DNA from: Chloroflexota bacterium
GTDB lineage: Bacteria > Chloroflexota > Dehalococcoidia > FW602-bin16
Length of the DNA: 64,000 nt
Assembly: GCA_004297765.1 (NCBI GenBank)
Contig: SCTZ01000200.1
Coordinates: forward strand, 1-64,000
Direction: 5' to 3'
A program made the position numbers and the translations under genes. Below the pieces are notes generated by a model. The model made no database searches and was not told the origin of the DNA. It saw only the letters and a program-made list of their open reading frames with translations. Of the stretch, positions 1 through 64,000 are shown piece by piece. Position 1 is the stretch's first letter. Each line of letters opens with the position of its first letter.

Positions 1-2
1 AG

Positions 3-428
3 TTCTCCCAATGTCCACAGGAGCCGCCAGAGCGCTGGACAGAGAGCTATGATCGGCTGAATCTGGCAGCTCTTCCCAGTTGCGTCGCCGCGCCCCTGTC
101 CAATCCGAATGATTGGTTACTCAAACCGACCTTCGTGCAGGTGGTAGTGCGTGTATTGTGGGCGCTCGGCTGGGAACCGGGACACATCGCCGGACTGGTG
201 CGCTCGCGCTATGAACGAGGCAACTGGGGAGATACCTGGGATCAATACGACGCCGCTACCAGAGCAAGTTTCTGGGTTCGGCTCATGGCAGGGCTCATCG
301 TCGATGGCACCGACCAACTGGGGGACTTCAACTGCGTGTCCCAGAACGAGAAGGGATACTGTCCCCAGCCATACTGCGGTCACAATTTGGCCACATATCG
401 AGAGATGCTCGTGCGGAGGCTTGGATGA
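3..428 (+). CDS. C-terminal part of a hypothetical protein, 5' truncated by window start
   Basis: Frame open from base 3 to TGA at 426-428; ATGA overlap with the next CDS; Cys-containing C-terminus (CVSQNEKGYCPQPYC). Confidence 0.6.
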   Translation, partial: FSQCPQEPPERWTESYDRLNLAALPSCVAAPLSNPNDWLLKPTFVQVVVRVLWALGWEPGHIAGLVRSRYERGNWGDTWDQYDAATRASFWVRLMAGLIVDGTDQLGDFNCVSQNEKGYCPQPYCGHNLATYREMLVRRLG

Positions 429-1246
429 CCTGGAGGATCGGATTCTCCACTGGCGCCTTCTACGAGCTTCCTATCCTCTCCGTCCTGCCGGCTATTCGCC
501 ATATCGGCTTCCAATACGTGGAGATCTGCAGCAACCAGGCGCACCTGGATTACCACGACCGGGTTGCGCTGGAGCAACTCCGAGGGACCCTGGACGGGCT
601 AGGACTACGCGTGTTCTCTCTCCACGCGCCGTTCGGAACCCACATCGATATCGCGTCGCCCGATGAGAAGGCCCGGGCCTCGGCGCTGGAGCAGACGGAA
701 GCGGCCATCCAGGCATTATACGTTCTGAATGGCGAGGTGCTGGTCGTCCATCCCGCGGGCGATAACCCGCCGGCGGAGCGAGATCGCACGATGCTGCTCG
801 CTCAGAGCCTTGACAGCCTGCACAGCATTCAAGCGCAGTGCGCCCAACTGGGGCTGAAGCTCGCGATCGAGACGATGCTGCCTCATCTGGTTGGTGGACG
901 CACGGCCGAGCTCCTGTGGCTGGCGGAGCATCTGCCCAGCGCTGGGGTTGGCTTCTGCCTGGACACGGGACACACATATCTGGGACGGAGCCTCGCGGAG
1001 AGCCTCACGCAGTTGAGTTCCCGACTGCTTCTGCTTCACGTGCACGACAATTCCGGACAGCACGACGATCACCTGCCACCAGGGCATGGACAGATCGATT
1101 GGGCATCCTGCGTGCGGACGTTGGCGCGCCACAGCTTTTCGGGCGCGCTGATTCTAGAAACTACCGCCTCCGGCTCTCCCGAGGAGCACCTACGCCAGGC
1201 CTGGGATAGCACGGCTACGGTCCAGTTCCCCGGTCTGCCCGATTGA
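425..1246 (+). CDS. Sugar phosphate isomerase/epimerase (xylose isomerase-like TIM barrel)
   Basis: ORF 273 aa with motifs SLHAPFG, HPAGDNPP, AIETM, GFCLDTGHTYL, HVHDNSGQHDDHLPPGHGQIDW typical of AP_endonuc_2 TIM barrels. Confidence 0.88.
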   Translation: MTWRIGFSTGAFYELPILSVLPAIRHIGFQYVEICSNQAHLDYHDRVALEQLRGTLDGLGLRVFSLHAPFGTHIDIASPDEKARASALEQTEAAIQALYVLNGEVLVVHPAGDNPPAERDRTMLLAQSLDSLHSIQAQCAQLGLKLAIETMLPHLVGGRTAELLWLAEHLPSAGVGFCLDTGHTYLGRSLAESLTQLSSRLLLLHVHDNSGQHDDHLPPGHGQIDWASCVRTLARHSFSGALILETTASGSPEEHLRQAWDSTATVQFPGLPD

Positions 1247-1251
1247 TAACA

Positions 1252-2544
1252 TCACGGCGTCTTTATCACCCGCACAAGGCGAATACGTCGACCATGCACC
1301 GAGAGAACCGTCATAACAGCGCCGTTGATCCGGACCTCCTCGTTCGGCGTAGGAAAACGGCCCAGATATGAGAGGATCAAGCCTCCCACTGTATCGACCC
1401 CCTCCGCTTGCAGATCCAGATCCAGGGCTTCGTTCAACTCGTCGACGGTCACTTTCCCGTTGACCAGGGCCTGGTTGGGCTCGATTAGCTCAATACGCTT
1501 CTCGACGACGTCGTACTCGTCGTGGATCTCTCCGACGATCTCTTCGAGGAGGTCCTCCAGCGTCACGATTCCCCCCGTTCCGCCGTATTCGTCGACCACG
1601 ATAGCCATATGGGTCTTGCTTCGCTGGAACTCTACCAGCAACTCGCTCACCATTTTGGATTCGGGCACGAACATTGCCGGGCGGACGAGATCCAGGACGT
1701 GCCGATCTCTCTCCGGAAGCCCAAGGCTCTTGAGAAGGTCCTTTGCGTATAGGACGCCGACGATGTCATCAAGCGAGTCGCGATACACCGGCATGCGAGA
1801 GTGTCCTGTATCAACGAACGCCCGCAGCGCGTCCTGCACGGAGGCGGTCGTCTCGATGGCGATCACGTCCGTGCGCGGCGTCATCACCTCGTGCACGCGC
1901 GTTTCGGTGAAATCAAAGACACCTTGAATCATCCGTCTCTCGAGCGGCTCGACAACCCCTTCTTCCTCGCCCGCCTCGATGATCGAGCGGATCTCTTCCT
2001 CAGTCACCTCGGGAATCTGGGCGCGCTCGCGGCTTCCGAGAAGAAAAAGAATCGCATCGGTCGAGGCCGTCACCACTACGATGAACGGTGACATGACGCG
2101 CGAGATCAAATCGATCGGCCAGGCCACGGCCAGGGCAACCCGTTCGGAATAAGTCACGGCAAGGTTCTTGGGAACGAGCTCGCCGATAACCAACGTCACG
2201 AAAGCTACTGCCACAGTGACAATGGCCAGGCCGAGTGGTCCAGCAGCGCCAGCTACGATGGGGATAGGAACAGTGGCCAGCATATCCGAAACATAGACGG
2301 CTGCACTGACGGCACCGATAGCGGAGATGAAGAACCCCGCGAGAGTAACGCCCACCTGAATAGTGGCCAGGAAGCGGGTGGGCCTCTTGAGCAGGCCAAG
2401 AGCGATGGAGGCGCGGGTGTTTGCCTCCTCCTCCGCGAGTTGTCGAAGCCTGGTCCGTCGGGCAGAGACGATAGCTATCTCCGAGGCGGCAAAGAAGGCA
2501 TTGATGAAGATAAACAGGACGATGAGCAATAACTCGAGCATCAA
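1252..2544 (-). CDS. CNNM/CBS-pair transmembrane protein (hemolysin C / CorC-like family)
   Basis: N-terminal DUF21 transmembrane region, CBS pair (VMTPRTDVIAIE, MAIVVDEYGGTGGIVTLEDLLEEIVGEI), C-terminal CorC_HlyC domain. Confidence 0.93.
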   Translation of the reverse strand: MMLELLLIVLFIFINAFFAASEIAIVSARRTRLRQLAEEEANTRASIALGLLKRPTRFLATIQVGVTLAGFFISAIGAVSAAVYVSDMLATVPIPIVAGAAGPLGLAIVTVAVAFVTLVIGELVPKNLAVTYSERVALAVAWPIDLISRVMSPFIVVVTASTDAILFLLGSRERAQIPEVTEEEIRSIIEAGEEEGVVEPLERRMIQGVFDFTETRVHEVMTPRTDVIAIETTASVQDALRAFVDTGHSRMPVYRDSLDDIVGVLYAKDLLKSLGLPERDRHVLDLVRPAMFVPESKMVSELLVEFQRSKTHMAIVVDEYGGTGGIVTLEDLLEEIVGEIHDEYDVVEKRIELIEPNQALVNGKVTVDELNEALDLDLQAEGVDTVGGLILSYLGRFPTPNEEVRINGAVMTVLSVHGRRIRLVRVIKTP

Positions 2545-2589
2545 GTCGATATCGCCTCGTCCGAAAGGACAAATCTAGAGCAGCATGGA

Positions 2590-3654
2590 TCACGCTGCTT
2601 TGCCATACCGCTCTCGCGCCGCCCTATCTGCCGTCAAGATTAGCCTTCGATAGATATCTTCGTAACCCAGAGCCATTACACGAGCGGAGAAATTTGTCTC
2701 CACGTGATGACGACACTCACGCCGGTCGATCTCGTGTACGCGGCACACCGCTTGTACCATCGCCTCGTAGCTATCACAGACGAAGCCTGTCCTCCCGGAC
2801 GCAATGACCTCAGGCGCGGCTCCCATCGTCAGCGCAATGACCGGAGTACCGCACGCCATGGCCTCGATCATCACCAATCCAAATGGCTCCGGCCACCGGA
2901 TGGGAAACAACAGCGCGTAAGCGTTTCTCAGAAACTCGCTCTTCGCGGCCTGGTCGACTTCCCCGACAAACTCCACGTTGTCCGTCTCCAGGAGAGGAGC
3001 GATTACAGAGTCGTAGTATGCTTTGTCAGCCGCATCCACTTTGGCCGCGATTTTGAGAGGCATACCTACGTGCTGTGCTACTCGTATGGCCAGGTCTACT
3101 CCTTTCTCCGGTGAAATGCGACCGAGAAAGGCCAAGTAGTTGCCATCGCCAGCGCCAAACCTGTAATCCCCCAAGTCAATACCGTGGTAGACCGTTCCGA
3201 GCCAATTTGCGAACGGCAGTGGGTTTCTCTGGTTGTTACTGACCGATACCAGGTTCACTTCCGTGTACTCTCGAAAGATGGGCGCGATGTCAAACAGATC
3301 GAGCCTGCCATGGGGTGTCACCAGTGTGGGCGTGCGAACAAGCCTAGTAAAAGGAAACGTGAAGTAGTCGAGATGAGAATGGATGACGTCGAACTCGTCA
3401 GCGTGGTCGAAGACCCTTCCCAGTTGGAGCATAGCATAAGCGTAGGGGTCGTACACCGCCTCGTCGAGGCGCAGCGCCTTCGGACAGCCGGGAACAAGCC
3501 GGGCAGCAGTCCGCGAATCTCCGCTCGCGAAGAGAGTGACGTCGTGTCCCATCCTCATCAACTCTTGGGTCAGATAGTACACGACCCGCTCCGTCCCTCC
3601 ATATAGCAGGGGCGGGACAGATTCGGACAGAGGGGCTACCTGTGCTATCCTCAC
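2590..3654 (-). CDS. Glycosyltransferase family 4
   Basis: VRIAQVAPLSESVPPLLYGGTERVVYYL, FLGRISPEKGVDLAI, EPFGLVMIEAMACGTPVIA; GTG start at 3654 preceded by GGAGGTGG is preferred to the longer ORF start at 3741. Confidence 0.9.
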   Translation of the reverse strand: MRIAQVAPLSESVPPLLYGGTERVVYYLTQELMRMGHDVTLFASGDSRTAARLVPGCPKALRLDEAVYDPYAYAMLQLGRVFDHADEFDVIHSHLDYFTFPFTRLVRTPTLVTPHGRLDLFDIAPIFREYTEVNLVSVSNNQRNPLPFANWLGTVYHGIDLGDYRFGAGDGNYLAFLGRISPEKGVDLAIRVAQHVGMPLKIAAKVDAADKAYYDSVIAPLLETDNVEFVGEVDQAAKSEFLRNAYALLFPIRWPEPFGLVMIEAMACGTPVIALTMGAAPEVIASGRTGFVCDSYEAMVQAVCRVHEIDRRECRHHVETNFSARVMALGYEDIYRRLILTADRAARERYGKAA

Positions 3655-4180
3655 GTCTGTCCACCTCCTCGTCTTCCCTCCTCTGATCTGGCTCAGCCGT
3701 CTGACTAAGCCGTGAGCCTCGGCCCATTCAGCCAGGACCACCTATAGCATGATAGGCTGCTCTTGGCCGGCTATTCGGCCAGAGGAGAACATCGAGCATG
3801 ACCCTGGTCTTTTACAAATGAGCATGTGGCATGCCACGTTACGAGAGTTGGCGCTGTGTGAATGACGCGTATCTGGCTGATCCGTCCTTCCGGGGAAGGA
3901 CTGATCCGACCGAACCGCACGTTCTCGCCTGGCGGATCCTGGCAGCATCGTCTCTCACAATTATGACCAGGTTTCAGCTAGTCGTGAATCATCCGGAAGC
4001 CAGAGGAGGTGCGTCAGAGGCGGCAAGGGCAAGCCGTCTACCTGGCCTGCCCTTACGATCGCAGAAACTGCGTGCACGTGAAGCGCGCGGTTAGCATCAC
4101 GCCTCAAACGCCGGATCGCATGCTCTTCGGAGCGAACTCGGCTGTTTGAGAGCCTGCAGCTACCGAGGCTGGTTGTCATC

Positions 4181-4693
4181 CTATGTCGTTCGTTGTTGCT
4201 TGGTTCCTTGCTGTGGTGTTCCCTGAATCTGCCTTCCTCCCGCCTGGCCGATGCCTTTCACCTGGATCTTCTTTGGCTTCGTCTCCTCGGCCTTGGGCAA
4301 GCGAAGCGTCAGAATCCCGTGCTCGAAGGTGGCTTCGGACTGGTCCGCGTTCACCGTCATGGGCAGCGTCATCTCGCGGTAGAAGCGACCGGCCCCGATC
4401 TCGCGGCGCATGAAGTTCTCTCGTTTCACCTGCTCCTCCGCCCGACGCTCCGCGCGAATGCTCAGCAGGTTACCAGAGACATTGATGCTGATGTCCTCGG
4501 GTTTCACCCCTGGCACCAGAGCGCGAACGAAAATGTCGTTGTCGGTCTCATACATGTCGATAGGGATGGTGTGTACGGCCTCGAATTCGGCCGGTCGCCT
4601 AATAGCAGACCACAGCGGTTCTTCGAAAACTCTGTCCATCGCTTCTCGAATCGATTCCAGCTCTCGGAAGGGGTCCCACCTCATCATGGACAT
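4181..4693 (-). CDS. Hsp20/alpha-crystallin family small heat-shock protein
   Basis: MSMMRWDPFRELESIREAMDRVFEEP, ISINVSGNLLSIRAERR, FYREMTLP, EHGILTLRLPKAEETKPKKIQV. Confidence 0.95.
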   Translation of the reverse strand: MSMMRWDPFRELESIREAMDRVFEEPLWSAIRRPAEFEAVHTIPIDMYETDNDIFVRALVPGVKPEDISINVSGNLLSIRAERRAEEQVKRENFMRREIGAGRFYREMTLPMTVNADQSEATFEHGILTLRLPKAEETKPKKIQVKGIGQAGGRQIQGTPQQGTKQQRTT

Positions 4694-5157
4694 GCTACAT
4701 ACCTCCTCTAGATCGGTTCTCGGCCCGCGTCCCCGTGCGGCTCCGCCGCCGTATGAACGGTCGGCTTCCTCCCGGTCCTGCCCTGCTTTCGTTCCGGCAG
4801 CGCGGCCGGGCTTGCAGATGCCACTCGATACGGCGGGCCATCATCACATTCATCGCCAGCAATACTCGGATCCAAATCGGTCTACATCCGACCGGCTTGC
4901 CACATGGGAGCGACGGAACGGTGCAACACTTCACGGCCAAGAACGCGCGATTTCCCATACGTGTTGCTGGCGCACATCACCTCATCGCAGCAAGAAGCGT
5001 ACCATGCGTGGGGGCTGGGGATCGGGGGGCGGGGGTTGGGAAAAAAGGGCATAAGTTGCCCTGCCCACCGCTCCGACTGGTACGAGTTATGCGGTCCAAG
5101 AAGCGCGCATTCGTTGGCTCTGACTATGGGTGTCAGAGCCGGAAGGACGGTCAGCCG

Positions 5158-6378
5158 ATGACGAGACAGCTATACAGTGAAGATGACAGCCAGTGGCCGG
5201 TGACACCGTCCGCGTTCGTAGAGGCTGCACTAGCGCGCGGCTTCTTTACGCTCTTCCACGTCTTCGAGTCGGCAAGACAGTCGGACGAGGGTGATTCCAA
5301 CCTAGGTGGGGTGAAGAGTATCTTGCAGAAGATGGGTATACATATCACTCGCGGTGCCCTTGGCGAAGACCCCCAGCCTCAATGGACGGAGCCCGACGAG
5401 TCCGAGATCATGCCCCCGGAAGAGGAGGAAGAGACGCCCCGGGCTCCTGAGCGCGCACAGATCCAGTACGAGGAACTGGAAGGCCCGATCGCAATGTATC
5501 TGCGAGAGATTGACCGTGGACCTCTTCTCACCGCGGAGCAAGAGGTGGCGCTGGCCAAGCGAATCGAGCGGGAGAGAAAAGCGGTCGAGAAGCTGAAGGG
5601 TTCCGCGATCGATGCCGTTACACGGCAGCGGCTGGAGTCCGAGGTTAGGGACGGACGAGCGGCGGCCAGGGCTCTGACTGAAGCCAATCTTCGCCTGGTG
5701 GTTAGCATCGCAAAGAGATACATGGGACAAGGACTCCCGCTTCTGGATCTGATTCAGGAAGGCAACCTTGGGTTGGCCCACGCCGTCGAGAAGTTTGACT
5801 ATAGGAAAGGCTTCCGTTTCAGTACGTACGCGCACTGGTGGATCCGGCAGGCGGTCACCCGTGGTATCGCCAATCAGGCTCGCACAATTCGAGTGCCCGT
5901 CCATATGATCGATCTGATCGGAGACGTGCTGCGAACATCGCGCGAGCTTCAGCAGAGGATGGGACGCGAGCCAACCGACGAGGAGATCGCGAGGGAGTTG
6001 CAGGTGAGCCGGGAGCGCGTGCAGGAAATTCTCAGCGCCTCGAGGCAGCCCATCTCCCTTGAAACGCCTGTGGGTGAGGAAGAAGAGGAGAGCCTCTCGG
6101 ATCTGATCGCCGATCGAGTCACCGAATCCCCAACCGACTTCGCGGCACGGCGCCTGCTGCGCGATCACATCTCCGATGTGCTCGATGAGCTCTCTGACCG
6201 TGAACGGTCCGTGCTTCGCCTGAGATTCGGGCTGGACGACGGCCGTGCCAAGACGCTGGAGGAGATCGGAGAAACGCTAGGCGTCAGCCGGGAACGCGTG
6301 CGTCAGATCGAAGGCGAGGCCTTGGCCAAGCTCCGCACCCCTGAGTTGCGAGAGAAGTTGAAGGAGTACCTGGAGTAG
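5158..6378 (+). CDS. RNA polymerase sigma-70 factor, RpoD/SigA group
   Basis: Regions 1.2-4.2 (GPIAMYLREI, NLRLVVSIAKRYMGQGLPLLDLIQEGNLGLAHAVEKFDYRKGFRFSTYAHWWIRQAVTRGIANQARTIRVPVHM, VLRLRFGLDDGRAKTLEEIGETLGVSRERVRQIEGEALAKLR). Start assigned to ATG 5158; the upstream extension in the ORF track looks non-coding. Confidence 0.93.
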   Translation: MTRQLYSEDDSQWPVTPSAFVEAALARGFFTLFHVFESARQSDEGDSNLGGVKSILQKMGIHITRGALGEDPQPQWTEPDESEIMPPEEEEETPRAPERAQIQYEELEGPIAMYLREIDRGPLLTAEQEVALAKRIERERKAVEKLKGSAIDAVTRQRLESEVRDGRAAARALTEANLRLVVSIAKRYMGQGLPLLDLIQEGNLGLAHAVEKFDYRKGFRFSTYAHWWIRQAVTRGIANQARTIRVPVHMIDLIGDVLRTSRELQQRMGREPTDEEIARELQVSRERVQEILSASRQPISLETPVGEEEEESLSDLIADRVTESPTDFAARRLLRDHISDVLDELSDRERSVLRLRFGLDDGRAKTLEEIGETLGVSRERVRQIEGEALAKLRTPELREKLKEYLE

Positions 6379-6623
6379 ACTGGATCCTCTACGATTGCGG
6401 ACGGTAAAGCTGAGCAGGCTGAGCCCCACTGGCATGTTTCTTGCATCAAACGGACTGCGAGTGGTACTACGCTCCCGGTTCGGCGGACGAGCGGGAAGCT
6501 CTGATAGCATACAGAGCAACGTGCGAATTCGTGACCGAGCAGAGAGATAGTACCCTCGCAGATGATAGTGCAGAAGCGTGCACCACAGAAGTGCAATTCA
6601 CGCGACGCGCAGCATCTGACGAT

Positions 6624-6652
6624 TTGACATAAGAACCAAAGACTGCTAAACT
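6624..6652 (+). promoter_or_regulatory. Sigma70-type promoter upstream of the KGG-repeat gene
   Basis: TTGACA (6624-6629) - 17 nt - TAAACT (6647-6652). Confidence 0.6.
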
Positions 6653-6809
6653 GTTCTTGGGTGGCTTGAGACCTTGTACGTGATCGGACTCAGCCGATGC
6701 GGCTCTCCGCAGAAGCGTTGTGGTCCGCGGCGGAATAGAGCCACAAGCCGACCAAGCCGGGCAAGGGTCTAGATTCAGAGGATTCCTTTCGGTGAGGAGG
6801 TGGAGTCAA

Positions 6810-7130
6810 ATGCCCGAGGAGAAGGAACGCGAAATGACCGTTCGCGAGGCCGGCAAGAAGGGCGGCGAAACCGTCAAGAAGAAATACGGTCCGGAGTTCT
6901 ACTCCAGGATCGGTAAGAAGGGCGGCGAAACCGTCGCGGAGGAGCGCGGCCGAGCTTTCTACTCCGAGATCGGCAAGAAGGGCGGCGAAGCCGTCAAGGC
7001 AAAGCGCGGCCCCGAGTTCTACTCCGAGATCGGCCGCAGAGGCGGCGAGACCGTCAAGGAGAAGCATGGTCCTGAGTACTACTCCAGGATCGGCAAGAAG
7101 GGCGGACGCGCCAAGAAGCAGTCCACCTAG
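6810..7130 (+). CDS. KGG-repeat stress-type protein (GsiB-like)
   Basis: Five tandem ~20-aa units (FYSRIGKKGGETVKKKYGPE..., FYSEIGKKGGEAVKAKRGPE...); ATG 6810 preceded by GAGGAGGTGG. Confidence 0.88.
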   Translation: MPEEKEREMTVREAGKKGGETVKKKYGPEFYSRIGKKGGETVAEERGRAFYSEIGKKGGEAVKAKRGPEFYSEIGRRGGETVKEKHGPEYYSRIGKKGGRAKKQST

Positions 7131-7152
7131 CTGAGCTCTCGCCGTTGCGGTG

Positions 7153-7193
7153 GCGAAAGCCGCTCTGGAGTGACGCTCCTGAGCGGCTTTCGC
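7153..7193. terminator. Strong perfect hairpin downstream of the KGG gene, candidate terminator without a T-tract
   Basis: GCGAAAGCCGCTC-tGGAGtgacgCTCCt-GAGCGGCTTTCGC, 13-bp perfect outer stem. Confidence 0.5.
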
Positions 7194-7382
7194 AGTGATC
7201 GGCCCCAGGCAGGATCCCACATCGCGTGTCTTACGCCATGCGCAACGTTGTTGAGTCTGCCGGCGCTTCCCCTGTCCCCTATCGATCTTTCCAAACGTGC
7301 ATTCTGTTGCGTCCCGGCATCGTGGTCCATTACAATGCCTAGAGAGGGGCCGTGCTATCTACTCCACGCATAGGAGGACGCC

Positions 7383-7802
7383 ATGCCCGAATTCGCGAAT
7401 CCGTTTGTGAACATCGTTCCGCGCATGTTGACCAAGGCCGAGCTCGTACAGGCCCTGCGAATCGACATCGCAGCCGAGATCGAGGCCATCAATGTTTACG
7501 AGGCCCACTTTGCCGCCACCGACGATGAAGGCGCTCGACGCGTGCTAGCTCACGTGATCGCCGAGGAGAAAGAACACCTGGCCGAGTTCCTCGAAGTTGT
7601 AAAGATGCTCGACCCGGAGCAGGTCCAATATCTGGAAGAGGCTCCCGCGGATGTGACCGCCATCATCGCGGGCCGCGTCAGCGCCGCGGATGACACCAGT
7701 CCGACCGCTGGGACGATCTCCGGGGGACCGCCCTCACCGCCTAGAACTGTCGGCAGCCTGATAGATCAGCAGCCGCCCGCGGCTCGGATCGAGGCCGGGT
7801 AG
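7383..7802 (+). CDS. Encapsulated-ferritin-like protein with putative C-terminal encapsulin cargo-loading peptide
   Basis: Ferritin-like two-helix core (IDIAAEIEAINVYEAHF...VLAHVIAEEKEHLAEFLEVVKMLDPEQ) with EncFtn-type E...E..H metal-ligand spacing; Pro/Gly linker then TVGSLI near the C-terminus. Confidence 0.85.
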   Translation: MPEFANPFVNIVPRMLTKAELVQALRIDIAAEIEAINVYEAHFAATDDEGARRVLAHVIAEEKEHLAEFLEVVKMLDPEQVQYLEEAPADVTAIIAGRVSAADDTSPTAGTISGGPPSPPRTVGSLIDQQPPAARIEAG

Positions 7803-7805
7803 TCG

Positions 7806-8213
7806 TCAGTCTATCTCTTGATACCCCTCACCATACGTTGTTCCGGACGGCCCGGTTCCTGTTTGCGTAGAACCAGAGCCAGTGTTGCCGGCATCCAGGC
7901 CGGAGCCAACGCCGTGGGTGAGATCGGGCACATGGAAAGATCGACCGGTCATGGCTTGACCCCAGGCGTCAGGTCCACCAAGTTCCTCCACGCCCTCCGG
8001 GGGAATCGTGTCAGCACGCAGCCGTGCTGCTACCACGATCAGGTATTGGATCAACCGTAGTGGGCTGGCGAACTTCTTCGTCCCGGGCAGATGGAGATAG
8101 ACTACTTCGGGGAAGTCAGTTATCTGCTCACGCAAGTCGTCCCTGGTAAGACCACCCGACCAATCGAGGCCTTCAAGCTTCTGCTTGAGCTCGCTCAACG
8201 CATCGTGCTGCAC
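7806..8213 (-). CDS. Hypothetical protein with Gly/Thr-rich C-terminus
   Basis: ORF open on minus strand; GTG 8213 with AAAGGA upstream; VQHDALSELKQKLEGLDWSGGLTRDDLREQI... Confidence 0.5.
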   Translation of the reverse strand: MQHDALSELKQKLEGLDWSGGLTRDDLREQITDFPEVVYLHLPGTKKFASPLRLIQYLIVVAARLRADTIPPEGVEELGGPDAWGQAMTGRSFHVPDLTHGVGSGLDAGNTGSGSTQTGTGPSGTTYGEGYQEID

Positions 8214-8396
8214 GCCGGTACGTCCTTTCTGTCCCGGCCGCTGCTCCAGACATCGGAGGAACACGCGCCGGTGATACTGGACAAATAGCATTGGGGTGTG
8301 GGCAAGAAACGTGCCCCGCGACGAGGTCGGTTCCAGGCTCTTGCGACGCCATGCGCGTCGCAAGAGCGCTCAAGAATAGATCAAGGGGAGAGAAAC

Positions 8397-9191
8397 ATGG
8401 AGTATCAGGAGCTACTACTGAAGCATGAGGGCGCGGTCGCAGTCGTGACTCTCAATCGACCGGATGTCCTCAACGCTCTCAGCCCGCGTCTCATGTTGGA
8501 GTTTGTCGACGTGTTGGAAACAACCGCCAAGGACAACGGCACGCGCGTGTTGGTGGTGACCGGCGCGGGGCGGGGTTTCTGCTCAGGGGCGGATCTGGCC
8601 GCGCTGGAGTCCGGAGGGCTGGATTCTGACCAGCGCTGGCTTAACCTTGAGCCGGTGTCGTACTTCGGATTGATCGCCAAGACTCTGGGCCAATACGACA
8701 AGCCCGTCATCGCGGCCGTGAACGGAGTGGCCGCTGGAGCCGGATTCGCGATCACCATGGGCTGTGACATTCGCATCGCCTCGGAGACGGCGCGCTTCTC
8801 CGCCATCTTCGTCAAGCGTGCCCTGGCTCCGGATACCGGCGCCAGCTACTACCTCCCACGCCTCGTCCCCATGAGCCGAGCGGCAGAAATGCTGTTGACC
8901 GGCGACTTGATCGATGTCCAGGAGGCCGAGCGCATCGGTCTGGTAAGCCGGATCGTGCCCGCGGATCAACTTCTCACCAGCGCGATGGACTTGGCCGGGC
9001 GCATAGCGGCCGAGGCGCCGCTGGCGGTTGAGTTAGCCAAGAAAGCCATGCGTCGCAGCCTATCCAATACCTTAGATGCACAACTCGACTACGAGGGCTG
9101 GGCGCAGGGTATCTGCCTGAACTCACGGGATGCTCAGGAAGGACGACGGGCTTTCCTCGAGAAGAGACCACCCCAATACGAAGGCAGGTAG
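8397..9191 (+). CDS. Enoyl-CoA hydratase/isomerase family protein
   Basis: MEYQELLLKHEGAVAVVTLNRPDVLNALS, GAGRGFCSGADL, AAVNGVAAGAGFAITMGCDIRIASETARF; ATG 8397 preceded by AAGGGGAG. Confidence 0.95.
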   Translation: MEYQELLLKHEGAVAVVTLNRPDVLNALSPRLMLEFVDVLETTAKDNGTRVLVVTGAGRGFCSGADLAALESGGLDSDQRWLNLEPVSYFGLIAKTLGQYDKPVIAAVNGVAAGAGFAITMGCDIRIASETARFSAIFVKRALAPDTGASYYLPRLVPMSRAAEMLLTGDLIDVQEAERIGLVSRIVPADQLLTSAMDLAGRIAAEAPLAVELAKKAMRRSLSNTLDAQLDYEGWAQGICLNSRDAQEGRRAFLEKRPPQYEGR

Positions 9192-9704
9192 CCTTCGACC
9201 TATCGCTTGATCTACCTGTTTGAGGCGGGCATGTAGCGAAGGCGGCCGGATTCCCGTGAGCCTGGCCGCCGCACTCATCTCGCACGCAATCATCGCCGTG
9301 CGGTAATCCTCAGTCCACAACGATGTCGCTTTCCGCGATGCTTTCCCAGGGTATCGAGGCGTGGCTCTGTTTGCTTGACCACCTGGCACTCTCATGCTAC
9401 AGTTCAATTAGCAGCGTCCTACTTTCTTGGCCATCCCCATGGCCGACCGCGCAGGGTGTGTCTGCGATTCCGTAGTGGTGGCGGTCCTGATTCGTTCTGC
9501 GGAGCGGGATCCTGGGGACAATGGCGACTCATCGCTGACAGGTGTTTGACCTGGTGGCGGGTGTCTTTCTATTCTATCGACATAGTGAGCGGGCGACAGC
9601 AGTTTCGCCCTAGTTTGCGTTAGTTCTTCGTGTTTAGCTACAATGAAGGACAAATGCCGCGCTGACAGCGACTAGCCGTGGAGATGTCCAGTGGGAGATG
9701 TCCA

Positions 9705-12203
9705 ATGAAAGCAGTTGTAATGGCCGGCGGCGAGGGATCCCGCCTTCGGCCGCTGACGATTGCCCGACCGAAACCCATGATTCCCATCGTGAACAAGCCG
9801 TGTATCGAGCACATTCTGCTGTTGCTCAAAAGGCATGGCATCCGCGAAGTGGTCATCACCGTTCAGTATCTGGCATCCTCGATCCAGGAGTACTTCGGTG
9901 ATGGTAGCAGTTGGGACATGGACATCACCTACAGCGTCGAGGATACGCCGCTGGGTACCGCGGGCAGTGTGAAGCATGCCGCCCGCAGTCTGACCGAGCC
10001 GTTCCTGGTTATAAGCGGCGACGCGCTGACGGATTTTGATCTAACCAAGGTCATTGCCTTCCATCAGGCCCGCAAGTCTATGGCTACCATCACCCTCTAC
10101 CGCGTGCCAAACCCCTTGGAGTATGGCGTGGTCATCATCAACGAAGAGGGGACCATTCGCCAGTTCTTGGAGAAGCCCAGTTGGGGAGAAGTGTTCAGCG
10201 ACACGGTGAACACTGGCATTTATGTCCTCGACCCGCGGGTGTTCGAGTACTATGAATCCGGACGACCGGTGGACTTCAGCCAGGATGTCTTCCCTGAGTT
10301 GCTGCGAGCGGGAGAGCCGATCTTCGGGTACGTCGCCGACGGGTACTGGTGCGACGTGGGGAACATCCAGGAATACATTCGTGCCTCCTGGGACGTTTTG
10401 TCGGGGAAGGTCAACGTTGGGTCGCTGGGCAAGCATCTGGGCGGTGACATCTGGTGTGAAAGTGACGAGATCTCCATCGCACCCGACGCCCAGCTCTTCG
10501 GACCGCTCTTCATCGGCGACGACTGCAAGATCCGCAGCGGCGCCATCGTGCACGGTCCCAGCGTCATTCGCCGCTCGACTGTGATCGACAAGGGCGCGCA
10601 TGTCGCTCGGACCATTATCTTCCGTGACTCCTACATCGGCGAGCGCGCGGAGCTGCGCGGGGCTATCGTGGGACGGCAATGCAGCATCAAGGCCCGCGCC
10701 ATGATCTTCGAGGGCGTGGTAGTTGGCGACTCGACCACGGTGGCCGAGGACTCCATCATCCAGCCGAACGTGAAGATTTGGCCCAACAAAGAGATCGAGC
10801 GCGGCGCGACCGTCTCTTCGAGCATCATCTGGGGTTCGCAGGGGCGCCGTGTGCTATTCGGTCGCTGGGGCGTGACAGGGCTGGCCAACATCGATCTGAC
10901 GCCGGAGTTCGCCGCCAAGCTGGGCGCCGCCTACGGCGGCACGCTGCCTAAGGGCTCAACCGTGATCGTGAACCGGGATCCCCACCGCACGCCGCGCATG
11001 ATCAAGCGTGCGATGATCTCCGGTCTGCCCTCCGCCGGCATCAACGTGCTCGACATAAAGACGGTGCCTTTGCCAGTGGCGCGGTATCTGACGAGAACCT
11101 CCGAGACGATGGGCGGCGTGCACGTGCAACTCTCGCCCTTTGACCCGCGCGTGGTCGATATCAAGTTCTTCGACAGCCGCGGCTTAGAGGTCGACAAGGC
11201 CAGCCAGCGCAAGATCGAAAACACGTTCTTCCGGGAGGATTTCCGGCGGGTCTATCTGGACGAGATAGGGAGCATCAACGAAGCTCCGACGCTCATCGAC
11301 AACTACCTGCTGAAATTCGTGGAAGCCCTGGGGATCGGGAAGAAGAATGGGCACGGCTCATCGCGCCCGCTGGTGGTCGACTATGCTAACGCCACCGCGG
11401 CGAACATTCTGCCCGGCCTCTTCAATCGCATGGGGCTGGACGTGGTCAGCCTGAACGCTGCCATAGATGAGAACAGGCTTGCTCGCTCGCCAGAGGAGTT
11501 CGACCAGGATATGCGGCAACTGGCCTCGGTGGTGGCAGCCCTGCGTGCCGAGTTGGGTGTGCGCATCGACGCGGGCGGGGAGCGCATCTACGTCGTCGAC
11601 GAGCGCGGCGAGATCGTGCCGGGCCCCACGCTCTTGGCAGCCATCGCCGCGCTGGAACTCAAAGCCAAGGGGGGAACCATAGCGGTCCCCGTCTCCGCCT
11701 CACGCGTCTTCGAGGAGATCGCTCAGACATATGGCGGCTCGGTGGTCCGGACGAAAGTGGATCCTCACGCCCTCATGCTGGCAGCCACACGTGAGGATGT
11801 GGTGCTCGCTGGGGATGGCGAGGGCGGATTCGCGTTCCCTCAGATCCAGCCGGCCTTTGATGGACTGTTCGCCATCGCCAATCTAGTCGAGCTACTGCGG
11901 GCGCAGGGAACGCGCCTATCGGATGTGATCGACTCACTGCCCAAGCATCACGTGGTACGTACTCGTGTCTCATGCCCCTGGGAGGCCAAAGGCAAGGTGA
12001 TGCGCCTTCTAAACGAGCAGTACCGCGACCGTCGAACCAGGCAGATCGACGGCGTGAAGGTTGACCTGGGGCGAGAGTGGGTGCTGGTCCTCCCGGACGC
12101 CGATCGACCACTTTTCCACGTCATCGCGGAGTCGACCTCGAGAGAAGGCGCCCAGGCGCTGGCCGACAAGTACACTGGTCTGATCAACGGACTGCAGCGG
12201 TAG
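9705..12203 (+). CDS. NDP-sugar (mannose-1-phosphate guanylyl-type) nucleotidyltransferase fused to a phosphomannomutase-like domain
   Basis: [32 protein letters not shown], left-handed beta-helix repeats, then phosphohexomutase-like half ([34 protein letters not shown]). Confidence 0.9.
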
Positions 12204-12336
12204 GCCGGCATAGTAGCGGTCTTCTTATGGCTCCTATGCTTGGCTGTATGTCAAACACTGGGTGACCCTGCCTCGGCAGCCGCGATGGTGATGGCATCGT
12301 GGCGCACATGGCGAATTCGTCAGTCTGAAAAAAGTA

Positions 12337-13230
12337 CTACGGCAGTGGCAAATCGATTCGGTACGCCCCCAGAGCGTCCACTATCTGGGCAGCCGTCTTG
12401 GCATCGGGCTCGAGCAGCGGCAGGCGCGGCTTGCCGACCTGGAACCCGAGATGGTTCAGCGCGTGCTTGACCGGGATAGGGTTGGAGACCAGGAACATGG
12501 CATTGACCAGCGGCAAGAGCCGGCGATGAGCGGCCGCGGCCTCGTCGCGCTCGCCGTGCAGAAAACCTTCCATCATGCCCTTGAGCTGCAATCCCACCAG
12601 GTGCGATATCACGCTGATCACGCCATAGCCACCCATGGCCAGCAAGGGCAGAGTGTCGCCGTCGTTTCCGCTGTAGACCAGGAACGGGCTCGGCGCGCCG
12701 TCGATGATCCTCGCGATCTGCTCGAAGTTGGCGCTGGCCTCTTTAACGCCCACGACGTTGTCGATCTCGGCCAGCCTCAAGACCGTCTCTGCCGATAGGT
12801 TAGTGATCGTTCGGCCGGGCACATTGTACAGGATGCACGGCAGGTGCGTACTGGAGGCGATGGCTTTGAAGTGCTGATAAAGCCCTTCCTGCGTCGGCTT
12901 GTTATAGTACGGCACAACGAGCAGGACGGCGTCTACCCCTAGCTTCTCGGCCTCGCGGGTTAGCTCGATACTCTCGGCGGTGCTATAGTTGCCCGTTCCC
13001 GCGATGACGCGGCCACGGTCGCCGACGGCTTCTTTTACCTCGGCGAAGAGGCGCAGTTTTTCCGCAGTCGATAGCGTCGGCGATTCTCCGGTCGTGCCCG
13101 AGACTACCAGACCATCGCTACCCGATGCGAGCAGCGCCAATGCCAGCTTCCTGGCCTGTATGTAGTCTACCTGGCCGTCCTGACCGAAGGGTGTGACCAT
13201 TGCGGTGATGAGACGCCCCAGGGTTACCAT
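12337..13230 (-). CDS. dapA: 4-hydroxy-tetrahydrodipicolinate synthase
   Basis: GRLITAMVTPFGQDGQVD, GLVVSGTTGESPTLS, VVPYYNKPTQEGLYQHF, LYNVPGRTITNLS, VVGVKEASAN. Confidence 0.95.
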   Translation of the reverse strand: MVTLGRLITAMVTPFGQDGQVDYIQARKLALALLASGSDGLVVSGTTGESPTLSTAEKLRLFAEVKEAVGDRGRVIAGTGNYSTAESIELTREAEKLGVDAVLLVVPYYNKPTQEGLYQHFKAIASSTHLPCILYNVPGRTITNLSAETVLRLAEIDNVVGVKEASANFEQIARIIDGAPSPFLVYSGNDGDTLPLLAMGGYGVISVISHLVGLQLKGMMEGFLHGERDEAAAAHRRLLPLVNAMFLVSNPIPVKHALNHLGFQVGKPRLPLLEPDAKTAAQIVDALGAYRIDLPLP

Positions 13231-13235
13231 GCCAG

Positions 13236-13697
13236 CTACCTCCCTTGTGGTCTAATCAGCAGGATTGGCGTTCCGGCGTTCCGCAGAACCTCGTTGGCCA
13301 CGCTGCCGAACACGAGGCGGACCAGTCCCGATCTCCCATGCGTCGACATGGCGATCAGGTCCGCCGACCACTCCTTCGCATATCTGATGATCTCGTCCGC
13401 GGGGTCGCCGCGCTCAACTTTGTAAGTCGCGTTCAGTCCAGCCTTACGTAGCCGACCACGAAGGTTGGCCAGGTATTCGTCCGCTCGGAGTAGCTCGGCC
13501 TCGGCGGCTTCCTCGAGGACCTCAGGCTGGATCGGAGTCATGAGTCCAGGCTCAACTGGCAGCACCGCCGTGGCATAGTCGACCACCTGCAGCAGCGTGA
13601 TCGCCGAGCCAAACTTGTGCGCCAACTCCTGTACATAGGGAACAACGGTCTCGGCCAGCTCAGAACCGTCGAGCGGAATCAGAATCCTGTTGAACAT
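13236..13697 (-). CDS. Universal stress protein (UspA family)
   Basis: MFNRILIPLDGSELAETVVPYVQELA, DLIAMSTHGRSGLVRLVFGSVANEVLRNAGTPILLIR. Confidence 0.94.
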   Translation of the reverse strand: MFNRILIPLDGSELAETVVPYVQELAHKFGSAITLLQVVDYATAVLPVEPGLMTPIQPEVLEEAAEAELLRADEYLANLRGRLRKAGLNATYKVERGDPADEIIRYAKEWSADLIAMSTHGRSGLVRLVFGSVANEVLRNAGTPILLIRPQGR

Positions 13698-13798
13698 GCT
13701 GCTCCTTCCCGGTCCAGTCTCTATAGCACCCTGGTCCGGTCAGTGCTGGTCACAGGCGATCTATCTCGCGCTCTCCACTCTTGCACGACGAGACAGTC

Positions 13799-14812
13799 CT
13801 ACAGCCAGCCTCTCTCCATCATAGCCTCAGCAATTTGCAGACCATTCAAGGCGGCCCCTTTGCGCACATTGTCGGCGCAGATCCACATGGCCAGGCCGTT
13901 GGGATGCGAAGCGTCTTCCCGGATCCGTCCCACAAAGGTGTCATCCTGACCGGCCGCGGTCCATGGCATCGGATAGACATGGGCGGTCGGCTCATCCTGG
14001 ACCTTGACCCCCGGAGCCTCTGTCAGAATCCGGCGGGCCTCGCCGGGAGACATGGGCCGCGTAAACTCGACGTGCACCGCCTCGCTGTGGCCGATGAGAG
14101 ACGGCACCCGGACGCAGGTGGCGGAGATGGCGATATCCGGCGCATGCATGATCTTCCGGGTCTCGGTGACCATCTTCCACTCTTCTTTGGTGTAGCCATT
14201 CTCCATGAAGACGTCGATTTCGGGCAACATGTTGAACGCTATTTGATGCGGGTAGACGTGCGGCTCAGCCGGCTTGCCATCCAGAACAGCTCGGCTGGTC
14301 GATTTCAGCTCCTCCACCGCCGGCAGTCCGGTGCCCGAGACAGATTGGTAGGTATCCACGATGACCCGCTTGATCGGATTGACCTTGTGAAGCGGATACA
14401 GGACCACGACCATCTGGATAGTCGAGCAGTTCGGATTGGCGATGATGCCGTGGTGGTGCTCGCAGTCCTCGGGATTGATCTCCGGTACCACCAGCGGCGT
14501 GTCTGGATCCATCCGGAACGCCGCGCTGTTGTCGACGACCACGGCGCCCGCGCGGGCGGCGAAGGGCGCGAAGTGCTTGCTCACGTCAGTGCCGGCGGAG
14601 AAGAAGACCAGATCCAACCCTTTGAAGGAGTCCTCGCTGGTCTCCTGGACTGTGAGCTTCTGCTGTCGCACCGTGACGCTCTTGCCGGCCGATTTATCCG
14701 AGGCGAAGAGATGGATCGAAGCCACCGGGAAGTGGCGCTGATCCAATATCTTGATGAACTCTTGGCCGACCATCCCGGTCGCCCCCACAATGCCCACATG
14801 CAGTTCCTTCAC
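13799..14812 (-). CDS. asd: Aspartate-semialdehyde dehydrogenase
   Basis: VGIVGATGMVGQEFIKIL, DLVFFSAGTDVS, VVDNSAAFRMDPDTPLVVPEIN, GIIANPNCSTIQMVV, YQSVSGTG. Confidence 0.95.
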   Translation of the reverse strand: MKELHVGIVGATGMVGQEFIKILDQRHFPVASIHLFASDKSAGKSVTVRQQKLTVQETSEDSFKGLDLVFFSAGTDVSKHFAPFAARAGAVVVDNSAAFRMDPDTPLVVPEINPEDCEHHHGIIANPNCSTIQMVVVLYPLHKVNPIKRVIVDTYQSVSGTGLPAVEELKSTSRAVLDGKPAEPHVYPHQIAFNMLPEIDVFMENGYTKEEWKMVTETRKIMHAPDIAISATCVRVPSLIGHSEAVHVEFTRPMSPGEARRILTEAPGVKVQDEPTAHVYPMPWTAAGQDDTFVGRIREDASHPNGLAMWICADNVRKGAALNGLQIAEAMMERGWL

Positions 14813-14821
14813 GGGGTCCTC

Positions 14822-15613
14822 CTACAAGGATAGTAGCTTCTCCAAGCCCAGCACGAACTCCTTGCGCGCGATGACCTCCCTGGCCGCAAGAAGAACGCCC
14901 GGCATGAACGATTCCCGTCCCATGGAATCATGTCTGATCGTCAGCGTCTGTCCCGTTCCACCGAAGATGACCTCCTGGTGAGCCACAAACCCGGGCAGGC
15001 GGACGCTATGTATAGCGATGCCGTCGAGGCTGCCGCCCCGGGTGCCGGCCAGCGTTTCTTTGCGCGTGCTGGCCTGCTCAAACGGTCCGCCCCGAGCCTG
15101 CACCATGGCCCGCGCCGTAGCGAGAGATGTGCCCGAGGGAGCATCGGCCTTCTGGTCGTGATGCAGCTCGATGATCTCTGCGTGCGAGAAGAACGGGGCC
15201 GCGATACGCGCCAGGTGCGTCATCAGCACTGCCCCCAGAGCGAAGTTCGACGCCACCACAACGCCCGTCCCGGTCGACCGAGACAGATCTCGTAACTCGG
15301 TTAGATCCGCTTCGCTGAGACCGGTCGAGCCAGTGACGATGGCCACTCCCTGCCCTAGGGCGATCCGGGCATACCGCATAGCGGCCTCGGCGTTCGTAAA
15401 ATCGATGACAACGTCCGGCTTGACGCGCTCCAATAGCTGGGCGCAATCGGTCGCCACAGGCACGCGGGCGGAGCCGGAGGGCAGGGCCAAATCGGATCCC
15501 TCCGAGCGTGATACCGCGCCCACGGGCTGAAACTCCGAGGCTCGCTCCACGGCGTTCAGCACCTCACGCGACATCTTCCCCGTGGCCCCTGTCACGACGA
15601 CCCGGATGGGCAT
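14822..15613 (-). CDS. dapB: 4-hydroxy-tetrahydrodipicolinate reductase
   Basis: MPIRVVVTGATGKMSREV, VIDFTNAEAAM, IVTGSTGLSEADL, VVASNFALGAVLMTHL, IIELHHDQKADAPSGTSL. Confidence 0.95.
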   Translation of the reverse strand: MPIRVVVTGATGKMSREVLNAVERASEFQPVGAVSRSEGSDLALPSGSARVPVATDCAQLLERVKPDVVIDFTNAEAAMRYARIALGQGVAIVTGSTGLSEADLTELRDLSRSTGTGVVVASNFALGAVLMTHLARIAAPFFSHAEIIELHHDQKADAPSGTSLATARAMVQARGGPFEQASTRKETLAGTRGGSLDGIAIHSVRLPGFVAHQEVIFGGTGQTLTIRHDSMGRESFMPGVLLAAREVIARKEFVLGLEKLLSL

Positions 15614-15728
15614 AACTACATCTCCTTCCCCCTGGGTACTCCGAAAAGGACGCTAGCGCGCCAAAGCCTACCATAAACAGTCAGCCTTTGTCTACCCGAC
15701 TTGATACCACGTTGTAGTATTGATCCTG

Positions 15729-15770
15729 GAAAAAATAGAAATGCACTGGATAAATATCGTCCAGTGCATC
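15729..15770 (-). terminator. Rho-independent terminator downstream of pnp (minus strand)
   Basis: Minus strand: ATGCACTGGA-cgatattta-TCCAGTGCAT followed by TTCTATTTTTT. Confidence 0.85.
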
Positions 15771-15802
15771 ACTATCTCAGCTAAGACGTGGCTGAAGGCA
15801 GC

Positions 15803-18076
15803 CTATGGATGGCGCTTAAAGGGCATTCCGCCGCCTGGCGGGCCTGAGCGCTGTTCACGCTGCCGTCCCTCGTGGGTCGGTCGATGCGGGTTGAGCCGGG
15901 AGCCCCCGCCCATGCCTCCACCACGTGGGCCGCCTCGTCCCTCTTCGCGGCGCTGTGGACCCCGATCGCCGTCCGGACGTCCGGCGCTGGGGGCCGGGCG
16001 CTGACCGGTGAAGGCCGCCTTGCGCGACAGGTTGACGCGTCCCATGCGGTCGATCTCGGTCACCATTACGGTGATTTCGTCGCCCACCTGGACCACGTCC
16101 TCGACGCGGTTCACATGATAGTCCGCTAGCTCGCTGATGTGGACGAGTCCTTCCTTGCCGGGAAGAATCTCCACAAAGGCGCCGAAGTTCATCAGCCGGG
16201 TGACTTTGCCCGTGTAGATCTGTCCGACCTCCGCCTCTTTGGTCAGACCTTCGACTGCACGAATGGCGCGCCGAGCGTTCTCGTCGTTGCTCGAGCCAAT
16301 GATCACCGTGCCGTCGTCCTCGACGTCGATGGTGACCTTGTACTCGTCAATCAGTCCGCGGATCGTCTTGCCGCCGGTGCCGATCACCTTCCCGATCTTC
16401 TCAGGGTTGATCGAGATCTTGTACATGCGCGGCGCGTACGGGCTGACCTCGGTCCGCGGCTCGCTGATGGCCTCCATCATCTTACCGAGAATGAAGAGCC
16501 GCCCCTCTCGGGCTTGAGAGAGAGCCTGCCGCAGGACCTCAGGTGTAATGCCCCTCACCTTGATGTCCATCTGCAGGGCCGTGATGCCCTCGGCGGTTCC
16601 GGCAACTTTGAAGTCCATGTCGCCCAGAGCGTCCTCGATGCCCTGGATATCGGTGAGGACCGCATAGCGTCCCTCTTCGCCGGCGATCAGTCCCATCGCG
16701 ACGCCCGCCACGGGAGCTTTGATCGGAACGCCGGCATCCATCAGGGACAGCGTGCTGCCACAGACGCTCCCCATCGAGGTGCTACCGTTCGATGAGAGGA
16801 CCTCGGACACCAGGCGGATGGTGTAAGGGAACTGATCCTGGCTAGGAATCACGGCCGAAATGGCGCGCTCAGCAAGAGCACCGTGTCCAATGGATCGTCG
16901 GCTGGGTGTCCCCAGTCGCCCGGTCTCTCCCACGCTGAACGGCGGGAAGTTGTAATGATGCAGGAAACGCTTGCTCTCCTCGAGCCCCAGGCCATCGATG
17001 ATCTGCTCATCTCCGGTCGAGCCCAACGTCGCGATGGTCAACACCTGGGTCTGACCGCGCGTGAACAGCCCGGAGCCGTGCGTTCTCGGGAGAATTCCGA
17101 CCTCGCAGGAGATCGGTCGTATTGTCGTAGTGTCGCGACCGTCAGGTCGGCGTGACTCCTGTAGGATCCCCGCCCGCACGACCTTCTTGGACACGGCCGT
17201 ATAGCCAGCGAGAACTTCCTTCTCGGTATAGATACCCTCGGCCTGCGCTACCAGATCTCGCTGTAACGCGGCCGCGGACTCTTCTCTGACCGACTTGTCA
17301 GTCTGGTAAATAGCTTCGGTGATCCTGTCGCCGGCGCGCTCGCGGACCCACTGCTCGACCTCCGGGTTCAGCACCTCGAGGGCTACTTCGCGCTTTGGCC
17401 GCCCAGCAGCTTCGGCCAGTTGCAGCTGTGTTTCGATCGCCTGCTGATTGGTCTCCTGGGCCAACTGGATAGCCTCGAGGACGGTCTCCTCGGGCACTTC
17501 TCTGGCTCCTGCCTCTACCATTACGACAGCGTCGCGCGTGCCCGACACCACCAGGTCGAGCTTGCTCTGCGTCAGCTGTGTCCCAGTGGGGTTCACCACG
17601 AGCTGTCCATCGATGTGGCCAATCCGTGTGGCCGCGATCGGACCGTCGAACGGAATGTCAGATATGGACAGCGCGGCGCTGGCCCCTACGATGGCCAGCA
17701 GATCCGGATCGTTCTCCTGATCGGCCGAGAGAACTGTGATCACGATTTGAACGTCGTTGCGCAAACCCTTGGGAAACAGAGGGCGAATAGACCGATCGGT
17801 TAGCCGTCCCGCGAGGACGGCGTCCTGGCTCGGTCGGCCTTCACGTTTGATGAATCCCCCTGGGATCTTGCCCGCGGCGTATAGCCGCTCCTCATAGTCA
17901 ACCGTTAACGGGAGGAAATCGATCCCCGGTCTGGGTTGGGCGCTCATGACGGCCGTGACGAGCACAATCGTGTCGCCATATCGAACCATCACCGCACCAT
18001 CGGCCAGTCCGGCAAGTTTGCCCGTCTCCAGGCTGAGAACCTGCCCGCCAATTGTGCTCTCTACTCTATGAACCAT
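15803..18076 (-). CDS. pnp: Polyribonucleotide nucleotidyltransferase
   Basis: [36 protein letters not shown] and S1 domains ([48 protein letters not shown]). Confidence 0.97.
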
Positions 18077-18199
18077 TTACTACTTGACCTCCATCCTTGC
18101 GTCAGCCGCGCATCTGGTCTCAATGGTCGGCGCCCACTGACGCGACTCCCGATCTTGTCGGAAGCCTCTCTTTCTCTGCCCTGCGCCTGTGCATCCGCA

Positions 18200-18233
18200 G
18201 AACAACAAAAACCCAGGGTGTGACTCCTGGGTT
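18200..18233 (-). terminator. Rho-independent terminator/attenuator between rpsO and pnp (minus strand)
   Basis: Minus strand: AACCCAGG-agtcacac-CCTGGGTT followed by TTTGTTGTT. Confidence 0.8.
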
Positions 18234-18290
18234 CGCAATGAGAGGATCGTTTGTGGCATGCTGCCGACGATCCCCAAGTGAGCACAGGCC

Positions 18291-18557
18291 TTACTTGCGC
18301 AGGCCAAGCCTGGCGATGACCGCGCGATAGCGCGTGACATCCTTCTGGCTCAGATAGGCAAGCTGCCTCCGACGCTGTCCAACCAGCATCAGCAGCCCTC
18401 GCCGCGAATGGTGGTCGGACCGATGCACCTTCAAATGCTCGGTCAACTGATTGATCCGCTCCGTCAAGAGGGCAATCTGTACCTCGGGCGAGCCCGTATC
18501 CGAGGCGTGAGCCTGGAATTGCTGTATCAGCCCGGTCTTCTTGTCTTTGCTCAGCAA
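18291..18557 (-). CDS. rpsO: 30S ribosomal protein S15
   Basis: [55 protein letters not shown]. Confidence 0.97.
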
Positions 18558-18831
18558 CGAGTCGTCCTCCTACCTCCAACGTGTCTTCCGTTCCCTCTGG
18601 TATCGGCGCGGGCATTCAAGTCAGCGCTCGCGCACCCATAACTCATGCGCATACATAAATCGTCTGCATTATAGCACACGGGTTGACCCTTCGCAAACCG
18701 TTCCTAGCGACCATTCAGGCCAACCTGAGGCTGTGGGAGCGCACTCAGGAACTATCGAAGAACCAGCGGTAGACTACCAACCACCCAAATATGTTAGAAT
18801 GAGGCCGACATTCGGACCATCTTGGGGACTA

Positions 18832-20385
18832 ATGGCTGCGCGCAAACTGTTGATTCTTGTGCTTCTCCTCACACTGATCTCGGCTGGGATCGGCATTCTC
18901 GGCTGTGGCGAAGCCCCTTTCAAGAGGCCCGAGGCGGCCGATCCGCGAGTGCCTGGACTGGATCCAGCCGCCGCGGTAACCGGAATCGTCCGCGACGACT
19001 ATGCTAACCAGCCGATCGAAGGTGCCGATGTTGCTCTGGGAGACAAGCGACTGACGACCGACGACCAAGGGAACTTCCCAGCGCGGAAGGCGGACGACGG
19101 TGCGGCTCTGACGATCAGCAGAGCTGGCTACGACAACCTGATCACGCTGTTTGATGGGAACGGGTCGCACGAGTACCGCCTGAGACCCAACCTCGTGCGT
19201 GGACGGGTCGTGGACGACGAGAACGGCCAGCCGCTGAGCGGCGTCTCCGTCTTCCACGGCGAGCGCTTCACGACTACCGACGCACAAGGCGAGTATAGCC
19301 TGGCGCCGGTGGGCGCAAACGCGCGCCTGATGTTGTTACTGTCCGGCTATGCCAGGGAGCGGATCGAGGTTGGACGTAGCACCACCGTGAATGTCAGGCT
19401 CAAACGCCAGATCATCAAAGGTGCTTACCTGAGCTTCTATGCCGCCGGCTGGCAGCCGCGGCGCGACCAGTTGCTTTCCCTGATCGACAACTCCGAACTG
19501 AATGCCGTGGTCATAGATGTGAAGGGCGATGTGGCCAAGGTACTGTACCCGACGAATGTGAGCTTGGCACGGGAGATCGGAGCGGATGAGAAGCTGGTCG
19601 ACGATATCGATGGTTTGCTCGCCGACTTGAAGAAGCGGCAGATCTACACCATCGCACGCATTGTGGTCTTCAAGGATGATCTGCTAGCAAAAGCTCGTCC
19701 GGAATGGGCCGTGCAGATGACCAATGGTGGTCCCTTCATCGACTGGGAGGATCTGCGCTGGACGGATCCATTCCGCCGTGAGGTTTGGGAATACAACATC
19801 GCCCTAGCCGAGGAGGCCGCGCGCCACGGCTTCGACGAGGTACAGTTCGACTACGTGCGCTTCCCAACCGACGGTGACGTGGGAAACGTCGTGTACTCGC
19901 AGCAGTCCACGGACGAGAACAGACAGGCCGCTCTGGAGGGATTCCTGGCCCTGGCGCGCGCCAGGCTGCGTCCGCTCGGTGTGTTCATCTCCGCCGATAC
20001 CTTCGGCTGGACTCTGATACGCCAGGACGACATGGGGATCGGGCAACATATCGAGGCGATGGCCCAGTATCTCGACTACCTCTCGCCGATGGTCTACCCG
20101 TCGACCTGGGGTCCTGGCTCGCTGGATGTGCCCTATCCGCCGGCGGCGCCAGGAGACATCGTGCAGAAGAGCGTGGGCTTCGGCGTGGAGAGGCTCAAGC
20201 CGATACCGACCATCAAAGTGCGCGCCTGGCTGCAAGACTTCGACGACTATGGACCGAGGAAGCTCTCGTACAACGCACCCGAAGTGCGCGCCCAGATCGA
20301 CGCCGCCACGGCCGCTGGAAGCTACGGCTGGCTCCTGTGGAACTCTGTGTCGCTGTATACGGGGGAGGCCCTGGGTGGGGACTAG
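18832..20385 (+). CDS. Secreted/lipoprotein with carboxypeptidase-regulatory-like repeats and putative glycoside hydrolase domain (DUF4015-like)
   Basis: Lipobox-like LISAGIGILGCGE; GIVRDDYANQPIEGADVALGDKRLTTDDQGNF and VRGRVVDDENGQPLSGVSVF; GAYLSFYAAGW...NAVVIDVKGDV...FDEVQFDYVRFP...YLSPMVYPSTW. Confidence 0.88.
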   Translation: MAARKLLILVLLLTLISAGIGILGCGEAPFKRPEAADPRVPGLDPAAAVTGIVRDDYANQPIEGADVALGDKRLTTDDQGNFPARKADDGAALTISRAGYDNLITLFDGNGSHEYRLRPNLVRGRVVDDENGQPLSGVSVFHGERFTTTDAQGEYSLAPVGANARLMLLLSGYARERIEVGRSTTVNVRLKRQIIKGAYLSFYAAGWQPRRDQLLSLIDNSELNAVVIDVKGDVAKVLYPTNVSLAREIGADEKLVDDIDGLLADLKKRQIYTIARIVVFKDDLLAKARPEWAVQMTNGGPFIDWEDLRWTDPFRREVWEYNIALAEEAARHGFDEVQFDYVRFPTDGDVGNVVYSQQSTDENRQAALEGFLALARARLRPLGVFISADTFGWTLIRQDDMGIGQHIEAMAQYLDYLSPMVYPSTWGPGSLDVPYPPAAPGDIVQKSVGFGVERLKPIPTIKVRAWLQDFDDYGPRKLSYNAPEVRAQIDAATAAGSYGWLLWNSVSLYTGEALGGD

Positions 20386-20401
20386 GGGCTGGGGGTTGGG
20401 G
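20377..20401 (+). repeat. G-rich repeat / G-quadruplex motif overlapping the stop codon of the upstream CDS
   Basis: GGGGactaGGGGctGGGGGttGGGG; stop TAG lies within it. Confidence 0.7.
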
Positions 20402-20461
20402 AAAGTGGCCGTCCGCTCTGCTGATCGACAACGATGGTTCTGACCTGCCGGACGGGATGCG

Positions 20462-20532
20462 CTCGCCGAGCTGGAGCTCGGCGTTCCTAGCAGGTCGGCC
20501 CCCTGGGAACGCCGAGCCCCAGCTCGGCGAGG
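20462..20532. repeat. Long intergenic palindrome (about 27-bp arms)
   Basis: CTCGCCGAGCTGGAGCTCGGCGTTCC...GGGAACGCCGAGCCCCAGCTCGGCGAG, arms differ at one position. Confidence 0.8.
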
Positions 20533-20683
20533 ACACTGTCGCGCGCCTGTGCAAGACCTCGTGAATTGCCATACAAAGCCCGGCTAAGTCGTCGGCGAAA
20601 AGCAGGCCACGAAGCCGGCCCTATGTAGTATAATTTGGGGGTTAGGGGACGGTGGACCAATCCCCAGCCCCTAGCCCTTAGCG

Positions 20684-20732
20684 GTACTTTGTCATTCTTC
20701 CTCGCCTTAGGCGAGTCAGAATGACAAAGTAC
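20684..20732. repeat. Near-perfect 49-nt hairpin containing TTTGTCATTCT, 19 nt upstream of the DUF3501 start
   Basis: GTACTTTGTCATTCT-tc-CTCGCC-tta-GGCGAG-tc-AGAATGACAAAGTAC. Confidence 0.8.
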
Positions 20733-20751
20733 GGTTAGGAAGGATCGATTA

Positions 20752-21330
20752 GTGAAGCGAATCCGCGTCGAGGATATCAAACTACCCGCCGAGTACGAGG
20801 GCACCCGCGAGGACATGCGCCGTGCCGTGGCCGACGTGCGGCGCTACCACCGCATTCAGGTGGGCGATCTGCTCTCCTTTGCCTTCGAGAACCGCGCGAC
20901 CGTGCTGTTTCAGATCCAGGAACTGATACGAGCCGAGAACATCACCGACGCCGAGAGGATCAAGCACGAGATTCAGTCATACTCTCGACTTCTCCCCTCC
21001 GAGGACGAGCTGATCGCCACAATGCTCATTCAATTCCGCGATCGGGACGAGATGGCTGACAGCCTGAGCAAGGTCGCCGGCATACAGGAGTCCGTCTGCA
21101 TTGTGATGGGACGGCGACGCGTCCGTGCAACAACCGAGCCCGGACCCTCACGCAACGACCGTGCCACTCAGGCCCACTACCTCCGATTCCGCTTTCCCCC
21201 TGTCGAGTTGGACACTTTCCTCGATTCAGAGCGGGATGCCTACCTGGTGGTCGATCATCCGAATTACTATGCCAGCGCCAAGATAGACGGTGAGACCCGC
21301 GCTTCTTTGATCAAGGATCTCACCGACTAA
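20752..21330 (+). CDS. DUF3501 family protein
   Basis: MKRIRVEDIKLPAEYEGTREDMRRAVADVRRYHRIQVGDLLSFAFENRATVLFQIQELIRAENI; GTG start with AGGAAGGA upstream. Confidence 0.88.
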   Translation: MKRIRVEDIKLPAEYEGTREDMRRAVADVRRYHRIQVGDLLSFAFENRATVLFQIQELIRAENITDAERIKHEIQSYSRLLPSEDELIATMLIQFRDRDEMADSLSKVAGIQESVCIVMGRRRVRATTEPGPSRNDRATQAHYLRFRFPPVELDTFLDSERDAYLVVDHPNYYASAKIDGETRASLIKDLTD

Positions 21331-21348
21331 TCCCCATCACGAGGTTCC

Positions 21349-22953
21349 ATGCGCACAGCAACCATTATCTCGATCGTCTGCATGATCGTCTTACCGATAG
21401 CCTGGATACCCGTCCTGACCAGCGCCGCTCCGATCCCGCGTCTCCGAGTTCTCCCTGGCTCTGTCAAGGCTACGGTAGGACCAATCCGCTGGGGCTACTA
21501 CGTCGACTACGCTCGCTCCTCCTGGGAGACGCTTCAAGCGCATGTCGGCGATCTGGATATGGTCTCGGCGTACTACTACAAGATCGATGGCGCGGGACAG
21601 ATTAGCGGCGAGGACGACTCGCGGGCCACGGCTCTGGTGAAAAGCGCGGGAATTCCTCTGCTGCCCATGATCCAGAACAGCGACCGCTATGACCAGTTCA
21701 GCCCGGTACTGCAAGATCCCACGCTGCGTCGTCAGACTATCGACGATCTCACGGCCCTGGTCGTCAACCGAGGATACGATGGCATACACATCGACTTCGA
21801 GGCTTTGAACGGCGCCGATCGGCCCTTCCTAACGCGGTTCATGGCCGAATTGGCCGAGCGACTACGTCCACGTGGCAAACTGGTAACGATGGCGCTGGGA
21901 GCCAAGCCACGCGAGATGACCAGCGGATGGGCCGGGGCTTACGACTACGCGGGACTGGCCCCGTATCTCGACTACGCCGTGATCATGGCCTACGATTACA
22001 GCACCGGGACCGGCCGCCCCGGCTCGACCTCGCCAATTGAGTGGGTACTGCAAGTCGCCGATTACGCCGCCTCTCAGATCCCACCGAACAAGCTTCTACT
22101 CGGGTTGGCCCTGTGGGCCTACGATTGGAATGCCATGACGACAACCGATCCGGCCGAGAGCATGTCCTACACCGACGCCGCGGCGTTGCTCGCTCAGACG
22201 GGGGCCACCGGGGGCTACAGCGACATCGATCAATCGGCTTGGCTGCAGTACACGCGAGACGGTGCTCCACGGATCGTGTGGTACGAAAGTCGGCGCAGCG
22301 TCGAGTCCAAGATGAACGCGGCCCTGCGGCGTGGACTGGCAGGGGTGGCAATCTGGCGCCTGGGGCATGAGGACCCCGAGATCTGGCCGGTGTTCAAAGC
22401 TCATGCCGCGGTCGGAGGTCCCGCTATCAGCGCGCCGGGCGATTCCATGTATTTCGCCGCCACGCGCCACACGGTTCGCGGAGCCTTCCTCCAGTATTTC
22501 GCTACGCGGGGAGGACTGAATATCTTTGGCTTCCCGCGGACCGACGAGATCGTCGAGAACGGGCGAGTGGTTCAGTACTTCCAGCGAGCCAGGATGGAGT
22601 GGCACCCGGAAAGCCCGCCGGAGTGGCGCGTGCAATTGGGGCTCCTCGGCGACGAGATCGGCGGCCGTGGCACAGCGGCCAGCCCGAACATGTCTGCCCC
22701 CAACGTTCGGTACTTTCCCGAAACCGGGCACAACGTCGCAAATGCCTTCCTCACCTACTTCACGAGCAACGGAGGCGTAGACATCTTCGGCTACCCGAAA
22801 ACGGAGGAGATGTCCGAGGGAGGGCTCACGGTTCAGTACTTCCAGCGAGTCAGGATGGAGTGGCATCCGGAGAACCCGCCGGAGTGGCGCGTGCAATTGG
22901 GGTTGTTGGGCGACGAGCTTCTCATGAAGCGCGGCGTTGCTAGTGACCAGTGA
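21349..22953 (+). CDS. Secreted GH18-like (chitinase/spore-hydrolase type) protein with two C-terminal repeats
   Basis: GYDGIHIDFEALNGADRPFLTRFMAELAERL, YAVIMAYDYSTGTGRPGSTSPIEWV; two ~70-aa repeats ending MEWHPE(S/N)PPEWRVQLGLLGDE. Confidence 0.9.
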   Translation: MRTATIISIVCMIVLPIAWIPVLTSAAPIPRLRVLPGSVKATVGPIRWGYYVDYARSSWETLQAHVGDLDMVSAYYYKIDGAGQISGEDDSRATALVKSAGIPLLPMIQNSDRYDQFSPVLQDPTLRRQTIDDLTALVVNRGYDGIHIDFEALNGADRPFLTRFMAELAERLRPRGKLVTMALGAKPREMTSGWAGAYDYAGLAPYLDYAVIMAYDYSTGTGRPGSTSPIEWVLQVADYAASQIPPNKLLLGLALWAYDWNAMTTTDPAESMSYTDAAALLAQTGATGGYSDIDQSAWLQYTRDGAPRIVWYESRRSVESKMNAALRRGLAGVAIWRLGHEDPEIWPVFKAHAAVGGPAISAPGDSMYFAATRHTVRGAFLQYFATRGGLNIFGFPRTDEIVENGRVVQYFQRARMEWHPESPPEWRVQLGLLGDEIGGRGTAASPNMSAPNVRYFPETGHNVANAFLTYFTSNGGVDIFGYPKTEEMSEGGLTVQYFQRVRMEWHPENPPEWRVQLGLLGDELLMKRGVASDQ

Positions 22954-22955
22954 GG

Positions 22956-23672
22956 CTAGCCGCACCAGGGCAGAGGATGATCGCCTCTGAGGGACCGCAA
23001 CTGGGCGATGGCCTTGCGTGTGTCGCTAGCCACACGGGCCTTATGCCCGCGCTTGACGCGATACTTGAAGAGCCAGTACGTGAACTCCTTGCGCTCCAGG
23101 ACATCCATGCAGTCCAGTTGCCGCGGCTCGGCTCGCTCTGTTCTGAACTGACCGAGCAACTCCAGCTCGGCTGACCCATAGATTCGCTGATAGGCGTCCT
23201 CGAAGATGCGTCGGTCCTGGTAAACGCGCGCTCGCTCCTCTTTCTCTACCTCTTGCTCCACGGCTAGAATGAGGCACTCTTCGAGCGTCACACCGTAGAA
23301 ATAGTTCAAGAAGGCCCGATACTTCGCTGCCCCGAGGAGCTGCTTGAACTCCCGACTCGACACGGGCGCGGGGAAACGGCCCTCGAAGAGCAGCGCCTCC
23401 AGCTCTTCGGAGGGAAGCACGTCACGGACAGCCTCGGTAAGCCGCTCAGCCAGCAGGAGCCAGTCAAAAGCCTCGTTGGCAACCAGATAGCGAAAGAGAC
23501 GCCCGCCGAGCCACTCCTCCGGTACGAGCCAATTCCCGATGGCCTCCAACAAAGCCACATGCCATGGCTGGCCGGCACGGATGGCCGTCCTCAGCTTAAA
23601 GATAATTTCGTTCGCGCACGCCCCGTCGACGACGGCGGTCGACGCATCCTCGATCTCAGTCAAGATATGCAC
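22956..23672 (-). CDS. Conserved-looking hypothetical protein
   Basis: 238-aa ORF with balanced composition and no competing ORF of quality; no family recognised. Confidence 0.7.
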   Translation of the reverse strand: MHILTEIEDASTAVVDGACANEIIFKLRTAIRAGQPWHVALLEAIGNWLVPEEWLGGRLFRYLVANEAFDWLLLAERLTEAVRDVLPSEELEALLFEGRFPAPVSSREFKQLLGAAKYRAFLNYFYGVTLEECLILAVEQEVEKEERARVYQDRRIFEDAYQRIYGSAELELLGQFRTERAEPRQLDCMDVLERKEFTYWLFKYRVKRGHKARVASDTRKAIAQLRSLRGDHPLPWCG

Positions 23673-23928
23673 GGCAGGTCCTGGTATACAATTGATTCCG
23701 AAGCAGTCCGGCTGGGCGGTTCTTGTCGTCCATCATCAGACTGCAAGAAGACTACCATTGAGATTAGCACCGCACGGCCAAAGGTGTCAAGCCAGCGAAA
23801 CAGGCTAACCCGATTGGCGGGCCGGTCTGGATTCGACCACGGCGAAATCGCACCTTGTCTGTCGTCGAGCTCTACTGTAATGGACGCGCCATTCCTGGTT
23901 GTTCGCGCTCTTGCTGGAAGGTTATGGG

Positions 23929-24444
23929 CTAAGGCAGCTCCTGCAACGCGCCGGGAACCTGATAGCGACGAGCCAGATTCTCGTAGTGATGATCCGGATC
24001 CTTGCTGCCTTGCATTTCCTCAGCCGTGAGACGACGGACTGGCTGCGCCGGAACGCCAATCATGACTGTGCCGGCGGGCACATGAGTGTTGGGGGCGAGG
24101 ACAGCGCCCATCGCGATTACGGCGCCGTCCTCGACCACGCAGCCATCGAAGACGATGGCGCCAGAGCCTATCAGCACGTTGTTGCCCACTCGACATCCAT
24201 GAACGATGGCGGAATGGCCCACGAGGCAGTCGTCCCCGATGATCGTGTGTTCGTGGATGACAACGCTATCTTGGATGCTCGTGCCAGCACCGATGGTTAT
24301 TGCGAAAACATCGCCGCGCAGCACTGCACCGAACCAGATGCTGCTGCGTGGGCCGATCGTGACGTCTCCGATCACAACCGCCGTCGGGGCGACGTAAGCA
24401 GTTGGATCGATCTCAGGAGCTTTGCCTTCGAATGCGTACTTCAT
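23929..24444 (-). CDS. Gamma carbonic anhydrase family protein (left-handed beta-helix)
   Basis: PTAVVIGDVTIGPRSSIWFGAVLRGD, IGAGTSIQDSVVIHEH, CLVGHSAIVHGC, IGMGAVL-type hexapeptide repeats; ATG 24444. Confidence 0.92.
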   Translation of the reverse strand: MKYAFEGKAPEIDPTAYVAPTAVVIGDVTIGPRSSIWFGAVLRGDVFAITIGAGTSIQDSVVIHEHTIIGDDCLVGHSAIVHGCRVGNNVLIGSGAIVFDGCVVEDGAVIAMGAVLAPNTHVPAGTVMIGVPAQPVRRLTAEEMQGSKDPDHHYENLARRYQVPGALQELP

Positions 24445-24559
24445 AGATGCTGCTCGTCCTCCTCGGGCTGGAAGCCCTTCAACCGGACTGCGCCCGCAAG
24501 GTATAGTATAATCACGGCAGAAAGCAGTCAAACCGGACTGGCAACGAAGGAGAAACGCC

Positions 24560-25024
24560 ATGACGCCAGAGGACCGCGGTGAGCTCATCTGTATGAGTCC
24601 GATCGGAACGGTGAAGAACGACGTGAACGAGCCCAGGCACGAGGGATGGTCCGAGGTTGTCTCACAGATCGTCCTCCGCTCGGAGCTAGAAGAGATGCTC
24701 GACGGCGTCGACCAGTTCTCTCATCTCGACATCCTCTTCTGGCTGGATCGTCTGCCCAAGCACCACTTCACCAAGCTCCATCCCCGTGACCGCCAGGACC
24801 TACCTCTGGTCGGCGTACTGGCCACCCGAACGCAGTACCGTCCGAATCCCATCGCAGTGACCACAGTGCGGCTCCTGGCCAGGCAAGGGACGACACTGAC
24901 CGTCAAAGGACTGGATGCCCTGAACGGCACGCCGGTTCTCGACATCAAGCCCTACGTGCCGCTCTACGAGCCGTCCGAAGGCGTCGTGGTCGCCGAGTGG
25001 GTCCACAGGATCCAACCGTACTAG
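24560..25024 (+). CDS. trmO: tRNA (N6-threonylcarbamoyladenosine(37)-N6)-methyltransferase TrmO-like (TsaA/YaeB family)
   Basis: MSPIGTVKNDVNEPRH, HLDILFWLDRLPKH, GVLATRTQYRPNPIAVTTVRLL, GLDALNGTPVLDIKPYVP. Confidence 0.88.
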   Translation: MTPEDRGELICMSPIGTVKNDVNEPRHEGWSEVVSQIVLRSELEEMLDGVDQFSHLDILFWLDRLPKHHFTKLHPRDRQDLPLVGVLATRTQYRPNPIAVTTVRLLARQGTTLTVKGLDALNGTPVLDIKPYVPLYEPSEGVVVAEWVHRIQPY

Positions 25025-25131
25025 TGCTGTGTTGCTCGTGATCTGACGGGCAAAGACATGCGGATCGGTCGGATCGGTCCGATCGGACTGATCGGTCGGA
25101 TTCGCATCAGTTCAGCAGTCACAGAGCATTA
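25022..25131. repeat. TA-flanked palindromic element, copy 1
   Basis: TA-GTGCTGTGTTGCTCGTGATCTGAC...GATCGGTCCGATCGGAC...CATCAGTTCAGCAGTCACAGAGCAT-TA; same left and right ends as the copy at 49319-49447. Confidence 0.8.
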
Positions 25132-25217
25132 ATGTGCCACCAGTCCGGGGGTAGTGTAGGGATTTTTCACTACTCCAGCTAGGTTCTCATCCCGACAGAA
25201 ATCAGTTGTACACTGGA

Positions 25218-25246
25218 TTGACACCTGTTAGGTCCCATGGTACATT
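25218..25246 (+). promoter_or_regulatory. Sigma70-type promoter upstream of the HTH regulator/glycan operon
   Basis: TTGACA (25218-25223) - 17 nt - TACATT (25241-25246). Confidence 0.6.
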
Positions 25247-25296
25247 GGGTGGGTCAGCATTCGAGACTTGAATTTGATCATCGAACACACGGATAG

Positions 25297-25812
25297 ATGG
25301 AAGAGATGCAGTTCGGCACCACTGACAGCATGGCGCATACGCTCAAGCTGCTTGAACACATTCAGGACAACCCCGACATCACCCAGGCCGACCTGGCCGC
25401 CCGCGTGGGCATCGCTATCGGCACAGCAAACTGGTATCTAAAACGCTTGACCGCCAAGGGCTTTGTTAAGGTCAAGCAATTGCAGCGACGCCGTCTACGT
25501 TACATAATAACACCACAGGGGATCGCTGAGAGGTCCCGGTTGGCCGTGTCCTATCTGGAGGTGTCGATGCGGCTTTACCGAGAGACGCGCGCCGAGGCCC
25601 AGCGACTTCTCGCGCATGCACGCGCGTCCGGCTATGATAGCGTTCACCTCGAAGGTCAGAGTGATCTGATCGACATCTGCCGGCTCACTTGCCTCGAACA
25701 AGGCGTGACTGTGCAGGAGAGAAATCCCGACGGGCATCTGCCAGAGTTTCGCGTGGATGGCACGACGCTATCACTGATTTCACCCGAGAACACGAGCGAT
25801 CATAGAGACTAG
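25297..25812 (+). CDS. Winged-HTH transcriptional regulator (EPS-associated MarR-like) with C-terminal extension
   Basis: TLKLLEHIQDNPDITQADLAARVGIAIGTANWYLKRLTAKGFVKVKQLQRRRLRYIITPQGIAERSRL; first gene of the glycan operon. Confidence 0.82.
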   Translation: MEEMQFGTTDSMAHTLKLLEHIQDNPDITQADLAARVGIAIGTANWYLKRLTAKGFVKVKQLQRRRLRYIITPQGIAERSRLAVSYLEVSMRLYRETRAEAQRLLAHARASGYDSVHLEGQSDLIDICRLTCLEQGVTVQERNPDGHLPEFRVDGTTLSLISPENTSDHRD

Positions 25813-25840
25813 GCAACCCAGGGACGAAAGGACAGGCGCC

Positions 25841-26812
25841 ATGAATTGGCAGGAAAGCAGCGTACTCATCACGGGCGGCACCGGCTCGTTCGGAAAGAAG
25901 TTCATTGAGGTCATGCTGAAAGACTACCATCCCAAGAGGCTGGTGGTCTTCAGTCGCGATGAGCTCAAACAGCATGAGATGCGGGTAGCGGGATTCAACC
26001 ACGAAAGCCTGCGCTACTTCATCGGGGACGTGCGTGACAAGGACCGGCTGTATCGCGCTTTCCGCGGGATCGACGTCGTTGTACACGCTGCCGCCTTGAA
26101 GCAGGTCCCGGCGTGTGAGTACAACCCGATCGAGGCCATCAACACCAACATCAATGGCGCCCGTAACATTGTGGACGCTGCGCTTGACTGCGGCGTGCGC
26201 CGAGTTCTGGCCATGAGCACCGACAAGGCCACGGCGCCTGTCAACTTATACGGAGCCACAAAAGCTGTGGCCGAGAAGCTCTTCGTACAGGCCAATTCCT
26301 ATCGCGGCATCGAGGGGGCGCGCTTCTCCTGCGTGCGCTATGGAAACGTTGTGGGAAGCCGGGGCAGCGTTGTTCCCCTCTTCAAGGAGCAGCGCAAAAC
26401 CGGCAAAGTGACGATCACCGACCCGCGCATGACGCGCTTCTGGATCACCCTGGAGCAGGGCGTGCGATTCGTCATCTCCTGCATCGACATCATGCACGGT
26501 GGGGAGGTCTTCGTCCCCAAGCTACCCAGCATGAATATCATGGACCTGGCCCGGGTCCTGGCTCCGAACTGCGACGTTGCCAAGATCGGCATCCGATCGG
26601 GCGAGAAGCTGCACGAGGCGATGGTCACTGAGGACGAGGCACGCCAAACCGTCGATCTTGGCGATCGCTACGTCATCCAACCAGCCCATCCGTGGTGGTC
26701 AGAGATCAACTGGGCGGAGGGCAAGAGGCTGCCCGATGGCTTCTCCTATGCAAGCAACACCAACGATTGGTGGCTGACCCCGGAGGGGCTGATGGAGATG
26801 ATCAATGCCTGA
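25841..26812 (+). CDS. pseB: UDP-N-acetylglucosamine 4,6-dehydratase (inverting), PseB type
   Basis: VLITGGTGSFGKKFIEVML, VFSRDELKQHEM, AAALKQVPACEYNP, STDKATAPVNLYGATK, CVRYGNVVGSRGSVVPLF. Confidence 0.93.
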   Translation: MNWQESSVLITGGTGSFGKKFIEVMLKDYHPKRLVVFSRDELKQHEMRVAGFNHESLRYFIGDVRDKDRLYRAFRGIDVVVHAAALKQVPACEYNPIEAINTNINGARNIVDAALDCGVRRVLAMSTDKATAPVNLYGATKAVAEKLFVQANSYRGIEGARFSCVRYGNVVGSRGSVVPLFKEQRKTGKVTITDPRMTRFWITLEQGVRFVISCIDIMHGGEVFVPKLPSMNIMDLARVLAPNCDVAKIGIRSGEKLHEAMVTEDEARQTVDLGDRYVIQPAHPWWSEINWAEGKRLPDGFSYASNTNDWWLTPEGLMEMINA

Positions 26813-27998
26813 CGAGCTGGCTATTCGCGGAGGCCGGCCGGTTCGATCGTCGGTCTTGCCCTACGGGCGGCAGTCGCTAGATGAGGAGGACATCGCGGCG
26901 GTCGCCGCCGTGCTGCGATCGGACTGGCTGACCACGGGACCCAAAGTGGGTGAGTTCGAACAAGCCTTCGCTCGCAGCGTCGGCGTCGAGCAGGCCGTGG
27001 CCGTCAGCAACGGCACCGCGGCTCTGCATGCCGCTATGTACGCGCTTGGCATCGGCCCCGGGGACGAGGTCATCGTCACGCCCATGACCTTCGCGGCCAG
27101 TGCGAACTGCGTCCTATATCAAGGCGGACGGCCCGTCTTTGTCGACGTTGAGCCTGGCACCCTTCTGCTCGACCCAGCGCAGGTCGAGGCGAAGATCACG
27201 CCCCGGACGAAGGCCATCGTTGCCGTGGACTACGCGGGTCAGCCGTGCGACTACGACGCCCTCATGTCCATCGCGCGGCAACATAACCTGGCGCTGGTCG
27301 ATGACGCCTGCCATGCCATCGGCGGCGCGTACCGTGGACGCCTCGTTGGCTCATTGGCGGATCTAAGCACCTGTAGCTTTCATCCCGTCAAGCACCTGAC
27401 CACAGGCGAGGGCGGTATGATCACGACCAATAGCGCCGAGCTTGCCCAGCGCATGCGGGTCTTCCGCAACCACGGCATTACCAGCGACCATCGCCAGCGG
27501 GCGCAGTCCGGTGGTTTTTACTACGAGATGGTCGAGCTAGGATACAACTACCGCATCACGGACATCCAGTGCGCGCTGGGTCTCAGCCAGTTGCGCCGAC
27601 TGCCGGAATTCGTGCGACGGCGTCGGCAGATCGCGACGCAGTATGACCAGGCGCTGTCAGACGTTCCGCACGTGAGACCTCTCTCCGTGCGCGACGATGT
27701 CTCCCACGCCTACCATCTGTACATGGTCCAGTTCGACACGGAGGCGCTCGGCGTCGATCGGGCTGCCATCTTCGCCGCCCTGCGGGCGGAGAACATCGGC
27801 GTCAACGTTCACTATGTTCCCGTGCACATCCACCCGTACTACCGTGAACGACTGGGTACCGGACCGGGGTTATGTCCGAACGCCGAGGCCGCCTACGAGC
27901 GACTGATCACTCTGCCGATATTCCCGGCCATGACGGACGCTGACGTGTCCGACGTCATGGCCGCGGTGAGAAAAGTAGTTGTGGGGATAACGCGATAG
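26805..27998 (+). CDS. pseC: UDP-4-amino-4,6-dideoxy-N-acetyl-beta-L-altrosamine transaminase, PseC type
   Basis: DegT/DnrJ/EryC1 aminotransferase; LRSDWLTTGPKVGEFE, SNGTAALHAA, DACHAIGG, CSFHPVKHLTTGEGGMI; immediately downstream of pseB. Confidence 0.92.
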   Translation: MPDELAIRGGRPVRSSVLPYGRQSLDEEDIAAVAAVLRSDWLTTGPKVGEFEQAFARSVGVEQAVAVSNGTAALHAAMYALGIGPGDEVIVTPMTFAASANCVLYQGGRPVFVDVEPGTLLLDPAQVEAKITPRTKAIVAVDYAGQPCDYDALMSIARQHNLALVDDACHAIGGAYRGRLVGSLADLSTCSFHPVKHLTTGEGGMITTNSAELAQRMRVFRNHGITSDHRQRAQSGGFYYEMVELGYNYRITDIQCALGLSQLRRLPEFVRRRRQIATQYDQALSDVPHVRPLSVRDDVSHAYHLYMVQFDTEALGVDRAAIFAALRAENIGVNVHYVPVHIHPYYRERLGTGPGLCPNAEAAYERLITLPIFPAMTDADVSDVMAAVRKVVVGITR

Positions 27999-28000
27999 AG

Positions 28001-28672
28001 ATGGCGAAGCAGGATGACGTCTTTCTCGCCGACGAGGGAGACGCGTGGTTCAAGAGGAATCGGTCCTATCTCGTCGAGACGACAAGCACAAAGACCGACT
28101 ATCCGTTGGCCCTGATAGCTCAGTACAACCTGCATCCGAAGAAAGTCCTGGAGGTGGGTTGCAGCAATGGCTGGCGACTCGACGCTATTCGACGACGCTA
28201 TGATTGCACGTGCGTGGGTATCGAGCCATCGGAGGCCGCGGCTCTTGCCGGACGAGAGCGGTTTCCCGGTCTGGATCTCCGAATCGGGCTAGCCTCCAGG
28301 CTACCCTGTCCCCCCGACGAGAGCTTCGATCTGGTGATCGTCAACTTTGTGCTGCACTGGGTGGATCGAAAGACGTTATTGGTCTCGCTGGCCGAGATTG
28401 ACCGGACCGTGGCCGACGGCGGCTATCTGATCCTCGGCGACTTCCTGCCCGACTGGCCGAAGCGGAACCGGTATCATCATCGAGACGACGTGGAGCTCTA
28501 TACCTACAAGCTCGATTACGCAGCCATCCTGCAGAGCACGGCACTGTACACCAACGTCGCACGCATCACCTTCGACCACGATCAGCATGCTCTATCCGGC
28601 GATGTTGGATCGTACGAGCGCGGTGTGTGTCAACTGCTACGCAAATCGACCAGCGAGTTCTATCAGCTATGA
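28001..28672 (+). CDS. Class I SAM-dependent methyltransferase
   Basis: KKVLEVGCSNGWRLDAIRRRY, DESFDLVIVNFVLHWVDR. Confidence 0.9.
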   Translation: MAKQDDVFLADEGDAWFKRNRSYLVETTSTKTDYPLALIAQYNLHPKKVLEVGCSNGWRLDAIRRRYDCTCVGIEPSEAAALAGRERFPGLDLRIGLASRLPCPPDESFDLVIVNFVLHWVDRKTLLVSLAEIDRTVADGGYLILGDFLPDWPKRNRYHHRDDVELYTYKLDYAAILQSTALYTNVARITFDHDQHALSGDVGSYERGVCQLLRKSTSEFYQL

Positions 28673-29634
28673 CCAGGATCGCCATCGTCGGCTGCGGCTC
28701 CATCGGACGACGGCACCTGGCCAACCTGCATCAGCTCGGCTACCGGGACCTTCTCGTCTTCGACCCCCTCGATTCCGTCCGGGACATGGCCCGGCGCGAC
28801 TTCGGCGTCACGGCCTGTGATGACATGACAGAGGTCTGGGCGCGTGACCCGGATGTCTCCATCATCGCCACGCCTTCCAATCTGCACACGCCACTGGCCA
28901 TGGCAGCCGCCTCTGTCGGCTCGCACCTATTTGTGGAGAAGCCACTGGCTCATACTGTGGACAGGCTTGACTCTCTGCAGGATCTGGTAGTCGCCAAAGG
29001 ATTGGTGACCATGGTGGGCTGCAACATGCGCTTCCATCCGGGTCCCGTCCAGATCAAGCGCTGGCTGGATGAAGGCGCGATCGGTGGCGTGATCGCAGCG
29101 CGGATCAAGACCGGCTCCTATCTCCCAGGCTGGCGACCGCAGCAGGACTATCGACAGAGCTACAGCGCCTCACCCGAGTGGGGTGGCGCCATGCTGGACT
29201 GCATCCACGAGCTGGATCTAGCTGTATGGCTGCTCGGCGAAGCCGAGCTACGGGCCGCCGTGACCCGCCCGGCCACGAGTCTGGGGCTGGCAACGGACGG
29301 TCTGGCTGAGTTGATACTGGAGCACGCAACCGGCGCGCTCTCGAACGTCCACGTCAACTTCGTGCAGCGCAACTACCGTAGAAGCATAGAGATCATCGGA
29401 GAACTGGGAACGCTTCACTGGGACTTCACCACAGGGCGCGTGGATCTGTACGGGGCCGACGGCTCGCTCACGCGAAGCCTCGAGCAACCCACCGATTGGC
29501 AGGTCAATCAGATGTACGTGGACGAGTTGTGCTACTTCATGGAGTGCGTTCGAACGCGGACACAGACTTTCAATCCAATCGTGTCCGCCGCTAGGACGTT
29601 GCGCGTCGCGTTGGAAGCGAGGAATGGGCGATGA
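28669..29634 (+). CDS. Gfo/Idh/MocA family oxidoreductase
   Basis: MTRIAIVGCGSIGRRHLANLHQLG, SIIATPSNLHTPLAMAAASVGSHLFVEKPLAH; ATGA overlap with preceding CDS. Confidence 0.93.
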   Translation: MTRIAIVGCGSIGRRHLANLHQLGYRDLLVFDPLDSVRDMARRDFGVTACDDMTEVWARDPDVSIIATPSNLHTPLAMAAASVGSHLFVEKPLAHTVDRLDSLQDLVVAKGLVTMVGCNMRFHPGPVQIKRWLDEGAIGGVIAARIKTGSYLPGWRPQQDYRQSYSASPEWGGAMLDCIHELDLAVWLLGEAELRAAVTRPATSLGLATDGLAELILEHATGALSNVHVNFVQRNYRRSIEIIGELGTLHWDFTTGRVDLYGADGSLTRSLEQPTDWQVNQMYVDELCYFMECVRTRTQTFNPIVSAARTLRVALEARNGR

Positions 29635-30386
29635 AGAAGGTTATCGGCGTGATCCAGGCCCGCGTCGGATCGACGCGCCTGCCGGGTAAGGTTCTGATGG
29701 AAATCGCCGGACACCCTATGTTGTGGCACGTGGTGACGCGAGCACGACGGGCGAGCACGTTGGACGGTGTCGTGGTGGCAACGACCATGTCGCAGGGAGA
29801 TGATAGGCTGGCCGCATTCTGCGAGGCGCAGGGCATTCCCTGCTTCCGCGGCAGTGAATCAGATGTCCTGGACCGCTACTACCAGACCGCCTATCGTGAA
29901 TCTGCACAGATTGTGGCGCGCATCACGGCGGACTGCCCGCTGCTAGATCCAGGGGTTATCGATCGCGTTGTCACCCATTTCTTGACTGGCGGCTTCGACT
30001 ATGTCTCCAACACCGATCCACCGACCTTCCCTGATGGACTCGACGTCGAAGTCCTCACCTTCGCTGCCCTCGAGCGCGCGTGGAACGAGGCTCGCTGGCA
30101 GTCTGAGCGTGAGCACGTGACGCCCTACCTGCGCAATCATCCAGAATTGTTCCGCCTTGGAAACGTTGTCAACGACGAGGACCTGTCCGATCTGCGCTGG
30201 ACAGTGGATGAGCCGGAAGATCTGGAGATCGTACGCACGATTTACGACGCGCTAGGCATGACCGAGTTCGACATGCGCCACGTGCTCGATCTCCTGCGTC
30301 GCCAGCCGCGGTTGGGCACGATGAACGCTAGCTTCCAGCGCAACGCAGGCTATGACAAGTCGCTAGGGGAGGATCGTCTGCTATGA
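29631..30386 (+). CDS. Cytidylyltransferase family protein (PseF/SpsF-like)
   Basis: VIGVIQARVGSTRLPGKVLMEIAGHPMLWHVV, VARITADCPLLDPGVID, YVSNTDPPTFPDGLDVEV. Confidence 0.9.
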   Translation: MKKVIGVIQARVGSTRLPGKVLMEIAGHPMLWHVVTRARRASTLDGVVVATTMSQGDDRLAAFCEAQGIPCFRGSESDVLDRYYQTAYRESAQIVARITADCPLLDPGVIDRVVTHFLTGGFDYVSNTDPPTFPDGLDVEVLTFAALERAWNEARWQSEREHVTPYLRNHPELFRLGNVVNDEDLSDLRWTVDEPEDLEIVRTIYDALGMTEFDMRHVLDLLRRQPRLGTMNASFQRNAGYDKSLGEDRLL

Positions 30387-31705
30387 CTACGACGAATACT
30401 ACCGGCCAGAAGTTGTACCAGTATGCGCGACGTCGCATCCCCGGGGGCACACAACTACTTTCTAAGCGTCCTGAGATGTTCCTGCCGGACCAATGGCCGA
30501 GCTACTACTCGCGCGCTCAGGGCGCCGAGGTGTGGGACCTGGACGGCAACCGCTACGTGGATATGAGCTACAACGGCATAGGCGCCTGCGTGTTGGGACA
30601 CGCCGACCCTGAGGTCAACGCGGCAGTCCACGCGGCCGTTGAGGCGGGTTCTATGTCTACCTTGAACTGTCCGGAGGAAGTCGAACTGGCGGATCTGATG
30701 TGCGAGCTGCACCCCTGGGCTGAGATGGTGAGATACGCACGATCGGGCGGCGAGGCGGTGGCGATCGCTGTGCGCATCGCCCGGGCAAGCACAGGTCGGT
30801 ATAAGATCGCCTTCTGTGGCTACCACGGCTGGCACGACTGGTATCTGGCCGCCAATCTGGCGTCTGATCATGCCCTGGACGGCCATCTGCTCAAGGGCCT
30901 CGACCCCAATGGTGTGCCGCGTGGACTCCAGAACAGCGCGTTGCCATTCCACTACAACCGACTGGACGAATTGAAGGACATTGTGGAGGCGCAACCGGGC
31001 GGGATAGCCGCGATCGTTATGGAGCCCTTGCGGGATAGTCCACCGGAAGCGGGCTTTCTTGAGGGGGTGCGAGAGATCGCCGATCGCATCGGTGCGGTGC
31101 TCGTATTCGACGAGGTAACGGCGGCTTTTCGCCTAAACAGTGGAGGCGCGCATCTCCTGTTCGGGGTGATGCCAGACATCGCGGTCTACGCCAAGGCCAT
31201 CAGCAACGGCTTTCCCATGGCGGTTGTCTTGGGACGTGAGCCCGTCATGCAAGCCGCGCAGAGCACTTTCATCAGCAGTACCAACTGGACAGAGCGCATC
31301 GGCCCCGTTGCCGCGCTAGCCACCATTCGGAAGCACCGACGAGAGAACGTGGCGGAGCACCTGATAGCCATTGGGAACCGCGTTAAGGAAGGCTGGCGGG
31401 TTGCAGCCGAGGGCGCGCACCTCAAGGTGCACGTCAGCGGCATTGCACCGCTGGGACACTTCGAGTTCGAATACGCGAATGGACAGGCCATGCGCACCCT
31501 CTTCACGCAGATGATGCTGGAGCGAGGATTCCTGGCCACCAACGCGTTCTATGCAACGTACGCGCACCAGGACAGTCACATCGACGCATACCTGGCCGCG
31601 GTCCGCGAGGTGTTTGGACTGGTGGCGCAGGCTGTGACGACTGGAACTATCGAAGAAGAACTCAAAGGTCCGGTCGCCCACTCCGGATTCCAACGGTTGA
31701 CCTAG
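30383..31705 (+). CDS. Class III aminotransferase (glutamate-1-semialdehyde aminomutase-like)
   Basis: RRIPGGTQLLSKRPEMF, GGEAVAIAVRIARASTG, YHGWHDWY, LVFDEVTAAFR, YAKAISNGFPMAVVLG. Confidence 0.9.
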   Translation: MTTTNTTGQKLYQYARRRIPGGTQLLSKRPEMFLPDQWPSYYSRAQGAEVWDLDGNRYVDMSYNGIGACVLGHADPEVNAAVHAAVEAGSMSTLNCPEEVELADLMCELHPWAEMVRYARSGGEAVAIAVRIARASTGRYKIAFCGYHGWHDWYLAANLASDHALDGHLLKGLDPNGVPRGLQNSALPFHYNRLDELKDIVEAQPGGIAAIVMEPLRDSPPEAGFLEGVREIADRIGAVLVFDEVTAAFRLNSGGAHLLFGVMPDIAVYAKAISNGFPMAVVLGREPVMQAAQSTFISSTNWTERIGPVAALATIRKHRRENVAEHLIAIGNRVKEGWRVAAEGAHLKVHVSGIAPLGHFEFEYANGQAMRTLFTQMMLERGFLATNAFYATYAHQDSHIDAYLAAVREVFGLVAQAVTTGTIEEELKGPVAHSGFQRLT

Positions 31706-31710
31706 ATTCG

Positions 31711-32805
31711 ATGGAACACTTGCTCATCCGAGCCGACGCTACTTCCCGCATAGGGACTGGGCACATGATGCGCTGCCTTGCCCTGGCGCAAGCCTGGCAA
31801 ACACACGGTGGCGGCGTGTCGTTCCTGAGTCACTGCGACAATGACGCATTGCGGCGGCGAGTTCGGGACGCCGGTATGAGCTTCATCTCGATCGGCAATC
31901 CTTATCCAGATGACGGAGACCTCCCGACCACGCTGTCTACGCTGAGTCAGTTGACGTCGATGGATCACGACGCCCCTCCTTGGTTGGTTCTCGACGGGTA
32001 CCACTTCGATCCTGTCTACCATCACGGTATCAGGGCAGCGGGCTTCCGACTTCTCGTGATGGACGATTGTGCTCACCTGCCGCGATACCACGCGGACGCA
32101 CTGCTGAACCAGAACGTGTATGCGGAGGATCTACGCTATCAGTGTGATCAGGACACGATACTTCTGCTTGGGACCCGCTATGTCCTCCTGCGTCCGGAGT
32201 TCTTGACCTGGCGTGGGTGGAAGCGGGACATACCCGACGCAGCTCGAAAGGTGCTGGTTACTTTGGGGGGCAGCGATCCTGACAACGTGACCCTCAAGGT
32301 GATCGAAGGACTACAACAGGTGGGGGTCAAGTCGCTTGAAGTGAAAGTAATCGTCGGCCCTGCCAATGCCCACCACGAATCCCTCCGCCGAGCGGCTGAG
32401 AAGGTGAGCTATGACCTACAATTGCTATCAGACGTCATGGACATGCCCGCGCTCATGGCTTGGTCCGATGTCGCGATTTCTGCCTGTGGCACAACTTCGT
32501 GGGAGCTGGCCTTCATGGGATTGCCCAGCATCGCCCTCGTTCTCGCTGACAACCAGGAGCTAGCCGCTCGTGTATTGAACGAGAGGCGGGTAGTGTTGTC
32601 CCTGGGCAATGGCGCAAGCCTGCAAGTCGAGTCCATTCGCGCCGCTGTTCTCCAATTGCTGACGGACCGTGCCACTCGGCAGGCGATGTCCGAAGGTGGA
32701 CAGTTGTTGGTAGATGGAAGGGGCGCCGAGCGTGTCGTCACGAAACTATCCCATAAGGATTTTGCCGACGCGTTCCTTATGCCTTGGGGCGACAGCGATG
32801 CATGA
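31711..32805 (+). CDS. pseG: UDP-2,4-diacetamido-2,4,6-trideoxy-beta-L-altropyranose hydrolase, PseG type
   Basis: LLIRADATSRIGTGHMMRCLALAQAWQ, LLNQNVYAEDLRY, LVTLGGSDPDNVTLKVIEGL, AISACGTTSWELAFMGLPSI. Confidence 0.9.
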   Translation: MEHLLIRADATSRIGTGHMMRCLALAQAWQTHGGGVSFLSHCDNDALRRRVRDAGMSFISIGNPYPDDGDLPTTLSTLSQLTSMDHDAPPWLVLDGYHFDPVYHHGIRAAGFRLLVMDDCAHLPRYHADALLNQNVYAEDLRYQCDQDTILLLGTRYVLLRPEFLTWRGWKRDIPDAARKVLVTLGGSDPDNVTLKVIEGLQQVGVKSLEVKVIVGPANAHHESLRRAAEKVSYDLQLLSDVMDMPALMAWSDVAISACGTTSWELAFMGLPSIALVLADNQELAARVLNERRVVLSLGNGASLQVESIRAAVLQLLTDRATRQAMSEGGQLLVDGRGAERVVTKLSHKDFADAFLMPWGDSDA

Positions 32806-32856
32806 AGATCCGTACTATCCACGGGAAGTAGAACATGGGACGCAAGGGAGTCAACG

Positions 32857-33903
32857 GTGGAGCAAGTGAAAATTGCTGATCGCTGGGTTGGCGACGGCGA
32901 GCGATGTCTGATCATAGCTGAGGCCGGCAGCAACCACAACGGTCGCCTGGACCAGGCGATACGACTCATTGATGTTGCCGCCGCTGCTGGTGCCGACTCG
33001 GTAAAGTTCCAATTTTTTCAAGCGAGCAAAGTGTACCCCAGGACAGCAGGTTCCAGTGACTACTTGAAGATGCCAAAGAGCATCTACGAGATCGTATCCG
33101 AACTGGAGATGCCGTACGATTGGCTGTCCGAGTTGAAATATCATTGTCAAGAGACAGGTGTTCTCTTCCTGGCTTCCGTGTTTGACGAGCAGTCGGTCGA
33201 CCTGCTGGATCCGTTCGTGGATGCTTTCAAGATAGCCTCCTACGAGATCACGCATGTCCCGCTTGTCCGACATGTTGCCAACAAAAGGAAGCCGGTGATC
33301 GTTTCTACCGGCGCATCCGACATCGATGAAGTGGCTGGGCTAGTTGACGAGTTCCGCAGATCCGGCAACGACGGACTGATACTGATGCAATGCACCGCCG
33401 CCTACCCTGCACCACTGCAATCGCTCAATGTGCGCTCGATTGCAACCATGAAATCGACGTTCGGCGTGCCGGTTGGCTTGTCGGACCATTCACGTGATCC
33501 GCTCGTTGGACCGCTAGCTGCGGTGGCCGTGGGCGCGAACCTGATCGAGAAGCACTTCACCCTGAGCAACGAACTCCCCGGGCCGGATCATCGCTTCGCG
33601 GTGGAGCCTCCTGAACTTCGGGTAATGGTTCAGAAGGTGCGCGAGGTGGAGGCGGCCCTAGGCAGTGCAGAGAAGGTGATAGATCCTGTAGAGGCTGAAC
33701 TAAGGCGATTTGCGCGGCGCAGTGTTTTTGCCATCCAGGACATCCCCGACGGAGCGGAGCTCACCAGCGAGAATATTGCCGTATTACGATGTGGCAAGCT
33801 GTCGCCGGGCGTCGCCCCCAAGCACTATCCTAATCTGCTAGGACGCAACGCGAAAAGAAACATATCGCTTAACACAGCGATACGCCCGGAGGATATTGAG
33901 TGA
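32857..33903 (+). CDS. pseI: NeuB-family sialic/pseudaminic acid synthase (PseI type)
   Basis: CLIIAEAGSNHNGRLDQAIRLIDVAAAAGADSVKFQFF, VGLSDHSRDP, LIEKHFTLSNELPGPDHRFAVEP, SAF C-terminal region. Confidence 0.93.
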   Translation: MEQVKIADRWVGDGERCLIIAEAGSNHNGRLDQAIRLIDVAAAAGADSVKFQFFQASKVYPRTAGSSDYLKMPKSIYEIVSELEMPYDWLSELKYHCQETGVLFLASVFDEQSVDLLDPFVDAFKIASYEITHVPLVRHVANKRKPVIVSTGASDIDEVAGLVDEFRRSGNDGLILMQCTAAYPAPLQSLNVRSIATMKSTFGVPVGLSDHSRDPLVGPLAAVAVGANLIEKHFTLSNELPGPDHRFAVEPPELRVMVQKVREVEAALGSAEKVIDPVEAELRRFARRSVFAIQDIPDGAELTSENIAVLRCGKLSPGVAPKHYPNLLGRNAKRNISLNTAIRPEDIE

Positions 33904-33915
33904 GGCTTTCGACAG

Positions 33916-35379
33916 GTGCTTAGGATACGACCGGTTGCAGATGGAGATTGCAGAACGCTCTGGTACTGGGTGAATGACCCAGTCAGTAGAGCATCCGCAT
34001 TTCGATCTGCTCCCATCTCCTGGGACGAACACGTCACCTGGTTCGGCAAGGCGTCGATTGATCCAACCTGCCACATATACATTCTGCTGAGTCAAAACGA
34101 CCAACCTGTCGGACAGGTTCGATTTAACGTTGGAGTTGATCGCAGTGCGGAAGTGGATATCAGCCTTGCTCCAGAACGACGTGGAGAGGGGCTGGGAGCA
34201 GAAGGACTTCGCCTGGCGTGTGCCCACCTGTTCAAGGATGCGCAGATCTCGCGGATTGTGGCTCATATCAAACCCGACAACCTTGCGTCAATACGCACCT
34301 TCGAGAAGGCGGGGTTTGTTCGTCGAGGCGAGAGAGCCATGCGAGGTCATGCCAGTGTCCGACTCGAGTTGGACAACTCGTTTTGCAGCCAACCGCAACA
34401 CGGTTCCACGGCCAGCCAGCCAAAACCGGAGGAAAGTGAAATGTCCGATAATCTAGTGTTTCGCTTGGCAACACCGAGCGATGATGCCCGTATTCTGGAA
34501 CTGTTTCGGCTATCCTTTGGTCGAGAGCTACCTCTAGAATGGTGGAAATGGTTCAATTATCGATGCCCTTGTGGCGCAAACCGCACTTCGATAATTGAGG
34601 ATCTGGATACCGGCCAAGTGGTCGGCAGCTACAGCTTGCTGCCAATCAAACTACTTCTGAACGATAGCGAAGTCAGCGCATCGCTCTGCACAAACGTCAA
34701 CACACACCCGGATTATCAGAGGCGAGGTCTGTTCACTCGCATCAGCAACTATGCCCTCGGACGCGAGAAGGATTTCGGGACTCCGGTCTCCCTCGGAATG
34801 CCAAACCAGAAAGCGTATCCTGGGCATATGAAGGTCGGCTGGGAAGTTCTCTGTCCCCTGCCCTTCCTGGTCAAGCACGATTGTCGACAACGATCCCACG
34901 CCTGCCGCGAGGTTGACTCGTTTGACGAGCGCCTTGATCAGTTCCTCTCGCGCATTTCAAGTCGGTTCTCCTTCCTCGTACTGAAGGATCACCACTTCAT
35001 GAACTGGCGGGTCGTGACACGCCCCGACAAGGAGTACACGAAATACGTATGCGAAGAAGGATCAGACCTCAAAGGATACGTCGTCCTGAAGCATTTCGAT
35101 GACCAGGGCTACCGCAAGTCTCATATTCTGGACATCCAGGCGGAAACCGACGATATCCTCTGTGAACTGCTGGCAGCTGCGGAATCATTTGCGCACGGAC
35201 GGGACGAGTTGAACATGTGGACTAACCCCCACAATCCCTATGCCCACAGCATCCTGGCCCAAGGCTTCTATGAGCGGGAAAGCCAGGACCAGCTTATCAT
35301 TCACTTCAACTTTGGCGAAAGAACGCCGCTCCGCGAACAGGCATGGTGGTTTTGTCTGGCGGACAATGACGTTTACTAA
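33916..35379 (+). CDS. Fusion of PseH-like GNAT acetyltransferase and a second GNAT-type domain
   Basis: N-domain: MLRIRPVADGDCRTLWYWVNDPVSRASAF...HIKPDNLASIRTFEKAGFV; C-domain: FRLATPSDDARILELFRLSFG...TNVNTHPDYQRRGLFTRI. Confidence 0.85.
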   Translation: MLRIRPVADGDCRTLWYWVNDPVSRASAFRSAPISWDEHVTWFGKASIDPTCHIYILLSQNDQPVGQVRFNVGVDRSAEVDISLAPERRGEGLGAEGLRLACAHLFKDAQISRIVAHIKPDNLASIRTFEKAGFVRRGERAMRGHASVRLELDNSFCSQPQHGSTASQPKPEESEMSDNLVFRLATPSDDARILELFRLSFGRELPLEWWKWFNYRCPCGANRTSIIEDLDTGQVVGSYSLLPIKLLLNDSEVSASLCTNVNTHPDYQRRGLFTRISNYALGREKDFGTPVSLGMPNQKAYPGHMKVGWEVLCPLPFLVKHDCRQRSHACREVDSFDERLDQFLSRISSRFSFLVLKDHHFMNWRVVTRPDKEYTKYVCEEGSDLKGYVVLKHFDDQGYRKSHILDIQAETDDILCELLAAAESFAHGRDELNMWTNPHNPYAHSILAQGFYERESQDQLIIHFNFGERTPLREQAWWFCLADNDVY

Positions 35380-35440
35380 GTCGCGGTATGAGAACGGCAC
35401 GAGCCGGAACGGCCGCATTCTTACTGTGTGAGGCACTCCC

Positions 35441-36124
35441 GTGGAGAGTATTCTCGTCGTATGCGCGCATCCTGATGACGAAGTCCTGGGCTGCGGCAGC
35501 ACTATCGCCCGCCTTGCTCGCGAGCAGGAAGTACATGTCGTCATTTTGGGTGAGGGCATCAGTTCAAGGTACGACGGCAGACAGTCGGCACCCTCCGCCG
35601 GCTTGCTGCGTCTTCGAGAAGAGGCAAGTGCCGTGAGTAGGCTGCTCGCCGCAGCTTCCGTCCGATTCGGTGATCTACCGGACAACCGATTTGATGAGCT
35701 TCCGCTATTGGACGTAGTCAAGAGGGTCGAACGATGGGTCGAGGAGGTTCAGCCTCACGCAGTCTATACTCATCACCCCGGCGATCTGAACATGGACCAC
35801 GCCGTCACCTTCCGCGCCGTTCTCACGGCGACACGTCCTCTCGTGGGCTGTCCGGTCAGGGAGGTTTACGCTTTTGAGGTCCCATCCTCTACGGAATGGG
35901 CATTCCAACACCTTGAACCGCCCTTTCGCCCGAACGTGTTTGTGGACGTGACGACGACAATCGAGACGAAGATACAGGCGATGCAAACCTACACGAGTGA
36001 AGCGCGACCTTTTCCACATCCTCGCTCGCCCGAGGCGTTGCGCGCAATCGCTCAGCGGTGGGGTTCCGTTGTCGGCGTGAGCTACGCCGAGGCATTTGAG
36101 TTGATAAGATCCGTAATCAGGTAG
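35441..36124 (+). CDS. PIG-L family deacetylase
   Basis: ILVVCAHPDDEVLGCGSTIARLA, YTHHPGDLNMDHAVTFRAVL. Confidence 0.93.
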   Translation: MESILVVCAHPDDEVLGCGSTIARLAREQEVHVVILGEGISSRYDGRQSAPSAGLLRLREEASAVSRLLAAASVRFGDLPDNRFDELPLLDVVKRVERWVEEVQPHAVYTHHPGDLNMDHAVTFRAVLTATRPLVGCPVREVYAFEVPSSTEWAFQHLEPPFRPNVFVDVTTTIETKIQAMQTYTSEARPFPHPRSPEALRAIAQRWGSVVGVSYAEAFELIRSVIR

Positions 36125-36130
36125 GACTGG

Positions 36131-37837
36131 GTGCAATCAATCCTTTCGGTGCAAGCGATTCTCGCCGGGCGCAGCCGCGGCACATATATCGCTCTGCGCA
36201 GCATGCGCGAAAGGGCGTGGCTATTGCCCGCCATAGGGCAATTGGTCTACCCCGTGCCCGAAATCAAGCAACTGCGCCGTATCGTCGAGCTGAGCCATCC
36301 CGGCAATCTGCAGATCAAGGCGGATGGTGAGCGCATCCTCTTTTTCAGCTTTAGAGGGGGATGGTCAACCAACCTGGCCCAGGACCTCGTCGTTGCGCAA
36401 GCCTTGCGGCAACGAGGGGCCAGCCCGTTTTTCGTAACGTGTGGGCTGCATCTGCCCATTTGTGACATCGCGAACCGCAACGTGGCGCCGCCGATGCCCT
36501 GCGATTTCTGCACTTCTTACTTTCGGCGGGTAATGCCGCTGCTTCGCTTCCCATGGGTGGGACTCGACACCTTGGTTTCGGCACAGGAACGGCAACAACT
36601 GGAGCGAGAGGCAGTGAGCCTCCCTCGGTCCTCGTTGGACAGCTACGAGGTGCAAGGGGTGCCCGTTGGTCAACTGGTGCGTATCTCAGCACCCCGCTTC
36701 CTTCTTCGTGGAAAGGTGGATGACTCCGCGTTTTCGCAAGACGTATTGAGGCGTTTCTTGGTCAGCGGAGCCATCCTGGTCCCTGCGCTCAAACGGCTTT
36801 TCGCCCAAGAACGTCCGGACAAGCTCTGGACAATGAATGGCCTATTCTTCTCCGAGCAGATACTGCACTGGCTGGCCAGAGACCTGGGAATCCCAGTCGT
36901 CAACTACGAGGCCGGGTTCGCCCCGCATAGCATAGTGGCGGCACGCGACCAGATCGCCAATTATTATGATTTGAACTCGCATTGGGACGCGGAGTCAGAT
37001 CAGCCTTTGAGCCCGAAGGAGGCGCAGTGGCTGGATGAGTATCTGGAGAGTCGCTTCGCTGGTACCGACCCAGCGGTGACAACTTATCTGTCTGGGATAC
37101 AGAAGCGGTCTGACGTGATCAGTCAAGAGCTGCAACTGGATTACACACGCCCGCTGGTTCTAATGCTGACCAATATTCTCTGGGATAGCGCTGTCATAGA
37201 TCGGAACACGATCTTTGACGACATGTTCCATTGGGTGGAAGCTACAATCAGCCACTTCATCGATCAGCCTGGATACCAATTGGTCATGAGAGTACACCCG
37301 GCCGAGATCAAGCTGACGATGCAGGAATCACATCAGCCTGTGCTAGATATGATCCGAGCGCGCTTTCCTCGCTTGCCGGGGCACATCAAGCTGGTGAGCC
37401 CCACCAGCGCGATCAGCTCGTATGCTCTTATGCGCATGGCCAAGTGCGGACTCGTCTACACGTCGACCACGGGGCTGGAGATGGCTCTTCAAGGCAAGCC
37501 AGTTGTCGTGGCAGGGAAGACACACTACGCCGGCAAGGGATTTACGACAGAGCCCGCCAGTGTGGCAGACTACCGGGAGTGGTTGTCGAAGCTTGACCAC
37601 GTGACACCGCTGACGGCGGTTCAGTTGGATTATGCACGGCGCTATGCCTCCATGTTTTTCGCCAGGATGATGATTCCTTTCCCTTATGTTAGTACGTTGA
37701 GTCAGCGTCGCATTCGTTTCAACTTCTCGCGCCTGGAGGAGCTTGCTCCTGGCCAAGACGCTGAGCTAGATAGACTCTGCGACAAGATCCTGCACTGCAC
37801 CGATCGGGGAATGTTCTTGCTGGAGCGCACAGCGTGA
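36131..37837 (+). CDS. Capsule-polysaccharide-biosynthesis-like protein (putative surface glycan transferase)
   Basis: LVMRVHPAEIKL, SSYALMRMAKCGLVYTSTTGLEMALQGKPVVVAGKTHYAGKGFTTEP, a GT-B-like C-half resembling Capsule_synth proteins. Confidence 0.72.
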   Translation: MQSILSVQAILAGRSRGTYIALRSMRERAWLLPAIGQLVYPVPEIKQLRRIVELSHPGNLQIKADGERILFFSFRGGWSTNLAQDLVVAQALRQRGASPFFVTCGLHLPICDIANRNVAPPMPCDFCTSYFRRVMPLLRFPWVGLDTLVSAQERQQLEREAVSLPRSSLDSYEVQGVPVGQLVRISAPRFLLRGKVDDSAFSQDVLRRFLVSGAILVPALKRLFAQERPDKLWTMNGLFFSEQILHWLARDLGIPVVNYEAGFAPHSIVAARDQIANYYDLNSHWDAESDQPLSPKEAQWLDEYLESRFAGTDPAVTTYLSGIQKRSDVISQELQLDYTRPLVLMLTNILWDSAVIDRNTIFDDMFHWVEATISHFIDQPGYQLVMRVHPAEIKLTMQESHQPVLDMIRARFPRLPGHIKLVSPTSAISSYALMRMAKCGLVYTSTTGLEMALQGKPVVVAGKTHYAGKGFTTEPASVADYREWLSKLDHVTPLTAVQLDYARRYASMFFARMMIPFPYVSTLSQRRIRFNFSRLEELAPGQDAELDRLCDKILHCTDRGMFLLERTA

Positions 37838-39000
37838 GAATCGTCTTGATTGTCCCGGAGTACACCATCGGCATGCAGCGCAAGGTCGAGTATCTTTGCG
37901 CCGAGGGATGCGAGGTCCGGCAGGTCGTATCTATGCGCACGCATAGCATCCTCACCGCGCCAGCAAGTGATCGCCGTTTTGCCAATCATGCGTTGGTCCC
38001 GGTCAGAGTCTTGCGCCGCCAGGATCCTCATCGCTCTATGCTCGCCTCAACTCTGCACTGGATGCGAGCCTTCTCGCCCGACGTACTTGCCGTCGAGTGG
38101 GATCCGGATACACTTATGGCGCTACAAGCGTTGATCGTGCGCCGGATGTGGGCCCCGCGGGCCAAGCTCGTGCTGCACTCGTGGCAGAACATTCCCAGAG
38201 CCCTGAGCAGGCGTGTCCGTTTCATTCTGTCTCGAACTCTGCGTGCCGCGGACTGCATTCTTTGCGCAAATCGGGAAGGTGTGAGTGTGCTGCGTGGATG
38301 GGGTTATCGTGGGCGAATTGTGCATCAACCGTGGATAGGCGTAGATACGGCTCTGTTTTACCCACGCGAAAGGGCAGCTTTGCGCGACAAACTACGGTTG
38401 AGGGGTTTCCTGGTAGGCTATGTGGGCCGACTTGTGCCGGAGAAGGGCTTGGACCAGCTCATTCTCGCACTAGCACAACTGCCCGAAGATGTTCATTGCG
38501 TGCTCGTCGGAGGAGGCAACGAACGCGATCGTCTGAAAGGACTAGCCGCAACACGCGGACTGACGTCCCGCGTACATTTCGTTGGCGAGATCGATCATGA
38601 TAGCATGCCTGAATACCTGTCTATGTTCGATACGCTCGTCCTACCATCTCGGACGACCGCTGTGTGGAAGGAGCAGTTCGGCCGTGTGTTGATCGAAGGC
38701 ATGGCATGCCGTGTTCCTATCGTCGGAAGCGATTCCGGGGCGATTCCGGAAGTGATCGGTTCAGCTGGGCTGACTTTCCGAGAAGGCGATATCAACAATC
38801 TTGCCGAACGCCTCCACGCGTTGTATCGATCGCCCGAGCTGTGCGGTGAGCTTGCACAACGAGGTCTGGAGCAGGCCACCACGACATATTCGCAGGCGCA
38901 CATTGGAGCAAGGTTAGCCAGGGTGTACCGAGGGCTAGCATTCGTGCAACCGGATGAGGAGTGCTGCATGGATGCAAGCTCCCCTGGGAATCAGCCATGA
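37834..39000 (+). CDS. Glycosyltransferase family 4
   Basis: VGYVGRLVPEKGLDQLILALAQL, SRTTAVWKEQFGRVLIEGMACRVPIVGSDSGAIPEVIG. Confidence 0.9.
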   Translation: MRIVLIVPEYTIGMQRKVEYLCAEGCEVRQVVSMRTHSILTAPASDRRFANHALVPVRVLRRQDPHRSMLASTLHWMRAFSPDVLAVEWDPDTLMALQALIVRRMWAPRAKLVLHSWQNIPRALSRRVRFILSRTLRAADCILCANREGVSVLRGWGYRGRIVHQPWIGVDTALFYPRERAALRDKLRLRGFLVGYVGRLVPEKGLDQLILALAQLPEDVHCVLVGGGNERDRLKGLAATRGLTSRVHFVGEIDHDSMPEYLSMFDTLVLPSRTTAVWKEQFGRVLIEGMACRVPIVGSDSGAIPEVIGSAGLTFREGDINNLAERLHALYRSPELCGELAQRGLEQATTTYSQAHIGARLARVYRGLAFVQPDEECCMDASSPGNQP

Positions 39001-40514
39001 CGCCCAGCATTCAGAAGCGCGCTCTGTCCGCGATAGGGTACTCGTTTGTCGAGACGGGCACCACCAGTGTGGTAGGCTTTGCGCGCGCGATCTTACTGGC
39101 CCGGCTCCTCAGTCCGGATGACTTTGGCATCATTACGTTTGCGTTGTTCTTCGCCAACCTGATAGGAACGCTGACACCGTTCAGCTTGGACCAGGCCTTT
39201 ATTCAAGGCGATGTGGATGACGAAGAGAAAACGGCATCCACGGTCCTTGCGGTCGACGTGGTCTTGGCCGGTTGTCGCTTTGGGCTGATCCTTCTGCTGA
39301 GTCCACTCTTCGACCGTCTCTTTCCCAGCTATCCACTCCTACCCGTGATCATGCCGGTCCTTTTTGCCGCGTACATTCTTGGTGCCGCGTGCAATACTCC
39401 ACTGGCACTCTTGAAACGGCGCATAGTCTATCGGCGCATCGCCGCCATGAATATCGCCATCTCGATCAGTTTGACCGTCGTCACAGTACTGATGGCCTCG
39501 GCAGGTTTCGGACTGTGGAGTCTGGTAGCCGAGCAAGTATTGGGACGAGTAATGATGTTTGTGGCGTTGTTTCTGATCAGACCGCCATGGCGCTTACGGT
39601 GGGGTTTGGACCGCAGTCTGGTTCGCCGTTTCAGAGGATTCAGCTTAGCCGTTTCGGCCACGGATTTGCTGAGCTTTCTCATCGATCGCTTCGACGATTT
39701 CTGGACCGGCGCGTTCCTGGGCAAGCAGTCCCTCGGCTTCTACTCCAAGGCTTACGAATTCGCGGGCTACCCCAGGCGTGCGCTGTCCGATCCGATTGGC
39801 AGTGTCTCGTTTCCGCTCTTTTCGCGTTTGCAGCACAGCCGCGCCGAGTTGTCTCAAGGCTTTACGCGAACCCTGGGGTTTCTGGTTCGAGCCGGCTTCC
39901 TGGTGGCTATCCTGCTGTTTCTGCTCGCACCGCAATTCATTGAGCTCCTGCTTGGTTCCAAGTGGCTGTCTATGGTTGCGGTATTCCAGTTGATGGTCAT
40001 CTATACTCTTGTCGATCCCCTCATGGGGACAGTAGGTGGGCTTTTCGTGGCAGTGGGTAAGCCCGCTGTTCTAACGAAAGTCCGATTGCTACAGATGCTA
40101 ACGTTCGTGCCCGCGGTGGTGGTTCTAGGTAGCCGCCTGGACATCGAAGGTGTAGCCATGGCAGCGGACCTTATGGCTATTGTGGGTTTTGTTGTCCTGC
40201 TGTGGCAGGTCAGAGGACACGTGGACTTTTCGCTCCGTCGGATGTTCCTGACACCGATCCTGGCGGCCGTTGTCGCTGGACTGGTTGTGTATGAGATAGG
40301 CATAGCGGTTCCATTGGCTGATAGCATCCCACTGCAACTGGCCGTCAAGTCTGCCGCTGCGGCCCTTGTCTATGGCATGATTCTCGTCGCTTTCGAGCGC
40401 ACGATGTACCGCGAGTACGCCGCCTATCTCAAGACAGTGGTAGGTGAAAGGGCTCCTTTCCTCAAGTCGAGGAGAAGCAGGAGTTCGGCTGAGCTACCCC
40501 ATGTCGCAGATTGA
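38997..40514 (+). CDS. Oligosaccharide flippase (Wzx/MOP superfamily)
   Basis: GTTSVVGFARAILLARLLSPDDFGIITFALFFANL, many TM segments, LGKQSLGFYSKAYEFAGYPRRAL; ATGA overlap with preceding CDS. Confidence 0.92.
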   Translation: MTPSIQKRALSAIGYSFVETGTTSVVGFARAILLARLLSPDDFGIITFALFFANLIGTLTPFSLDQAFIQGDVDDEEKTASTVLAVDVVLAGCRFGLILLLSPLFDRLFPSYPLLPVIMPVLFAAYILGAACNTPLALLKRRIVYRRIAAMNIAISISLTVVTVLMASAGFGLWSLVAEQVLGRVMMFVALFLIRPPWRLRWGLDRSLVRRFRGFSLAVSATDLLSFLIDRFDDFWTGAFLGKQSLGFYSKAYEFAGYPRRALSDPIGSVSFPLFSRLQHSRAELSQGFTRTLGFLVRAGFLVAILLFLLAPQFIELLLGSKWLSMVAVFQLMVIYTLVDPLMGTVGGLFVAVGKPAVLTKVRLLQMLTFVPAVVVLGSRLDIEGVAMAADLMAIVGFVVLLWQVRGHVDFSLRRMFLTPILAAVVAGLVVYEIGIAVPLADSIPLQLAVKSAAAALVYGMILVAFERTMYREYAAYLKTVVGERAPFLKSRRSRSSAELPHVAD

Positions 40515-40529
40515 TCCGGAGTGTGTGCA

Positions 40530-42008
40530 GTGAAGCTCGGATTCTTCTTTCGGAACAAAGCCGTGTATTGGCTGGCCGCATTGGTTCGGACGCTGGAGAC
40601 GAACTACGATGTCAGTGCCAATAGCGGTGCGATAGCCAACGCATGGACGCTGGATGTGCTACGACAGGATTTCGCTGGCCGCTGTGATGGCTTCCACTAC
40701 CTGCTTGAGTTTCTGCAGCGGAATTGGAGCACGTTCGATATCAGTGCACCCAACTTAGAGCGTCTCGAAGCGATGTATGGCGGGCCAAACCTGTGGCTCG
40801 ACCTCATGTCGGATCGGTATCTTTCCTCACGTCCCTATCACGACGCGCTGCGTATGATAGTGGGTCACCTGACATTTTGGGAAAGATACTACGACACAAC
40901 AGGAGTCGAGGCCTTCCTGATGGAAGCCAATGACATGCTGTCGACCTTAACTGCGTATCGCGTCGCTATGCAGCGAGGAATCGACTGCCTGACCTGGGTC
41001 AGCCTCCCCACCAATCCTCAGCGAGTGGGGTTCGCGCACAACCTCTACTACAAGCCGGACAGTGTGACAAGATGCTTCCATCGTTTGCAGGAGAGCCAAC
41101 TTTCGATCGAGCAGCACCAGCGCGCGGACGAGCACGTGAATGCGTTTCGCGCTCAGGCAGCCCGACCGATTTGGAATGAGGAGCACCTGAGAGCACCGAA
41201 TCGGCCGACCGTTCGTGCCAGCAACCTACGCAGCTTCGCTTGCCGGCTGCCCGCATACTACTTGCGAAATGGTAAGCTGGACTATACGGATCAAGGTCCA
41301 TTTGCAGACGCCATCGATAGGCTCAAGTTCGTGCTGCGGGCCCGACGTCTGCACAGCAGCGATCTTTTTGATCGACCAAGCCGTGATGATCGTTTCGTCT
41401 ATTTCCCACTCCATTTTCAGCCCGAAGCAACGACGCTCGTCTGTGCCCCGTTCCACGTCGACCAACTCAACCTGATCGAGCAACTCGCGCGCTCCCTGCC
41501 CGTGAACATGCTGCTCTACGTCAAGGAGCACCCAGTTTCTCTCGGTAGGCGACCTATCTCTTACTATCAGCGCATCAAGAAGCTGTCCAACGTTCGGCTG
41601 ATCAACGCGTCCGTGGACAGCCACGAGCTCATCCGCCAGGCCGCAGCGACCATTACCATCACTGGAACCGCTGGCTGGGAAGCGCTACTGTACGAACGCC
41701 CGGTGATATACTTCGGGAACGCCTTCTGGGATATCTTTCCGCTGGCGAAGCGGGTGACCGACATCGCGCAGTTGCCCTATGTCTTTCGTGATTGGCTTCC
41801 CACCTATCAGCCTGACTACGAGTTGTTGTTGAAACTGGTGACTGCACTGTTCCAAGGGTCGTATCCTATTGAGGGAGGCTCACAGCCTGACGACCCCGAC
41901 ATGCCTGATGACGAAAGGATCGATGGCGTCGCCCGTGCAATCGCAGCGGAATTGAACCTCCAACCGAGAGGCAGGACTATAAGCGCCAGTGGCCTTCATA
42001 GCCATTAG
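40530..42008 (+). CDS. Capsule-polysaccharide-biosynthesis-like protein (putative surface glycan transferase)
   Basis: FVYFPLHFQPEATTLVCAPFHVDQLNLIEQLARSLPVNMLLYVKEHPVSLGRRP; ITITGTAGWEALLYERPVIYFGNAFWDIFP. Confidence 0.75.
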   Translation: MKLGFFFRNKAVYWLAALVRTLETNYDVSANSGAIANAWTLDVLRQDFAGRCDGFHYLLEFLQRNWSTFDISAPNLERLEAMYGGPNLWLDLMSDRYLSSRPYHDALRMIVGHLTFWERYYDTTGVEAFLMEANDMLSTLTAYRVAMQRGIDCLTWVSLPTNPQRVGFAHNLYYKPDSVTRCFHRLQESQLSIEQHQRADEHVNAFRAQAARPIWNEEHLRAPNRPTVRASNLRSFACRLPAYYLRNGKLDYTDQGPFADAIDRLKFVLRARRLHSSDLFDRPSRDDRFVYFPLHFQPEATTLVCAPFHVDQLNLIEQLARSLPVNMLLYVKEHPVSLGRRPISYYQRIKKLSNVRLINASVDSHELIRQAAATITITGTAGWEALLYERPVIYFGNAFWDIFPLAKRVTDIAQLPYVFRDWLPTYQPDYELLLKLVTALFQGSYPIEGGSQPDDPDMPDDERIDGVARAIAAELNLQPRGRTISASGLHSH

Positions 42009-42062
42009 ACTGCCAACGCAACAGCCAGAGAGACCAGCCAATCTACGTGCGGCAGATTAGGC

Positions 42063-43019
42063 ATGGGAAGTAGGAGGATCGTCAACGTGGACGAAGAACG
42101 GTTTCCGAATGCTGCACCGGAGTTCGGCTGCCCCATCTGCGGGCATTCGACCCCCGTGCCCGTTCTTGCCAAGAATGGTTATACAATCGCGTGCTGCGCG
42201 GCTTGCAGTGTTTTGCACGTGAGCCCGATTCCGTCCAATGAGATGTTACAGGCTCACTATCAGGACCCCAGCTACTTCAGCGGTCCGGAGGAGCAAGGTT
42301 ATCAGAGCTACTCCGCTATGCGAAAGGCTCTGATACCCCACTTCAAACGCCGTCTGGCCGTGGTCCGCAGTCAGGTTCCCACAGGAGGACGCCTGTTAGA
42401 CTTTGGCTGTGCGGCCGGGTACTTCCTCGATGTTGCGCGGTCTGAAGGCTGGCAGATCGCTGGAGTTGAGCTGTCCCAGGAGATGGCTCGACGAGCATCT
42501 GACATGCTGAGCATTCCTATCGCTTCATCTTTGGACTCTCTGCCTGACGGGGATTTCGATGCGATCTGCTTATGGGAGGTGATCGAGCACCTACCCCGTC
42601 CCATCGCTGAGTTGCGCCTCCTCCGCGATCGCTTGCGTCCCGGCGGATTGCTTATGCTATCGACTCCCAATACGGGACATTGGCAGGCGAAGCGCCAACC
42701 GGATGGATGGATTGGTTATCGTCCTCCCTCCCACCTCGTCTTCTTCGACGAGCGAACGTTGGCAGATGCCCTCGCTCGGGCCGGATTCGACCGTGTGACA
42801 ATCACTCGGGTTTCCCCTTTGCCACCATTGCCCAACTGGTTGCGCGATCTGACTGCCCCATTGCAGCGCGGCCTCAGCACAGGGCAGGCCAGAGCGTGGC
42901 CGGTGGCACTGATGGCATGGCGTGCCACCCGCCTTCTGGGCTGGGGATGGCAAATGCTACGGCATCCCGGTGACGATATCTTCGCAACCCTTGAAGCCGT
43001 CGCTTTTCGATCGGCATGA
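42063..43019 (+). CDS. Class I SAM methyltransferase with N-terminal zinc-ribbon-like motif
   Basis: FGCPICGHSTPVPVLAKNGYTIACCAAC; GGRLLDFGCAAGYFLDVARSEGW, LWEVIEHLPRPIAEL. Confidence 0.9.
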   Translation: MGSRRIVNVDEERFPNAAPEFGCPICGHSTPVPVLAKNGYTIACCAACSVLHVSPIPSNEMLQAHYQDPSYFSGPEEQGYQSYSAMRKALIPHFKRRLAVVRSQVPTGGRLLDFGCAAGYFLDVARSEGWQIAGVELSQEMARRASDMLSIPIASSLDSLPDGDFDAICLWEVIEHLPRPIAELRLLRDRLRPGGLLMLSTPNTGHWQAKRQPDGWIGYRPPSHLVFFDERTLADALARAGFDRVTITRVSPLPPLPNWLRDLTAPLQRGLSTGQARAWPVALMAWRATRLLGWGWQMLRHPGDDIFATLEAVAFRSA

Positions 43020-43040
43020 TTCGAAACTGGTGAGTGAAAC

Positions 43041-43844
43041 GTGGATCTTAGCATCATCGTAGTCTCATGGAACGTCGCTCCGCTGCTAGCCAATTGCCTG
43101 CGCTCTATCGCCGCTGGCGCGCAGGGGCTGGAGTACGAAGTTATCGTCATCGACAATGCTTCGACTGATGGCACCGCGGAGATGGTTCAGCGGGAGTTCC
43201 CCGAAGCACGGCTGACCCGCAACACGGAGAACATTGGCTTCGCGCGGGCCAACAACCAGGGAATCCGCGTCAGTCAGGGACGTTACGTTCTCCTGCTAAA
43301 CTGCGACACGATCGTCCCCCTGCACGGGCTGTCCGAACTTGTCCGGTTTATGAACGAGCATCCAGATGCAGGAGCTTGCGGGCCACGTCTTGTGCGTTCG
43401 GATGGCACCCCCCAGCCCTATTGTTTTGGCGGAGATCCGACCCTGCGCTACCTCGTGGCACGCGGATTGAACCAGATCCTGTTCCATCGCTACCTGCACG
43501 ACTGGGGCACGGACAGGATACAGAGGGTGGACTGGGTTTCCGGAGCCTGCCTGTTGCTTCGTCAGGAAGCGCTCAGCCTGACCGGCGCGCTGGACGAGAA
43601 CATCTTCATGTATTTCGAGGACAACGACCTCTGTCTGCGCTTGCGCAAGCAGAGATGGGGGGTCTATCTCTGTCCTCAGGTGTCTGTGACACACTTGGGT
43701 GGACAGAGCCTGGGGCAGAACCCGTGGGCGCGCGAGGAATACTATCGCAGTCTCGACTACTTCTTTGCCAAGCACTACGCGGTCACCTCTCGCACGCTGA
43801 TGCGCCCCGCGCTCAAGGTGTATAGGCTGCTGGTTGGCCGTTAA
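43041..43844 (+). CDS. Glycosyltransferase family 2 (rhamnosyltransferase-like)
   Basis: LSIIVVSWNVAPLLANCLRSI, VIVIDNASTDGTAEMV, GFARANNQGIR, DWVSGACLLLRQEAL, FMYFEDNDLCLRLRKQRW. Confidence 0.93.
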   Translation: MDLSIIVVSWNVAPLLANCLRSIAAGAQGLEYEVIVIDNASTDGTAEMVQREFPEARLTRNTENIGFARANNQGIRVSQGRYVLLLNCDTIVPLHGLSELVRFMNEHPDAGACGPRLVRSDGTPQPYCFGGDPTLRYLVARGLNQILFHRYLHDWGTDRIQRVDWVSGACLLLRQEALSLTGALDENIFMYFEDNDLCLRLRKQRWGVYLCPQVSVTHLGGQSLGQNPWAREEYYRSLDYFFAKHYAVTSRTLMRPALKVYRLLVGR

Positions 43845-43976
43845 CTAGCCATCTGTTCCACACCCGTGTACAATGCAATATAGATCACCCATTAGAGGTG
43901 CCTCTCATCTGGGCCCGACCGGCGTGATCTGGTATCCCTCGGTAATTGCGACCTGCTTTAGCCATGGGAGGCGATT

Positions 43977-44702
43977 GTGACGCTGCAGCAGAAAGTCATC
44001 GTCATCATGCCCACCTATAACGAAGCGAAAAACCTACCCTTGATGATCGAGGAGTTGTTGGCGCTGCCGCTCGAAGGGTACGAGCTGTCTGTCCTTGTCG
44101 TGGATGACAACTCGCCGGATGGCACCGGTCAGATCGCGGACGAGATCGCTCGGAACCGATCGGGGCGGGTACAGGTCATGCACCGCGCCGGCAAACAAGG
44201 TCTGGGCACGGCCTACGTAGCGGGTTACAAGCGGGCTCTGGCGCTGGACGCCGATATCGTGGTCCAGATGGACGCTGATTTCTCTCACTCCCCCTCGTAC
44301 GTGCCCGGCCTGATTAAATTGCTCTCGACACACGACGTGGCCGTTGGCTCTCGCTACGTGTCCGGCGGCGGTCTCGACGAACGCTGGGGGCTCTCTCGAC
44401 GCGTGCTCAGCAAGGGCGGGAACATGTACGCCCGCTTCATCACCGGGCTCGGACCACGCGACGTCACGGCGGGTTTCAAGGCCTTCCGCCGGACCTCGCT
44501 GGCTGCGCTCGACCTCGATCGCCTCAAGAGCGACGGCTATGCATTCCAGATCGAGGTCGCCTACGCCTGTCACAAGAAAGGCTTGCGCATCGCGGAGTTA
44601 CCGATCACTTTCATGGATCGCACCTATGGCACGTCCAAGATGTCCCCGGCCATCGTGCTAGAAGCGATGTGGCGGACCTGGCAAATCAAGTGGCGGTACT
44701 GA
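43977..44702 (+). CDS. Polyprenol monophosphomannose synthase-like glycosyltransferase (GT2)
   Basis: VIVIMPTYNEAKNLPLMIEELL, VVDDNSPDGTGQIADEIA, GLGTAYVAGYKRALALDADIVVQMDADFSHSP, RTYGTSKMS. Confidence 0.93.
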   Translation: MTLQQKVIVIMPTYNEAKNLPLMIEELLALPLEGYELSVLVVDDNSPDGTGQIADEIARNRSGRVQVMHRAGKQGLGTAYVAGYKRALALDADIVVQMDADFSHSPSYVPGLIKLLSTHDVAVGSRYVSGGGLDERWGLSRRVLSKGGNMYARFITGLGPRDVTAGFKAFRRTSLAALDLDRLKSDGYAFQIEVAYACHKKGLRIAELPITFMDRTYGTSKMSPAIVLEAMWRTWQIKWRY

Positions 44703-47700
44703 GTCTCTCCCGCCCTATCCTTTCCAGACTCGCGCAGCACGGTGACGCGCGAGCCGTGGCATGCCTGTTGTTACTTCCCCTGGTCTTCCTGTGGGCCTCA
44801 TTGTTTGGGGGCAAGGTCCTCCTACCCATCGATAACCTGTACTCCGCGCCTCCCTGGACCGCCGGAGCGGAGGCGATGGGAGTGGGGACTCCGCATAACC
44901 ATCTTATCGGCGACATGATCTTTCAGAATTTTGGCTGGAAGAGCTTCGCGCGCGATTCGTTCGCACGTGGCGACGTCCCGTTGTGGAACCCCAACATCTT
45001 TGGCGGCATGCCGTTTCTGGCTGGCGGGCAGTCCGGCTCGATCTATCCTCCTGGCGTGGTGTTCTACATACTGCCGGTAGAGCAGGCCTACGGCTGGTTT
45101 ACGGCCCTCCATCTCTTCCTGGCCGGTCTTTTCACTTACTTCTTGCTGCGCGTCATCGGCAGCAGACCGCTGGGAGCCCTCATCGCGGGGATCACTTTCG
45201 CCTATAGTGGCTTCCTGGTGGTCAGCTTCCTGTGGCCCATGATACTCAGCGCCGCCGTCTGGCTGCCCCTCTTTCTCGCGCTGATCGAGCTCACCGCTCG
45301 ACGCGCCGAAGGGGCTGGTCGAGGCTGGCTGAGCCCATGGCTTCTCGTACCGGCGGGCGGGCTGACCGTCGGTCTACAACTCCTGGCCGGTCATCTGGAG
45401 ATCAGCTTCTACTTCCTGTTCAGCGCGATGATCTTCGCCGTATGCCGCCTGGCGCTGCTTCTCTGGCGCACAAAACGCCCGCTCCAGGTCATACCAGTGG
45501 GATCGCTCTTGCTCGCGATGGTCGTCCTGGGAGCCGGAATTGCGCTGGTCCAGTTGTGGCCGTTCTACGATCTGATCAAGGAGAACTTCCGGTCGGGGCT
45601 GGTCAGCTATCAAGACGTGGTCGGCTGGGCTCTGCCGAAGTCACGGCTCATCACCTTCCTGGTGCCCGACTTTTTCGGCAACCCTGCGGTTCACGACTAT
45701 CTGAGCCTGGTGGACGGGACGATCAAGTCGATCGCCGTCACTACGCCCAACGGCAGTCAGCAGGCCTTCATCGAAGTGAACCCAGCCCGCTTCAAGAACT
45801 ACGTGGAGGGGGCCAGCTACGTGGGCGTGCTACCGCTCCTCCTGGCCGTGCTCGCCCTTTGGCGACGTAAGCCTCAGGCGTGGATCTTCGCTGGCTACGC
45901 GGCTCTCTGTCTACTGCTCGCCTTCGGAGCGCCGATCTACCGACTGTTCTGGGTCTTGCCAGGTATCGACCAACTGCACTCGACATTCCGCTGGATCTAT
46001 CCCTATACTTTGTGCGTGGCCGTGCTGGCCGGCCTGGGGGCGGACGCGCTCGCCCGCGGTCTCGTGCCCCGCCGTGTCGCCACGGCGCTGGGAAGCCTGA
46101 CCCTGGGCGCTGGCGCAATTCTTATGCTGGGGCTCGCGGGGAGTCGGGTGCTCTTCGAGCCCACGCTCTATTTAATCGACACGTTCTTCGCTCAGTTTCG
46201 GTCATTCGCCATGGCTTTCGGGGACGCCACGCTCTTCTACTCCTTCGAGACACGCAACCTGGCCGTCTTCGGAGCCATGCTGGCCCTGTCCGGCTTGCTC
46301 ATCGTGGTCAGGCGCCCTATCCGTTGGTATGGCCTGCTAGCCGGCCTTGTGGTCGTTGATCTGTTCCTGTTCGGATTTGTGTTCAACTCCTCCGTCGATG
46401 AGAAGCTGCTGGGCTACGTTCCGGGCAGCGTAGCCTTCTTGCGCTCAGACCCGGAGCCCTATCGCGTGGTGAGCTTCGACCAGGGAGGGGCTCTTCAACC
46501 CAACACGGCCATGCTGGCCGGCATCCAGGACGTGCGCGGCTACGACACCGTGATTCCCAGACAGTACGTCGAGTACTGGTCACTGCTCGAGAAGCCCAGC
46601 GGGCTGCTCTATAGCCAGATCGATAGGCTCATGGACCCACGCTCCCTTCAATCGCCTTTGCTCGACCTCTTGAACGTCAAGTATGTGCTAACTACAGCGA
46701 GCATCGGTCTTCCCAACCTGGAGGAGGTCTACCGCGGCGAGATCAGCATTTATCGCAATACCCGCGTTCTGCCGCGCGCCTTTATGATAGACGATCCCGC
46801 CGGGGTCACGGTCGCACGGGACAAGGAGCAAGCCTTGGGACTCCTGTCAAAGCCAAGCTTCGATCCGCGCCGATCTCTCATCCTGGAAGGGGACGTTCCC
46901 TTCCGTTCCTGGGAGAAGCAGTTGGGACAACCTGCTCCAACCGTGGATCTGGAGTACCAGGGATCGAATCGCGTCATACTGCATACGTCGGCAGCGTCTG
47001 ACGGGTACCTGGTGCTGAGCGACAGTTACTTCCCGGGCTGGAGAGCGTTGTTGGATGGGGCCGAGGCGCCGGTGCTGCGGGCGAACCGCATTTTCCGGGG
47101 CGTGTTCGTGCCGGCTGGCGACCACGAGGTACAGCTGCGCTACGATCCACTCAGCTTCCGGGTGGGCTCATACATCTCGCTCCTCTTCGCACTGGCGGCC
47201 GGTCTGTCGCTGGCCGTTGGGCTCCGCAAAGTTCTTCCGTGGGGCCGAGGAGAGACATCCACGATCCAGCGGATCATGAAGAACAGCCTGATGCCCATGG
47301 CGGCGCAACTACTAAACAAGGCCATGGATTTCGGCTTCGCCGTGTATATGGCCTGGCTGCTCGGGCCGGAAGGTGTGGGCAAGTATACCCTGGCCGTCGT
47401 CCTGATTGGGTACTTCTATATCTTCACCGACTTCGGGCTGGGGACCTTGCTCACCAGGGAGGTTGCCAAGGATCGTGCGGTGGCCCGCGGTCTCCTCGGC
47501 CACACCCTCGCCCTCCGGCTGTGGTTGGTGATCGCCTGCACGCCGATCTTACTGGCCGTCGTGGGCGTCTACCGTTGGCAGCTTGGCATGACGAATGATA
47601 CGGCCCTAGCCGTGCTGCTTCTAGCGGCGTCGATGTTGCCCAGCGGCGCCAATAGTGCCCTGAGCGCCGCGTTCAACGGGTTTGAGAAGATGGAGTTCCC

Positions 47701-48736
47701 GGCCTTCGTCACCATCTTGACGAACGTGCTACGCGTGGGGTTAGGCGTGGCCGCTTTGGTGGCCGGTTATGGGATCGTTGGGCTAGCCGCGACCACTATT
47801 GTCGTGAACTTATCGACGACGATCACGCTCTACATTCTGGTTCGACGCGAGCTATTCACGCCGGGCTGGCGGCACAATCGCCGTGCCGAATGGTCGATGG
47901 TACGAACGGCCTTCCCGCTGATGATCAACAACTTCTTGAGCACCATCTTCTTCCGCATCGACGTCTTGCTTCTGAGTGTCCTTTCCGGGGCTGGCGCCAA
48001 CGTGGCCATCGGCTGGTACTCCACGGCCTATAAGTTCATCGATGGGCTCAACTTCATTCCATCACTGTTCACGCTGGCTCTCTTCCCAGTGATGTCGCGC
48101 TATGCGGACTCGGCCCCGGATTCGCTACTCCGCACCTACCGAGTCGCTCTCAAAGTGCTCCTGATTATCGGTCTGCCGATAACCATCGGCACGACAGTCA
48201 CCGCGGACAAGATCATCCTGTTAGTGTTCGGTCAGGAGTATGCGCCATCCGCGCTTGCATTGCAGGTGCTGATCTGGTTCCTGCCGTTCAGCTTTGTCAA
48301 TAGTGTGACACAGTACGTCCTTATCGCAGTCAACCGGCAGCGCTTTCTGACGGGGGCTTTCGTGATCGGGGCCGCGTTCAACATCCTCGCAAACGCCATC
48401 GCCATTCCGCTGTTCGGCTATCTCGGTGCCGCGGTCGTCACGATCCTGTCTGAGATCGTGCTCATGGTCCCCTTCATGTACGCCGTGCACAAGCACGTGG
48501 GCGTCATCTCGCTGCCATCCCTCGCCGCCCGGCCAATCATCGCGGCGGCCGTCATGGGTGCGGCGGTCTGGTGGCTGCGTGCTGAGAGTCTCCCCATTCT
48601 TCTGCTCGCATCGGCTGTGGTCTACACGGCGGCCTTGCTTGCTGTTGGAATCCTGCGGGATGATGACATGGCCCTACTGGCCGAGCTCATGCCTCGCCGA
48701 TGGAGGGTCCGCAGGCCAATCCCTCTCTCTGAATAG
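44690..48736 (+). CDS. Fusion protein: N-terminal YfhO-like membrane domain plus C-terminal polysaccharide flippase (MOP superfamily)
   Basis: YfhO-like: NLYSAPPWTAG...PLWNPNIFGGMPFLAGGQSGSIYPPG...LLDLLNVKYVLTT...SDSYFPGWRALLDG; flippase: LLNKAMDFGFAVYMAWLLGPEGVGKYTLAVVLIGYFYIFTDFGLGTLLTREVAKD; one uninterrupted ORF. Confidence 0.9.
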   Translation: MAVLSLSRPILSRLAQHGDARAVACLLLLPLVFLWASLFGGKVLLPIDNLYSAPPWTAGAEAMGVGTPHNHLIGDMIFQNFGWKSFARDSFARGDVPLWNPNIFGGMPFLAGGQSGSIYPPGVVFYILPVEQAYGWFTALHLFLAGLFTYFLLRVIGSRPLGALIAGITFAYSGFLVVSFLWPMILSAAVWLPLFLALIELTARRAEGAGRGWLSPWLLVPAGGLTVGLQLLAGHLEISFYFLFSAMIFAVCRLALLLWRTKRPLQVIPVGSLLLAMVVLGAGIALVQLWPFYDLIKENFRSGLVSYQDVVGWALPKSRLITFLVPDFFGNPAVHDYLSLVDGTIKSIAVTTPNGSQQAFIEVNPARFKNYVEGASYVGVLPLLLAVLALWRRKPQAWIFAGYAALCLLLAFGAPIYRLFWVLPGIDQLHSTFRWIYPYTLCVAVLAGLGADALARGLVPRRVATALGSLTLGAGAILMLGLAGSRVLFEPTLYLIDTFFAQFRSFAMAFGDATLFYSFETRNLAVFGAMLALSGLLIVVRRPIRWYGLLAGLVVVDLFLFGFVFNSSVDEKLLGYVPGSVAFLRSDPEPYRVVSFDQGGALQPNTAMLAGIQDVRGYDTVIPRQYVEYWSLLEKPSGLLYSQIDRLMDPRSLQSPLLDLLNVKYVLTTASIGLPNLEEVYRGEISIYRNTRVLPRAFMIDDPAGVTVARDKEQALGLLSKPSFDPRRSLILEGDVPFRSWEKQLGQPAPTVDLEYQGSNRVILHTSAASDGYLVLSDSYFPGWRALLDGAEAPVLRANRIFRGVFVPAGDHEVQLRYDPLSFRVGSYISLLFALAAGLSLAVGLRKVLPWGRGETSTIQRIMKNSLMPMAAQLLNKAMDFGFAVYMAWLLGPEGVGKYTLAVVLIGYFYIFTDFGLGTLLTREVAKDRAVARGLLGHTLALRLWLVIACTPILLAVVGVYRWQLGMTNDTALAVLLLAASMLPSGANSALSAAFNGFEKMEFPAFVTILTNVLRVGLGVAALVAGYGIVGLAATTIVVNLSTTITLYILVRRELFTPGWRHNRRAEWSMVRTAFPLMINNFLSTIFFRIDVLLLSVLSGAGANVAIGWYSTAYKFIDGLNFIPSLFTLALFPVMSRYADSAPDSLLRTYRVALKVLLIIGLPITIGTTVTADKIILLVFGQEYAPSALALQVLIWFLPFSFVNSVTQYVLIAVNRQRFLTGAFVIGAAFNILANAIAIPLFGYLGAAVVTILSEIVLMVPFMYAVHKHVGVISLPSLAARPIIAAAVMGAAVWWLRAESLPILLLASAVVYTAALLAVGILRDDDMALLAELMPRRWRVRRPIPLSE

Positions 48737-48910
48737 TCACCTCCCTCCCCCCACGAGTAGTACGGTTGCCCCATGACTCAATACCCATTGTGATCCCACC
48801 AACTTGACGATAGGATTGGAGAGACAAGCTATCATCTGAGCGCCGTCTGCGGCGAAAGCAAATGCGCGCGGGGCAGGGGCACCCACAAAGGCCACTGATC
48901 GGGGAATCCT

Positions 48911-49321
48911 ATGTTCAGACGTTTCTTGCGACGATCGAGGCAGCAGCGCGGACAGAGCCTGGTCGAGTTCACTCTGGTTGTCCCCTTGTTGCTGCTATCG
49001 TTAGTTGGGATTAGCGATCTGGGGCGAGTGATGTACTACTACGTCGCTATCTCCAACGCCTCGGTGGAGGGCTCGCGGCAGGCTAGCAATCCCCTAAGCA
49101 CCGACACGGATATTCGCAACGCGGTGCACGACGAAGCCTCGCCCCTGATCGAGATCGCCTTCGGCGATATCATGATCACGCCCACTCCGATCCGCACAGA
49201 GGGCCAGCCCGTCTCCGTGACGGTAGTCTATCGCTTTGCCGCCGTGACTCCGCTCGTCAACCGGATGTGGAGCGGAGGATCGCTGAACATCCAGAGCTCT
49301 ACCACAATGATGGTGCAGTAG
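48911..49321 (+). CDS. TadE-like pilus-assembly-type protein
   Basis: RQQRGQSLVEFTLVVPLLLLSLVGISDLGRVMYYYVAISNASVEGSRQAS. Confidence 0.9.
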   Translation: MFRRFLRRSRQQRGQSLVEFTLVVPLLLLSLVGISDLGRVMYYYVAISNASVEGSRQASNPLSTDTDIRNAVHDEASPLIEIAFGDIMITPTPIRTEGQPVSVTVVYRFAAVTPLVNRMWSGGSLNIQSSTTMMVQ

Positions 49322-49447
49322 CGCTGTGTTGCTCGTGCCCTGACAGGCGAAAACGTGTGCACCCCCCCGAATCCGACCGATCGGTCCGATCGGACCGATC
49401 GGTCGGATTCGGGGGGTGCACATCAGTTCATCAGTCACAGGGCAATA
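49319..49447. repeat. TA-flanked palindromic element, copy 2
   Basis: TA-GCGCTGTGTTGCTCGTGCCCTGAC...perfect 42-bp palindrome GAATCCGACCGATCGGTCCGATCGGACCGATCGGTCGGATTC...CATCAGTTCATCAGTCACAGGGCAA-TA. Confidence 0.85.
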
Positions 49448-49460
49448 GTTGAGAGGTAGG

Positions 49461-49922
49461 ATGAGACCACCGACGTTACGATCAGGTGCATTAGGCGACC
49501 GATCAGCACGGCGCGCAAGAAGCGGTTGGGCTGGTATGGGGCAGGAGGGGCAGAACATCGTGGAATTCGCCTTGGTTGTGCCCCTGATCGTGCTGATGCT
49601 GGTGGGAATCGTGGAGTTTGGCCGCGGTATGAACGCGTTCGTCACGCTCAGCGAGGCCGCCCGAGAGGGGGCGCGAGCTGGCATCTATACCACCGCGACC
49701 GACGTCGCGATCCGCACCGCGGTGCGCAGCCAAACGGCCGCGACGCTGGGACAGATTCCGGACGCGGATATCGCGATCAGTCCAGGTGAGCCACGCACGT
49801 CCGGCGATCGGCTGTCCGTGACGGTCAACTATGATTTCGTGCCGGCCACGCCGATCTTCAGTACCATCCTGGGAGGGGGCGTGCTCAACTTGCGCGCACA
49901 GGCGAAGATGAAGGTGCAATAG
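49461..49922 (+). CDS. TadE-like pilus-assembly-type protein
   Basis: GQNIVEFALVVPLIVLMLVGIVEFGRGMNAFVTLSEAAREGARAG; ATG 49461 with GAGAGGTAGG upstream. Confidence 0.9.
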   Translation: MRPPTLRSGALGDRSARRARSGWAGMGQEGQNIVEFALVVPLIVLMLVGIVEFGRGMNAFVTLSEAAREGARAGIYTTATDVAIRTAVRSQTAATLGQIPDADIAISPGEPRTSGDRLSVTVNYDFVPATPIFSTILGGGVLNLRAQAKMKVQ

Positions 49923-49925
49923 GTC

Positions 49926-51644
49926 ATGCGGATAGCCGCACGACTTCAGCGAGAGAGAGGGAAGCTATCAGAACGGCTTCGCGAGCAGCGGGGGCAGGCC
50001 ATCGTGCTGTTGGCCGTGGCTCTTGTCTTCGTTCTGGGATTCCTGGCATTGACGCTCGACGTTGGTTATGCCTACGTGCAGCGACGGCTGGGACAAAACG
50101 CGGCAGACGCCGCCACAGCGGCCGCAGCCTATGTCATCGCCTCGAACACCCCGTGTTCGGGCACCTGCGCCGACGTAGATACGCGGGTTAGGAACGCCAT
50201 CGACACCTACGCCCGTGCCAACTTCACTGGCGAACCCGATAGCCACCAGCCAGTCGATTGGTCTGGCGACCCTCCCGTCTACGTGGACTCCGGCGGACAG
50301 TATGCGGGGGTCGTCGGTGCGGGCTCCCTGCCCAGTACGGCAACTGGGGTGGTGATAACAACCACCAACACTATTGCTTCTTTCTTCGCCGCCGTCCTGG
50401 GACACAGCACGATTCCTGTACAGGCCACCGGGAGCGCGGTCATGGTTGGTGTCCAGATGTCTTCAGTCGCGGGACAGGGAGGTCTTATTCCTGTGGTGGT
50501 GCCCCAGTTGGATTTTCAAGAAAGTGGGCAAATCCTCTATGATCTGTGGGGCCCACACTACGGGCAGACCTACGGCGTAGGATCCCAGTACAAGGGGCTG
50601 GCGGATTACAGCGACGCCAGCGGGCCGGGATACGTGCCAAGCCCGACCTGCAATGATGGCAGCCAAACGTGTGTGGGGCAATGGGCCCTATATGGCTTCG
50701 ACGGTGTCATCGGCCTGGGCGACAATGTTGCGCTGATCAACGGCAACAAGACCGGCTGGGTCACCTCTGGCTTCCAAGCCTTCTGCAGTCGGCAGGGCAC
50801 CTCTGATGCTGGCGGGGCATATGGCATCTTCAAGGTGCCGATCTACGACAGCTTCAATGATCCATACGTCCACGTGGCAGGATTCGGGGCGTTCAAGGTG
50901 TACTGCAATGATATTGGCAACAGCATGTGGGGCAAGTTTGTTTCGTACGTGGCGCCGAACGGGTCCATAGACTTTGGGGCAAATCTTACGTTGCCCGGAC
51001 CCCGGGTCATGAGGTACGTCCAGCCGTTTACCGGCGTCTCAGCGGGAGGACAGTCCACCGCAACGAGGACGCCCACCACGGCTCTCACTCCAACCCGAAC
51101 GTCCACGCCGCCCGGCGCCACCGCGACAGCCACTGGCACACCTATCGGAGTCGGTCCGACTTCGACATCGACGGCCACACCCGCCGGATCGACACCCACG
51201 CCGACTCGAACGTCGACCGCCACGGTGCCCGCGACTGCCACGACAACCGCGACTGCCACCGCGACCGTGACTGCCACGGCAACACGCACCGCGACTACTG
51301 CACCGATGTTAACGCCCACACCTCATACCATCACCGTGAATGGGTGGAACGCCGCGCATGAAGTCGTTAGTAGGAGCACGACAACCTTCACCTGCGGCGC
51401 GGGTACCGCTACGGTTGGCCCGATCAACTGGAGCTCTCATGCTTCGACCACGCTCTACTTCGTGATCTGGTCTACCAACCAGGCGGCCCCGTCGAGTGGA
51501 CAGGTGACACATCAGGTTGCCACGGGCAACGGTTTCACCCAGACTCTACCTGGAGCGGGTACCTATACGGTCTATGCCTACGATTCAGGTAACAACTCCA
51601 ACAAAGATGCGACCATCTCCTCCTTTGCGGTGAGATGCCAGTAG
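49926..51644 (+). CDS. TadG-like protein (Flp pilus-assembly TadG-like N-terminus) with Thr/Pro/Ala linker and a C-terminal secreted domain
   Basis: REQRGQAIVLLAVALVFVLGFLALTLDVGYAYVQRRLGQNAADAATAAAAY; TPTxT linker; C-domain ...TVGPINWSSHASTTLYFVIW... Confidence 0.88.
   Translation: MRIAARLQRERGKLSERLREQRGQAIVLLAVALVFVLGFLALTLDVGYAYVQRRLGQNAADAATAAAAYVIASNTPCSGTCADVDTRVRNAIDTYARANFTGEPDSHQPVDWSGDPPVYVDSGGQYAGVVGAGSLPSTATGVVITTTNTIASFFAAVLGHSTIPVQATGSAVMVGVQMSSVAGQGGLIPVVVPQLDFQESGQILYDLWGPHYGQTYGVGSQYKGLADYSDASGPGYVPSPTCNDGSQTCVGQWALYGFDGVIGLGDNVALINGNKTGWVTSGFQAFCSRQGTSDAGGAYGIFKVPIYDSFNDPYVHVAGFGAFKVYCNDIGNSMWGKFVSYVAPNGSIDFGANLTLPGPRVMRYVQPFTGVSAGGQSTATRTPTTALTPTRTSTPPGATATATGTPIGVGPTSTSTATPAGSTPTPTRTSTATVPATATTTATATATVTATATRTATTAPMLTPTPHTITVNGWNAAHEVVSRSTTTFTCGAGTATVGPINWSSHASTTLYFVIWSTNQAAPSSGQVTHQVATGNGFTQTLPGAGTYTVYAYDSGNNSNKDATISSFAVRCQ
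51058..51312 (+). repeat. Low-complexity ACC/GCG/ACT coding repeats (Thr/Ala/Pro linker)
   Basis: Repeated ACnGCnACn codons encoding TPTRTSTPPGATATATGT...TATTTATATATVTATATRTATTA. Confidence 0.8.
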
Positions 51645-51670
51645 TTGAAGGGAGTATGGTGGAGGCCGCC

Positions 51671-53452
51671 ATGCGGTTGCTTAATCGAGTTCTGGTCGTG
51701 ATTCTGGGAGGGCGCCTCCTGGGAGCGCGGGCGTCTCGCCCGCGCGAAACTCGCGCGGGCCAGACGCCCGCGCTCCCAGGGCCGGCCGCGGTCTGCGAGC
51801 ACGTATGGTTTGGTCGGCTTCTGCGACAATCGACGAGACCGGTCCAACACCTCCGCCAGCAGCCAGGGCAGGCCATTGTAATGGTCGCCTTGTCCATGGT
51901 CTTCATCGCTGGATTTTTGGCCCTAACCCTGGATGCCGGGTACGCGTACTCCCAGCGGCGGAAGATGCAGAACGCGGCCGACGCGGCAGCGCAGGCGGCA
52001 GCGCGCTTACTGGCGCTCAACTCGGCTTGCTACGGAACACCATGCCCGCCATACAGCGACGGCGACATAACAGACGCCATCACGTCCTACGTCTCTCAGA
52101 ATCAGGGCTCTGTAGATTTCACAAACGATCCGCCTGTGTATGTCGATTCGAGTGGGCACCTACTGACCGCGGTCGGAACAGGAACGATACCTTCGGCCGC
52201 GGCGGGGACCGTGATCACAACCACATCTACCTTCCCCTCCTTTTTCGCGGCTGTCCTGAGTCATACCAATCTGTCGGTCCAAGGACGCTCCAGCGCTCTG
52301 TTGGCTGTATCACAGATGCAATCGGTAACCAGACCGCGGGATCTGGTGCCGTTGGTGGTGCCCTTACAGGATTTTCTTGCTAACCAGACGGCGGAATGGA
52401 ATCTCTGGGGTCCACAATACGGGCAGGGCTACAACTTGCCCGCCAACTACAAGGCGCTGGTGAATCTGAACCTGGGCAGCGGGCCTGGGTACACGCCAGG
52501 GGTGTCCTGCCCTAACGTCAATGCGTGCCTGGAGCAGTGGTCCCAGTTCGGCTTCGACGGTACCGTCGGAAACGACAACATCATCCCCATAGTAAACGGC
52601 GATAGAAGCCTGATAACCGACGAGCTAATAGTCTACTGCCAGAGCCAGCTTCGAAGTGATGCGGGCGGCAGCTACGGTCTGTTCAAAATGGGGATCTTCA
52701 ATAGCTTTGACCCGGCGAGCGGCAATGTCCACATCTCGGGCTTCGCCCAGTTCAAGGTGTATTGCAGTACCATCGGCAACAGCATGTCCGGGCGATTCGA
52801 GTCGTACATCGCTCCTGGGAGCCGGATCGTCGAGGGGGGGGACGTCAGTGTGCCCGGCCCCAGAGTGGTCGTGTTTGTCGACCCGTTCAGCGGGTTGCCC
52901 GGCGGTCCGCTATTGACCGCGACGGCCACACCGCCTGGCGGCGCACCCACGGCGACACGCACGGCCACGCCCACCACAACGTCAACTAGCGTGCCGACCG
53001 GCACGCCGATCAGCACGAGCACCCCAACAGCCACTCCAGTCAGCGGGACTCCAACGGCGACGCCATCCGGGCCGACGGCAACCCCCACGATCACGAACAC
53101 GCCGGGTCCGACCGCCACGGCGACACCACGGGCGTACACGGTTGTGTGGTGGGGGGACGCTCAGTACTCGACGGTCAGCAGAGGTGCGACCAACTTTGCC
53201 TGCGCAGCAGGTAACGCCACGGCCGGACCGATAAACTGGACATCCCATTCTCCCACGTCGCTGTATTTCGTGATCTGGCCGGCCGATCAGCCTGCCCCGA
53301 CCAGTAGCGAAGTAACGCATCTTGTCGACTCGGGCGAGAGCTTCGGTCAGTTCTTGCCCAGCGCCGGCACCTACACGGTCTACGCCTACGACGCCGGCAC
53401 CAACTCGAACAAGAACGCGACGATCTCGGCCTTCACGGTGACTTGCAGGTAG
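51671..53452 (+). CDS. TadG-like protein, tandem paralog of the upstream gene
   Basis: QQPGQAIVMVALSMVFIAGFLALTLDAGYAYSQRRKMQNAADAAAQAAARLLALN; same linker and C-domain architecture; ATG 51671 preceded by GGTGGAGG. Confidence 0.87.
   Translation: MRLLNRVLVVILGGRLLGARASRPRETRAGQTPALPGPAAVCEHVWFGRLLRQSTRPVQHLRQQPGQAIVMVALSMVFIAGFLALTLDAGYAYSQRRKMQNAADAAAQAAARLLALNSACYGTPCPPYSDGDITDAITSYVSQNQGSVDFTNDPPVYVDSSGHLLTAVGTGTIPSAAAGTVITTTSTFPSFFAAVLSHTNLSVQGRSSALLAVSQMQSVTRPRDLVPLVVPLQDFLANQTAEWNLWGPQYGQGYNLPANYKALVNLNLGSGPGYTPGVSCPNVNACLEQWSQFGFDGTVGNDNIIPIVNGDRSLITDELIVYCQSQLRSDAGGSYGLFKMGIFNSFDPASGNVHISGFAQFKVYCSTIGNSMSGRFESYIAPGSRIVEGGDVSVPGPRVVVFVDPFSGLPGGPLLTATATPPGGAPTATRTATPTTTSTSVPTGTPISTSTPTATPVSGTPTATPSGPTATPTITNTPGPTATATPRAYTVVWWGDAQYSTVSRGATNFACAAGNATAGPINWTSHSPTSLYFVIWPADQPAPTSSEVTHLVDSGESFGQFLPSAGTYTVYAYDAGTNSNKNATISAFTVTCR
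51718..51780. repeat. 63-bp near-perfect palindrome within the TadG-like coding sequence
   Basis: CCTGGGAGCGCGGGCGTCT-c-GCCCGCGCGA-aac-TCGCGCGGGC-c-AGACGCCCGCGCTCCCAGG. Confidence 0.9.
52918..53135 (+). repeat. Low-complexity Thr/Pro/Ala linker-coding repeats in second TadG-like gene
   Basis: TATATPPGGAPTATRTATPTTTSTSVPTGTPISTSTPTATPVSGTPTATPSGPTATPTITNTPGPTATATP. Confidence 0.8.
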
Positions 53453-53636
53453 CCTATTCTCTGATGGTTTCGTCACCCCCAGCCACAACGACCATGTCGC
53501 GGTTGTCCTCCACCGCGCTCCTGTCCAGATGTGTGCTCGCACATTGTGGGAAGGTGTGGATCTTGTGGTAACATTCCTCTTGAAGGACCGTTTGAAGGAC
53601 CGTGAGCAGAACCGACGACAATAGGAGCCCTACTAG

Positions 53637-56300
53637 ATGGCGATGAAGCCCTCGAGTCATAGGATGTCGACCCTAACAGCCGAAGAGACCTTCGGACTTC
53701 AGCATGAGAGCGCAGGGCGCATTGACCGCCTGCGACTTGATTCCGGCGCCTGGATCAGCACAAATCGCGACTTCGTTCTCCTGCTGATCCTCTTCTTCAC
53801 CTTTCGCCTGATGTCGCTGGCCTTTACCAGTCAGGAGGGATATCTATCCGACAGTAGAGCTCACGACTTCTGGTTCTACCGAGATTTCGCCGAGCTGTCA
53901 CTGCACGGGTACTACCCTTTTGTGCAGTATTGGTTGGAGTACCCGCCGCTCTTCGCGTGGGTCGTCATCGGTATCTACAACTTATCGCTTCTTATACCGG
54001 CCTTTCGAGATTCACTGTTTCCGTTCTACTTCGCCCTGGGCGGATTTCTGCTTCTGGCGGAGACCGGTAGCTTTGTCCTGATCTACTTGATCGCCTCACG
54101 CTTGCACGGTCCAACTGGGGGCATGCGCGTAGCCTACATGTACGCCGGGCTATTCCTCCCCGTGTATGTCCTGGTCGGATGGTTTGATAGCTTGCCACTC
54201 TTCTTCATGCTCCTTGCCCTGTACGCCCTCATCCGCGAGCGTCCAGTGCTCAGCGCGGCCGCGGTCGGGATCGGCTTCATGACTAAGATCATTCCTGGGA
54301 TACTGGTCGTCGTAGCGGTTCGGTCGTTCGCGAGATGGCGCTATCGTCTGCTTTACCCTCTGGTTGCTGCCACTACGGCCGGGTTGATTGCACTGCCGTT
54401 TATCTTCCTGAACGCGCGGATGCTGTGGGCCAGCTTTCACGCCACCATGGCTCGATCCTCGTGGGAAACGATCTGGGCCGTCCTGGAGAACTACTACGAG
54501 TTCGGTGCGGTCGCTCCTCTCGCGGAGCGTTTCTGGCCAGAAAGTGCCGAGTGGCAAAGTCACCCACCCACGCTGCCATGGTTCTGGATCAACCTGGCTT
54601 TTGCCATTAGCTTCCTGATCATCTATGCCCTACGCCTGAACTGGCGTGGTCCCAAGGCCTTAGTGGCATCCACGGCCTTTGCCGTCAGTTTCCTATTCAT
54701 CGCGTCGAAGGGTTACAGCCCGCAGTTCGTGGTGTACTGGCTGCCATTCGTCTTTTTCTTGCTGCCAAGCGCGTGGGGATTGGTCCTGGCCCTTATCTAC
54801 AGCGCGGCCAATCTGCTGGAGTATCCGGTGTACGCTCTCGTCTTCCCCGAGGAGCACTGGGTCCTCTGGCTGACCACCATCGTGCGCACGACGCTGTTCG
54901 TCGTCCTGGCCGTCGAGGCGCTTGGTCAGCTCTCCGATCCACTGGACGCTCTGCTGACGCGGATCAAGCGAAGGGCGCTCCGTCCTGCCACCATCGGGCT
55001 CGTCCTGGTCCTCGTGATCACAGGAGGCGCGCTGGCGCAGAGGTTTTTCGAGCGGAGCGAGTTCTTCCTACTTAGCCACTTCATCAAACCGATCTCCGCG
55101 CCAGGGCAGGCCACGGTCGTATCGACCAGAGAGCTGTTCTACTACGTGCACCCTTATCTGCGCGGGTTCAGCGACTTCTACGTTGTCGACGACGATTGGG
55201 CCTCGCGGCAGGACGAAGTGGTAGATCAATTGGAGCAGTTTCTGCGCGATCGTCCCCAGGTCTGGCTGGTGATGGAGCCATATCGCCCGGATGATGGTCG
55301 AAACGGGTTCCTTCAACAGTTGTTGCGAAGACAGGGCACAGAATCTACCAATAGGCTTTTCGATCGCTTTCAATTGGTAGGATTCGTCCCGCCCGAGAAA
55401 GCTATACCACTAGGGAAAGCGTGGAAAACCATCGGCGCGGATTTCGCGGACCAATTGCGGCTCGAAAGCTATCAGGCGAGCGCCGATTCGGTGATGCCCG
55501 GTCAGCCCATCCGTCTAGCCCTCCGATGGCGTGCTTTGCAGCAGATGCCACAGGACTACACCGTGTTCGTCCATCTGCGCAACCAGGCCTACAGCATCTG
55601 GGGGCAGCAGGATAAGCTTCTGACCAACGTGGCAACGCCCACATCCAAGTGGAAGTCGGGCGACACGGTCGACGACATCTACGACCTGCTGGTGCTTCCA
55701 GGAACACCGCCCGGCCGTTATCAGCTCTCGGTGGGAGTCTACGTGCTGAAGACCGGCAAGCGCCTGCCCGTGGCCGCCGGACCGAAGGATGGACCGGACT
55801 GGGTCACCTTTCAAGACATCACTATCGAGAAGGGACCGTACGTGGGCGAGCTGCGCTTCCAGCATCAACGAGCGCTCAACTTCGACAACAGAATTCGATT
55901 GCTGGGATACGAGGTGAATCAGTGGCTGATGCCCGGTGAGACCGTGAACGCAACCCTGTTTTGGCGTTCGTCGCAGCGCATTCCCGAAGATTACGTCATC
56001 TCTATGCAACTCCTCGACCGGGACAAGCGGGTAATCACTAGCGTGGAAGGGCAGCCAGCGGACGGGACGTATCCGACCAGCCGTTGGTCCAGAGGGGAGA
56101 TCGTCCGGGATCAGTATCATCTTCTGGTGGGAAACGACACGCCCCCGGGCGATTACCAGGTGATCTTCCGCGTCCTGGATGGTCCGGATGGCAGCCCGCT
56201 CGGGCTAATAGGCAATACGACAGCGCAGTTCGACGGCTGGGCATCGATGGGCTGGGTGCGCATCCTGGATCGGTCAGAATCCGAGACGACCACACGCTAG
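53637..56300 (+). CDS. Large membrane glycosyltransferase-like protein (GT-C type) with two C-terminal beta-sandwich-like domains
   Basis: Multi-TM N-half (FYRDFAELSLHGYYPFVQYWLEYPPLFAWVVIGIYNL) and C-half with W..GD.V.D.Y.LLV..GTPPGRYQLSVGVY-type repeats. Confidence 0.8.
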   Translation: MAMKPSSHRMSTLTAEETFGLQHESAGRIDRLRLDSGAWISTNRDFVLLLILFFTFRLMSLAFTSQEGYLSDSRAHDFWFYRDFAELSLHGYYPFVQYWLEYPPLFAWVVIGIYNLSLLIPAFRDSLFPFYFALGGFLLLAETGSFVLIYLIASRLHGPTGGMRVAYMYAGLFLPVYVLVGWFDSLPLFFMLLALYALIRERPVLSAAAVGIGFMTKIIPGILVVVAVRSFARWRYRLLYPLVAATTAGLIALPFIFLNARMLWASFHATMARSSWETIWAVLENYYEFGAVAPLAERFWPESAEWQSHPPTLPWFWINLAFAISFLIIYALRLNWRGPKALVASTAFAVSFLFIASKGYSPQFVVYWLPFVFFLLPSAWGLVLALIYSAANLLEYPVYALVFPEEHWVLWLTTIVRTTLFVVLAVEALGQLSDPLDALLTRIKRRALRPATIGLVLVLVITGGALAQRFFERSEFFLLSHFIKPISAPGQATVVSTRELFYYVHPYLRGFSDFYVVDDDWASRQDEVVDQLEQFLRDRPQVWLVMEPYRPDDGRNGFLQQLLRRQGTESTNRLFDRFQLVGFVPPEKAIPLGKAWKTIGADFADQLRLESYQASADSVMPGQPIRLALRWRALQQMPQDYTVFVHLRNQAYSIWGQQDKLLTNVATPTSKWKSGDTVDDIYDLLVLPGTPPGRYQLSVGVYVLKTGKRLPVAAGPKDGPDWVTFQDITIEKGPYVGELRFQHQRALNFDNRIRLLGYEVNQWLMPGETVNATLFWRSSQRIPEDYVISMQLLDRDKRVITSVEGQPADGTYPTSRWSRGEIVRDQYHLLVGNDTPPGDYQVIFRVLDGPDGSPLGLIGNTTAQFDGWASMGWVRILDRSESETTTR

Positions 56301-56346
56301 CTCTCGGGTCCTCGTCGGCTGGCATTTCCCCACTTCTTCCGGTATA

Positions 56347-58341
56347 GTGTTGCCGCCTACTTTCACCACTGCAACGGAGGAGCGTGTGCCCAAGAACCAG
56401 CGGAACATGCAGATCCGCGACGCCGTGGTGGTCTCAGCTTTACTGTTGCTGGCATTCGGGCTACGCGTCTACCGTCTTGATGGGCAAAGCCTGTGGCACG
56501 ACGAAGGGTTGAGCCTCGATTTGGCCTCCCAAAGCGTGCGGACCCTGCTCTCCACCGGCTCGTCGCTGGATCATCCCCCGCTGTATTTCCTGATCTTGCA
56601 CTTCTGGCTCAGGCTAGTCGGGAGCAGCGATTTCTCTATCCGGGCCCTCTCGTTATTTATGAGTCTACCCGTGGTTCCCCTCCTGTACATCCTGGCGCGA
56701 CGATGGACCGGTCGCTGGGCCGCGACCGCCACCGCGCTGCTGGCCGCGGTCTCTCCGCTGTATCTCTACTATGCACAGGAGGCGCGCATGTACGCGCTGG
56801 CCACCACGCTCACTATGGGCGCGACGGTTATCCTCCTGTCCAAGCCGACCTCATCTTGGAAAGAGCGCTGGCTGCGGTGGCTTGCCTATGGGCTGTGCGC
56901 GGCGGGCGCACTGCTCAGCCATTACACGGCCGCGCTGGTCCTGGGCGTCCATTTCGCCTATGTCGCGGCAGGAGCCGTGCGGTCGCGACGAGAGTGGAAT
57001 ACCCTCTCCTTCCCGACAACTCACCTGCGCGGCTGGCTAGCAGTCGAGGCCGTGCTGATGGTCGGAGGCGGACTGTGGCTCGCGCTCACCAACGCCTCCT
57101 CGTCGATCTATCCCCGCTCCGCCAGCGGCAGCTCGCTCCCCGAAATCGCCAGATCGACCCTGGTCTCTTACATCTCGGGACACGGGCTGGAGCCAATCGT
57201 GGACCACGTGCGTCCGACTGCGTTGAATCTGGACGCCGCCAACTGGGCGGCCGTGGGGAGTATCGCTCTCGCGGCGCTCGGTCTTATCGCCATCCTGCGC
57301 ACCAACATCCGCTATGCCGGTTTCCTGCTGGCATACGTCTTGCTGCCAGTGGTGGGAATCTACGTGCTAGCGGCGGGGCGACACGATTTCACTCCCCGCT
57401 ACCTGATGGTGTCCAGTCCGGCGTATATGCTGCTCCTGGGAGCGACGCTGGCCTTCGGGAAACGTACACGGGTTCTTGCGTGCGTGCTGCTGGCACCTTT
57501 GCTCGGCATCGCCGCCTGGTCCATGGTCAACTACTACACGGATGCAGCCTATCAGCGAGATGACTTTCGAGCTCTGACGCGTTACATCCTGGACCAGAGC
57601 TTTCCGGGCGACCTGGTAGTCCTGAACGCGGGCTATACATATCCCGTTGTGACACACTACCTGGGCTACGTGGGACAGAGCATGCCCTGGGTTGGGCTGC
57701 CGGTGGGACTTCCGCCGGACCAGGCCGCCACAGAACGACAACTGGAAGAGGTCGCGGCCCGATACCATCGAGCCTGGCTCGTCTTGTGGCAGGACTACTA
57801 CACCGACCCAACCGGAATCGTGAAAGGATGGCTCGAAAAGAACGGGTGGCAGCGTGACGCACATAGCTTCCCCGGTTTGAGCTTGTATATGTACACTCTC
57901 GACAAACCTGTGCTCTCCGCTCCACCGGCACCTCAACACGCCCTATCGGCCGACCTTGGGCAGACTGTAGAGCTGCTGGGCTACGACCTGGACGAGAGTG
58001 CGATGGCAACGCAAGGGCGGCTACGCGCCACCCTGTACTGGCGCGCCCTGACCGCTCCGAAAGCGAGCTTAAACGTCTTCGTTCATCTGGTGAACGGCGA
58101 ATATCGACCGGTCGGCGCGACCGATCATCGACCGGCCGGCGATCGGCTGCCGACCGATGTCTGGGAGCCAGGAATGCTGGTCAGAGACGAGTACGAGCTG
58201 CAAGTGGCCGCGGGGACCGCTCCCGGCGATTACCGGTTGATAGTAGGAATGTACGATCCTACCAACTGGCAGTACCTGAAAGTCAATGGAACCGAGCACA
58301 CCAGCCTGACGCTTCAGACCGTCAAAGTGGACGGTAGGTAA
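56347..58341 (+). CDS. Glycosyltransferase family 39-like membrane protein with C-terminal beta domain
   Basis: LRVYRLDGQSLWHDEGLSLDLA, SLYLYYAQEARMYAL-type motif (SPLYLYYAQEARMYALAT), C-terminal GTAPGDYRLIVGMYDPT. Confidence 0.88.
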   Translation: MLPPTFTTATEERVPKNQRNMQIRDAVVVSALLLLAFGLRVYRLDGQSLWHDEGLSLDLASQSVRTLLSTGSSLDHPPLYFLILHFWLRLVGSSDFSIRALSLFMSLPVVPLLYILARRWTGRWAATATALLAAVSPLYLYYAQEARMYALATTLTMGATVILLSKPTSSWKERWLRWLAYGLCAAGALLSHYTAALVLGVHFAYVAAGAVRSRREWNTLSFPTTHLRGWLAVEAVLMVGGGLWLALTNASSSIYPRSASGSSLPEIARSTLVSYISGHGLEPIVDHVRPTALNLDAANWAAVGSIALAALGLIAILRTNIRYAGFLLAYVLLPVVGIYVLAAGRHDFTPRYLMVSSPAYMLLLGATLAFGKRTRVLACVLLAPLLGIAAWSMVNYYTDAAYQRDDFRALTRYILDQSFPGDLVVLNAGYTYPVVTHYLGYVGQSMPWVGLPVGLPPDQAATERQLEEVAARYHRAWLVLWQDYYTDPTGIVKGWLEKNGWQRDAHSFPGLSLYMYTLDKPVLSAPPAPQHALSADLGQTVELLGYDLDESAMATQGRLRATLYWRALTAPKASLNVFVHLVNGEYRPVGATDHRPAGDRLPTDVWEPGMLVRDEYELQVAAGTAPGDYRLIVGMYDPTNWQYLKVNGTEHTSLTLQTVKVDGR

Positions 58342-58348
58342 TGTACCA

Positions 58349-59974
58349 ATGCCGGATGTCTTCGCCCAACTCGGAGTGCTCCTGACCGTGGCATGGGCCG
58401 CCGCAGCTCTGGCGGTCGTACTGCGCGTTCGGCTCCCATCCGTTCCTGCTCGAGCGGCAGACGCGGTCTTCCACTTGGCGGCCATTGGCTACTGCATCAT
58501 GCTCGCCACACTGGCTATCATGCGGCACGATAGCCTGCACAGCCACGCCTTCGACCTGGGCATCTTCGACCAGATCCTCTGGAACTCCGCCCGCGGCCAC
58601 GTGATGGAGGCGTCCCTGATCTGGGATAAGGCAACCTTTCTTGGCAACCACATCTCACCAACTTTGCTGCTCTTCGTCCCGGCTTACTGGCTGGTCTCCG
58701 ATCCACGCGTCCTCCTGATAGGCCAGGCCATCGCCCTGACGTCGGGCGCATTGCCGATCTACTGGTACGCTCGACGCGAATCGAGCAATCGGAGTTTGGC
58801 GCTCGTTCTCGCTCTCAGCTACTTCACGTATCCAGCGACCCTGTACGTCAATCTGTTCGATTTCCATGAGTTCGCCCTCGCCGTGCCTTTCATGTCCTTC
58901 TCCATCTACTTCATGCTCACAGGACGCTTTCTTGCCTTCGCGGTTTGTGCGCTACTCCTGCTGGCGACAAAAGAGGATCTGGGCGTCCTCGTCTCAATGT
59001 TGGGGCTGCGCGCGCTCTTGTTCCACCGGCAGTGGCTGGTGGGGCTGCCGCTCGCCATCGGCGGTGTGGTGTGGACGGCCCTGGCGATCTCGACGCTCAT
59101 TCCAGCCAAGAATCCATCCGGCATCTATCCCTTTGAAGCATTGTATGCGTATCTAGGGGCCAGCCAACTAGACATCCTGGTGAATCTGATCACGCATCCC
59201 ATGCGCTCTCTGCAAATCATCTTCGAGATGCCGAAGATCGAATACGTGCTGCGCCTGCTCGTCCCGCTGGGTTTGCTTCCGCTGGCAGGACTCACCATGT
59301 GGCCCCTGGCACTGCCGACACTGGCGTATCTGCTGCTTAGCGCCGATCCCGGTCGGTACTCCATCACGACGCAGTACAGCGCCCCATTGGTACCGCTCTT
59401 CTTCTTCGCCGCCGTGGAGGGATGCAGGCGAATCATCCAACGCGATTTCGTGGCACAACGGGCCGTCACTCTCTCCTCGCTCGGAGATCAGCCTCACCCA
59501 TCCACCGCTCGCCGTGTGAGGCTAATCACTCGCGTGGACAACCGCAGAACCCTAACCGCCGGAATAGCCGCTATCATCGCCATTAGCGCCCTGGGCAGCT
59601 ACGTGTTGCACGGACCAGGTCTCTTCGCCCAGGGCTTCGACCCCAAAGAGTTCCAACTGACCGACCACGCTCGCACCGGACTGCAGCTCATGAAGGAGAT
59701 CCCCGCCGACGCCAGTGTGATCGCCCAGGGCGATCTCGTTCCACAGCTATCCGGTCGTCGCGTCATCTATATGTGGCCATGGATCGGAGAGCTATCGACG
59801 ATCGACTACATCCTGTTGGATCAGCAGGGCAACAAGTATCCGCTGGATGATCCAGAGGAGAACTACTTCCGGTCTGTCGAGGAGATGCGAGCTAACACCG
59901 ACTTCGTGGTCGAGCGCGAAGAAGATGGCTACCTTCTCTTGCGGAACATCCAGACATCCAAACCCGCGAAGTAG
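58349..59974 (+). CDS. DUF2079 domain-containing membrane protein
   Basis: HAFDLGIFDQILWNSARGHVMEAS, FLGNHISPTLLLFVPAYWL, NLFDFHEFALAVPFM. Confidence 0.9.
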   Translation: MPDVFAQLGVLLTVAWAAAALAVVLRVRLPSVPARAADAVFHLAAIGYCIMLATLAIMRHDSLHSHAFDLGIFDQILWNSARGHVMEASLIWDKATFLGNHISPTLLLFVPAYWLVSDPRVLLIGQAIALTSGALPIYWYARRESSNRSLALVLALSYFTYPATLYVNLFDFHEFALAVPFMSFSIYFMLTGRFLAFAVCALLLLATKEDLGVLVSMLGLRALLFHRQWLVGLPLAIGGVVWTALAISTLIPAKNPSGIYPFEALYAYLGASQLDILVNLITHPMRSLQIIFEMPKIEYVLRLLVPLGLLPLAGLTMWPLALPTLAYLLLSADPGRYSITTQYSAPLVPLFFFAAVEGCRRIIQRDFVAQRAVTLSSLGDQPHPSTARRVRLITRVDNRRTLTAGIAAIIAISALGSYVLHGPGLFAQGFDPKEFQLTDHARTGLQLMKEIPADASVIAQGDLVPQLSGRRVIYMWPWIGELSTIDYILLDQQGNKYPLDDPEENYFRSVEEMRANTDFVVEREEDGYLLLRNIQTSKPAK

Positions 59975-60169
59975 AGTCCAACTTCGGCGGCATCAGTCGG
60001 TTGGTCGGCATCGACTTGGCGACCATGAACCGCACGCCCATTCTGAACGATCAAAGCGCTCGAATGGATACTCGCGTCAAGATCGAGGGTGTGGAGCTTG
60101 CATTTTGAGCGTCTTCCTTTTCACGAGCCGTCAGCAAATCGATGGGGCAAGGGCATCGTCCGAAACATG

Positions 60170-60198
60170 TTGACCGGTCGCGCCTATGAGGATATAAT
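60170..60198 (+). promoter_or_regulatory. Near-consensus sigma70 promoter
   Basis: TTGACC (60170-60175) - 17 nt - TATAAT (60193-60198). Confidence 0.8.
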
Positions 60199-60204
60199 CA
60201 GTCC

Positions 60205-60350
60205 GTGTATGGTTCCCTGACGCAGTCGACCCGTTGGTTTTCAGGAACGCGGCTCGCAATCGTGTTGGCGCGTGGAAAGGGACAGCTAGCAACATGTCGG
60301 AACCAGAGCAGCCGCCCTCTGAACACACATATAGAGGGCGGCTTTCTTTG
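60205..60350 (+). ncRNA. Candidate unannotated structured RNA or leader between promoter and terminator upstream of purF
   Basis: About 145-nt promoter-terminator unit; TGGTTCC (60210-60216) complementary to GGAACCA (60299-60305), with competing hairpin GTTCCcTGA (60212-60220)/TCAGGAAC (60241-60248). Confidence 0.45.
60310..60350 (+). terminator. Rho-independent terminator
   Basis: AGCCGCCCTCT-gaacacacatat-AGAGGGCGGCT followed by TTCTTTG. Confidence 0.88.
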
Positions 60351-60409
60351 TGTATCAGGCTGAGCTAGTGATCTATCACATGGCGTCAGGGTGTTCTGAA
60401 AGCCGGTTC

Positions 60410-60520
60410 TTTGTCATTCTGAGAGCCGCAGCGCGAAGAATCCGCACCCCACGACCCGCGTGCTGTACGGGGTCCGGATCTTTCGACCTGCTCGCCTCAC
60501 AGTAATGGCGAGGGGTGCGG
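60410..60520. repeat. Intergenic repeat of the TTTGTCATTCTGAG...GCGAAGAATC type plus adjoining inverted repeat
   Basis: TTTGTCATTCTGAGAGCCGCAGCGCGAAGAATCC; CCGCACCCC...CTCGCCtcacagtaatGGCGAGGGGTGCGG. Confidence 0.6.
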
Positions 60521-60558
60521 GTGTGGATAACTGCCCGCGCTACAGGGTGAGGTGACGG

Positions 60559-61953
60559 TTGATCGACCAATTGCATGAGGCCTGCGGTATCTTTGGCATT
60601 TACGCGCCCGGAGTAGACGTGGCGCGCACTACCTTCTTTGGGCTGTTCGCCCTGCAACATCGCGGGCAAGAGAGCGCGGGCATCGCCGTGGCGGGGGACG
60701 GAGTGCGCGTGCACAAGGGCATGGGACTGGTGTCCCAAGTTTTCACAGAAGACTCGCTGGCCGGACTACGTGGGATCAGCGCGATTGGACACAACCGCTA
60801 TTCCACGACAGGCTCCTCACGCTACGCCAACGCCCAACCGATCCTGACAGAAAGCCACCTGGGCCGCTTCGCCCTGGCCCACAATGGCAATATCTTCAAC
60901 GCCGGCTACCTGCGCAACCGGCTTTCGGGCAACGGCTGCGAGTTCAGCTCCACTAGCGATTCAGAGGTCATCGCTCTGCTGATCGCGGCCTCCTACGGCC
61001 ACGATTGGGTGAGCAAGATCCAGCATACTATGCCGCAACTGGCCGGGGCGTACAGCCTGGTTCTCTTAACCGATCGAGAGTTGATCGGTGTGCGCGACCC
61101 GTTAGGCGTGCGCCCCCTGTGCATTGGCCGTCACGAGGCCGGTTGGGTGCTGGCTTCGGAGAGCTGCGCCCTGGATACTATCGGCGCGCATCTGGTGCGC
61201 GAGGTGGAGCCCGGCGAGATCGTTATCATCGACGAGAATGGTCTGCACAGCGTCCTTGGTCAACAAAGCGAGCGTAAGGCTCTCTGTATCTTCGAGTACA
61301 TTTACTTCGCACGACCGGACAGCCAGATCAACGGACGTCTGCTCTACGAGACGCGAGAAGCCATGGGTGCGGCGCTGGCTAGAGAGTACCCGGTGCCTGC
61401 GGATATCGTGATGGATATTCCCGACTCGGCCACCGCGGCCGGGATTGGCTATGCCCGGCAATCGGGCGTGCCGTTCAGCACCGGTCTGATCAAGAACCGC
61501 TACATCGGTCGCACCTTCATCCAGCCGGACCAGCGTATCCGAAAGATGGGGGTCGAGCTAAAGTTCAATCCGTTGCCGGGCGTCCTATCGGGCAAGCGCG
61601 TCGTGGTGGTAGACGATAGCATCGTGCGCGGCACGACGACCTTGCCGGTGATCAACCTGCTGCGCAAGGCTGGGGTCAAAGAGGTTCACCTGCGCATCTG
61701 CGCTCCTCCGATCACGCATCCCTGCTATTTCGGCGTGGATATGGCCACGCGGGCCGAGCTTATCGCCGCGCGCCACAGCGTCGAGGAGATCGCTCGGCAC
61801 GTGGGTGCCGACAGCCTGGGCTACCTCAGCCTGGAGGGCCTAATACAAAGCGTCTCCTTGCCCCAGGAGGTGTTCTGTCTGGCCTGCTTCACGGGGCAGT
61901 ATCCGATTCCGGTCCAGCTAGAGATGGACAAGTTGGCCTTTGAGCATGTGTAG
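60559..61953 (+). CDS. purF: Amidophosphoribosyltransferase
   Basis: EACGIFGIYAP (N-terminal nucleophile Cys), GLFALQHRGQESAGIAV, GHNRYSTTGSS, VVVVDDSIVRGTTT; TTG start preceded by GGTGAGGTG. Confidence 0.97.
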   Translation: MIDQLHEACGIFGIYAPGVDVARTTFFGLFALQHRGQESAGIAVAGDGVRVHKGMGLVSQVFTEDSLAGLRGISAIGHNRYSTTGSSRYANAQPILTESHLGRFALAHNGNIFNAGYLRNRLSGNGCEFSSTSDSEVIALLIAASYGHDWVSKIQHTMPQLAGAYSLVLLTDRELIGVRDPLGVRPLCIGRHEAGWVLASESCALDTIGAHLVREVEPGEIVIIDENGLHSVLGQQSERKALCIFEYIYFARPDSQINGRLLYETREAMGAALAREYPVPADIVMDIPDSATAAGIGYARQSGVPFSTGLIKNRYIGRTFIQPDQRIRKMGVELKFNPLPGVLSGKRVVVVDDSIVRGTTTLPVINLLRKAGVKEVHLRICAPPITHPCYFGVDMATRAELIAARHSVEEIARHVGADSLGYLSLEGLIQSVSLPQEVFCLACFTGQYPIPVQLEMDKLAFEHV

Positions 61954-61956
61954 AGG

Positions 61957-62595
61957 ATGGACGTTGTGACCGTCGAACAGTTCCCCATCGGCGTCCTGAT
62001 CTCCGGACGCGGCTCGAACCTGCAGGCGATCCTTGACGCGACGGAACGGGGCGAGGTAGCCGCGCGCGTGGTGGCGGTCATCAGCAATCGCGAGGACGCT
62101 TTCGGCCTGGAGCGTGCGCGTTGCCGCGGCATCCCGGCGGTAACTTTCCCGCGACGCGACTATGCCACACGCCAGGAGCAGCAGGCCGCCATGGCCGCCG
62201 AGCTACAGCGCCGTGGGGTACGGCTCGTGGTTCTGGCAGGATTCGATCAGGTCGTTGGAACCGCTCTCCTGCGGTCGTTCCCCAACGCCATCATCAACGT
62301 CCATCCTTCCCTTCTGCCAGCCTTCGGGGGTGGGCTGCATGCGCAGCGTGAGGCGCTGGATCACGGCGTGAAAGTCAGCGGCTGCACCGTGCATTTCGTC
62401 AGCCAGGACGTCGACGCTGGACCCATCATTCTGCAGGCGGCCGTGGAGGTTCGCGACGACGATACGGAGGAGAGCCTCTCCAACCGCATCCTCGCCCGGG
62501 AGCATCGGCTGTTGCCCAGGGCCGTCGACCTGATCGCGCGGAACCGAGTGCGCGTGGAGGGTCGGCGCGTCTTGATTGCACCCAACCAAGACTGA
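61957..62595 (+). CDS. purN: Phosphoribosylglycinamide formyltransferase
   Basis: IGVLISGRGSNLQAILDA, LVVLAGFDQVV, AIINVHPSLLPAFGGGLHAQREALDHGVKVSGCTVHFV. Confidence 0.95.
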   Translation: MDVVTVEQFPIGVLISGRGSNLQAILDATERGEVAARVVAVISNREDAFGLERARCRGIPAVTFPRRDYATRQEQQAAMAAELQRRGVRLVVLAGFDQVVGTALLRSFPNAIINVHPSLLPAFGGGLHAQREALDHGVKVSGCTVHFVSQDVDAGPIILQAAVEVRDDDTEESLSNRILAREHRLLPRAVDLIARNRVRVEGRRVLIAPNQD

Positions 62596-62663
62596 AAGAA
62601 CATAATGTATAATAGCCGTCGATATGACAGCACAAGGCTTGACACGCGACCATGGAGGTTTGA

Positions 62664-64000
62664 ATGCGAGCCATCATCAGCGTATCCGACAAGACGGGTC
62701 TCATCGACCTGGCCAGCGGACTGGCCAATGAGGGATGGGAGATATTCTCCACGGGCGGCACGAAGAAGGCCCTGGTCGACGCCGGGGTAGCCGTCCACAG
62801 CGTCAGCGACGTGACCGGGTTTCCCGAGATCCTCGAGGGGCGCGTGAAGACGCTACATCCCCACATTCACGGGGGCATCCTGGCCAAAAAGGACGATGCC
62901 GAACATGTCCGCCAACTGGCGGAGCACGGCATCGAAGCCATCGATCTGGTGGTAGTCAACCTTTATCCCTTCGCTCAGACCGTAGCCAGGCCCGACGCGA
63001 CCCTGAGCGACGCGCTGGAGAACATCGACATCGGCGGACCAACCATGATTCGGGCGGCCGCCAAGAACTTCCCCTCGGTCCTGATCGTGGTCGATCCGGC
63101 CGACTACCCCGAGGTTCTGCGCCGCATCACAGAGGGCAGCGTGGATCTCGAGATGCGCAAGATACTGGCGCAGAAGGCGTTTCAGCACACGGCGACCTAC
63201 GATACTGCCATCGCTCACTACCTGCGGCCCGCGCAGCAGTTGTTCCCGCCTGAGCTAACCTTAGCCATGTCCAAAGTGACGGACCTGCGCTACGGTGAGA
63301 ACCCGCATCAGTCCGCTGCGTTTTACCGTGAGAAGGGACGACCGGTCACAGGATTGAGCGTGGCCGCCGCGACCCAACTGCACGGCAAGGAACTGTCGTA
63401 CAATAACATTCTGGATCTGGACGCCGCCATCGGCATCGTGAACGACTTCGGCGCACCCACGGTGGTTGTGGTCAAGCACCACAACCCCTGCGGACTGGCC
63501 AGCAACGCCGACCTGACCGAAGCGTACCGACGCGCACTGGCCGGCGATCCCATCTCAGCTTTCGGCGGCATCGTGGGATTCAACCGCGTAGTCGATGCTG
63601 TGACGGCCGAAGAGATCGCCCGCACCCACTACGACGTGCTGATCGCGCCGGGTTACGAAGAGGCCGCTCTGGAGCGGCTGAAGCGCAAGCGCGACATGCG
63701 CATTCTGGCCGTGGGCGATGGCGTGACCGTGCAAGAGCCGAACGAGTCCACACCGCGGCTGGAGGTCCGTCAGGTCTCCGGTGGGTACCTCATCCAAACC
63801 CGCGACGAGATCTCGGACGACGACATTCAACTCCAGCCCGTGACCGCGCGGCGGCCCACGCTCGAGGAGATCACCGACCTGATCTTCGCCTGGCGGTCTG
63901 TGAAGCACGTGAAATCCAACGCCATCGTGCTGGTCAAAGAGGGCGCCCTGGTCGGCGTAGGAGCCGGTCAGCCCAACCGTGCGCTGAGCGTCGAGATCGC
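62664..64000 (+). CDS. purH: Bifunctional AICAR formyltransferase/IMP cyclohydrolase, 3' truncated by window end
   Basis: MRAIISVSDKTGLIDLA, STGGTKKALVDAGV, VTGFPEILEGRVKTLHPHIHGGIL, LRYGENPHQSAAFY, VKHHNPCG; open to the window end (KSNAIVLVKEGALVGVGAGQPNRALSVEI). Confidence 0.96.
   Translation, partial: MRAIISVSDKTGLIDLASGLANEGWEIFSTGGTKKALVDAGVAVHSVSDVTGFPEILEGRVKTLHPHIHGGILAKKDDAEHVRQLAEHGIEAIDLVVVNLYPFAQTVARPDATLSDALENIDIGGPTMIRAAAKNFPSVLIVVDPADYPEVLRRITEGSVDLEMRKILAQKAFQHTATYDTAIAHYLRPAQQLFPPELTLAMSKVTDLRYGENPHQSAAFYREKGRPVTGLSVAAATQLHGKELSYNNILDLDAAIGIVNDFGAPTVVVVKHHNPCGLASNADLTEAYRRALAGDPISAFGGIVGFNRVVDAVTAEEIARTHYDVLIAPGYEEAALERLKRKRDMRILAVGDGVTVQEPNESTPRLEVRQVSGGYLIQTRDEISDDDIQLQPVTARRPTLEEITDLIFAWRSVKHVKSNAIVLVKEGALVGVGAGQPNRALSVEI

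Follow-up and report, generated by a model that had tools for sequence, protein, structure and literature searches.

The gene trmO in the window, the 64,000-nucleotide stretch of DNA analyzed here, ends in TAC TAG, and its stop codon provides the left TA of a short palindromic element (Table 1). As the first-pass annotation described, this element lies between two TA dinucleotides and starts at the trmO stop. Both of its ends fit one 25-base pattern, the end pattern, read in opposite directions (25022-25046 on the plus strand and 25107-25131 on the minus strand), in agreement with the inverted termini reported earlier. The pattern occurs four times in the window, where shuffled sequence would give 0.00 occurrences, and the repeat of the core occurs 12 times, with 0.06 expected. 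When aligned, the C-terminus of TrmO falls near the end point of its homologs. The recurrence noted at 49.3 kb proved to be a second copy, which separates two TadE-like genes, sits at the first one's stop codon and is flanked by TA at 49319-49320 and 49446-49447. The degraded third copy was absent from the first-pass list. In copy 2, the core (49352-49422) forms an almost perfect palindrome (CACCCCCCCGAATCCGACC...GGTCGGATTCGGGGGGTG), which sets it apart from the other copies; template switching may have corrected an imperfect hairpin there. The window also contains self-complementary repeats at 20462-20743 and 60410-60499, which match other repeats of the genome over part of their length.

Table 1. 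Coordinates of the elements and neighboring features; positions refer to the window unless a locus (L) is named.
Feature	Position	Strand	Remarks
trmO	24560..25024	+	154 aa, intact; TrmO_N = residues 25-135
Left target TA	25022..25023	+	Supplies T and A of the TAG stop of trmO
MITE copy 1	25024..25129	+	106 bp, no ORF
Left terminal inverted repeat GTGCTGTGTTGCTCGTGATCTGA	25024..25046	+	0 mismatches to end pattern
Period-9 (GATCGGWCS)n palindromic core of copy 1	25059..25102	+	
Right terminal inverted repeat ATGCTCTGTGACTGCTGAACTGA	25107..25129	-	Minus-strand reading; 2 mismatches to end pattern
Right TA of copy 1	25130..25131	+	Putative target-site duplication
MITE copy 2	49321..49445	+	125 bp, enlarged core palindrome
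Degraded third copy	3862..3939	-	Inner part only
TGTCACCCTGAGCCGCAGCGAAGGG-type core copy	L094 (contig C141) 1526-1358	-	
TGTCACCCTGAGCCGCAGCGAAGGG-type core copy	L220 (contig C54) from 1071	-	
Second MITE family copies	L149:831-956, L037:863-988, L094:164-289, L111:677-811		And others

The host genome is a draft of 5.6 Mb in 256 contigs, with an estimated contamination of 9%. The first-pass annotation had held that the idea of an insertion element would fall if this genome contained no further copies. A first DNA search with the element returned 59 matches, and the end pattern was found 115 times (51 + 64 matches), while a reversed control pattern was not found at all (0 + 0). A profile alignment of the fetched copies resolved 72 non-redundant places, at least one end being present in 63 and both ends in 45. 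The family consensus consists of GTGCTGTGTTACTCGTGATCTGA...TCAGTTCATCAGTCACACAGCAC, bordered on each side by TA, around a period-9 (GATCGGWCS)n palindrome, and the lengths of the copies vary in steps of about 9 bp that correspond to the number of GATCGGWCS units. Short, dispersed, multicopy, free of ORFs and bounded by terminal inverted repeats, these sequences have the properties of miniature inverted-repeat transposable elements (MITEs). Pairwise identities range from 69 to 95% with a mean of 80% (17 ungapped copies), which indicates that the family and its burst are old.

The copies are also mostly TA-flanked, as the earlier reading anticipated. At the ends, TA is found in 35 of 55 cases on the left and 32 of 53 on the right but at only 2.7% of window positions, and the commonest context of the flank on both sides is CTAG. 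About 40% of the ends now lack TA, which fits decay but weakens the claim of a duplication at individual sites. Elements of the IS630 and ISY100 (Tc1/mariner) type duplicate a TA target upon insertion (PMC2170065), and IS630 prefers TA within CTAG (Tenzen and Ohtsubo 1991, cited in PMC2170065). The TA target and the CTAG preference are found in the copies described here, which differ from these elements in the lack of a transposase gene. None of the 45 copies with both ends lies within a called gene, as called by a simple codon-usage script rather than a standard gene finder; of the 84 CTAG sites in the window, 63 are within genes. Gene 3' ends are the usual setting, with 10 copies between convergent, 32 between co-directional and 2 between divergent genes.

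For 24 of the 63 copies, the neighboring gene ends exactly at the terminal TAG of the element, and on the left side this is true of 17 of the 18 genes that read inward. The stop codon coincides with the edge of the element because TA followed by the first G of the element rebuilds TAG. The frequency of stop codons is above that for any TA (p = 4e-5). However, 21 of the 67 CTAG, GTAG or CTAC sites in the window that would not disrupt a gene are themselves stop codons, and relative to this background of 31% the comparison gives p = 0.15 for all 63 copies and p = 0.04 for the 45 copies with both ends. A special targeting of stop codons beyond the choice of CTAG/xTAG was therefore rejected, and target choice together with purifying selection suffices without an additional mechanism. 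Among the called genes of the window, TAG is the commonest stop (29 TAG, 17 TGA and 5 TAA), a preference that looks atypical of GC-rich genomes.

The proteins adjoining the elements, which we take to include homologs of PheT, GrpE, ribosomal protein L9, ScpA, Mrp, AmtB and others, have C-termini that look complete. Further evidence comes from three paralogous genes for substrate-binding proteins, each of which ends in ...LAPGY TAG. From the TAG onward, two of them continue into an element and the third into plain sequence, so that the latter constitutes a paralogous empty site. The two elements are 77% identical, which is within the general range of the family, and the genes are 62% identical. 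Judged from these sequences, the paralogs suggest that two independent insertions took place at the same stop codon. The earlier proposal that the element entered at a stop-codon TA without damage to the gene is thus upheld by the intact trmO, by the many copies at TAG stops and by the paralogous empty site.

The location of the copies at gene 3' ends could also be explained if the hairpin itself were functional, for instance as a transcription terminator, an mRNA stabilizer or a REP/BIME-like element, and had been selected there, with mobility being secondary. Folded as RNA, the consensus forms a single long hairpin of -70.9 kcal/mol. It lacks a U-tract, however, and the pattern of substitutions shows no sign of selection on pairing. 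Double changes that keep a pair numbered 8, where 8.6 were expected (p = 0.66; 17 copies, so the power is limited), and one-sided changes broke pairs (88) as frequently as they kept them (76). Without an excess of compensatory changes, the hairpin is explained by its origin rather than by later selection, and a selected RNA hairpin is not supported within the limited power of the 17 copies. A search of the window against Rfam yielded no match above the gathering score. Moreover, that the copies start exactly at TA/CTAG is easier to reconcile with transposition than with a functional hairpin. This alternative is consequently improbable.

Still less credit can be given to a REP-like element moved by a Y1 transposase of the IS200/IS605 type (RAYT). 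Short palindromic repeats outside genes, a high copy number and the existence of standalone cores are all in its favor, and REP and BIME sequences are likewise palindromic repeats found 3' of genes. REPs, however, are only 20-40 bp long and carry a GTAG or CGTC tag on one end only (PMC3733652), whereas the element of about 106 bp is symmetric, with inverted ends of about 25 bp, TA on both sides and a resemblance of the ends to DDE-type IS630 elements. An origin as a MITE of an IS5-type element (IS427 group) that duplicates TA or CTAG would agree with CTAG as the commonest flank, and IS5-group elements may use TA/CTAG-type sites too, but it is extremely unlikely given that the ends resemble those of IS630 elements, at both ends and just outside the IS630 transposases.

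Based on the current evidence, the family very probably represents non-autonomous MITEs of the IS630 (Tc1/mariner-type) family. The first-pass annotation had guessed a Tc1/mariner/IS630 affiliation, and transposase-coding IS630 elements with matching TA-flanked ends were indeed encountered in other genomes of the phylum. When 251 genomes of the phylum were searched with the end pattern, two besides the host genome had matches. In one genome (G577), an end with 1 mismatch in 20 to that of the family is followed directly inside by a decayed ORF with an IS630-like helix-turn-helix. This ORF is a weak match to the N-terminus of IS630 from the host genome (E = 9e-4) and falls just below the cut-off for Pfam HTH_23, and it has no IS630 match in NCBIfam. 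Intact homologs from G542, G402 and G412 were used for family assignment instead. The transposases of G542 and G412 match NF033545 (IS630) with E-values of 1.8e-40 and 1.9e-61, respectively, and the elements in all three genomes have TA-flanked ends with 3-5 mismatches in 20. Among random 170-mers, only 2 of 3000 came within 5 mismatches of the end. G542 additionally contains a short element of its own, 107 bp long, which combines the same type of end with a different core. In G542 and G577 together, three of the four ends found start at the stop codon of a gene-like ORF.

The expectation of an autonomous IS630 element with matching ends was thus confirmed for other genomes of the phylum, but none was seen in the host genome with the end-pattern search. 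The three IS630 elements found in the host were rejected as partners since their ends differ, and L094 was rejected as an autonomous copy because it contains another palindrome and no transposase. The relatives compared with the host genome belong at closest to the same class. Other TA-flanked families of the host genome adjoin copies of the MITE at a shared TA.

The following course of events appears plausible. An IS630 transposase acting in trans would have excised units of about 106 bp by cleavage at both ends and integrated them at TA, which would thereby be duplicated. This would have occurred in an old burst, and the autonomous partner may since have been lost from the host genome or is unsampled there. 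As G is the first base of each end, an element that enters a TAG or TAA stop at its TA would restore TAG, whichever strand the stop is on. Such insertions would leave the protein unchanged and survive, while those within genes would be purged by selection. This provides a simple rule for how transposons can be tolerated in gene-dense genomes.

Among known elements, the one most alike in kind is RUP of Streptococcus pneumoniae, a 107-bp element with about 108 copies and a proposed mobilization by IS630-Spn1 (PMC2229807, PMC3049150). The two share their size, extragenic location, TA target and ends resembling those of an IS630-family element (PMC2229807, PMC3049150). In contrast, their sequences are unrelated, RUP copies are highly conserved rather than 69-95% identical, and in the present family the matching transposase-bearing elements were seen only in other genomes and the core is a period-9 palindrome. 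The Correia/NEMIS elements of Neisseria are also short, TA-ended and hairpin-forming, with inverted repeats of 24-26 bp (PMC2229807, PMC3049150). They share these general features with the MITE family but differ in sequence and core, and one Correia size class often lies within genes, which the MITE family does not. The family itself is therefore new, but its kind is already known from RUP/IS630-Spn1, and this type of MITE is now extended to an uncultivated lineage, probably of the Chloroflexota, as weakly indicated by the relatives of TrmO.

The unusual part of the family is its palindromic cores, which seem exchangeable. One point that sits less comfortably with the MITE interpretation is the regularity of the core, which exceeds what a pure substrate for transposition needs. 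The same type of end surrounds at least three unrelated palindromes, namely (GATCGGWCS)n, a TGTCACCCTGAGCCGCAGCGAAG-type palindrome (contigs C141 and C54) and GGGCGGGCAGAGACGCCCGCCC (G542). At least two copies in the host genome combine the ends of the family with a TGTCACCCTGAGCCGCAGCGAAGGG-type palindromic core. Conversely, a search of 393 genomes of the class for (GATCGGWCS)n identified three positive genomes including the host, and in two genomes from other families of the class the tracts are mostly intergenic and lack the ends of the family. These two genomes are G019 and G022, and their standalone hairpin tracts include L161:1596-1626, L170:1017-1056 and L173:1008-1038. No relevant publication emerged from a literature search for the core sequence. 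IS630-type ends might serve as a carrier for exchangeable cores, which could themselves be independently mobile and repeatedly captured by MITEs; we regard this as possible but rather doubtful. Shared and seemingly exchangeable cores raise the question of how MITEs acquire their interiors.

A second and much younger TA-flanked MITE family, with near-identical copies, is present as well. Between its two TAs it reads GTGTTCGACCACA...GTGGTCGAACAC and contains a TCATTCTGAGCGCCGCAGCGCGAAGAATCC palindrome, which resembles the alternative core of the C141 and C54 copies. Members of this family are repeatedly found directly next to copies of the first one, with a CTAG in common. A third MITE, beginning with (A)GTGCGTCGTTCC... 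after the TA, was observed in L094 (minus strand, about 1361-1180) and L180 (1372-2507), and its ends match those of an IS630 element of the host genome (contig C227) whose transposase is split over two frames.
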